Shown one piece after another: positions 1 through 34,875 of a stretch of 34,875 nt of DNA. The notes beneath the pieces are model-generated. The model made no database searches. It had not been told where the DNA came from and worked only from the letters and a program-made list of their open reading frames with translations. How positions within the stretch are numbered: the stretch's first letter is position 1; the number at the start of each line of letters is the position of its first letter. The position numbers and the translations under genes were made by a program. The DNA lies in IMG/VR virus record IMGVR_UViG_3300032296_001410, positions 1-34,875 of that record; one strand, written 5' to 3'. This DNA is from a virus.

Positions 1-60
1 CGCAACACCAACCGCAACACCAACCGCAACACCAACCGCAACACCAACCGCAACACCAAC
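1..60 (+). repeat. 12-bp tandem repeat, five perfect copies
   Basis: The unit CGCAACACCAAC is repeated five times without a mismatch and runs off the left edge, so the true copy number may be higher. It ends directly against the AGGAG ribosome site of the 56-aa gene at 72. In frame 1 it encodes Arg-Asn-Thr-Asn repeats, in frame 2 Ala-Thr-Pro-Thr, in frame 3 Gln-His-Gln-Pro. A second 12-bp tandem repeat with a related unit lies at 4684. Confidence 0.97.
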
Positions 61-75
61 AGGAGACCATCATGA
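1..75 (+). CDS. possible C-terminal end of an upstream gene (RNTN repeats)
   Basis: Frame 1 is open from the window edge and reads (Arg-Asn-Thr-Asn) five times followed by Arg-Arg-Pro-Ser and TGA at 73-75. That stop overlaps the ATG at 72 as ATGA, the junction used again and again in this genome (239, 3502, 5013, 5588, 8190, 9601, 9917, 10647, 11464). This is the only argument for a coding reading; the repeat could equally be an untranslated leader, or be read in frame 2 or 3. The 5' part is outside the window and no family can be named. Confidence 0.3.
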   Translation, partial: RNTNRNTNRNTNRNTNRNTNRRPS

Positions 76-242
76 AACAGCCAAGAAACTGGGAAGAAGC
101 CTTTGAAGATTTAGCCACAGAAAACAGAGAGCTGCGGGACGCGTTGGACAACATCGTCGCCCTTTGGGACATAGAGGCAAGCATGTCCGAGATTGAGAAC
201 AGCATCACCAGAGCCCGAGCCCTGATAGGAGAGGAGAAATGA
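72..242 (+). CDS. small acidic, probably helical protein (56 aa)
   Basis: The start at 72 has the ribosome site AGGAG five bases upstream (AGGAGACCATCATG). The product is short, charged and without cysteines; residues 8-32 are a run of E, L, A and R residues that would make an amphipathic helix, and residues 40-56 would make a second. Small phage proteins of this type often form helical hairpins or bind other proteins, but no family is recognised. The stop overlaps the next start as ATGA, which points to translational coupling. Function unknown. Confidence 0.7.
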   Translation: MKQPRNWEEAFEDLATENRELRDALDNIVALWDIEASMSEIENSITRARALIGEEK

Positions 243-337
243 AAGAGCTAATTGGTAAGACCGTGGAGACGGTGCGTTACGTAGACCCATGGGGCGACGG
301 GCTGCGGATTACGACAAGGAGGGGGAATGATGTTTAA
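239..337 (+). CDS. very small hypothetical protein (32 aa)
   Basis: This reading frame opens at the ATG that overlaps the preceding stop (ATGA) and has AGGAG inside the preceding gene at a proper distance (GGAGAGGAGAAATG). The product has an extended beta-like pattern (TVETVRYVDPWGDGLRI), as in small single-sheet phage proteins. It is followed by an overlapping gene at 327. There is no recognised family. The coupling and ribosome site, not the length, are the reasons for calling it. Confidence 0.5.
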   Translation: MKELIGKTVETVRYVDPWGDGLRITTRRGNDV

Positions 338-410
338 AGCGTTACAAATTCTTGGCGCAGCCCTGATAGCCGTGATGCTGTCGTGGGTTTTCTTTATCGT
401 AGTTCTTTAG
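327..410 (+). CDS. 27-aa single-pass membrane peptide
   Basis: The start at 327 overlaps the end of the previous frame and has an excellent ribosome site (AAGGAGGGGGAATGATG). A second ATG follows directly at 330. The product is almost entirely one hydrophobic segment, from Leu-6 to the C-terminal Leu, with a Lys at residue 4, so a single membrane helix with the N terminus inside is likely. Phages encode such peptides as accessory or superinfection-related membrane proteins, but nothing here shows a role. Confidence 0.55.
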   Translation: MMFKALQILGAALIAVMLSWVFFIVVL

Positions 411-423
411 TTGGAGGTGTGAG

Positions 424-642
424 ATGAAAGACCTGTTCTGTTGTTGGTGCGGGGATGATGTAGAACCCCGCCGTTGGGCGTTGGGATACCGCGCCTGTTT
501 GGCATGTGGCGAGGCGTCGGCGCGTGCTGCTCGTGCCTCGTGGTGTGTGGTGCAGGAGTATGGCAAGGGCGCATATCAGTTCGTTACCCCTGCCTCAGCC
601 CACAAGACCCTGCGGGAAACCAACCAGAAGCAACCAAGGTAG
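424..642 (+). CDS. small zinc-ribbon protein (72 aa)
   Basis: The ribosome site is TTGGAGGTGTGAGATG. Residues 6-10 (CCWCG) and 26-29 (CLACG) form two Cys-x2-Cys knuckles separated by about 16 residues (DDVEPRRWALGYRA), a compact zinc ribbon; the C-terminal half (residues 35-72) is basic and without cysteines. I recognise the pattern as a conserved small phage protein, usually left hypothetical. It could bind nucleic acid or modify a host complex; neither is shown by the sequence. Two more small zinc-ribbon proteins lie at 9917 and 10647. Confidence 0.75.
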   Translation: MKDLFCCWCGDDVEPRRWALGYRACLACGEASARAARASWCVVQEYGKGAYQFVTPASAHKTLRETNQKQPR

Positions 643-678
643 CAACCCCGATAAACAGTAACAACACAAGGAGCCATC

Positions 679-1452
679 ATGTTTGGGATAAACACGAACT
701 ACTTACCCACGGTCAGAAGCTACGACGAAGCCAAGATTCACTACGACAGCATCAAACCAATCCGTGGGAGTGACAACCTACGCCCTCTGGGTAAACGCAG
801 CAAGCAGCATATGATGCTCACCGAGGGTAGCAACGAGCACGGGCATTACTACGCTGCCAAGCTATACAGCACGGAGTGCGTGCGGTGGTATCGAGATGGG
901 CGCATCCAAGTCCGGGCCGATGGTTACTCAACCCAATCAACGGCGGGCTTCATTCATGCGGTATCCCCCATGACCGGTCACATACAAGACAACGCGGTCA
1001 GGGTCAACGGTATCCGGATGGCGGATACATACAACGGGCTGTGGTTTGAGTATCGCGACCAGCACTGGGTATGCACCAACGAGCCCAAGTGTTACATCGA
1101 GAAGTTCAACCGCACTGAGACCGCACGACTACGCAAGCTACCCGTTGTGTCTCAAATCCAGACATACCTCAAGAGTATGAAGGCGCTGGGCGCATACGAC
1201 ACACCCAACCCTGCGACATTCGGCTTTAGTTTCAAGGCTGACGACCTGCTGCTTGATATGCTGAAGTGCAACGGCGAGCCACCGATGGATATGCTGGCGA
1301 GGTTCGGTGAGGGTGTGCGCGGGCTATGGTCAACCGAGATGTTGTATCGGGTATGTATGAAGGCAGGGCTGACCACACGCGAGGCGTTGTATTACAGAGA
1401 GTATGTTCCGGCTGCGTCATCAAAGAAAGGAGTGATATGTGAGAGAAGATGA
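679..1452 (+). CDS. conserved hypothetical phage protein (257 aa)
   Basis: The gene is preceded by CAAGGAGCCATCATG, nearly the same leader as the gene at 72. The product is soluble, with many aromatic and polar residues (a beta-rich middle, residues 50-130, containing WFEYRDQHWV) and a helical C-terminal third that begins near residue 150. I see no catalytic motif, membrane segment or signal peptide. Long phage proteins of this kind near the AAA+/VWA genes are usually annotated as hypothetical. It overlaps the next gene by 14 bases. Function unknown. Confidence 0.75.
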   Translation: MFGINTNYLPTVRSYDEAKIHYDSIKPIRGSDNLRPLGKRSKQHMMLTEGSNEHGHYYAAKLYSTECVRWYRDGRIQVRADGYSTQSTAGFIHAVSPMTGHIQDNAVRVNGIRMADTYNGLWFEYRDQHWVCTNEPKCYIEKFNRTETARLRKLPVVSQIQTYLKSMKALGAYDTPNPATFGFSFKADDLLLDMLKCNGEPPMDMLARFGEGVRGLWSTEMLYRVCMKAGLTTREALYYREYVPAASSKKGVICERR

Positions 1453-1696
1453 GATGGAGGCACTACTGCGCTTGGACGGGGCAGCGTTGGAGGTGAACAA
1501 GTTCGGCACGGCGTATAACGCGAAGGTGTGGTATCCCGCCGACCACAAAGACGCAGAGGTTGTCATGTTCACCGGCGAAGCATCGTCCAGACAGGAGGCC
1601 CTTGCCCAAGCGTGGCAGAAGTATCAGGAGTTTATGCAGACAAAAACTGGTATCAACCTGCTGCGCGGCGACGGGCAGCTGATGTTCCGGATATAA
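1439..1696 (+). CDS. hypothetical protein (85 aa), GTG start
   Basis: I choose the GTG at 1439 because AAAGGAG sits at the correct distance in front of it (AAAGGAGTGATATGTG); the next in-frame ATG at 1454 has no such site. The first 14 bases overlap the 257-aa gene. The product looks like a small alpha/beta domain: strands around residues 18-45 and a helix around 50-66 (SSRQEALAQAWQKYQEF). The shape resembles the phage proteins that carry a 'sample area-type' or ABA_sandwich-like fold, but that is a guess. Function unknown. Confidence 0.65.
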   Translation: MREDEMEALLRLDGAALEVNKFGTAYNAKVWYPADHKDAEVVMFTGEASSRQEALAQAWQKYQEFMQTKTGINLLRGDGQLMFRI

Positions 1697-1701
1697 AACC
1701 G

Positions 1702-1721
1702 TTGTTACTTACAAGTAACAA
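1702..1721. promoter_or_regulatory. 20-bp operator-like palindrome
   Basis: TTGTTACTTACAAGTAACAA is a perfect inverted repeat with 9-bp arms and a 2-bp centre, placed in the 39-bp gap before the gene at 1736 and five bases upstream of its ribosome site (CCAAGGAGA). The two-base centre makes it a poor RNA hairpin but a good site for a dimeric repressor, for example of TetR type. No repressor gene is visible in the window, so a host factor or a phage gene outside it would be needed. Confidence 0.5.
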
Positions 1722-1735
1722 GAACCAAGGAGACC

Positions 1736-2164
1736 ATGATGGGATACAGAAGCGATGTAGCAGCAGTGTTCTACGTCACCTACTCAAACGAGCCGGACTA
1801 CCCCAAGTCCAAAGCACTGCTCGACCTGTGGTATGCGCAGCTGGAGGAGACCAAGTGGCACCGTGATGACTTCGGCAATTGCTTCAGTCCGTTGAATAAG
1901 ATGCACAATCATGGCTACGTGTTCGAGTGCAACGATGTGAAGTGGTATGACTCATATCCATCCATCCAGCAGTTCGAGCATGTCGTCAAACAGTATTACA
2001 ACGACTACATCAACAACAGCGAGCTCGATGGTGGTAGCGGGCTCAACAAATACTTCTGCTACGAGTTCATCCGCATCGGTGAAGAGACCGAGGACATCGT
2101 CGAGGAGCGCAGTCACATCCACGACTACGTGTTGTCAGTTGCACGTTCGATTCATTTCAACTAA
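1736..2164 (+). CDS. conserved phage protein, MGYRSDV family (142 aa)
   Basis: Two ATGs lie side by side at 1736 and 1739 behind CCAAGGAGACC; either could be used. The N terminus MGYRSDVAAVFY is a pattern I recognise from small proteins in many unrelated lytic phages. The rest is rich in Tyr, Trp, Asp and Glu and looks like a mixed alpha/beta domain, with a central region WYDSYPSIQQFEHVV and a C-terminal acidic stretch EETEDIVEER. No catalytic motif is evident. It is flanked on both sides by palindromic sites, so it may be regulated separately from its neighbours. Confidence 0.75.
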   Translation: MMGYRSDVAAVFYVTYSNEPDYPKSKALLDLWYAQLEETKWHRDDFGNCFSPLNKMHNHGYVFECNDVKWYDSYPSIQQFEHVVKQYYNDYINNSELDGGSGLNKYFCYEFIRIGEETEDIVEERSHIHDYVLSVARSIHFN

Positions 2165-2166
2165 TC

Positions 2167-2202
2167 GTTTTAAAACAATACAAACCGTGTGACATGTCAC
2201 AC
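2167..2202. promoter_or_regulatory. two palindromes upstream of the AAA+ gene
   Basis: The 57-bp gap between 2164 and 2222 holds GTTTTAAAAC (2167-2176) and GTGTGACATGTCACAC (2187-2202), both perfect. The second contains TGTGA and TCACA half-sites as in CRP/FNR-type operators, but the half-sites are four bases apart instead of the six of a CRP site. It ends 8 bases before the AAAGGAGAAGC ribosome site of the ATPase gene, so binding would affect transcription into the AAA+/VWA module. An operator role is inference. Confidence 0.45.
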
Positions 2203-2221
2203 AACTTAAAGGAGAAGCAAA

Positions 2222-3313
2222 ATGACGCAAGCAATTAGCAACACAACCGCAGTTACCCTCGAGGAAGCAAAAAACCTCATCGCTACGTGCGGTGCGGACG
2301 TTACTATAATGCTGCAGGGTGGCATGGGCATCGGCAAATCGTCGCTGCTGTGGGCATTGGCTGAGCAGTTCAACGGCACGCATGACGCTGTCTACATGGA
2401 CATGACCACCAAGGACATCGCTGACCTGTCGGGTGTGCCGTATGTCGAGGAGCGCAACGGCATCAAGGTGACGCACTTCGCACCCAACAGCGAGCTGAAG
2501 CTACACAACAAGAAGCCGGTGATTCTCATGCTGGACGAGTTCGGCAAGGCCATGCGTCCGGTTCAGAACACTGCCCTGCGCCTCATGCTGGAGCGCAAGA
2601 TGGGTGAGGACTCGCTGCCCGCTGGCAGTATCGTGTTCGGCACGACCAACAAGACAGGTGAGGGTCTGGGTGACAACATCCAGCCCCATGCACGCAATCG
2701 TCTGTCGTTCGTGACGGTCAAGTCCCCGGATGCCGAGCAGTGGTGTGCGTGGGCGGTGGGTAATGGCGTTGAGGCTGAGGTCATTGCGTGGGTCAACCAG
2801 AACCCGCAAGCGTTGGCGTCGTTCGACGATGGTGGCCAAGATGACAACCCGTATATCTTCCACCCCAACAAGCCGGTGACGGCGTTCTGCACCCCGCGTT
2901 CGCTGACCAAGGCCAGCCACATCATCAAGCATCGTGGTGTGTTGGGCACGACAGCGACTATCGCCGGTGTGGCGGGCTGTGTGGGTGAGGCTGCTGCGCG
3001 TGACATGATGGCCTATGCTGCACTGGCGGATAAGCTGCCGACGTGGGCTGAGATTGTGAAGCACCCCGATACCGCCAAGCTGCCCGCTGATGGTGATGCT
3101 GCGGCGTCATTCATTACGGTCTACTCGGCGCTGGCACGGGTGGACAAGGGCTCGTTCGATGCGTGGATGGTGTATTGCAAGCGCATGGCCAAGGAGTTCC
3201 AAGCGGTGTTCTGTCTCAACGCAGTCAAGTCTCAAGCCCGCACCGCAGCATTGGCCAACCGCAGTTTCACGACATGGGCTACCGAGAACCACTGGCTGTT
3301 CGACGCCAAGTAA
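2222..3313 (+). CDS. MoxR/CobS-like AAA+ ATPase
   Basis: The product is a 363-aa AAA+ ATPase. Walker A is GGMGIGKSS (residues 33-41), Walker B ILMLDEF (101-107), a sensor-1-like segment GTTNKTGEG follows at 140-148, and an arginine-finger candidate is HARNR (156-160). DIADLSGVPY (65-74) is the pre-Walker B insert typical of the MoxR/CobS branch (AAA_5-like). Members of this branch form hexamers and remodel partners that carry a VWA domain, and such a partner is encoded at 3502. Ribosome site AAAGGAGAAGC. Phages often carry such genes annotated as CobS, although no cobalamin pathway is present. Substrate unknown. Confidence 0.9.
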   Translation: MTQAISNTTAVTLEEAKNLIATCGADVTIMLQGGMGIGKSSLLWALAEQFNGTHDAVYMDMTTKDIADLSGVPYVEERNGIKVTHFAPNSELKLHNKKPVILMLDEFGKAMRPVQNTALRLMLERKMGEDSLPAGSIVFGTTNKTGEGLGDNIQPHARNRLSFVTVKSPDAEQWCAWAVGNGVEAEVIAWVNQNPQALASFDDGGQDDNPYIFHPNKPVTAFCTPRSLTKASHIIKHRGVLGTTATIAGVAGCVGEAAARDMMAYAALADKLPTWAEIVKHPDTAKLPADGDAAASFITVYSALARVDKGSFDAWMVYCKRMAKEFQAVFCLNAVKSQARTAALANRSFTTWATENHWLFDAK

Positions 3314-3322
3314 GGAGGAGGT

Positions 3323-3505
3323 ATGGACCGCGCAGACCGTTACAGAGTATTCACCATGCCGCAGTCTAAGTTTGACCAACAACGTGGTAAAGATTCAATG
3401 TATCTTGTGAGAGACCTTGTAGCCGTGCATCCTGATGTTATGGGTCTTGAGCTCAATGCAGCACAGACCATGTGCAAACTACTCAATGAATCGGAGAAGC
3501 TATGA
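3323..3505 (+). CDS. small hypothetical protein between ATPase and VWA genes (60 aa)
   Basis: The start at 3323 has a strong ribosome site (AAGGAGGAGGTATG) nine bases behind the ATPase stop, and the stop overlaps the VWA gene by ATGA. The product is mixed alpha/beta in composition; residues 1-12 could be a strand followed by a helix in the second half (AAQTMCKLLNESEKL). Its position inside the ATPase-VWA pair suggests an accessory or adaptor for that pair, which is inference from context. No family recognised. Confidence 0.65.
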   Translation: MDRADRYRVFTMPQSKFDQQRGKDSMYLVRDLVAVHPDVMGLELNAAQTMCKLLNESEKL

Positions 3506-4662
3506 AACTCACAGCAGAGCAACGGTTATCCCGCGCACATCTTCACATCGTCAACCACATCAAGCATTGCGCAATCGGCGGTGTGGTGATGTTTGGCAAG
3601 ACGATGGTGGACGAGCGCATACCCACAGCTTGCACGGACGGGTTCACGGTGAAGTATGGCCGCAAGTTCATCGAGGACTTGGACGAGGCCGAGCTGCGGT
3701 TCTTAGTGCTGCACGAGAATTATCACAAAGCGTTCCGGCACATGACGACGTGGCGGCATCTCTACAAGGACGACCCCCAGCTGGCCAACGAAGCGTGTGA
3801 CCACGTCATTAACCTCAAGCTGACCCACATCGACAATGGCGAGGGGTTCATCAAGATGCCCGAGAAATACCCCGGCCCGTGTGACCCGAGGTTCAAGGGC
3901 ATGGACGCAGGGCATGTCTACCGGCTGCTGAAGGAGGAGCAGGAGAAGCGAGGGGGTGGTGGCCGGTCCGGGTTCGACGAGCATGACTGGGATGGTGAGG
4001 AGCAGCTGACCTCAGACCAGCGTGAAAAGATTGCCCAGCAGATTGACCAAGCCCTGCGTCAGGGTGCCATCCTCGCAGCCAAGCGGGGTAGCGGGGGTGA
4101 CCGCACGTTCGCTGAACTGTTGGAGCCCAAGGTCAACTGGCGGGAAGCCCTGCGCGAGTTCGTCACCAGCACCTGTGCCGGTCGGGATATGTCCACATGG
4201 CGTAAGGTCAACCGTCGGTTCGTGTCCAGCGGCATGTATCTGCCGGGGTGTATCAGTGAGGCGATTGGTCGGGTGTTGGTCGGCGTTGACACGTCAGGTT
4301 CAATCGGTGGGCGTGAGCTGCAGGAGTTCATGTCCGAGGTCGTAGGCGTGGCCAAGCAGGTGAACCCCGAGGTGCTGGACTTGGTGTATTGGGACACACA
4401 GGTCGCCGCTCACGAGAAGTATGGGGTGCATGAGCTGGATGGGTTGGAGACCAAGACCAAGCCCGCCGGTGGTGGCGGCACCGCACCCAGCTGCATCACA
4501 GCCTATATGAGCGCACAAAACATCAAACCTGAGTGCGCCATCATTCTGACCGACGGGCATGTAGGCAGCGACTGGGGCGGGGCGTGGCCATGTCCGGTGT
4601 TGTTCGTTATCTGCGGCGGCAACAAGGTCATCGCCCCGGTGGGCAAGACGATTCACATTTAA
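3502..4662 (+). CDS. metallopeptidase-like/VWA protein (DUF2201-type), partner of the AAA+ ATPase
   Basis: The 386-aa product has two parts. Residues 60-105 hold HENYH (71-75), an HExxH zinc site, followed by NEACDHVIN (96-104), whose Asp or Asn could be a further ligand, as in DUF2201 putative metallopeptidase domains. Residues 255-386 are a VWA fold with an intact MIDAS: DTSGS (263-267), the GGGGT loop (323-327) and LTDGH (349-353). A glycine-rich acidic linker separates them. VWA proteins are the usual partners of MoxR/CobS ATPases, so this and the gene at 2222 probably act as one machine. Start overlaps the preceding stop. Whether it cuts protein is unknown. Confidence 0.88.
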   Translation: MKLTAEQRLSRAHLHIVNHIKHCAIGGVVMFGKTMVDERIPTACTDGFTVKYGRKFIEDLDEAELRFLVLHENYHKAFRHMTTWRHLYKDDPQLANEACDHVINLKLTHIDNGEGFIKMPEKYPGPCDPRFKGMDAGHVYRLLKEEQEKRGGGGRSGFDEHDWDGEEQLTSDQREKIAQQIDQALRQGAILAAKRGSGGDRTFAELLEPKVNWREALREFVTSTCAGRDMSTWRKVNRRFVSSGMYLPGCISEAIGRVLVGVDTSGSIGGRELQEFMSEVVGVAKQVNPEVLDLVYWDTQVAAHEKYGVHELDGLETKTKPAGGGGTAPSCITAYMSAQNIKPECAIILTDGHVGSDWGGAWPCPVLFVICGGNKVIAPVGKTIHI

Positions 4663-4680
4663 TTAACAACAGGAGCTGAT

Positions 4681-5016
4681 ATGAGCAACGACAGAAGCAA
4701 CGACAGGAGCAACGACAGGAGCAACGACAGGAGCAACGACAGGAGCAACGACAGGAGCAACGACAAAGAAGCGGCCAAGCTGGTGATTCTCAAGGTGGAC
4801 TACATGGAGCTCGTAGTCCCGGTGGAGGCGGCGATGGCGTTCATAAAACTCATTGCGGGGGGTAGCGCCTACAAGCTACACAATAAATGGATAAGCGAAA
4901 CCAAGTCCAGCATCGAGGTGTTTGAGCACATTGACCTGTCGATTCATCACCTGAGCACTGAGCGGTATGCGCTGGCCAAGATGACGACGGCGTCGCTGAA
5001 GGAGGACAACAAATGA
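4681..5016 (+). CDS. hypothetical protein with N-terminal SNDR repeats (111 aa)
   Basis: The ribosome site is ACAGGAGCTGATATG. Residues 2-25 are six copies of Ser-Asn-Asp-Arg, then SNDK; the rest (residues 33-111) is an ordinary small alpha/beta domain without recognised motifs. The repeated part alternates acidic and basic side chains and would be disordered and zwitterionic. The body might start at an internal codon in relatives, for instance near Met-42, so the tail may be a recent addition by repeat expansion. It is ATGA-coupled to the next gene. Function unknown. Confidence 0.75.
   Translation: MSNDRSNDRSNDRSNDRSNDRSNDRSNDKEAAKLVILKVDYMELVVPVEAAMAFIKLIAGGSAYKLHNKWISETKSSIEVFEHIDLSIHHLSTERYALAKMTTASLKEDNK
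4684..4767 (+). repeat. 12-bp in-frame tandem repeat, about seven copies
   Basis: The unit AGCAACGACAGG is present once as AGCAACGACAGA, five times perfectly, then once degenerate (AGCAACGACAAA). Because the unit is a multiple of three, copy-number change keeps the frame. The unit also resembles the ribosome-site region just upstream (AACAACAGGAGC), so the array carries an AGGAGC in every copy except the first and last. Confidence 0.95.
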
Positions 5017-5591
5017 AATACCACGAGCTGGGTGACAGCGCCAAAGAGAAGGCACGAGCGTGGATGGTGGACTGTGTTCACTCCGATGGCTGGTGCGCCG
5101 AGTGGGTCATCGAGGATTGGAAGGACATACTGGACTGCCTCGGGTTTTATGAGACCGACATCTTCTGGTCTGGCTTCGGTTCACAGGGTGACGGCGCGTG
5201 CTTTGTGGGGTCGTGGCGTGAAAAGCATGTGCGCTATGACAAGTTGGTCGAGCTTGTAGGGCAGGAGAAGGCCGCAGATTACGGTGAGTTCTTTTACAAG
5301 TTGAAGTTGTTTCGGGACATGGGCGCGATACAACCACACTACGTTCGACTAAACCATCGCGGGCTCTACAGTCATGAGAACAGCATCCACTACGACTTGG
5401 ACATACCGGAGACGGACAGCGAGACCGTGCCGTGCTTTGAGGAGGACTTTAAGGAGGCGTGCAGGTATTTGATGCGGACGATTTATCGGCAGTTGGAGGC
5501 GGAGTATGCGCACCAAGTAAGTGAAGAAGCGATTGTTGAATCTATTGAATGTAATGAGTATGACTTTAACGACAAAGGAGAACGGCAATGA
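5013..5591 (+). CDS. conserved phage protein with SGFGSQGDGACF motif (192 aa)
   Basis: The gene starts inside the previous stop (ATGA) and has AAGGAGGACAACAAATG. The N terminus YHELGDSAKEKARAWM and the motif FWSGFGSQGDGACF (residues 51-64) identify a family present in many phages and some prophages, always of unknown function. The C-terminal 60 residues are acidic and helical. The strict conservation of the Gly/Cys motif suggests an active or binding site, but the reaction is not known. It lies between the AAA+/VWA pair and the probable DUF3150-like gene. Confidence 0.8.
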   Translation: MKYHELGDSAKEKARAWMVDCVHSDGWCAEWVIEDWKDILDCLGFYETDIFWSGFGSQGDGACFVGSWREKHVRYDKLVELVGQEKAADYGEFFYKLKLFRDMGAIQPHYVRLNHRGLYSHENSIHYDLDIPETDSETVPCFEEDFKEACRYLMRTIYRQLEAEYAHQVSEEAIVESIECNEYDFNDKGERQ

Positions 5592-6469
5592 GCATTACTA
5601 ACAACGGCGTATTGGTTGACCTGAACATCTCTGTATGGACGGGTCGTAAGATGGATCGCAAGGTCAGCGGCGAGGTGGACGCGGCCAAGAACACCCGCAC
5701 AAAAGCCGGTAACTATCACAAAAACCTGTTCGCTGGCACGGACAAACTGGAGCGGGTCAATTCAATCGCTGGGAAAATCCGAAACTGGCATCTGCGCGAG
5801 ACCCTTCCATGGTCAGATACCGGCACTCGGCTGCTGCCGATGGCAAACTTCTTTCACTATAAGCAAGAGCTTTCCACAATGGAGAATGAGTTCAACGCGG
5901 CGGTGCAGGATTTTCTGACGTATTACCCAAATCTCATCTCGGCTGCGGCGTTCCAAATCGGCACATTGTTTAACCGTGATGACTATCCCAGCGAGGATAA
6001 GATTAAACATAAGTTCAGCGTTCGCACGGCGTTCCATCCGGTGCCTTTGTCTGGCGACTTCCGGGTTGATTCGGATGCTGCGACGCAGCAGGAGTTGCGC
6101 GAAAGCTATGAAAAGTTGTATCGTGAGAAAGAAGAAGCCACAGCAAAAGAACTTTGGAGTAGACTACATGAATACCTGACGACTTTGGTTGACAGGTTGG
6201 AGAAGAAGCAGAAAGCGATTGAATCATCCGCAAGCGGCGATAAGACCAAGGCGGGGCAGCTTCACGAATCTCATCTGGAGAATGGTGTTGAGCTGTGCAG
6301 TTTACTCACTCGCTTGAATGTAATGAATGACCCGACGTTAGAAGCAGCACGCAAGCATCTTGAAGAAGCCCTGTCCGGGGTTACGATCAAGGACCTCCGC
6401 ACAAGCGAAGGTGTGCGCAATGACGTCAAGGCGCGGGTGCAGGACATACTGGGTAAATTTGACTGGTGA
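5588..6469 (+). CDS. conserved phage protein, probably DUF3150-like (293 aa)
   Basis: Start overlaps the preceding stop, with AAAGGAGAACGGCAATG. The product begins with a short beta segment, VLVDLNISVWTGRKMDRKVS (residues 8-27), followed by a long helical body; residues 190-215 are strongly coiled-coil-like (LVDRLEKKQKAIES). From memory this matches a family of phage and bacterial proteins (DUF3150 or close to it) found beside MoxR-type ATPases and VWA proteins, which is also its setting here. I read the three genes at 2222, 3502 and 5588 as a possible functional set. The family name is from recall and could not be checked. Confidence 0.7.
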   Translation: MSITNNGVLVDLNISVWTGRKMDRKVSGEVDAAKNTRTKAGNYHKNLFAGTDKLERVNSIAGKIRNWHLRETLPWSDTGTRLLPMANFFHYKQELSTMENEFNAAVQDFLTYYPNLISAAAFQIGTLFNRDDYPSEDKIKHKFSVRTAFHPVPLSGDFRVDSDAATQQELRESYEKLYREKEEATAKELWSRLHEYLTTLVDRLEKKQKAIESSASGDKTKAGQLHESHLENGVELCSLLTRLNVMNDPTLEAARKHLEEALSGVTIKDLRTSEGVRNDVKARVQDILGKFDW

Positions 6470-6476
6470 GGAAAAC

Positions 6477-6677
6477 ATGGCAACAAAGTTAAGTGGTGGT
6501 AAAGAGATCGTCCGTGAACTGGCGATTGCTGTGCAGGATGCTGGTGCGCGGGAGTTGATCGTTACGGTGCGCGGGGACGGAATAATGTTCCTGCGTGCCA
6601 AGGGTATGCAGCGCCAAGTGATGTGGAAACTCGACGCGCTGTATGAGAAGGGTATTAAGGAAGGAAGAAGTGCGTAA
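6477..6677 (+). CDS. small hypothetical protein (66 aa)
   Basis: The ATG at 6477 follows the preceding stop by seven bases with TGAGGAAAAC as ribosome site; the frame stays open upstream, but that part lies within the 293-aa gene and is not needed. The product has a helix (GGKEIVRELAIAVQDAG), a strand pair (ARELIVTVRGDGIMFLRAKG) and a final helix, so it is probably a compact beta-alpha domain. RGDGIMF resembles short strand-turn motifs of phage small proteins. Function unknown. Confidence 0.7.
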   Translation: MATKLSGGKEIVRELAIAVQDAGARELIVTVRGDGIMFLRAKGMQRQVMWKLDALYEKGIKEGRSA

Positions 6678-6703
6678 ATTAACTAAATAACTAAGGAGAA
6701 GTC

Positions 6704-7579
6704 ATGAAACAAGCAACCACTGTAAAAGTTCCAAGCTATAGATTAAATCCCCCTGTTTTGGAGACCATAACTCCAACCAAAGCCCATACATGGCTAAACA
6801 GAAATACTAGCAACCGAAAACTTAGGGATGGTTGGGTAGAAAAATACGCTTCCGATATGCGAGCGGGTAAGTGGACAGAGTGCATTGTGCCCATTGTGTT
6901 TTACGAGAACGGTGACATTGCAGATGGGCAGCACCGATTGTGGGCGATCATTGAGTCTGATACCCCGCAACGGTTTTTTGTACTACATGGGTTAACTAGA
7001 GAAGCAGGGCTCAACATCGACACGGGTGGCGGTCGCAACCTAGTGGACAACGCTCGTATAAGCGGGCTGAACATGGACATCACCAACGAAATGACTGCAG
7101 CTGCACGAGCACTGGAGTCTGGTAACCGCACGAGCGCGGCAATGTCCAATTCTTCTTTGTTGGCTATTGTTGATAAACATAAAGACGCTTTGAAGTGGGT
7201 GTGCTCGCATGGTCCTCGCGGTAAGGGTTTGCGTAACCAGTGCATTTTGGCGGCGGTTGCTAGGGCGTGGTACCACACAGACGACAAGGAAAGGCTGGCA
7301 CGGTTCTGCCAAGTTGTATCGACTGGCATGATGCAAGACGCTAGCGAATCGGCGGCGGTGGCACTTCGTAATTTGTTTTTGGCGAACCGCAACGTCCATT
7401 TAAATCAGTTATTTAGGGCGAATTTTTTGCTCTCTCAGTCCGCAATCAAGGCATTCATGAAGGGCAATCCGATTACCCGACTCCGTTCCCCGACAGAAGA
7501 GCCGTATCCGCTGACCACGAAGCCGCTCAATGTTGCGCACGCCAAACTTGGTAGGCCCAAAAAACAAAAGGCAACGTAA
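6704..7579 (+). CDS. ParB-like nuclease-fold phage protein (291 aa)
   Basis: The leader is CTAAGGAGAAGTCATG. Residues 20-85 look like a ParB N-terminal/sulfiredoxin-type domain: VEKYASDMRAGKW precedes the motif DGQHRLW (residues 74-80), the signature of the CTP- or ATP-binding pocket of ParB-like proteins. The remaining 200 residues are helical, end in a basic tail (RPKKQKAT) and lack the classical ParB HTH signature that I can see. No ParA-type ATPase is nearby, so plasmid-style partitioning is unlikely; a regulatory or DNA-processing role is more probable. It overlaps the nuclease gene at 7579 (TAATG). Confidence 0.8.
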   Translation: MKQATTVKVPSYRLNPPVLETITPTKAHTWLNRNTSNRKLRDGWVEKYASDMRAGKWTECIVPIVFYENGDIADGQHRLWAIIESDTPQRFFVLHGLTREAGLNIDTGGGRNLVDNARISGLNMDITNEMTAAARALESGNRTSAAMSNSSLLAIVDKHKDALKWVCSHGPRGKGLRNQCILAAVARAWYHTDDKERLARFCQVVSTGMMQDASESAAVALRNLFLANRNVHLNQLFRANFLLSQSAIKAFMKGNPITRLRSPTEEPYPLTTKPLNVAHAKLGRPKKQKAT

Positions 7580-7875
7580 TGGCCACCACCCCAGAGTCCA
7601 AGGTTAAAAAAAAGGTCGTTGACATTCTGAAAGCGGCAGGGGCGTGGTATTGCTTTCCTGTCGCCTCTGGGTATGGCCGGTCGGGGATACCCGATATCTT
7701 GGCGTGTTGGGACGGTGAGTTTGTAGCTATTGAATGTAAGGCCAATGGTGGCCGCACCACGGCACTGCAAGCCCGAGAACTTGAGCGTATCAAGCAAGCT
7801 AATGGCAGGGCGTGGGTGATCGACGAGAGCAAAATAGACGAGCTTCGAGCGTACTTCGAGAACCTCGCTAACTAA
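7579..7875 (+). CDS. VRR-NUC domain nuclease
   Basis: The 98-aa product is a stand-alone VRR-NUC (PD-(D/E)xK) nuclease: Glu-6 in the first helix, the GIPDI motif with Asp-39, then EFVAIECKA with Glu-52 and Lys-54, and Gln-64 (TALQ) in the following helix. Its length is normal for the phage form. Such proteins resemble Holliday-junction and flap-type nucleases and commonly accompany SNF2 helicases and family A polymerases in phages, as here. Its start overlaps the ParB-like gene's stop, so the two are co-translated. Substrate specificity is not visible. Confidence 0.9.
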   Translation: MATTPESKVKKKVVDILKAAGAWYCFPVASGYGRSGIPDILACWDGEFVAIECKANGGRTTALQARELERIKQANGRAWVIDESKIDELRAYFENLAN

Positions 7876-7998
7876 TACCAGCCCCAGCTCCAACCGTAGG
7901 CGCGGCTGCGGTAATCAGCTTGAATGACAGACCTTGGGGCAGCTCATAATTGGAGGTAATTCAGGCACCGCGCACTTTCTAACTTTAAGGAGAATCGT

Positions 7999-8193
7999 AT
8001 GGGAGCATTAGAGATTCCAAAATATGTGCAACAGCTATACGCTTACTTTGGTATACCAACGTCAGAGTGGGGGGAACATTTCACGCAGGACAGAGGGCTG
8101 CGCACTGGCCTTCGTCCAGAAGTAGCAGAGGTGTATTCAATGCTGCACCGTGAGTTACAACAAGCTGGAAAACTTAAAGGAGAAGTGAAATGA
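7999..8193 (+). CDS. small hypothetical protein (64 aa)
   Basis: The gene follows a 123-bp gap (7876-7998) in which I find no hairpin terminator, tRNA or longer reading frame. It has a strong ribosome site (TTTAAGGAGAATCGTATG) and is ATGA-coupled to the next gene. The product is mostly helical (residues 6-20 and 40-64) and could be a helix-turn-helix-like or adaptor protein; no motif settles this. The gap upstream could carry a promoter, but no convincing -35/-10 pair was seen. Confidence 0.65.
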   Translation: MGALEIPKYVQQLYAYFGIPTSEWGEHFTQDRGLRTGLRPEVAEVYSMLHRELQQAGKLKGEVK

Positions 8194-8867
8194 ACGCTGT
8201 TACAGAAAAACATATTAAAGAGTCAACTGTTGTCATCACTCCGCCGCGTTTTGCTACGGTGGAATTAGTTCTCAACGGCACGTCGCCGTTGGTCATTGAA
8301 CGGTTCAGCAAGAAGGCCGAGCTTATGGCCAAGATGCAGGAAGGCAAGAGCGCGGGTAGTAAGAAAACCCGCACTGCGCGGGACTACGAAAAGGAGACAG
8401 AAGAGGCGCGGTATCGTTCTGATGAAGGCTGGGAGGGCATGAACGCTGCTGCGTTTCGTGCAGGGATGATTAGCGCGTGCCGCTTGGTCGGATTCAAAAT
8501 GACACTGGCTAAACTGTCTTGCTTTATTGAGGCAGATGGGTGGGATGCTATTGATTCGTTACCGTTGATTCGTATTTACGGGGCAAGCAATCAATACTCA
8601 GCGCATACGCGTAATGCTACCGGGGTTGTCGATGTGCGCGTGCGTCCCATGTATAAAAAGTGGGCTGCGAAGTTGCGCGTCAAATACGACCAAGACCAAT
8701 TCAGCACTCAAGACATCTTTAATCTGATCTCAAGGGTCGGAGCGCAGGTTGGCATTGGCGCGGGTCGTCCGGATAGCAAAGCATCTGCGGGGATGGGTTT
8801 TGGTACGTTTGAAATTGTAGACGATGAAAGGAGAGAGCACATCAAAAAGCAGTTTGGTATTGAGTAG
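8190..8867 (+). CDS. conserved phage protein (225 aa)
   Basis: Leader AAAGGAGAAGTGAAATG, start within the previous stop. The sequence has three recognisable blocks: an early strand plus GTSPLVIERFSKKA (residues 30-43), a Lys/Arg-rich helix (residues 51-68), and MISACRLVGFKMTLAKLSCF (residues 93-112), ending with RPDSKASAGMGFGTFEI. I recognise this as a family widespread in environmental siphophages and podophages, located near recombination genes and without a proven function. Its neighbours (VRR-NUC nuclease, SNF2 helicase) suggest DNA metabolism. The unusual 5-bp-rhythm tract begins immediately after its stop. Confidence 0.8.
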   Translation: MNAVTEKHIKESTVVITPPRFATVELVLNGTSPLVIERFSKKAELMAKMQEGKSAGSKKTRTARDYEKETEEARYRSDEGWEGMNAAAFRAGMISACRLVGFKMTLAKLSCFIEADGWDAIDSLPLIRIYGASNQYSAHTRNATGVVDVRVRPMYKKWAAKLRVKYDQDQFSTQDIFNLISRVGAQVGIGAGRPDSKASAGMGFGTFEIVDDERREHIKKQFGIE

Positions 8868-8869
8868 TA

Positions 8870-9125
8870 CGGCAGGCCTGTAAGGGCTAGGTAAGGCCAG
8901 GTGGGGTCGGGTAAGTCACGGCAGGTAAGGTTGGGAGTGGCTAGGCCGGGTTTGGTAATACATGATTGGGTATGTCAAGTCACGGCAGGTAAGGCCCGGT
9001 GCAGTGGGGCTAGGCAGGACCCGGTATGTCAGGGTTCGGTATGTCGAGGTGAGGCAGGTTTGGCATGTAGCGGTTGGGCGCAGTAGGGCGCGGTATGGCT
9101 CGGTACGGTAACTCACGGCAGGCAT
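8870..9125 (+). repeat. non-coding tract with degenerate 5-bp (GGNNN) periodicity
   Basis: The gap 8868-9142 is the longest without a gene in the window. Read in steps of five it resolves into units such as GGTAA, GGCCA, GGTGG, GGTCG, GGCAG, GGTAT, with GG recurring about every five bases and occasional 1-bp slips. Three longer copies stand out: TCACGGCAGGTAAGG at 8916 and 8980 and TCACGGCAGG at 9113. The + strand is rich in G with few CC pairs, so the strands are strongly asymmetric. Open frames across it (for instance 8901-9086) have low-complexity products and no ribosome site, so I treat it as non-coding. Confidence 0.85.
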
Positions 9126-9142
9126 TTACAAAGGAGAAGATA

Positions 9143-9604
9143 ATGAATGAAGAACGTAAATTTTTAGAGCGCATGGCAACAAAAAACGGCGGGCTGCTGC
9201 TTGTAGACGATGTTTTAGCGGCAGCAAAAGACAAGCGTTGTGTATTGCACAAGCACTTTGAATGGGACGACACAGAAGCGGCGCGGCAGTACCGCCGCGA
9301 ACAGGCACGAAATCTTATACAAAAGTGCCGTGTTCAAATTGCTACAGCCCCTGATGTGTCAATCCGCGCATTTGTGTCGTTGCAAAGTGACCAAATATCA
9401 GGGGGCGGTTATCGCATGACTGCGACAGTATTGGATGACGCAGAGCTGAAAGCGCAGTTGTTGGGGGATATTCGGTTGACAATAGAGCGCTGGAGCCGGA
9501 AGCTGTATTTATTGGACTCAAATATTGTCGGCCTAATTCAACAGCTGGAAGTTAGTATTCAAGACGAGCAAAACCATGCCGAAAAGGGGAGAGCCGCCGC
9601 ATGA
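9143..9604 (+). CDS. conserved hypothetical phage protein (153 aa)
   Basis: I place the start at 9143, where AAAGGAGAAGATAATG gives a strong ribosome site; the same frame is open further upstream but only through the repeat tract. The N-terminal 70 residues contain HKHFEWDDTEAARQYRREQA, a pattern I recognise from phage proteins near recombinases and replication genes. The middle is beta-like (VSIRAFVSLQSDQISGGGYR), and the C-terminal part is helical. Function unknown. ATGA overlap with the next gene. Confidence 0.75.
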   Translation: MNEERKFLERMATKNGGLLLVDDVLAAAKDKRCVLHKHFEWDDTEAARQYRREQARNLIQKCRVQIATAPDVSIRAFVSLQSDQISGGGYRMTATVLDDAELKAQLLGDIRLTIERWSRKLYLLDSNIVGLIQQLEVSIQDEQNHAEKGRAAA

Positions 9605-9831
9605 AACCTTACTTTATCGACGGGCCGGTGCTGATCAAGCGCATGGCTGTGGTGCTGGTCGCTGGGTTGTTTGTTGGTGCAGCAGCGGCAGCGGTTGGAT
9701 ATAGAACCAAAGAAGTAGAACCCGCCGCGCAGAAGGTAGCCTTGGCTGTATGCCCGATGCCCCAGACTGAAGGGGAGATGACGATATACGTTGTTGAGAA
9801 TGGCGCAATCAAATGCTGGAGGTGGAAATGA
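9601..9831 (+). CDS. small membrane-anchored protein (76 aa)
   Basis: Residues 12-34 (KRMAVVLVAGLFVGAAAAAV and flanks) form one hydrophobic helix preceded by Lys-13/Arg-14, so the protein is an N-terminal signal anchor or an uncleaved signal with about 45 residues outside. The outer part has two cysteines (Cys-51, Cys-72) that could form a disulfide. Start and stop both overlap neighbours (ATGA). Phage proteins of this type may act in the envelope, for example in lysis or exclusion; there is no direct evidence of either. Confidence 0.65.
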   Translation: MKPYFIDGPVLIKRMAVVLVAGLFVGAAAAAVGYRTKEVEPAAQKVALAVCPMPQTEGEMTIYVVENGAIKCWRWK

Positions 9832-9920
9832 CCGACACGAAGCCGACTCCGAGAACGGATGAGCGTTGCAAGCAAATACACGAAGATGCGCTTGGTCTTG
9901 AAATAGGAGTGTTTAAATGA
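9828..9920 (+). CDS. very small hypothetical protein (30 aa)
   Basis: This frame starts at the ATG that overlaps the previous stop, behind GGAGGTGGAAATG, and its own stop overlaps the next start, so it fills the gap between two coupled genes exactly. The product is polar and charged (MTDTKPTPRTDERCKQIHED) with no hydrophobic segment. The coupling on both sides and the ribosome site are the evidence; there is no family. It could be a coupling peptide rather than a functional protein. Confidence 0.55.
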   Translation: MTDTKPTPRTDERCKQIHEDALGLEIGVFK

Positions 9921-10123
9921 AGATGTTCATGAAGTCGTATTTCGAGAAGGAAGCGCGTGAAGTGAAGCCTCCGCTGGAGTACGAGGCTATCTGCATTTCA
10001 TGCGCTGGCAAGTTAGGCGGCAAGGTGGATCGCTGGCTGAAGTCGAAGTGGGCCAGCGCCAATTGCGATGTGTGTGGTCACAAGACTGAAGTAACTAACC
10101 CTAAAGAATACGTTTGGAGATAA
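9917..10123 (+). CDS. small zinc-ribbon protein (68 aa)
   Basis: Start at 9917 with AATAGGAGTGTTTAAATG. CISC (near residue 27) and CDVCG (near residue 50) form two Cys-x2-Cys knuckles 20 residues apart, spaced by a basic segment KLGGKVDRWLKSKWASAN. This is a zinc ribbon of the kind found in small transcription- or replication-associated proteins. The first 20 residues are basic and acidic in alternation. No specific partner can be inferred. It is part of the ATGA-coupled chain 9143-10123. Confidence 0.7.
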   Translation: MKMFMKSYFEKEAREVKPPLEYEAICISCAGKLGGKVDRWLKSKWASANCDVCGHKTEVTNPKEYVWR

Positions 10124-10125
10124 TC

Positions 10126-10443
10126 ATGGAAATTATTAAAATTATTGCTGTCGCTGTTGTTTTTGCCGTTGCTATTTGGGTTTTATATACGCTGGTTAAA
10201 ATGTCTGACGAAGCGAAGGAGAAGCGTAACGATGAAGCACCCTACAAAGTTGAACCCCCAAAATCTACCGAGCAGATGGCCGTTTCCGACACTTGGGAAA
10301 CCGTACCCCCCGCTGATCACTTCGAGCCCTACTGCAAGCCCAAGCGTAAATACACCAAGCGCAGCAAGTACTGGAGCAGCCCCAAAGTCAAAACCAAAAT
10401 GTCCAAAGCCCGTAAAGCGCGTAAGCCCAGTAAATCTAAATGA
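10126..10443 (+). CDS. membrane protein with basic cytoplasmic tail (105 aa)
   Basis: The start is the ATG at 10126 behind TTGGAGATAATC; a TTG 12 bases upstream is in frame but lies over the previous gene's end and has no site of its own. Residues 2-27 (IIKIIAVAVVFAVAIWVLYT) are a single membrane helix. The tail is proline-rich in the middle and ends in a dense Lys/Arg/Ser stretch (KTKMSKARKARKPSKSK), typical of nucleic-acid or acidic-membrane contact. The topology would place the basic tail in the cytoplasm. Function unknown. Confidence 0.7.
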   Translation: MEIIKIIAVAVVFAVAIWVLYTLVKMSDEAKEKRNDEAPYKVEPPKSTEQMAVSDTWETVPPADHFEPYCKPKRKYTKRSKYWSSPKVKTKMSKARKARKPSKSK

Positions 10444-10461
10444 CATCGAGGAGGCCCCGCT

Positions 10462-10650
10462 ATGAGACAGGACAAGCGAGACGAAGCTGTGGCGTATCTG
10501 CGTAGCCGCAAGAAGTACAGCGTTGACCCCGGCTGTAAGTTCGTACCAACGAGCGCCGCGCACACTGATGTGGCTGAGACCATCCGCAAGTATCGTATGG
10601 AGGTAGAGGACGTGTCACCCGTGCAACTGGTGAAGGGTAAGAAGAGATGA
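10462..10650 (+). CDS. small conserved phage protein (62 aa)
   Basis: The ribosome site is GAGGAGGCCCCGCTATG. The product MRQDKRDEAVAYLRSRKKYS continues with VDPGCKFVPTSAAHTDVAETI, a pattern I associate with small hypothetical proteins of tailed phages with betaproteobacterial hosts. It is basic at both ends and has a single Cys. No known function. It is ATGA-coupled to the zinc-ribbon gene that follows. Confidence 0.65.
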   Translation: MRQDKRDEAVAYLRSRKKYSVDPGCKFVPTSAAHTDVAETIRKYRMEVEDVSPVQLVKGKKR

Positions 10651-10928
10651 AATGCAGTTGCGGTGGAGGAACCCGCGTCGTTGATCGGCGTGAGGAATAC
10701 AGGCGGCGGGAGTGCCTTGTGTGTGGCAAGCGGTTCTCCACCATGGAGATTGTCGTGAACAGAGCCAAGGCTAAGACAGAAGCGCCGAAAAAGCGTCGAG
10801 TACGGGCCACAGCAGCGACGCCAATGGCTAAAAACACCCGAGAGCAAGTCACCAAAAACGCCAGCGCCAGACGCCGGTTGGAGGATATGCGGGACAGCAT
10901 GGACGGGGAGTATGACTATGAGTATTGA
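10647..10928 (+). CDS. NrdR-like zinc-ribbon protein (93 aa)
   Basis: Residues 3-35 are a zinc ribbon of the NrdR/transcription-factor type: CSCGG, then RVVDRREEYRRRECLVCGKR and FSTMEIV, which is the beginning of bacterial NrdR (two Cys-containing knuckles around a basic loop). The ATP-cone domain of true NrdR is absent; instead there is a basic, proline-poor tail and an acidic C terminus (DGEYDYEY). It is therefore unlikely to be an intact NrdR and may be a DNA-binding adaptor. The promoter-like sequence for the HNH gene overlaps its last codons. Confidence 0.75.
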   Translation: MKCSCGGGTRVVDRREEYRRRECLVCGKRFSTMEIVVNRAKAKTEAPKKRRVRATAATPMAKNTREQVTKNASARRRLEDMRDSMDGEYDYEY

Positions 10929-10954
10929 CTGTAGTTAGTTAGACATAGTATGCT
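10925..10954 (+). promoter_or_regulatory. sigma70-like promoter before the HNH gene
   Basis: TTGACT (10925-10930), 18 bases, then TATGCT (10949-10954) matches the sigma70 consensus in 5 of 6 and 4 of 6 positions. A start 7 bases after the -10 box falls on the A of the HNH start codon at 10961, so the transcript would be leaderless or nearly so. This agrees with the absence of a Shine-Dalgarno sequence there, which is exceptional in this window. Confidence 0.45.
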
Positions 10955-10960
10955 TGTTGC

Positions 10961-11467
10961 ATGAGCGCAAAAAACACACCAAGAACTTTTTGGTCTCGAG
11001 TAGATAGAGGAGACCCCGGCAGCTGCTGGAATTGGTTGGGAGCCCAGACCAGCAGCGGGTACGGCAATCTTACATGGCACGGGCAGCATGTTCAGGCTCA
11101 CCGAGTGGCGTATTTTCTGCATCACGGCGGCATTGGGTTGCATACAAATTTCCGACAGATAGGAGTGGCAAGACGGTACCGCCGGTTCGTTTTGCATAGA
11201 TGCGACAACCGGTTGTGTTGTAACCCCGGGCATTTGTTTTTGGGCTCTATGCGGGCGAACCAACTCGATGCGTATGCCAAGGGGAGAAAAACACAACCGC
11301 AGAGCCAGCATGTAAATGCCAAGCTCACCGCGACCCAAGTTACTGAGATACGGCAGCTTTATGATGCCGGGGAAATGCACCAAATACCTTTGGCCAGAGC
11401 ATACGGCGTATCTCAGCGGGTCATCAGTCTTATTGTCAGACGAGAGTCATACAAGGATATCAAATGA
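10961..11467 (+). CDS. HNH homing-type endonuclease
   Basis: The 168-aa product has the HNH_3 signature typical of free-standing homing endonucleases: VLHRCDNRLCCNPGHLFLGS with His-79, Cys-81, Cys-86, Asn-88 and His-91, followed by the usual NQLDAYAKGRK helix. Residues 119-160 form a helix-turn-helix-like DNA-binding tail (LARAYGVSQRVISLIVR). The N-terminal CWNW and the aromatic segment are typical of the family. No ribosome site precedes the ATG, and a promoter-like sequence does. It sits directly before the DNA polymerase gene and overlaps it by ATGA, a favoured site for such elements. Confidence 0.88.
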   Translation: MSAKNTPRTFWSRVDRGDPGSCWNWLGAQTSSGYGNLTWHGQHVQAHRVAYFLHHGGIGLHTNFRQIGVARRYRRFVLHRCDNRLCCNPGHLFLGSMRANQLDAYAKGRKTQPQSQHVNAKLTATQVTEIRQLYDAGEMHQIPLARAYGVSQRVISLIVRRESYKDIK

Positions 11468-13275
11468 TAGATTTAATTACTTTGGACATGGAGACCTACT
11501 ATGACAAAGCATACAGCCTGTCAAAGATAAGCACCGAAGCCTACATCCGGGACGATCAATTCGAGGTCATCGGGGTCGCAGTTAAGGTCAACGACAACGA
11601 AACGCAGTGGTTCAGTGGCACCCATGAGGAGACTGCTGCGTGGTTGGGGCAGTTTGATTGGGGTAATGCGATGCTGTTGGCGCACAACTGCGCCTTTGAC
11701 GCGGCCATACTGAGCTGGCAATTCGGTATTCACCCCAAGGTGTTGGCGGATACGATGTCGATGGGTAACGCGGTGGGGAGCGGCGCGGGTAGTGTGTCGT
11801 TGGCTGCGTTGTCCGAGCGATATGGTCTGGGCAAGAAGGGCAATGAGGTGGTCAACGCGCTTGGCAAGCGCCGAGCAGACTTCACCCCTGACGAGCTGGC
11901 ACGCTATGCCGAGTATTGCATCAACGACGTCAATCTGTGCTACCTGCTGTTCCAGATCATGCTGGCGAATGAGTTCCCCAAGGCCGAGTTGAAGCTCATT
12001 GACATGACGCTGCGGATGTTCACGGAGCCCGTGTTTGAGCTTGACCTGCCCCTGCTGGAGAACCATCTGGCCAAGCTACGTGAGAAGAAGCAGAAGCTGC
12101 TGGACTCGGTGGGGCTCGACCGCAAAGCGCTGATGTCCAACCAGCAGTTTGCAGAGCTGTTGGAGGCGTGTGGTGTTGAGCCGCCAATGAAAGTGAGCCC
12201 TGCAACTAGCAAGCAAACCTTCGCCTTTGCCAAGACCGACGAGGAGTTCAAGGCCCTGTTGGAGCACCCCGACCTGCGGGTGCAGACGTTGGTGGCGGCG
12301 CGGTTGGGGGTCAAGTCTACGATCGAGGAGACCCGCACTGAGAGGCTGGTGGAGATCGCCAAGCGGGGCAAGCTGCCGGTGCCACTGAAGTATTGCGGGG
12401 CCAAGACCAAGCGCTGGTCGGGTGAGGGTGGGGGCATCAACATGCAGAATCTGCCGCGCACATCGGTCATCAAGGAGGCAATCCGGGCCCCGGCGGGGCA
12501 CTCAGTGGTCGGCGTAGACCTGTCCAACATCGAGCTGCGGGTTGGCCTGTGGTTCGGGGGAATGCTCGACAAGCTCGACCAGCTGCGCAACGGGCTGGAC
12601 CTCTACAAAGACTTTGCCTCGCTGGTGTTCGGGGTGCCCTATAACGATGTGAACAAGGATCAACGCTTCATCGGTAAAACATCCCAGCTAAGTTTGATTT
12701 ACGGTGTCGGTGCAGCCAAGCTGCGGATGGCTATTAAGACTGGGTCTCGCACGGACATCGGGGAGGCGGAAGCTACGCGGATCGTGGCGCTGTATCGTAG
12801 TCAATATCATGGCGTGGTGCAGGCGTGGGACAGGGGCGAGGCGGTGCTGCGGGCCATTCGGGACGACCGGTATATGGACTTCGGGCCCATTCAGGTTCAC
12901 GGTCAGCAGGGGTTGTTCCTGCCGTGTGGGTTGTATATGCAGTTTCCCGAGCTGCAACTGGCATCAACAAGTGGGTGGAAGTACAAAACCCGGTTTGGCT
13001 GGGAACACATCTATGGAGCCAAGGTGTTTCAGGGCTCTATTCAGGCGCTGGCTCGCTGCGTGACCGGGGATGGGATGCTCCGGGCGCAGAAGTCAATGCC
13101 CCACATCCGAACGGCTTTAACTATCCATGACGCAGACTACATGATTGCCCCCACATTGATGGCTGAGGCTGTGCAGGAACAGTTGATAAAGGACCTGTGT
13201 GTGCCGCCGCCATGGGCCCCGGACCTGCCACTTGCCGCTGAGGGTGGGTTTGGCCAGACTCTTGCGGAGTGCTAA
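11464..13275 (+). CDS. family A DNA polymerase with 3'-5' exonuclease
   Basis: The 603-aa product has an exonuclease half with motifs LDMETYY (Asp-8, Glu-10), LAHNCAFD (Asp-79) and YCINDV (Tyr-151, Asp-155), all intact, so proofreading is expected. The polymerase half has motif A GVDLSNIELR (Asp-352), motif B RFIGKTSQLSLIYG (Arg-401, Lys-405, Tyr-413) and motif C TIHDAD (His-555, Asp-556). Two substitutions matter: the residue equal to Pol I Phe-762 is Leu-409, and the Glu that follows the motif C Asp is Ala. The size is typical of phage PolA. The start overlaps the HNH gene (ATGA). This is the replicative polymerase. Confidence 0.95.
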   Translation: MIDLITLDMETYYDKAYSLSKISTEAYIRDDQFEVIGVAVKVNDNETQWFSGTHEETAAWLGQFDWGNAMLLAHNCAFDAAILSWQFGIHPKVLADTMSMGNAVGSGAGSVSLAALSERYGLGKKGNEVVNALGKRRADFTPDELARYAEYCINDVNLCYLLFQIMLANEFPKAELKLIDMTLRMFTEPVFELDLPLLENHLAKLREKKQKLLDSVGLDRKALMSNQQFAELLEACGVEPPMKVSPATSKQTFAFAKTDEEFKALLEHPDLRVQTLVAARLGVKSTIEETRTERLVEIAKRGKLPVPLKYCGAKTKRWSGEGGGINMQNLPRTSVIKEAIRAPAGHSVVGVDLSNIELRVGLWFGGMLDKLDQLRNGLDLYKDFASLVFGVPYNDVNKDQRFIGKTSQLSLIYGVGAAKLRMAIKTGSRTDIGEAEATRIVALYRSQYHGVVQAWDRGEAVLRAIRDDRYMDFGPIQVHGQQGLFLPCGLYMQFPELQLASTSGWKYKTRFGWEHIYGAKVFQGSIQALARCVTGDGMLRAQKSMPHIRTALTIHDADYMIAPTLMAEAVQEQLIKDLCVPPPWAPDLPLAAEGGFGQTLAEC

Positions 13276-13308
13276 TATCACAGGCACCCACAACTACGAG
13301 AGTCTTTT

Positions 13309-13962
13309 ATGAAATGGTCCTACAGCAGTTTGTCTTTGTTTCAACAGTGCCCTAAGAAGTATCATCATTTGCGGGTTCTCAAAGACATTGTTGAGCCCCA
13401 ATCTGAGCAGATGCGGTATGGGTTGGAGCTGCACAAAGCTGCTGAAGAGTACATACGCGACGGCGTGGACCTGCCGCCGGGGTTTGAATTCATGCGGGAG
13501 AGTCTTGAGCAGTTGAAGGCGCTACCGGGTGAGAAGTACTGCGAGTACAAGCTGGGCCTAACGCGTGACTTGGAGCCCTGTGAGTTCTTCGCAGATGATG
13601 TATGGTGGCGGGGTATCGCTGACTTGCTGGTGATCAACGGCGACGAGGCACGCGTGCTGGACTACAAGACCGGCAAAGACAAATACGCCGACACCAAGCA
13701 GCTGGAGATACTGTCGCTGGCTGTGTTCAAGAAGTTCCCGCAGGTGAAGGTGGTGAGGGCTGGCCTGTTGTTTGTGATTCACACCAACTTCATCAAGGCC
13801 AAGTACGAGCGGGAGAAGGAGATGGAGATGTGGAACAAGTGGCTCCCCGAGACCAACCGGATGGAGACCGCTTATGAGAAAAATATATGGAACGCGAAGC
13901 AGAACTTCACCTGCAAAGGTTGGTGCCCGGTGATGACCTGCCCGCATAACGGAAGACGATAG
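13309..13962 (+). CDS. PD-(D/E)xK nuclease, Cas4/RecB-like with probable Fe-S cluster
   Basis: The 217-aa product begins with YSSLSLFQQCPKKY and continues with the helical LHKAAEEY segment (His-42), GIADLL (Asp-105), RVLDYKTGK (Asp-118, Lys-120) and QLEILSL (Gln-131), the motifs of the RecB-type nuclease fold. Cys-14 together with Cys-202, Cys-206 and Cys-211 at the C terminus reproduces the one-plus-three cysteine arrangement that holds a 4Fe-4S cluster in Cas4 and AddB. Exonuclease activity in recombination or end processing is expected. It has no strong ribosome site; TTGGCC-17-TAATAT at 13250-13278 is a weak promoter candidate. Confidence 0.88.
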   Translation: MKWSYSSLSLFQQCPKKYHHLRVLKDIVEPQSEQMRYGLELHKAAEEYIRDGVDLPPGFEFMRESLEQLKALPGEKYCEYKLGLTRDLEPCEFFADDVWWRGIADLLVINGDEARVLDYKTGKDKYADTKQLEILSLAVFKKFPQVKVVRAGLLFVIHTNFIKAKYEREKEMEMWNKWLPETNRMETAYEKNIWNAKQNFTCKGWCPVMTCPHNGRR

Positions 13963-13970
13963 GAGAACGC

Positions 13971-14219
13971 ATGACACAGGACGAGAAGGATGCCGCAAAC
14001 GCGGCACTGTTGCTGGAGGAGAAGATTAACGAGCGTGTGTGGGCAGCGATTCAAGACAACCCCCACATATTTGTAAGCGTGTTGGAGCATCTGCTCAAGC
14101 GACAGGGGCCACATTCAGTACTGGCCCTTGAGCTTTCTCGCTTGGTAGCGCCGCATATATTTCGTGAGGAAAAACGATACAACACAATGCCGTACTACAC
14201 GTCGCGCGAATACATTTAG
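13971..14219 (+). CDS. small hypothetical protein (82 aa)
   Basis: The start at 13971 follows the nuclease stop after eight bases, with TAGGAGAACGCATG. The first 60 residues are predicted helical (NAALLLEEKINERVWAAIQD, then VLEHLLKRQ), and the C-terminal 20 are aromatic and extended (KRYNTMPYYTSREY). This fits a small helical bundle. No family is recognised. It may be an accessory of the adjacent nuclease genes because all share the block between the polymerase and the helicase. Confidence 0.65.
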   Translation: MTQDEKDAANAALLLEEKINERVWAAIQDNPHIFVSVLEHLLKRQGPHSVLALELSRLVAPHIFREEKRYNTMPYYTSREYI

Positions 14220-14228
14220 GAGACAACA

Positions 14229-14513
14229 ATGCCGTATGTAAACAAACCGAGACCGTACGGTAAAGAGTACGATCAATATCAAGGTAAGCCGGAGCAGATC
14301 AAGAACCGCGCTAAACGCAACGCTGCTCGCGCCGAGATGGAGAAGAAGGGGCGTGTCCGCAAAGGTGATGGCAAGGACGTAGATCACGCCGTCGCGCTGT
14401 CCAAAGGTGGCTCCAATGCGACGTCCAATCTGCGCGTCAGGGACGCCAACAAGAACCGTAGCTTCAGCCGGAACAGCGACCACACGGTCAAAAAGAACGT
14501 GCCGAAGAAGTAG
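14229..14513 (+). CDS. small HNH-type endonuclease-like protein (94 aa)
   Basis: The leader is TAGGAGACAACAATG. The core DVDHAVALSKGGSNATSNLR (residues 51-70) is a ββα-metal arrangement: Asp-51/Asp-53/His-54 near the first strand, GGSN loop, Asn at 66 and 69, and Asn-75 in the helix (ANKNRSF). The second His of classical HNH is replaced by Asn, as in several phage HNN/HNH proteins. The N terminus is rich in Tyr and basic residues. Small HNH proteins of this type occur next to replication genes in many phages and may nick DNA or process concatemers; the role here is not proven. Confidence 0.75.
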   Translation: MPYVNKPRPYGKEYDQYQGKPEQIKNRAKRNAARAEMEKKGRVRKGDGKDVDHAVALSKGGSNATSNLRVRDANKNRSFSRNSDHTVKKNVPKK

Positions 14514-14556
14514 TTCGCTGCTGTAAGCCCAGCTGGCGGTGGCTTAAAAACACCAG

Positions 14557-14631
14557 CAACCATAGGTTGTGCAAAATGTGAGTGATCCCACAACGGATAT
14601 GGTTGACACCCCGGAAAGACGGAGACAGAAT
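14557..14631 (+). promoter_or_regulatory. regulatory region before the SNF2 helicase: dyads and promoter candidate
   Basis: The gap 14514-14631 contains CAACCATAGGTTG (14557-14569, a perfect dyad), a related CAAC-GGATAT-GGTTG (14591-14605) and TTGACA (14603-14608), 17 bases, CAGAAT (14626-14631). The -35 box is a perfect consensus, the -10 box fits 4 of 6. The second dyad overlaps the -35 box, as expected for an operator. No terminator hairpin with a T-run was found here. A start near 14638 would lie inside the frame at 14632, which argues for the GTG at 14654 as the real helicase start. Confidence 0.4.
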
Positions 14632-14709
14632 ATGAACCATAACATCGAGCAACGTGCAAACAAGCACTTTGCTCCAAAACGCTTTTGGAGAAGCCGTGGA
14701 AATCGTTGA
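14632..14709 (+). CDS. 25-codon frame overlapping the helicase start (leader peptide or frameshifted N terminus)
   Basis: An ATG at 14632 with a good ribosome site (CGGAGACAGAATATG) opens a 25-codon frame that ends with TGA at 14707, inside the helicase gene in another frame. Its last sense codons before the overlap encode HFAPKR, and removal of one T from the TTTT at 14683-14686 would continue it as FGEAVEIVENKAL, the helicase frame. It may be a coupling leader, the true N terminus reached by +1 frameshifting, or a sequencing or natural 1-base change. See the finding at this position. Confidence 0.35.
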   Translation: MNHNIEQRANKHFAPKRFWRSRGNR

Positions 14710-16246
14710 AAACAAAGCGCTAAAACTACGCGTGAGGAACCCCAGCCGCATCACATCCGTAATCCCCAAGAGTGCAGTTGTCGGGGACAACGAGGTGCTG
14801 GTGCGGTGGGGGCTGGAGGAAGCGCAGGTGCTGCGTAATCTGGGCATCAAGAACGTGCCGTCTCCCATCAACAAAGACTACAAGTGGCCCGGACTATATA
14901 CGCCGTTCGATCACCAGCGCACAACTGCGTCTTTCTTGACTATGTATCGGCGGGCGTTCTGTTTCAACGAGCAGGGCACCGGTAAAACAGCCAGTGTAAT
15001 TTGGGCTGCGGACTACCTGATGAAGCTGGGCTTTGTACGCCGTGCGTTGGTGCTGTGCCCGCTGTCGATTATGCAATCGGCGTGGCAGGCGGATTTGTTC
15101 CAGTGCGCCATGCACCGTAACGTAGTGGTAGCCCATCATCGCAATGCTCGTAAGCGCCGGGAGCTGCTGCAACAGGAAGCTGAGTTTGTCATCATGAATT
15201 ACGACGGCTTGGATATCCTTGCTGATGACATCGTCGCGGATGGCACCTTCGACCTCATTGTTGTGGACGAGGCCAATGCCCTGAAAAACCCATCGACAGA
15301 CCGGTGGAGGACATTCGCCAAGATACTTCGCCCAGACAACTGGGTGTGGATGCTGACGGGTACACCGGCAGCGCAATCCCCCGAGGACGCATATGGGTTG
15401 GCCAAGGTGGTAAACCCGCAGGGGGTGCCTAGATTCAAAGGGGCCTTTAAGGACATGGTGATGAACAAGATCACGCAGTTCAAATGGGTGCCCAAGCCAA
15501 ACGCCACTGAGATCGTACATCAGGTATTGCAGCCAGCGATTCGGTTCACTAAAGAGGACTGCTTGGACCTGCCGGACATGACATATGTAACACGCGATGC
15601 GCCGTTGTCTAAACAGCAGGAGAAGTTCTACCAACAGATGCGCAATGAAATGCTGATGGTCGCAGCGGGGGAAGAAATCAGTGCGGTGAACGCGGCGGCA
15701 AAGTTGACAAAATTACTCCAGATTAGTTGCGGTGCAGTGTATGCAGACAGTAAAGAGATTGTGGACTTTGATTGCAAAGGCCGCATGAATGTGTTGAAAG
15801 AAGTCATTGACGAGTCAAGCCACAAAGTCCTAGTATTTGCCCCCTACCGGCACAGCATTTACGCCATCGCACAAGAACTAAAAGCATCCAAGTACACCGT
15901 GGATATTATTGATGGCAGTGTGCCACCGGGGAAGCGGACCGATATATTCAACAAGTTTCAAACCACGCCTGAACCGCGTGTGTTAGTGATTCAACCGCAA
16001 GCTGCATCACATGGTGTAACTTTACACGCCGCGAACACAGTAGTGTATTGGTCTCCGGTGATGTCGGTTGAAACGTATTTGCAGGCGAATGCACGGGTAC
16101 ACAGAGCAGGGCAAAAAAACAAAGTAACTATCATTCATCTGCAAGGCAGTTCAGTAGAACGCAAAATTTACAAGATGCTGCAAAACAAAGTCGATATTCA
16201 CGAGGAGCTAGTTGGTCTTTACAAAGAGGAGATGCAAAATGAGTGA
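14654..16246 (+). CDS. SNF2-family DNA helicase/ATPase
   Basis: With a GTG start at 14654 the product has 530 aa. Motif I is NEQGTGKTAS (Walker A 108-112), motif II VVDEAN (DEAN 205-208 instead of DEAH), motif III LTGTPA (234-239), then the second RecA lobe with HGVTLHAANTVVYWSP and QANARVHRAGQ (477-487), the SNF2 motif VI. The length is the compact phage form. Such enzymes remodel or unwind DNA with VRR-NUC or other nucleases and are part of this phage's recombination set. The start is uncertain: GTG 14654 has no clear ribosome site, and a well-placed ATG exists at 14632 in another frame. Confidence 0.92.
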   Translation: MQTSTLLQNAFGEAVEIVENKALKLRVRNPSRITSVIPKSAVVGDNEVLVRWGLEEAQVLRNLGIKNVPSPINKDYKWPGLYTPFDHQRTTASFLTMYRRAFCFNEQGTGKTASVIWAADYLMKLGFVRRALVLCPLSIMQSAWQADLFQCAMHRNVVVAHHRNARKRRELLQQEAEFVIMNYDGLDILADDIVADGTFDLIVVDEANALKNPSTDRWRTFAKILRPDNWVWMLTGTPAAQSPEDAYGLAKVVNPQGVPRFKGAFKDMVMNKITQFKWVPKPNATEIVHQVLQPAIRFTKEDCLDLPDMTYVTRDAPLSKQQEKFYQQMRNEMLMVAAGEEISAVNAAAKLTKLLQISCGAVYADSKEIVDFDCKGRMNVLKEVIDESSHKVLVFAPYRHSIYAIAQELKASKYTVDIIDGSVPPGKRTDIFNKFQTTPEPRVLVIQPQAASHGVTLHAANTVVYWSPVMSVETYLQANARVHRAGQKNKVTIIHLQGSSVERKIYKMLQNKVDIHEELVGLYKEEMQNE

Positions 16247-16637
16247 GGAACTCGGAGCAGATAAACTCGTCAGGGTGTACGTAAAAATCCGCGATGCCCG
16301 CGAAGCGCTGTCCCGCAAGTATGAAGAAGAGGATGCTGCATTGAAGGAACAGCAGGATGTTATCAAGCAGGAGCTGCTGGATCGTTGCAAGTCAGTTGGT
16401 GCAGAGAGTCTCAAAACAGAATTTGGCACGGCCACCCGCACAGTCAAAGTCCGCTATTGGTCTAATGACTGGGGTGCCATGCACTCTTTCTGCAAGGAGC
16501 ACGATGTTCTTGACTTGATGGAACGCCGCATCAGTCAGGGCAACATGAAGGCATTCTTGAAGGACAACCCGGACATCAAAATCCCGGGTCTCAATTCGGA
16601 TAGCTTTTACGATATTTCAGTTCGGCGCAGCAAGTAA
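16239..16637 (+). CDS. conserved phage protein with coiled coil (132 aa)
   Basis: The start is the ATG at 16239 (AGAGGAGATGCAAAATG), eight bases before the helicase stop; an upstream in-frame start at 16212 lies wholly inside the helicase gene and is not needed. Residues 10-60 form a charged coiled coil (KYEEEDAALKEQQDVIKQELLDR), and the rest is a compact domain (GTATRTVKVRYWSNDWGAMHSF and so on). Relatives occur in many phages next to single-strand-binding or annealing genes, and I regard it as a probable accessory of the next gene. Function unproven. Confidence 0.78.
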   Translation: MSEELGADKLVRVYVKIRDAREALSRKYEEEDAALKEQQDVIKQELLDRCKSVGAESLKTEFGTATRTVKVRYWSNDWGAMHSFCKEHDVLDLMERRISQGNMKAFLKDNPDIKIPGLNSDSFYDISVRRSK

Positions 16638-16657
16638 TTAACTAAGGAGAAGCAAGC

Positions 16658-17575
16658 ATGTCTAATGAAATGACGCTGTTCAAAGATGGTAACAAACTCC
16701 CGTCCTACCTCAAGAATCGTGAGATGGATGCTGTCACCAAAAGCCTTATGGGTGGTGGCTCACTGGCCAAGCGTATCTCGATCAAGGGCGGCGTGTGGCG
16801 GTTGATGTCCGGTGGCAAAGAGATCGCGGTGAACGAAGACCGGGCGATGAACTTCATCATCGTCAACGCAGCAGCCAAGGTCGGTCGCACTTATTATGAA
16901 GGCACCTACGATCCGGACGCGGAGAAGGCTTCAGCACCGGTGTGCTGGTCAGCCAATGGAGAAACACCTGACGCCAGCGTCGAAGCTCCCCAGTCTAAGA
17001 CTTGCGCGACCTGCCCGCAGAACATCAAGGGTTCCGGTCAGGGTGACTCCCGTGCGTGCCGCTTTAGCCAGCGTGTCGCTGTGGTGTTGGAGAATGATCT
17101 GGACGGTGATGTGTTCCAGCTGTCGCTGCCCGCTGCGTCGATCTTCGGTAATGGTGAGAACGGCAAGCTCCCGCTCAACGCGTATGTGAAGTTTCTGGCG
17201 GGCTTCAACGTGCCAGTGACTGCTGTTGTGACCGAGGCCCGGTTCGACACCAACGCGGCTACCCCAAAGCTGACGTTCAAAGCAGCCCGGGCGTTGACTG
17301 AGGCAGAGTTTGCGCAGTGCGAGGCGGCGGGGCAGTCAGCCGCTGCTAGACAGGCGGTCACGTTTACCGTGTCCCAACAGGATGGGGTGAAGCAGATCGC
17401 GAAGCGCGATGAAGAGTTCCGCAGCAACGACAAGCCCGCCGCGAAAAAGGCCGCCGAGCCCGAGGATGAGGCTGCTCCACCCGCCGAGGAAGCGCCGACC
17501 AAGCGCACGACCAAGGCCGCAGCACCCGAACCAAAGAAAGACGCGAAAGCCCTGTTGGCTGAGTGGGACGACTGA
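16658..17575 (+). CDS. probable phage ssDNA-binding protein (305 aa)
   Basis: Leader CTAAGGAGAAGCAAGCATG. The N-terminal two thirds hold a globular domain with a Cys cluster (CATCPQN and ACRFSQR, residues 116-140), as in phage zinc-containing ssDNA-binding proteins. Residues 255-297 are a flexible Ala/Pro/Lys/Glu linker, and the protein ends with ALLAEWDD, an acidic amphipathic tip like that of SSB and T7 gp2.5, which recruits polymerase and helicase. Located between helicase and primase. The family name is inference from these features, not from recognised homology. Confidence 0.6.
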   Translation: MSNEMTLFKDGNKLPSYLKNREMDAVTKSLMGGGSLAKRISIKGGVWRLMSGGKEIAVNEDRAMNFIIVNAAAKVGRTYYEGTYDPDAEKASAPVCWSANGETPDASVEAPQSKTCATCPQNIKGSGQGDSRACRFSQRVAVVLENDLDGDVFQLSLPAASIFGNGENGKLPLNAYVKFLAGFNVPVTAVVTEARFDTNAATPKLTFKAARALTEAEFAQCEAAGQSAAARQAVTFTVSQQDGVKQIAKRDEEFRSNDKPAAKKAAEPEDEAAPPAEEAPTKRTTKAAAPEPKKDAKALLAEWDD

Positions 17576-17588
17576 ATTTAGGTGGTCT

Positions 17589-17618
17589 GGGGGTGGGGAC
17601 GCTCACCCCCATTTTTTC
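17589..17618 (+). terminator. Rho-independent terminator between SSB-like gene and primase gene
   Basis: GGGGGTG (17589-17595) pairs with CACCCCC (17604-17610) around an 8-base loop, followed by ATTTTTTC. The stem is perfect and GC-rich. It begins 13 bases after the SSB-like stop and ends 17 bases before the primase ATG, so it lies within the replication block. Partial read-through or antitermination would set the primase level. Confidence 0.8.
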
Positions 17619-17634
17619 TTTGAACGGGTCACCT

Positions 17635-20475
17635 ATGCAAACGAGAACAGAGTTTTTGCAGGCCGTACTGCCTGCCGAGGGGGTCTACGTCGCGGTTGCG
17701 ATCGACGGGAAGCGGGTAGCTCAGACGTTTCACGATACGATAACCGACCTTGAGGCCCGCTGCACTACACTGGTTGGAGAGGGGCAAAACACCTTCTACG
17801 CGTTGGCGACGTTCAATACCGCCAGCACCCGCACCACGGACAACATGAAGCTGATCCGGTCTCTGTTCGTGGACTTGGACTGCGGTGCGGATGAAGAAGG
17901 TAAGAAGTATGCTACACAAGCTGAAGCCGTAGCGGCGCTACGCGAGTTCGTCAAAGACATGCGGCTACCGACGCCGTGGGTGGTGGATTCAGGACGCGGC
18001 ATCCATGCGTATTGGCCGTTTACGGAGGCAGTCACCCGACTGCAGTGGAAGCCGGTAGCTGAGAAGCTGAAGCAGATGTGCGCCATCAAGGGGTTCAAGG
18101 CCGACCCTGCTGTTACGGCTGACGCCGTGCGGGTGCTGCGGGTGCCGGGGTCGTTCAACGTCAAGGACAAGGCCAACCCGTTGGCGGTGGAGATTCTCAA
18201 GGCAGGGGTAGCCACCCCGTTTGACGATTTGCGGCAGCTGCTGGGGGTGTCGGAGTTTGAGGCATCCGCTGTCAAACGCCCGATGGACGAGGTTACCAAG
18301 AACCTGCTGGCCAACCGGCCTTCCTACTTCAAGGATATCCTCCAGCGCAGCGTGGCGGGCGATGGCTGCAACCAAATCATGCACGCCGTGGGTAACCAGT
18401 CCAGTATCCCGGAGCCCCTGTGGCGGGCGGTCTTATCGGTGGCGCAGCACTGCCATGATCGGGACAAAGCCATTCATGTTGCATCGCGGCAACACCCGGA
18501 CTATGACCCCGACGAGACCGAGCGTAAGGCACAGGCCACCAAGGGCCCCTACACCTGCGCGTCGTTCCAGAAGATTGATCCCACCTTGTGCGAAGGTTGC
18601 CCGCATTTTGGGAAGATCAGCTCCCCGATTACGCTGGGGGCGGGGCGGGTGCTTGAGGCCACGCAGGAGGATCGGACGGTTGAGGTGGTGCTGCCGGAGT
18701 CTACTGAACCGGTGGTGTATGAAATACCGGCCTACCCCTTCCCGTTTTTCCGGGGCAAGAATGGCGGCGTCTACGTCCGCGAGAAGGTGGAGGACAAGAA
18801 GACCGGTGCAACGCATGAAGAAGATACCTTGATCTACCAGCATGACTTTTATTTGGTCGCGCAGGTGCGAGACCCTCACGACGGAGCAACCGGGCTGTTC
18901 CGAGTTCACTTCCCGCAGGACGGGGTGAAGGAGTTCTGCGTGCCGCTGTCGGACATGCTGGCCAAGGATCGGTTCCGTGATGCTATCGCAACGGTGGGCA
19001 TGTGCCCGCAGGGTTCACAACTGGACAAACTTATGGCGTATTCAAACTACTGGGTAAACACCTATCAGAAGTCGAGTCAATCCAAGCTGGGCCGCGTGCA
19101 GTTCGGCTGGGCAGACAACAACCAATGCTTCATTGTAGGTGATCGGGAAATCCGGGCGGACGAGATTCGCTACAGCCCCCCGACCATTACTACGGTAGAG
19201 ATCGCTACAAAATATCAGAAGGTGGGCACGCTGGAAGGCTGGCAGAAGATCGCCAATTTCTACAACCAACCCGGCATGGAGCTGCAGCTGTTCACCCTGC
19301 TGTCCGGGTTCGCCTCACCCCTGATGCCCTTCACCAAGACGCAGGGCGGCTTGATTAGTCTGTACTCGGACAAGGGCGGCACCGGTAAGACGACCCTGCT
19401 CTGGATGATAAACAGCATTTTTGGCCACCCCAAGGACTCCTGCCTGATTCTGCGAGATACAGCGTTGTCGAGATTGAACCGAGTCGGCGTGCTGAACAAT
19501 ATCTCCTCCACGACCGACGAGATCACCAATGAGCTGCCTGAGAATATCTCCGCGTTTGTATATGATGCGATGCACGGCAGGGCACGGAACCGGCTGAAGT
19601 CATCCTCCAACGTGGAGCGGGTCAACAAGTCTACGTGGAATAACATCAACGTGGTTACCGGCAACGCGGCGCTGGCTGACAAGTTGCGGCTGCTCAAAGA
19701 TGACCCGGATGGTGAGCTGCGTAGGCTGCTGGAGTTTGAGGTCATGCTGCCTATCAAGATCAGCAAGGCCGAGTCGGATAATATCTTTCTACCCATGATG
19801 GACAACTATGGAGTTGCTGGCGAGCTGTATATCCAGCACCTGCTCCCTAAGACCGATACGATTCATGACACGTTCCGCAAGGTGCAGTTAAAGCTGGATG
19901 CGGCAGCGGGGTTACAGCAGCGGGAGCAGTATCAATCAGCCACCTGTGCCGCTATCCTTACGGCGGGAATTTATGTGATGGAGTGCGGGGTCATGAACCT
20001 GACTTCCGCCGATATGAAACGTCTGTATCAGTGGGTGGTGGACTACCTGACGAAGCTCGTGGCCAAGACCGCGAATGAGACCGTGCCGCTCGATGAAGTG
20101 CTGGGCTTGTTCCTGTCGAACCACGTCAATGATACGCTGATCATCAAAGGTAACCCCACGATTGGCACCATGTTGGACGCTCCCATTCGGGAGCCGAGAG
20201 GTAAGCTGCTGATTCGCTATGAGCCTGATACCAAAGAGCTGTGCGTTAGCCTGCCCAAGTTTCGGTCGTTCTGTGCTCATAGGCAAGTGTCATATGATTC
20301 CGTGATTTCGTATTTCACACGACAGGGCAAGTTCCGGGAGGTTACTCGCAAGCGGCTGGGTAAAGGCACCCACATATCGGCTAATGAGCGGGTGATCGTG
20401 TTCTCCAACATCGACGAGGATTTTGTCGGTCATGCAGAAAAAGCTGCAAGTACTGGGGCTGCCGGTTCAGATTGA
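17635..20475 (+). CDS. primase-helicase fusion (AEP-type primase plus SF3/DUF927-like ATPase)
   Basis: With the ATG at 17635 the product has 946 aa; a GTG at 17563 in the same frame would add 24 residues but reads through the terminator and is less likely. The N-terminal part is an archaeo-eukaryotic primase-like domain: FVDLD with Asp-80 and Asp-82, SGRGIHAYW (119-127), RVPGSFNVKD (169-178). Cys-308, Cys-319 and Cys-322 (CEGCPHF) suggest a zinc knuckle. The C-terminal part is a ring-helicase-like ATPase with Walker A SDKGGTGKTT (578-587), Walker B-like TTDEI (626-630) and GELRRLLEF. It lacks a good ribosome site. Primer synthesis and fork unwinding are expected. Confidence 0.88.
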   Translation: MQTRTEFLQAVLPAEGVYVAVAIDGKRVAQTFHDTITDLEARCTTLVGEGQNTFYALATFNTASTRTTDNMKLIRSLFVDLDCGADEEGKKYATQAEAVAALREFVKDMRLPTPWVVDSGRGIHAYWPFTEAVTRLQWKPVAEKLKQMCAIKGFKADPAVTADAVRVLRVPGSFNVKDKANPLAVEILKAGVATPFDDLRQLLGVSEFEASAVKRPMDEVTKNLLANRPSYFKDILQRSVAGDGCNQIMHAVGNQSSIPEPLWRAVLSVAQHCHDRDKAIHVASRQHPDYDPDETERKAQATKGPYTCASFQKIDPTLCEGCPHFGKISSPITLGAGRVLEATQEDRTVEVVLPESTEPVVYEIPAYPFPFFRGKNGGVYVREKVEDKKTGATHEEDTLIYQHDFYLVAQVRDPHDGATGLFRVHFPQDGVKEFCVPLSDMLAKDRFRDAIATVGMCPQGSQLDKLMAYSNYWVNTYQKSSQSKLGRVQFGWADNNQCFIVGDREIRADEIRYSPPTITTVEIATKYQKVGTLEGWQKIANFYNQPGMELQLFTLLSGFASPLMPFTKTQGGLISLYSDKGGTGKTTLLWMINSIFGHPKDSCLILRDTALSRLNRVGVLNNISSTTDEITNELPENISAFVYDAMHGRARNRLKSSSNVERVNKSTWNNINVVTGNAALADKLRLLKDDPDGELRRLLEFEVMLPIKISKAESDNIFLPMMDNYGVAGELYIQHLLPKTDTIHDTFRKVQLKLDAAAGLQQREQYQSATCAAILTAGIYVMECGVMNLTSADMKRLYQWVVDYLTKLVAKTANETVPLDEVLGLFLSNHVNDTLIIKGNPTIGTMLDAPIREPRGKLLIRYEPDTKELCVSLPKFRSFCAHRQVSYDSVISYFTRQGKFREVTRKRLGKGTHISANERVIVFSNIDEDFVGHAEKAASTGAAGSD

Positions 20476-20647
20476 ATGGGAGAAGCTGCGTGTCGGGGTG
20501 TCTTTTTTCATCCCGGTGCCCCTTGGCATCTCCCAGCAACTGCGTAAACAACTTTTGGCAGCTGCCGCCGAGTATGGCTACGACCTGTTGATGGAGGAGG
20601 TCGTGGAGAAGAACCTCACTGGGTTACGAGTTTGGCGGACCCGCTAA
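20432..20647 (+). CDS. small hypothetical protein (71 aa)
   Basis: The ATG at 20432 lies inside the end of the primase gene; GAGGA sits 11 to 16 bases upstream, so the spacing is long. A TTG at 20423 would shorten it but is a rarer start. The product is a small alpha/beta protein with strands LPVQIEWEKLRVGVSFFIPV and a helix ISQQLRKQLLAAAAEYGY, finishing with basic residues. As last gene of the + strand operon it lies in front of the terminator. No family recognised. Confidence 0.6.
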   Translation: MQKKLQVLGLPVQIEWEKLRVGVSFFIPVPLGISQQLRKQLLAAAAEYGYDLLMEEVVEKNLTGLRVWRTR

Positions 20648-20666
20648 GGCATGGTAGTATCCGCCT

Positions 20667-20734
20667 GACGCTGGATTCCTCCCCAGCCGTCGCTTCTCCT
20701 CCGTTTACCCCCGGCGCAATGCCGGGGGTTTTTT
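20667..20734 (+). ncRNA. candidate short RNA (~68 nt) with C/U-rich seed, ending in the operon terminator
   Basis: TTGGCG (20632-20637), 17 bases, TAGTAT (20655-20660) is a moderate promoter candidate and would start RNA near 20667. The RNA would contain two anti-Shine-Dalgarno stretches, CCTCCCC (20678-20684) and GCTTCTCCT (20692-20700), and end at the terminator hairpin. GCTTCTCCT is exactly complementary to AGGAGAAGC in the leaders at 2210 (AAA+ ATPase) and 16645 (SSB-like). The features fit a base-pairing small RNA or a 3' UTR product, but the promoter match is weak and expression is untested. Confidence 0.3.
20708..20734 (+). terminator. strong Rho-independent terminator ending the + strand operon
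   Basis: CCCCCGGC (20708-20715), loop GCAAT, GCCGGGGG (20721-20728), then six T. The stem is perfect over 8 bp. It touches the end of the convergent - strand gene (stop codon at 20733-20735). Read from the - strand the stem is followed by GTAAAC, not a U-run, so it should mainly stop + strand transcription. Confidence 0.92.
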
Positions 20735-23700
20735 ACATGCCCATCTGCTTCCGCAGGGTTGGCAGGTTCAGATTGGAGAACAGCAGCATCTCGTATTTGT
20801 CAATCTGGTCTAATTTGGCTCGTTTCTCTTCGCTGTTCATGTCCTTGTTGCCTTCAATGAGCCTACGTGCTTGCCGCAGCTGCGAAAGCTTTTGTTCGAC
20901 CTGCGAAAAGAACCCGGACTTCGCCAATGCGTACAGCTCCTTGTTTTCCATCAAACGCTGCTTGGCTTCTTCCGGATCACGCTCCATCAGGAATTTGATA
21001 TCCTCGGCAACGGCACGGGACTTTTCACGCAGCTCGTAGTAGTCGTCCTTCAGACCAGAAGGCGCACTGCCTGTAAGGAATGTCGTAGCCTGTGGCACAT
21101 CAGCCCAGCGGCGGTCTGCGCGTTCAATACCCGAGACCCCTTCGATAGCCCGCCCACCTGCATACATCACGGTACCGCCGAATATCCCCAGATACCCACG
21201 AACCAGATGCTCGACCTGCACCGGTGCCAACGGTGTAACCGCCGACAACAACTTCGATAGCTCTGACGTCCCACTGGTGAACTGCAGGTCCTTAGAGCGA
21301 CCCTCCAGACCTTTGCCGATGATGGGGTTGCCGGTAAAGAACGAGTAGTTGGCCGCGACCTCAACACCGGGTTTCAGCAGCTGGGGCATGTAGCCGGGAG
21401 CCGACACCGCGTTGACTAACCCATCGCGGAACACGCGAGCAAGTTTGGTTGCATCGACTTCATCCTTGGTGCCCAAGCGCATGATGTAACCCCACGACTG
21501 CTCCGGGATGGTTTTGAACATCAGACCAATCGGGTCCTGCGGCGTGGGTATCTTCAGGTTGCCGCCAATGTCGGTGCCTGTCAGCTCTTTAATCATCTCC
21601 CGCGAGCCCGGGATCATAAACCCGGTCAGCTTCTCGTGGTCTGGCAGCTTCTTGTAGTCCTCGTCGTCCGACACCAGCATGGCATAGATGGAACTCAGCG
21701 CGGCGATCTTCATGCCGGTAGCCCAGAACTGTCGGATCGCTGTGGTGCGGTCTTTGCCGGAGATGCCCTCACGAAGCATACTGCGATAGGTTACGTCCAT
21801 ACCCTGCAGATACGCGTTCATAAACGGAATGATCTGGCGCAGCACATTGATCGAACCCGAGCGCCCTTGCCGCTGGAAGTTGATGATCTCACTGGCCTTG
21901 TACAGCGCCAGCATTTTGTCGCCGGTTTCTTTCAGGGTCTGTTCGTATATCGCCATACGCTGCGAAGCGTCCGAAGCCCGAGACATAGCCTCCAGCGCCC
22001 GCGCTACAGCCCTCTGGGATTTCTTCACACCGGTGCCGCCTGCGTCCAACGCAGCTTCTATACGACTGCGATCCGTCCCCGCCATGAAGTCAGGTCGGCC
22101 AATGATGCCGTAAGCCGCAAGGTCCAGTGCAGTGCCGGAGTGGGTAAGCGCGTCTTTAAAGGACCCCAGAACTTTGGCACCGACCATGAACGGACTTTGC
22201 GCTCCGGACAGCGCAGTTGCACGGAAGCCGTCTTGGAACAGCTGACTCACCACGAATCCCGGCATCAACGTCGTGCCGGTGCGCAACCAGTTGGCGGCTT
22301 TACCCAACGATTTAAACAGCGGAGTTGATATGGATTCCACACCCATAAACGCGTGTCGATCCAGCGGGTCTTCAACCTCGAAGTACGCAGCCTTACCATC
22401 ACGGTAGGTTTTTACTAGGCGCTCTGCCGTGCCTTGCTGCGGGGTCTTCAGTGTTTCGGCACTTTTTATGGCCAGCAATCCATCCATCGCCACATTGGCG
22501 GCGTGATTACGCACGATGGTGTTGACCAGCCAGAACGACAGGTTCTCCATATTGCCGAGGATGTCACCGATGGGTCGCTTATTGACGTCACCACCAATCA
22601 GCTCGGCCACTTTGCCGTTATCTACCAACCCCTTGAAGTAAGTCTTGGTGGACTTCTTGGTTTCATAGCCGAACTTTGCGTCGTCCAATATGCGATGCCA
22701 CGGCACATACTCCGGTGCCTTGACCCACTCGTCTACATCTTCCTGCGTGAACCGGCCTGTGGCTTTACCCACTTGGAGCAGCTGATTCTTATACTGCTGG
22801 AACTTCTGAACCCCAGCGCGAATCTCGTCGCCATACAGGCGCAGCACATCATCAGCAGCTTGTTCATCGGCTGCGGATAGCGCCATCGACTTGCGAATTT
22901 CCGGGCTGATTTCCGGTGAGCGCAGACGCAACACCGTGGCCCCCAGATCAAACCACGCTTTGGCCGTGGCCATATCGACACCGGCTTTTTCTGATATGGC
23001 GTTGACATGACTGTACACGTCAGCCAGCGAGACACCCTGATTGATTTTGAACAGCCCAGTCTCCGGGTCCAGCGCGATTGCGCCTTCCAAGATGGAGGAT
23101 GTCGCCAAGTCCATTGATCGGGTAGCCAGCAGCAGATTGACCACAGATTTAAGGTCATTCGCCTGCAGCAGCTTTTCTTCCACGGAGGCACCGTTGAATA
23201 TAACCGCGTTTCGCAGTTCCTTGATCTTGTTGACCCGGTAGGCTTCATCAAACGCAAACCGCCACGCATGTGTGAAGAACCCCTGATCACCTTCGCGGGT
23301 CTTCTCCGCGATACGCCGCGTGGCCTGCGCTTCCATTGCCGCTGTGGCGGGCAGCTTCAACACACCGACATTACCTTGACGGGCTTCCGAGGGGGCGGCT
23401 TCCAACAGCTGATCCAGCGTCTGCTCGACCTGCTTGGCTTTGCTCAGGCCGAGGAACCCACGAACAGCGTCAACGAACCGACCCCACCAGCCCTTGGGCT
23501 GACCACGCAACGCGTCTTGAAACTCTTGGTTGCTGATGGCCTCGGCGGCGAACTCCTGCAGGTTGGTCGCGCCATACTGACCCTTGAGCTCCGGGGCCAG
23601 CGAGTCAAACAACTTCTGCAGCTTCTGCGTCAGGACATGGTTGGGGTTAGCCAGCACATGAGAGACCGCCGCGTGCATGGCTTCGTGCAGCAGGGTGTGC

Positions 23701-26465
23701 TCGTGCAGTCCTTCCGGATCAATGTAGATGGTGTCCGTAATTGAGCTATAGATACCCGCATCACCGGTCGGCGTTTTGCGAACCAGCACCTTGGTGCCCT
23801 TGATGGCGGACAGGATTTTGCGAGCCGCCGTGCGGATGATCGGGGTAGACCCGGTTTCACCCAGCAGCTTCAGAGCACCCTTGAGGTCGCCCTTGTCCAA
23901 CAGCCCACGCACTTCCTTCGACAGCCCGGAGCCAATGGGCCGATGTGACAACCCGAAGTTGCCCCCACGACGCATCAACTTATCAAATTCCGATGTTGAT
24001 TGTTGCGTGACCACGCGGTTTTTTGTGTCGCGGATCGCGGCGAACATTTGTCGGTAGGCAGTATCCCTAAGAGATTTACGTGCAGCGGGAGCGTCCGTTT
24101 TTCGTGCCTGCTCCATCAGGCTGTCTATTTCAGCCATCGCTTTGGGGTCTACATCATTCACCCCGAGTTTTATTGCAGTAAACTTAGGCGGAGTCGCTCG
24201 TTTCCCCAGTTTATAGATATCCGCTACTGTTTCTTTGGACATCCCAAGAGCTTCGAGCTGTTCATTCTCCCGAAGTTTTTTACGCTCCGCAGCACTCAAC
24301 CGTCGCTTAGTACCCTTTTCTTCAACCTCACGCTTCGTCGCTTCCTGCTGGGCGTTGTAATCATCAAAGTAAGACTGCATCAGCCTGCGAGTATCTGCAG
24401 GGGTAGTGACCCAAGATAATTCGAGCGGCATTTCAAGGGTCTGCCATTCCCGCAACCGTTTCAGTTCCTCTGATTGCTCAAATGCGGTCTTTTGAGCCTG
24501 CGCCTCTACTAACTGCTGCTCAGTTTTTGCACGAGGTTTGCGCGGCGTTTTGTTGAGTTCTCTTTTTAGCTGATCACCAATATTACGTTGCGTCTTTTTC
24601 GACGCCTCCAATGACGCGTTCTCACTCTGCTCTTGTTGTTGAGCAGCGTGTGATATTGCGATGTTTCCCCACACCGCCTGCACCTCAGCTTCGGGGACGT
24701 CGAGTTTTTTAAGAGCGGCCCGAGCGGCTAATTTAGCTGTAGGCCCGACATCCGGGTCGTTTGCGAAGTACACCAAATAGGTGATAGCGTCGTTGAAGTC
24801 TTTTTTGGATTTGGCATCTGTCTGGGATTTGGCAGCTGCTGCGATATCCAGCGCGGTCTCTACTTCCTCGGCGTCACTTAATGTACGCTGCTCTGCTTGC
24901 GCTCCGCTAACAGGCTCACCAGCAACTGGCCCAGCTCCACCCACAGTTCCGGGCTCAGTTCCATCAGTGGCCCCGACTCCGGTGCCTCGTTGTGATACAG
25001 GTGATACATCGCCTGCTCCACTAGTTCCTTGTCCAGTTGCATTTTGAGGTACCTCACCGAAGTCGAACGACGTTTGTTGGGCTGTGCGGAATTTTGCCTG
25101 CTCTATAAAGCGCTTTACGGCTGTTGCGTTGTACGGCTGCTTGGCCGAGGAGCGGTTGCCGTAGTCCGTGACCAACTCTTCAAACCGGTTAATGTCGTCC
25201 GGGTTGGTCAGATCAAGACCCTTCAGCTCCTTAGCCACTTTTGCTGTCTTGATTACACCCGGTTTGAAACCCAAACTCAGCAGCGTGGAGTCTGTGACTT
25301 TTGAGGTTGTCGGCTCTTGTGACGGTTGCGCTGGCTCTTCCAGCGGCAGCTCCATTTGCTGCTCACCGGTCAGCTCAAATTCTGGGCGTTCCTCTCCAAG
25401 CTCCACTACATCTTGACGTGGAGCCGGTATCTGCGTCGGGAACAACTCCATTTGTTGGCGCTGTAGATTTTCTTCCTCAAACTGCTGTTGCGCATATTTA
25501 GCCCGAGCATCCAACTCGTCTTGCGTCCGCAGCACTGTGCCTTCCGGTGTGCCGTAAAAGACTGGCTTCTCTGGGGAGATCGCGGCAGCTTCAGCACCGC
25601 CGGGGGGTTCTTCAGAAGGTTTCCCAGCAGCTGGGGTTGGTTTGGCCCTACGACCGGCCACTGCGTCCACCAAGAACTGCACGATCGCACCGGCACCCGC
25701 ACCATAGGCCGCGTTCTCACCGACCTTCTCGATCAGCTCTTGGCTGGGCTTATACACCTGCTGGGCGATGAGGTTCTGAGCGATGGCCGACGCGCCCTCC
25801 TGCAACCCCTCCATACCGCCGGTAACCAGCGCACGCTGCAGCCGGTCAAATATTCCGCCCTTGAGTTCTTTGGGCATCATCCGGAAGATACGTTCAACCG
25901 GTGCGAGCTCCGCGATGCCCGGAATGACGCCAAGCTGTGTGGCGCTTGTTATCTGCTCTGGGGTAGCACCGGCTTCAACTGCGCGTTCACGAGCCTCACC
26001 TGCACCCATACCTGCAGCGGTAGACCCCGCCGCTGCCGTCCGTCCAATACCCGCAGCCAACCCAGCCCCGCGAGCGGCCATGCCACCGATACCGCCGGGG
26101 ATCAGCAGGGAGCCCATTGAGCCAACCCCTTCCATGACCTTCACAAGAGGCGATTCTTCGTAGCCTGCAGCGGCTCTGGGTTTCAGGCGCTCGGCAAACC
26201 CCTTAATGCCTTCGCGGGCGGTCTTTTCAAACCCTTCCTGCGTATCACCCGGCAGTAACGCCGCAGCACCCAGCGCCGCGCTCTCAAGACCGCCGACGAG
26301 CCCACGCGGGACAGCCTTCAGCGCTTCTCTTGCATAACCACCGATTGTGGTTTCCGGGGGTGCCAGCGTAAGTGCAGCTTGGTATGCCTGCTCATCAGAC
26401 AAGTCCTCCGGCGAATCAATCCGAAATTTGCCCTTGCCCGGAATTTCAACGCGATAGACTGGCAT
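20733..26465 (-). CDS. giant polyvalent virion protein with metallopeptidase motif and LPD38-like C terminus (1910 aa)
   Basis: The protein begins with a small beta domain (MPVYRVEIPGKGKFRIDSPE) and Gly/Ala-rich hydrophobic stretches (residues 50-270) that could insert into membranes, then a Gln/Glu/Pro-rich linker and a helical charged section (600-760). A zinc peptidase motif LLHEAMHAAV (HEAMH 927-931) is followed by LQEFAAEAIS with a third-ligand Glu candidate. Residues about 1370-1860 resemble the large polyvalent protein associated domain LPD38 (FQDGFRATALSG, MPGFVVSQLF). Such proteins are packed in the head and ejected with the DNA. It is TAATG-coupled to the 1004-aa gene; the family name LPD38 is from memory. 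Confidence 0.85.
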   Translation of the reverse strand: MPVYRVEIPGKGKFRIDSPEDLSDEQAYQAALTLAPPETTIGGYAREALKAVPRGLVGGLESAALGAAALLPGDTQEGFEKTAREGIKGFAERLKPRAAAGYEESPLVKVMEGVGSMGSLLIPGGIGGMAARGAGLAAGIGRTAAAGSTAAGMGAGEARERAVEAGATPEQITSATQLGVIPGIAELAPVERIFRMMPKELKGGIFDRLQRALVTGGMEGLQEGASAIAQNLIAQQVYKPSQELIEKVGENAAYGAGAGAIVQFLVDAVAGRRAKPTPAAGKPSEEPPGGAEAAAISPEKPVFYGTPEGTVLRTQDELDARAKYAQQQFEEENLQRQQMELFPTQIPAPRQDVVELGEERPEFELTGEQQMELPLEEPAQPSQEPTTSKVTDSTLLSLGFKPGVIKTAKVAKELKGLDLTNPDDINRFEELVTDYGNRSSAKQPYNATAVKRFIEQAKFRTAQQTSFDFGEVPQNATGQGTSGAGDVSPVSQRGTGVGATDGTEPGTVGGAGPVAGEPVSGAQAEQRTLSDAEEVETALDIAAAAKSQTDAKSKKDFNDAITYLVYFANDPDVGPTAKLAARAALKKLDVPEAEVQAVWGNIAISHAAQQQEQSENASLEASKKTQRNIGDQLKRELNKTPRKPRAKTEQQLVEAQAQKTAFEQSEELKRLREWQTLEMPLELSWVTTPADTRRLMQSYFDDYNAQQEATKREVEEKGTKRRLSAAERKKLRENEQLEALGMSKETVADIYKLGKRATPPKFTAIKLGVNDVDPKAMAEIDSLMEQARKTDAPAARKSLRDTAYRQMFAAIRDTKNRVVTQQSTSEFDKLMRRGGNFGLSHRPIGSGLSKEVRGLLDKGDLKGALKLLGETGSTPIIRTAARKILSAIKGTKVLVRKTPTGDAGIYSSITDTIYIDPEGLHEHTLLHEAMHAAVSHVLANPNHVLTQKLQKLFDSLAPELKGQYGATNLQEFAAEAISNQEFQDALRGQPKGWWGRFVDAVRGFLGLSKAKQVEQTLDQLLEAAPSEARQGNVGVLKLPATAAMEAQATRRIAEKTREGDQGFFTHAWRFAFDEAYRVNKIKELRNAVIFNGASVEEKLLQANDLKSVVNLLLATRSMDLATSSILEGAIALDPETGLFKINQGVSLADVYSHVNAISEKAGVDMATAKAWFDLGATVLRLRSPEISPEIRKSMALSAADEQAADDVLRLYGDEIRAGVQKFQQYKNQLLQVGKATGRFTQEDVDEWVKAPEYVPWHRILDDAKFGYETKKSTKTYFKGLVDNGKVAELIGGDVNKRPIGDILGNMENLSFWLVNTIVRNHAANVAMDGLLAIKSAETLKTPQQGTAERLVKTYRDGKAAYFEVEDPLDRHAFMGVESISTPLFKSLGKAANWLRTGTTLMPGFVVSQLFQDGFRATALSGAQSPFMVGAKVLGSFKDALTHSGTALDLAAYGIIGRPDFMAGTDRSRIEAALDAGGTGVKKSQRAVARALEAMSRASDASQRMAIYEQTLKETGDKMLALYKASEIINFQRQGRSGSINVLRQIIPFMNAYLQGMDVTYRSMLREGISGKDRTTAIRQFWATGMKIAALSSIYAMLVSDDEDYKKLPDHEKLTGFMIPGSREMIKELTGTDIGGNLKIPTPQDPIGLMFKTIPEQSWGYIMRLGTKDEVDATKLARVFRDGLVNAVSAPGYMPQLLKPGVEVAANYSFFTGNPIIGKGLEGRSKDLQFTSGTSELSKLLSAVTPLAPVQVEHLVRGYLGIFGGTVMYAGGRAIEGVSGIERADRRWADVPQATTFLTGSAPSGLKDDYYELREKSRAVAEDIKFLMERDPEEAKQRLMENKELYALAKSGFFSQVEQKLSQLRQARRLIEGNKDMNSEEKRAKLDQIDKYEMLLFSNLNLPTLRKQMGM

Positions 26466-29400
26466 TATTCCCTCGTGACTTTCACACCTTTCGGCAGGGT
26501 CGGTGCAGTCGGAGTCTCAGTCGCAGAAACACCCGCCAAACCCGCAAACTTTGGATTTCTGGTAATTACGTTGCGGATTGCTTGCTGTTCAATTTGCTCC
26601 GGTGTGGCTGACATCATCCCCAAGGATTTCTGGAGCGAATCTTTTTCTTTTTGCACTGCACTGTTAAACGCCGTGATGTTTCTGGATTCAAGCGCAGCTT
26701 CCCGATACGCAGCGGTGCCTTCTCGGCTTGCTTTGACTTTCTCCCGCTCGATGTCCAGCCCAGTGCGTTTGATCGCCAGCTCTTCCAGTTTTGCTTTATA
26801 CATAGCATCCGCTTTTTGCGCGTCCCTTGTGATGTCTTCCACGCGGGTGCGGGCTTTGTCAGCCACATCGTATTTCTGCATCCCTTCCAGACGGTTGGCC
26901 TTGCGCTCCTCGCGCTCGATCTGTTTGCGGAGGTCTTCGGCCTTGCGGAAGTCTTTGTTGATGCCCCGCATCTCTTTCGTCGTGATGCCCAGACCCTGAG
27001 CGAAGTTCTGCAGTGCATATGGCGACTGGCCAGCAGCCGCAGCGAACCCACCCATAGCCACAGCCAACCAGCGATCTGCGTCACGGTCTTTGACAGCCTG
27101 CTGCCCCTGCGCCTTGAGGTCTTCGAGCCGGTCTTTCAGCTCGCTCGGGAACCGCTTCTCCATCTCAGCTTCTTTACGGGCAAACGCTGCTTCCGGCGTC
27201 TCTTCGGTGTAGAGCAACGATGTCTCGGGTTTGATGGACTGTCCCGGTGTGGCCGCAGGGGTAGCCGGGGCTGCGGTGCGTTTAACAGGAGCAGCGGGAA
27301 TCTGTTGTGTGTTGGGGGCAGCTTGAACCGGTGGTTTTTGTTGTGCAACAACAGGTGCTGGTTTAGCCGTTACAGGTTGCGGCAGGGTAGCAGGGAGCCC
27401 CATGTCACCTGATTGGATATCCAATATCTGAGCCAACCCGAGGTTTTCGCCACGAGCGCGTCTGGCCGCGATAGTTGCGTCAACTTCTTCCGGAGTAGGT
27501 TTGCGGCGTACTTCTTGCTCGGGCATCTCACCCATCTCACCCATCTCCGCGCCCATGCTGGAACCGCCATACTGAAACGCCACGATTCCGCCGCCTGCAT
27601 AAACATCTTCCATCACACCAGCGTCAACACCGCCGATACCCGCAGCGACTTTGCCCATTTCCTCGTCATATACACTGGGTGCTTGCTGCCGACCACCGTC
27701 CAGAGCCTGCTGGTTTTTTGCAGCGGAGGTAAGCTCCAGTTGCTTGACGAAGTCTCGATCTTGCAGGGCCAGCATTACGCCCAGCGGATCAGGTATCTTG
27801 CGGGGATCGACACCAGCCAGCAGCTGCTTTTTGACGTTGGTGACGCGTGACGGCGTAACACCCTGAGCTTTGGGATCACCACCCGTAACTCCGCCGTCCG
27901 CATACCCTTTGATCTCGCCACCATCTTTTCTGCCAAACGCCTGCGACAGACCCAGTGCGCCCAGCCCCAGACCACCAATCTGTGAAATGGCCGACGGCTG
28001 CTGCTGGTAGGTATACATCGTCTGTTGCGGCGCAACAACAGAGCCGCGAAGCAGAGAACTCAGGAACTGCAACTGAGACTGCGGGTAGAGCTGCTGCCGC
28101 ATGAACTCTTCATACCCGATATCGCGCTGCTGTTGACCCTGAGCCTGCTGCATAGCGCCCGCACGTTGTTGCGCTTCAAGGGCCGCCGCTTGTTGGCCAA
28201 ACCCCGTCTGACCCAGCTGGCCAAATTGACCGCCCAACTGCCCAAGCATCCCCGCGCCCTGAAGCCCGAGGTTGGCACCAAACTGTCGTGACTGCTCCCC
28301 GGCCTGAAGCCCTGCCAGCCCATATTGAGCAGCGAGTTGAGCGTTCTGTTGGGCAAACTGATTGGCAGCCTGCGATTGACCAAGTGCCTGCTGCTGCGCT
28401 TGGAGTTGTGCGGCTTGATTGAGCTGTTGAGACTGCATACCCGTCTGAGCACCGAGGCCCTGCGTCTGCAACAGCGCTTGAAGGTTCTGTTGGCCTGTAG
28501 TCAGCCCCGCTTGCTGATTAGCAAGGTTCGCCTGCTGACGCATTTGTTGGTTGGCCATCATGGCCTGCTGCCTAGCCTGTTGATTGGCCAGAGAAGTCTG
28601 CAGACCTGTTTGAGCGCCCAGTTGCTGCACCCCAAGGGCAGACTGAAGGTTCTGCCCGCCAACGGTGAGACCGGCCTGTTGATTAGCAAGATTCGCCTGC
28701 AGTTGCCGTTGGGCATCTGTTTGATAGGCTTGCTGCGCTTGCTGGTAGGCTGATTGAAGCCCTTGCGCTTGGATGTCACCCTTCTGTGTTGCCAGATTTC
28801 GAGCGGCTTCTGCTTCCATGATTGCCTGACGGGAGCCGCCAAATGCACCAACACCGACAGCTTGCGCACCTCGTTGAGTCCGGGCGATATCCGCTTGCCG
28901 TTGCGCTTCCCTCTGCTGCACATCCACCACATTCTGCATGTAGGGTGACATGTAAGCTTCGGCAGTTCCCGGGCGGGCAAACGACCCCGTCCTCGCTCTC
29001 TCGGCGGGGCCCATCTGAAATGTCTGAAGATTCGGATTGTAGTTTGTTTGAGCTGCGCCGGTCTGTGCGCCTTGCACTCTTTCAGCCGGACCCATCTGAT
29101 ATTGCTGCAGATTAGGCGCTTGGGTACTAAGATACTCCAGCCCCATGCCTTGGAACTGCGGCGCTTGGTATGTCTGTTGGGGGGCCATCGGTTGATACTG
29201 ACTAGCCTGTGCGGCTTGACCTGCAGCCAATCCCGTGAGTCCTGCACCTGCACCGATTAGCGGCGAAGGCCCGAGGTTTTGCACACCCTCAAATGCTTGT
29301 TGCTGCATCGGGGTAAAAGGTGCGACACGTTCGCCGGTGTAGGGTTGATACTGCACGTTGGACGCGGTAGTCCCCCGCGTCATAATGTCCTCAAAATAAG

Positions 29401-29479
29401 GACGTGCGTATTCCGGAATATTAGACTGCTGAACAGTCTGAGTGGATGGTGCCGGTGCCGAGCCGCCGCCTTTACCCAT
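26465..29479 (-). CDS. Gln/Ala-rich virion protein (1004 aa), likely internal or ejection protein
   Basis: The start has GGAGATAGCAATG on the - strand. The first 150 residues include the repeated motif QMGPAER (128-134, 155-161). Residues 190-450 are extraordinarily rich in Gln, Ala and Leu and contain a 55-residue imperfect duplication. Residues 516-536 carry GRKDGGEIKGYADGG, and VYAGGGIVAFQYGG follows near 626, Gly-rich motifs I know from environmental-phage proteins of this type. The last 300 residues are a charged helical domain (AEMEKRFPSELKDRL and so on). Its place between the GNAT-like gene and the giant protein suggests a scaffold-like or ejection role, as with T7 gp14-16. Confidence 0.75.
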   Translation of the reverse strand: MGKGGGSAPAPSTQTVQQSNIPEYARPYFEDIMTRGTTASNVQYQPYTGERVAPFTPMQQQAFEGVQNLGPSPLIGAGAGLTGLAAGQAAQASQYQPMAPQQTYQAPQFQGMGLEYLSTQAPNLQQYQMGPAERVQGAQTGAAQTNYNPNLQTFQMGPAERARTGSFARPGTAEAYMSPYMQNVVDVQQREAQRQADIARTQRGAQAVGVGAFGGSRQAIMEAEAARNLATQKGDIQAQGLQSAYQQAQQAYQTDAQRQLQANLANQQAGLTVGGQNLQSALGVQQLGAQTGLQTSLANQQARQQAMMANQQMRQQANLANQQAGLTTGQQNLQALLQTQGLGAQTGMQSQQLNQAAQLQAQQQALGQSQAANQFAQQNAQLAAQYGLAGLQAGEQSRQFGANLGLQGAGMLGQLGGQFGQLGQTGFGQQAAALEAQQRAGAMQQAQGQQQRDIGYEEFMRQQLYPQSQLQFLSSLLRGSVVAPQQTMYTYQQQPSAISQIGGLGLGALGLSQAFGRKDGGEIKGYADGGVTGGDPKAQGVTPSRVTNVKKQLLAGVDPRKIPDPLGVMLALQDRDFVKQLELTSAAKNQQALDGGRQQAPSVYDEEMGKVAAGIGGVDAGVMEDVYAGGGIVAFQYGGSSMGAEMGEMGEMPEQEVRRKPTPEEVDATIAARRARGENLGLAQILDIQSGDMGLPATLPQPVTAKPAPVVAQQKPPVQAAPNTQQIPAAPVKRTAAPATPAATPGQSIKPETSLLYTEETPEAAFARKEAEMEKRFPSELKDRLEDLKAQGQQAVKDRDADRWLAVAMGGFAAAAGQSPYALQNFAQGLGITTKEMRGINKDFRKAEDLRKQIEREERKANRLEGMQKYDVADKARTRVEDITRDAQKADAMYKAKLEELAIKRTGLDIEREKVKASREGTAAYREAALESRNITAFNSAVQKEKDSLQKSLGMMSATPEQIEQQAIRNVITRNPKFAGLAGVSATETPTAPTLPKGVKVTRE
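28370..28699 (-). repeat. 165-bp tandem duplication inside the Gln-rich gene
   Basis: Residues 261-315 and 316-370 of the 1004-aa protein align with a 55-residue period: QANLANQQAGLT at 261 and 316, LGAQTG at 287 and 342. At the DNA level the two copies occupy 28535-28699 and 28370-28534. The copies have diverged, so the duplication is not recent. Confidence 0.75.
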
Positions 29480-29903
29480 TGCTATCTCCTAGCGGTAACT
29501 CACAGGTTACCCATTGAACTTGGTTGCCATCATTGGCGAATAGTTTGATCCAACCTTTGCGCCCCGTAAATTCGATGGCGTTGCATTGCGTATCCTTTGC
29601 CCAGCGGCGCAACAGCGCCAGCATGGGGGCTTTCCAGAGGTGGAGCTCGTCCCCACCACAGAAGTGCATCGTCAGCACCCGCTTGTTGGGATAGTCTGTG
29701 AATCCGGTGACGACTGCCCCATAGTAGACCGGGCCTTCTTCAAAGGCAACCCAGAGGTTATAGTCCGGTCTCTGAGTCACCAAGTCATAAATATCGTCTT
29801 CGTGATACCGACCAAACGTATACTCCGCTGCCTTGTCCATAAACTCCTGCACATCCGGCCAACACTCATGGACATGCTCTTGGGGGATCAAACTGACCAT
29901 CAT
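29472..29903 (-). CDS. GNAT-like acetyltransferase-fold protein (143 aa)
   Basis: The length, the central beta pattern LWVAFEEGPVYYGAVVTGFT and the later RRWAKDTQCNAIEFTGRKGW match the GNAT fold as it occurs in phage virion operons; the acetyl-CoA binding loop (Q/R-x2-G-x-G/A) is not clearly present, so it may be a catalytically dead structural version, like T7 gp13. Its start overlaps the previous stop (ATGA) and its stop overlaps the 1004-aa gene by eight bases. A virion-assembly role is the best reading given its neighbours. Confidence 0.65.
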   Translation of the reverse strand: MMVSLIPQEHVHECWPDVQEFMDKAAEYTFGRYHEDDIYDLVTQRPDYNLWVAFEEGPVYYGAVVTGFTDYPNKRVLTMHFCGGDELHLWKAPMLALLRRWAKDTQCNAIEFTGRKGWIKLFANDGNQVQWVTCELPLGDSNG

Positions 29904-31174
29904 GCCCGACGGGCTGACTTCTCAGCTTGCTTCATCAGGGCGTAGAACTTCTTGGCCCCTCCCCGGCGTTTGACCTGATCCCTTGGGACGTAGGCTTCGC
30001 CGTTGGACAGCAGCGCCGGACGCCTGCCCTCGATCGTCGTAGGAATAGAATCGCTGGTGCCAGTTCCCGGGCCCCTGATGGGGATCGATCCAAGACCAGC
30101 AGCCGCTGCACGTTGACCCCGGTTGTTACTACCCCCGCCAATACCGTCCACCGCTCTCTTAGTGAGAACAAAACCACCATCTTCAAGCTCTGGTACAGAC
30201 GGCACCTCACCACCTTTGGCCGCAAGGAAGTTGGGCTGCAGGATACCTCGATCGGTAAAGTAGTAGCCACCCGGAGCCGACGGGTCATAAGGACGCTTAC
30301 TGGGGCCTTGTTTCCGGTAGTTCGACGGCCCTTGTTCCGGCGCGGCGAAATTAAGTTCAGGTTGGTCAAACCCACCCATTAGTCCGGCAACACCAGCGGC
30401 ACCTGCAACTTTTGAACCCGTGGAGGGGAACTGCTGGCCGAGGGCTTGCATGAAGGAGGGTTTTGAGGGCGTGACTTCCGGTGCCATGCTCATCTGATCT
30501 GCATTGGGGGTGAATGTCGGGATTGACGAAGTCGCAGCGGTATAGGTGGAAGGCCCACCGGGTAGGTATTGCTCTCCGGGAAACGCCAGTGGCAGTTGCG
30601 AGGACGCAGCTTCTGCCGCTCCGGGGAACACCGCCGGGTTAGCTAGTTGGTTCCCCCCGAAAAGCTGTGATGCCGCAGTATCCGTGGCCGAGGCTCCAGA
30701 CTGTAAGAACGCGTTTCCGGGCACCGCAGGCATTCCCCCGGTTATCCCAGCACCAGCAGCCTCTGCTCCACCCCCGAACAACCCTGACTGCATACCCGCC
30801 CCTAAACCACCACCAATGCCATAGCCACCGAGGCCACCTGTCAAAGCACCCATTAGCGGGTTTTCTTTGTTGGTCAACGCCCCCGTGATCCCGCCTGCCA
30901 CAGCGCCGGTGCCTGCCGCCCCTAGCCCGAGAGCACCTGTAGCTGCGCCAGCAGCAGGTCCCAAAATAGCAACCGCAGCAGCTGCGGCCAGCGCGGGAAG
31001 GATGTTCTTCAGAAACCCTGCTTCGGGAAGTCCGGTATGTGGATTGATGGTCAGGGAGCCGCCGTGCGCGAGCGCAATAGCCTGTAGACCCCGCACTTCT
31101 CCGGGGGTCATGTGAACCAGCATCTTGTCTTCGCCACGCCCGAGGGCGGCCAAACCAGCGGCGGTGTCTCTCAT
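29900..31174 (-). CDS. Gly/Ala-rich structural protein (424 aa)
   Basis: Residues 17-50 contain EDKMLVHMTPGEVRGLQAIA and HGGSLTINPHTGLPEAGF, a conserved N-terminal block that I recognise from virion proteins of environmental phages. Residues 55-135 are hydrophobic, Gly/Ala-rich membrane-like segments, and the middle is Ser/Thr/Pro-rich. GGEVPSVPELEDGGF and the C-terminal KRRGGAKKFYALMKQAE are basic ends. No good ribosome site precedes the ATG; an 8-codon frame (31171-31197) overlaps it as ATGA. Insertion of one G in the GGGGG run upstream would give a longer N terminus, so the start is not certain. Probably an ejection or tail-tip protein. Confidence 0.7.
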   Translation of the reverse strand: MRDTAAGLAALGRGEDKMLVHMTPGEVRGLQAIALAHGGSLTINPHTGLPEAGFLKNILPALAAAAAVAILGPAAGAATGALGLGAAGTGAVAGGITGALTNKENPLMGALTGGLGGYGIGGGLGAGMQSGLFGGGAEAAGAGITGGMPAVPGNAFLQSGASATDTAASQLFGGNQLANPAVFPGAAEAASSQLPLAFPGEQYLPGGPSTYTAATSSIPTFTPNADQMSMAPEVTPSKPSFMQALGQQFPSTGSKVAGAAGVAGLMGGFDQPELNFAAPEQGPSNYRKQGPSKRPYDPSAPGGYYFTDRGILQPNFLAAKGGEVPSVPELEDGGFVLTKRAVDGIGGGSNNRGQRAAAAGLGSIPIRGPGTGTSDSIPTTIEGRRPALLSNGEAYVPRDQVKRRGGAKKFYALMKQAEKSARRA

Positions 31175-31201
31175 AAAACCCCCAAAGTTTTCAACATAAT
31201 A

Positions 31202-32068
31202 TCACGCATAAACAACCTCCGGAACATCCGACACCCGGGCTACAGTCAGAATTACGGATGGGGTGGTGGGACGGGTCGGATTGGACTGTGCAGCTAATTG
31301 CTGAATGCTGACATTGGAGCTGTCGGTACACCACATCAACTCAAAAAAATCCCCTGCCGCCGCCGTAACAAAATAGTTCCAAGCCGCAATTAACCGGCCA
31401 TCCGTAGAGCCGTGCTTTGCAGGTATCGAAAGATCGCCGTTGGAGTCCGGAATATCTACTCCGTTTTGTCGCGCCCATATACTGGCTGCTTGGTCATTAG
31501 CGTTTGCGTTGATAAATTGAATACTGAACTGGATATTGTAAATCCCTGCGGTTTCAACTGTGACCTTGGTCGGCAACGTGCCAGTGATGGTGGTACTGGA
31601 GACCGTCTGTGAAGTGCTAACCGTGTAGGTGCCCGTCAAACCTCCGCCGGTACCGAATGCCGTGATGGTAGTGCCTGCAGTAACCCCGGTGCCGGTAATT
31701 GGCATCCCGATATAGATTGCTCCATCCGCAGGAGCTACCGTTACCGTCAGCGTAGTCGCCGCAATGTCCCCAGTGAACGTAATTGACCGGTTCGCAACCG
31801 TAACCCCTTGGCTCAGGTCTGTACTGTTTAAACGGACAAAGTACGCACGGGTCGTGTCTCCGTCCGTCTGATCACTGTCGTCGTAGAAAGAACCATACGA
31901 AAACGAAAGGTAGTCACCGCCTCGCGGCCCAAATAAGTTGGAGAGACCGTTGTCTACTGTATTGAAGTAAACCCGCAGCTCGCGGTTGAGCTGGTCGTGA
32001 TACATCGCCTGATACTGCTGCGGCGCATTGATGAGGTTGGGGGCGCGGGATGCTTTGAGAATCGGCAT
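31202..32068 (-). CDS. jelly-roll-like virion protein with beta insert (288 aa)
   Basis: The C-terminal half ([20 protein letters not shown] and further to [22 protein letters not shown]) is typical of C1q/TNF-like trimeric domains used in phage attachment or decoration proteins. Upstream, [15 protein letters not shown] belongs to the same domain. Residues about 97-163 (starting [20 protein letters not shown]) form a Thr/Gly-rich module that splits this domain and looks inserted. The start overlaps the stop of the 716-aa gene as TAATG. A role in the virion surface or host contact is inferred. The fold assignment is by eye. Confidence 0.65.
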
Positions 32069-34218
32069 TACGATTTCCTGCCATCAGGACGGATATCAAT
32101 ACGAGGGGCACCCAACTGCCATGCCACACCCTGCCCGGTAGACCTAATCTCGAACGCCATTTGACGCCCCCGCACCCGAGTGTAGACCTGACCGGTGAAC
32201 TGCTGCACCGTGTAAACGCGCTGGGTGTTGTAGCTTTGGGCGCTAACCACGCCCGGGGCACTGGGGGCTCCGTAGGCAGTACCAGAGTTTTGTCGGGGTT
32301 TACACACCATAGTGACTTCCGGGTAGACCGGAGCAGCGGTTGTTGAACCATCAAAAGTCAGGTCAGGCAGTATCCGCCACACAAACCCGTAGTTGTGCCC
32401 GTCGCCAATGTCAAAGTCCGAAGAACTGATATACGCTTCGATCGGCACCAACGTGGCGGTAGAGTTGTCGTCATTCCCGACCTCGTGATACATGACCTGA
32501 TTGGGCACAACCAAAGGCACTACCGTATATGCTGTGTGAGACGCTGCTGTTGTCGAGTTAAACCCACGAACGCATCCGTTTAATGCGACGGAAGTCCGGC
32601 TACCGTAAGAGATTTGCTCACTGTCAATTTGGATAACCCCAGAGGCCGGGTAGCTGGAAGCATCCAAAAGGTTGATGGTCGTGACGGACGAGTCGATTGC
32701 TGCGGAGAGATAGCTGGTCTTTATGCTAAACGCGCCCATCGGGTTCCTTCTTAATGAAGAATCCAGCCATGCCGTGCGGTTCAGGTTGCCGTAATACCAG
32801 ATATTATCCAAGTAGTTGTATATGACATACCGGTCGTTGACCGTGCTGTTCGCGGATGGGTAGTGCCACCACACTTCGCTATATTGCTCATTACCCCCGG
32901 CGACAACTTGGTAAAACTGACTGGTGTTAAGGTCGTTAAAAATAAATTGCCTTATCGAGCAAGGCAGTGTCTGCACACGACCGTCATACATATAAAACTT
33001 ATCAATACCCATCCAGAACATGATATTACTGGAGCCCACCACCGCATTGGGGGAAGCGATTGATACGCCGTCCATCAACAGGTTTACACCCCAAACATAG
33101 GGTGGTCCAAGGTATTGCATTGAGTAGATGGCGCTGTCCGACCAGACCACAAACTCCTGCCTGCCATGACGAGCAGTAACAAGACGAGAACCGTGGGACA
33201 GCCGGATTTCACCTGCCTGATTTGTAGCGGCGGGCACCCATTCATAAATGTTCTCTTGGTCTGACCACCGCACCAGCATGGGTTCAAACTCGGTCTCAGA
33301 GTCTGTCGGGTCATAGGGATTGGCACCGATGCAAATAGCAAAACGCTGCACCCCGGAAGTATGGATTTCAAATACCCGGTTGGGCACAAAGTCGCCGTCG
33401 TAACCAGCGGTGTTTGCAAGACTCTCCAATGTCACGGCGCGGGGTGGGCTCGTAGTGGTATCCACCACCCAGTAATAAATAGCACCCTCACGAATGGCGG
33501 CAACGAGGTCTTGGCCGTAGTTATCCAGTGACCACAGACGGAGAGCGTTAGTCTCCTGAACCACAGCGGTGCCAGAGAACTCTTCGCCCCAGCCGTCACG
33601 ACCCCACGGGCCAACACCCCAACCGGTGCTGAGAGACGCTATGGAGTTACCGGAGTTGACCTGATACGCCGCAGAGACCGAAGCTCCACCACCAGACCCC
33701 GTAGCGGTAGCGGCAGTAGCGAGGATGATGTTATAGCTGTTGGCATCAACTATCGTAACGATCTCATACTCACCGTTGAAGACCGTATAGTCTGCACCGG
33801 TAGCGCCGGAGAATGTAACGTATGTGCCTACGGTTACGCCGTGAGCTGTATCAGTTACGGTGACAAGTTTACTACCGGTAGTTATTGCAAACGGGTTGTT
33901 GTTGATGGTAACTGTGGAGCGGATCGGCGTGACATCATAAAACGCACCACCGTTCTCAATGTAGAGCTTTTGCTCCGTGCCGAGGGAAAGCAGGTTACTG
34001 CTGTTGAGCGTGATCCAGTTCCACAAGTTACGGCACACGCCCTTGTAGGTGTTTGCAACGCCCGCAACAGACGCAGCGAGGTTCTGCCAGCCACCAATCT
34101 TTTCAGGGTACCCAGAACGGAAACGAATCTTGTCCCCGTCATACCAACCTCCTTCACCGGCGTAATTGGTGTTCTCGCGGTTGATACCCGGTTTAAACTG
34201 CAGCTTGGATAGTGGCAT
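32068..34218 (-). CDS. large phage structural protein (716 aa), tail or head-tail stabilisation type
   Basis: The N terminus [20 protein letters not shown] and [20 protein letters not shown] (residues 6-44) is a signature I know from a very common virion protein of environmental podophages and siphophages. The remainder is beta-rich and contains modules such as the repeated Thr/Ser/Val segment at 105-190 and a short domain at about 510-565 ([11 protein letters not shown]). Ribosome site GAGGTAACACATG (- strand). Its exact location (tail tube, tip or stabilising ring) is not settled by sequence. It precedes the receptor-like protein gene in the same transcript. Confidence 0.75.
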
Positions 34219-34226
34219 GTGTTACC

Positions 34227-34667
34227 TCACGCGTACGGGCGTGTGCCCTGCTTATCGATAATCAATCGGGAGTTACGAGGTTTAGCGTCCGGCGTATTCG
34301 GCACAGAGATATGCGTCCAAGAGTCAAACTCAAGAATGATCTGATCAAACGGCACCCCGGCAGTAATGCAGGCTTCCACTACCTCCCGAGGCTTCATACC
34401 CGGCACTCGAATGTCCGCAGCGCAGCCTAGCCGGTGCTGGCTGGTGTCTCTTGAGCCTACAGAGTCGTTGACCTTTTTAGACCGGAACCCGCTGTTAATC
34501 ATGACCGGCTTACCGCCAACTGCCGTCTTGACCTGTTGAAGTAAACCCGCCAGCCGTTTTAGGTTCTCAACTTCCTGCTCGTTGGGCGTGTTATCCCATC
34601 CGTTCCGGTCAGCAGCTTCGGAGCGGGTCAGCTCGGCGAGGGAGAAGTTAATGGTCAGTTGAGTCAT
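34227..34667 (-). CDS. peptidase M15-type endolysin
   Basis: The 146-aa product matches the M15A/VanY-like D-Ala-D-Ala-cleaving peptidase fold: SGFRS (59-63), SQHRLGCAAD with His-78 and Asp-85, and WTHISV with His-119, the three zinc ligands. There is no signal peptide, so it needs a holin to cross the membrane; a holin-like gene is coupled directly upstream (ATGA). Function: cleavage of cell-wall peptides at lysis. Length is normal for a single-domain M15 endolysin. Confidence 0.9.
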   Translation of the reverse strand: MTQLTINFSLAELTRSEAADRNGWDNTPNEQEVENLKRLAGLLQQVKTAVGGKPVMINSGFRSKKVNDSVGSRDTSQHRLGCAADIRVPGMKPREVVEACITAGVPFDQIILEFDSWTHISVPNTPDAKPRNSRLIIDKQGTRPYA

Positions 34668-34875
34668 TCCTTGGCCTTCTTCATGCCGATAATTTTTTCA
34701 AGAGTCCTGCCTCCAAAATAGAAGGACATTATCAGCATACCCCACTGTCCATGAAGTTCGACGTAGTTGTTGTTGACTTCAATATTCCATGCCGACATTA
34801 GACCAAATGCGGTGTAAGTAATCAGGATAAACACCAGCGTCATAGGCCGGATGTTCTTGGACAGCCAGCTATCGC
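34664..34875 (-). CDS. holin (3-TM type), 5' end beyond the window
   Basis: The frame is open from the window's right end to TGA at 34664-34666. The visible 70 residues begin DSWLSKNIRPMTLVFILITY and end FGGRTLEKIIGMKKAKE. Two hydrophobic segments separated by a polar Asn-rich loop, and the basic C terminus, fit the holin family of three membrane spans known from gene transfer agents and phages; the first span would lie outside the window. Its stop overlaps the endolysin start as ATGA, the classical lysis-cassette arrangement. Confidence 0.75.
   Translation of the reverse strand, partial: DSWLSKNIRPMTLVFILITYTAFGLMSAWNIEVNNNYVELHGQWGMLIMSFYFGGRTLEKIIGMKKAKE

What the first reader, a model, noticed from the sequence alone, without database searches (positions are those of the whole stretch)
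8868..9142. Non-coding tract with a degenerate 5-bp rhythm (GGNNN) in the middle of a coupled gene block
About 250 bp break into 5-base units with GG recurring every five bases, with a few 1-bp phase slips, while the three other bases vary. The + strand is G-rich, and TCACGGCAGG occurs three times (8916, 8980, 9113). This is neither a simple tandem repeat nor a coding pattern, and it interrupts a block whose other genes overlap. Possible meanings: a replication or recombination locus (nearby genes are recombination-type), an array of two-layer G-quadruplex-forming RNA or DNA, a protein-binding array read at half-helical steps, or slippage-driven sequence. I know of no described element with this property.
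Basis: partly seen in the sequence, partly recalled or inferred. Interest (0 to 1): 0.78.

Follow-up and report, generated by a model that had tools for sequence, protein, structure and literature searches.

The report
Phage VIPR guide-RNA array targeting integrases
The odd G-rich stretch is a phage-encoded set of RNA guides of the newly described VIPR type (a possible forerunner of CRISPR): the gene before it encodes the guide-binding protein, and two of its four guides spell conserved parts of integrase genes of rival mobile elements.

Summary
The rhythm is real and is now explained. Window 8868-9142 is a vrRNA array of a VIPR system (Viral Interference Programmable Repeat, preprint PMC13142463, April/June 2026). 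The gene before it (8190-8867) is the Vipr protein: its family profile matches the solved SUSP1 Vipr (PDB 36pp, E=9e-8) and its predicted fold matches CRISPR RAMPs (Csm3/Cas7). The tract parses into four guides of 9-13 GGY-NN pentamers, punctuated by a 4-nt GGCA; these are the 'phase slips'. Of 80 vipr homologue loci, 79 carry such a tract directly downstream (the exception is a truncated contig); 24 of 25 well-flanked tracts found blind carry vipr. Read with the published rule (NN pairs, one target base skipped), guide D spells the antisense of the tyrosine-integrase motif VEMALAH(A/T)IK, with every skipped base at a codon wobble position (17 genome hits versus about 1 by chance, at least 14 of them integrases). 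Guide B spells the catalytic-tyrosine motif QML(K/S)RYTHL of a second integrase family. Guides A and C are unresolved. The system is known; the decoded targets, the GGCA punctuation and the rapid turnover of guides are what this locus adds. Expression and activity were not tested.

The parts
8190..8867 (+). vipr gene: 225-aa RAMP protein (guide-RNA-binding subunit), with C-terminal glycine-rich loop
   Evidence: Profile of the family hits PDB 36pp 'SUSP1 Vipr protein' E=9e-8 and 6e-4 with the narrower profile. AF2 model pLDDT 77; the 50 best Foldseek hits in the PDB are CRISPR type III/VII RAMP complexes, best E=2.7e-5.
8871..9120 (+). vrRNA array: four guides of GGY-NN pentamers separated by GGCA
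   Evidence: Periodicity, parse, same kind of tract next to vipr in 79 of 80 loci, blind tract search returns vipr in 24 of 25 well-flanked loci.
8875..8923 (+). Guide A (9 pentamers + GGCA): NN = CT AG TA AA CA GG CG | AA AC. Target not found
   Evidence: Parse; only 7 units before the tail, too short for a specific search.
8924..8987 (+). Guide B (12 pentamers + GGCA): NN = AA TG GT TA CG TT AA AT TG AT | AA AC. Spells the antisense of the tyrosine-integrase catalytic motif QML(K/S)RYTHL
   Evidence: 19/20 in L250, 18/20 in L243 and L246, all PF00589-type integrases, skip base at wobble position.
8988..9056 (+). Guide C (13 pentamers + GGCA): NN = AA CC GC GG TA AG CC AT AG TC AT | GA GA. 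Target unresolved
   Evidence: only chance-level or isolated hits.
9057..9120 (+). Guide D (12 pentamers + GGCA): NN = TT AT GC TG GC AG GC AT TC AC | AA AC. Spells the antisense of the P4-type tyrosine-integrase motif VEMALAHAIK
   Evidence: 20/20 in L237; 17 hits in genome contigs against about 0.9 expected, at least 14 in integrases in wobble phase.
9107..9120 (+). Tail-like end of guide D (last two units GGTAA CTCAC plus GGCA); similar ends in A and B (at 8910 and 8974); includes the repeated TCACGGCA(GG)
   Evidence: Last unit is A-rich in the clade (NN entropy 2.99 bits against 3.8-3.9 for other units); the last two units of D do not match the target.
9143..9604 (+). Candidate vap (VIPR accessory protein), 153 aa, phrog_15946, no Pfam domain
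   Evidence: Homologue in 67 of 68 vipr records and 0 of 5 records without vipr; directly 3' of the array. AF2 pLDDT 89 but no significant fold match.

Best explanation
The tract is the guide-RNA array of a phage VIPR system. Inferred: it is transcribed with the vipr gene upstream of it and yields guides of 49-69 nt, each a run of 9-13 GGY-NN units ending in an A-rich unit and GGCA. Inferred from the SUSP1 work: Vipr subunits coat the guide, hold each GGY as scaffold and expose each NN dinucleotide. Supported by sequence here: the NN pairs, with one target base skipped after each pair, spell target DNA so that the skipped base falls on codon wobble positions. Guides D and B thus spell conserved motifs of two families of tyrosine integrase. 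Inferred: binding silences the integrase genes of competing prophages or satellites in the same host, limiting their excision or establishment. The gene at 9143 is the likely accessory protein. Shown by sequence: the protein family, the array grammar, the association and the target match. Not shown: expression, binding, repression.
For: Vipr homology (PDB 36pp, E=9e-8) and RAMP fold. GGY/NN grammar with runs of 9-13 units, as in PMC13142463, which gives 9-16. Tract next to vipr in 79/80 loci; vipr next to blind-found tracts in 24/25 well-flanked loci. Guide D: 17 genome hits against about 0.9 by chance, at least 14 in integrases, all of those antisense with the skip base at codon position 3; 20/20 in L237. 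Guide B: 10 hits against 2 for the reversed control; the best (19/20) and two more are integrases in wobble phase, and the others are out of phase. Clade test: of 531 guides, 14 match the integrase loci with at most 1 mismatch under the 1-nt skip, 0 under 0-nt or 2-nt skip, 1 for unit-shuffled guides. Other guides fall on other integrase motifs (HGFRSSFRDW, KAGKEHRVPL). The same NN strings recur on different scaffolds (GGC/GGT/GTT) in other arrays. No guide matches the phage's own genome (best 14/20).
Against: Targets of guides A and C were not found. No RNA-seq exists for this phage. No structured 3' tail like that of SUSP1 vrRNAs was found, and Rfam gives nothing. The host is unknown, so the integrases found are in distant bacteria, and guide B has no exact match. 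The integrase loci used in the clade test were fetched with the patterns of guides D and B, so their own scores in that test are not independent; the other guides' scores are.
Confidence: 0.93

Rival explanations
1. The tract is an array of two-layer G-quadruplexes (GGN3 repeats) acting as DNA or RNA structure, for example as a regulatory, replication or packaging element.
For: GG every five bases is compatible with G2N3 quadruplexes; strong G bias of the + strand.
Against: The second G is replaced, mostly by T, in about 10% of units, and NN content matters: NN strings recur exactly on different scaffolds and spell integrase motifs. A pure quadruplex needs neither a fixed pyrimidine at position 3 nor specific NN.
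Confidence: 0.03
2. The tract is a DNA-binding or recombination/replication array read as double-stranded DNA by the neighbouring proteins.
For: Tightly linked to two conserved genes; nuclease and replication genes lie nearby.
Against: The neighbour is an RNA-binding-type RAMP homologous to Vipr; the tract is always on the coding strand of vipr, odd for a DNA site; the sequence is not conserved between phages whose Vipr is 99% identical.
Confidence: 0.03
3. Slippage-driven or selfish repeat without function.
For: Length varies from 4 to 24 modules.
Against: Units are not copies of each other: NN entropy is 3.8-3.9 of 4 bits. Near-perfect association with vipr in unrelated phages of cyanobacteria, Mycobacterium and Gordonia. 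Guides match conserved gene motifs in codon phase.
Confidence: 0.01

Closest known systems
VIPR systems (Vipr + vrRNA), type II SUSP1 / Pseudomonas fulva; PMC13142463, PDB 36pp
   Same: Homologous RAMP protein; guides of about 9-16 GGY-NN units in the intergenic DNA next to vipr; NN pair with a 1-nt skip; skip base on codon wobble positions; targets in mobile elements (integrases here; satellites and prophage regulators there).
   Different: Guides here are packed head to tail, 49-69 nt each, separated only by GGCA, with no separate folded tail found; SUSP1 vrRNAs are about 100 nt with an invariable folded tail. The accessory gene is phrog_15946.
CRISPR-Cas type III Csm3 / Cas7 and CRISPR arrays
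   Same: RAMP fold and glycine-rich loop; array of varied guides; guides turn over between close relatives.
   Different: No constant repeats, no cas1/cas2 seen, non-contiguous pairing with a 5-nt rather than 6-nt period; phage-borne.
Uncharacterised vipr homologues in Mycobacterium cluster F phages (Brocalys gp45), Gordonia phages ODay and UmaThurman, and cyanophage Cy-LDV1
   Same: 30-52% identical protein; GGY-NN tracts at the vipr locus of Brocalys, ODay and Cy-LDV1.
   Different: Much cleaner GGC scaffold; in Brocalys the tract lies upstream of the gene; Cy-LDV1 has two tracts. UmaThurman's tract was not examined.

Membership tests
VIPR | Vipr protein: RAMP homologue with RRM core and G-loop | tested here: met
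   HMM hit to SUSP1 Vipr 36pp E=9e-8; Foldseek top 50 all CRISPR RAMP complexes; loop 'GIGAGRPDSKASAGMGFG'.
VIPR | vrRNA with about 9-16 tandem units of fixed GGY and hypervariable NN, next to vipr | tested here: met
   Window guides have 9, 12, 13 and 12 units; some relatives have 7-8.
VIPR | Target recognition by NN with 1-nt skip | tested here: met
   By sequence only: (1-nt skip 14 guides, 0- or 2-nt skip none). Met for guides B and D, unresolved for A and C.
VIPR | Targets lie in competing phages or mobile elements | tested here: met
   Tyrosine integrases with phage-integrase Pfam domains. Direct competition with this phage was not tested (host unknown).
VIPR | Invariable, structured 3' tail on the vrRNA | tested here: inconclusive
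   Only an A-rich last unit plus GGCA; no Rfam match. The preprint says array architectures vary between types.
VIPR | vap accessory gene in the locus | tested here: inconclusive
VIPR | vrRNA expressed and bound by Vipr | not testable with these tools
   Needs RNA-seq or pull-down.
CRISPR-Cas | Array of near-identical repeats separated by spacers, with cas adaptation genes | tested here: not met
   No constant repeat in the tract; none of the window proteins scanned is a cas gene other than the RAMP homologue, and not every ORF was scanned; PADLOC finds nothing in the three locus genes.
Known Rfam RNA family | Covariance-model match | tested here: not met
   No match up to E=1 in 7800-9700.

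The most novel reading that the evidence does not exclude
This clade (the window and its relatives in viral metagenomes) is a VIPR subtype with CRISPR-like compact arrays of 4-24 interchangeable guides punctuated by GGCA, without a separate folded tail, that exchanges guides quickly and aims them at catalytic motifs of tyrosine integrases, so that one guide covers many competing temperate elements despite synonymous variation.
Probability: 0.35. Interest if true: 0.7.

Novelty: new member of a known kind. Interest (0 to 1): 0.55.

Why it matters
VIPR is a months-old class of RNA-guided system proposed as a root of CRISPR. This locus provides an independent sequence test of its decoding rule in a clade far from the two studied ones: 14 guides fit the 1-nt skip and none fit the alternatives. 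It also points to a natural target class, the conserved catalytic motifs of integrases of mobile elements. The homologues in Mycobacterium smegmatis and Gordonia phages give culturable hosts in which integrase silencing can be tested directly.

Tried and rejected
G-quadruplex, DNA-binding-array and slippage readings (see rivals). A target search among about 2 Mb of relatives' contigs gave little: one convincing pair, guide L093:4038 to the ParB-like ORF of L040 (22/24, wobble phase). Guide C patterns gave 9 viral hits at chance level, one isolated 20/22 hit in an exosortase-like gene of a Devosia genome, and chance-level hits in 311 genomes; left unresolved. Guide B viral hits L102 and L103 were out of codon phase and rejected. 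Viral hits of guide D (L104-L106) share MALAHAI-like peptides but only 9 units; not counted. Array polarity (sharing concentrated at the 3' end) is weak and confounded by one very common last module. The fold of the 9143 protein gave no significant PDB match. PADLOC and Rfam gave nothing.

Full report
1. Observation. The tract at 8868-9142 has a strong period of five: GG recurs at lag 5 in 23 of 53 cases against 9.9 expected, and the sum over lags 5-25 is 11 standard deviations above dinucleotide shuffles. TCACGGCAGG occurs three times, only here. No coding pattern fits it.

2. Neighbours. The 225-aa product of 8190-8867 belongs to phrog_4652 (unknown function) and ends in a glycine-rich loop. 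An AlphaFold2 model from 42 relatives (pLDDT 77) gives CRISPR type III and VII RAMP complexes as its 50 best PDB matches (E down to 2.7e-5). A profile of the family hits the solved 'SUSP1 Vipr protein' (36pp) at E=9e-8. The gene after the tract, 9143-9604 (phrog_15946), is found in 67 of 68 records with vipr and in none of 5 without.

3. Association in both directions. Of 80 loci found through the protein, 79 carry a period-5 GG tract directly downstream on the same strand; the exception is cut off by its contig end. Of 79 loci found blind through the tract alone, 58 carry a vipr homologue, and 24 of the 25 with at least 2.5 kb on both sides of the tract. Homologues in cyanophage Cy-LDV1, Mycobacterium phage Brocalys and Gordonia phage ODay have tracts too.

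4. Known system. A full-text search found PMC13142463 (bioRxiv 2026), which describes VIPR: a phage RAMP protein (Vipr) with vrRNAs of 9-16 GGY-NN units. The NN dinucleotides pair with double-stranded DNA with one target base skipped between pairs; competing elements are repressed. All features testable by sequence fit, except that no folded tail is seen.

5. Grammar. A dynamic-programming parse of 84 arrays (80 loci plus the window and three isolate phages; a few near-identical loci included) gives 938 modules, most of 7-13 pentamers, separated by GGCA. Unit composition is G .91, G .89, C .50/T .37/A .13, then NN of nearly maximal diversity. The window has four modules of 9, 12, 13 and 12 units. 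Arrays turn over fast: the window and L024 have 99% identical Vipr but share only the last module. Many guides recur across arrays, in shifted registers and on altered scaffolds, which fits selection on NN.

6. Targets. Guide D read with a 1-nt skip was used to scan 257 Gb of genomes, allowing C or T at one position (the T form is the variant carried by L024). About 0.9 hits are expected by chance; 17 were found, at least 14 in tyrosine integrases at EVVEMALAH(A/T)IKN, all antisense with the skip base at codon position 3 (Pfam on L237). L237 matches 20/20. The window form (GC) fits HAIK and the L024 form (GT) fits HTIK. Guide B, searched in 201 genomes of the family of L237's host, gave 10 hits against 2 for the reversed control. 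The best (19/20) and two more are integrases at the catalytic-tyrosine motif QML(K/S)RYTHL in wobble phase; the other seven are out of phase. One of the three (L243) is in the same genome as the 20/20 hit of D.

7. Clade-level test. Of 531 guides from all arrays against 126 kb of integrase loci, 14 match with at most one mismatch under a 1-nt skip, none under 0 or 2 nt, and 1 after shuffling units. These loci were fetched with D's pattern or by guide B, so D and B are not independent there. Other guides hit other conserved integrase sites (HGFRSSFRDW, KAGKEHRVPL, NKVEAAYR). Another recurrent guide spells QQEFGIAAALSGD of phage family-A DNA polymerases, and one guide of L093 spells a ParB-like gene in L040.

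8. Mechanism and limits. By analogy with SUSP1, Vipr loaded with guides B and D should bind and silence integrase genes of competing temperate elements. Expression, binding and repression are inferred, not shown. Guides A and C, the host, the role of the 9143 protein and the VIPR type remain open.

Noticed in passing
L018:3590-3860 (Mycobacterium phage Brocalys), L019:4598-4763 (Gordonia phage ODay), L017:5628-5817 and 6326-6650 (cyanophage Cy-LDV1): Unannotated GGY-NN tracts next to hypothetical proteins homologous to Vipr in cultured model phages; Cy-LDV1 has two tracts.
   Followed up: partly
L040:2511-2546 (minus strand): A guide of array L093 (module at 4038) matches 22/24 in a ParB-like ORF of another VIPR-carrying phage, skip bases on wobble positions: possible VIPR-versus-VIPR targeting.
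   Followed up: partly
L216:896-921, L218:4769-4794, L220:10783-10808: A guide core recurrent in about a dozen arrays spells QQEFGIAAALSGD of phage family-A DNA polymerases in sense, wobble phase.
   Followed up: partly
L075:812-1991 and L089:3659-4774: Arrays with about 24 guides each, among the longest seen.
   Followed up: no
window 7999-8193: 64-aa ORF overlapping the vipr start, no Pfam, PHROG or PADLOC match; its conservation was not tested.
   Followed up: no
window 7579-7875: 98-aa Hjc/VRR-NUC-like Holliday junction resolvase upstream of the locus.
   Followed up: no
window 3502-4662 and 10961-11467: Two HNH endonuclease genes (phrog_1314, phrog_1872) in the early region.
   Followed up: no
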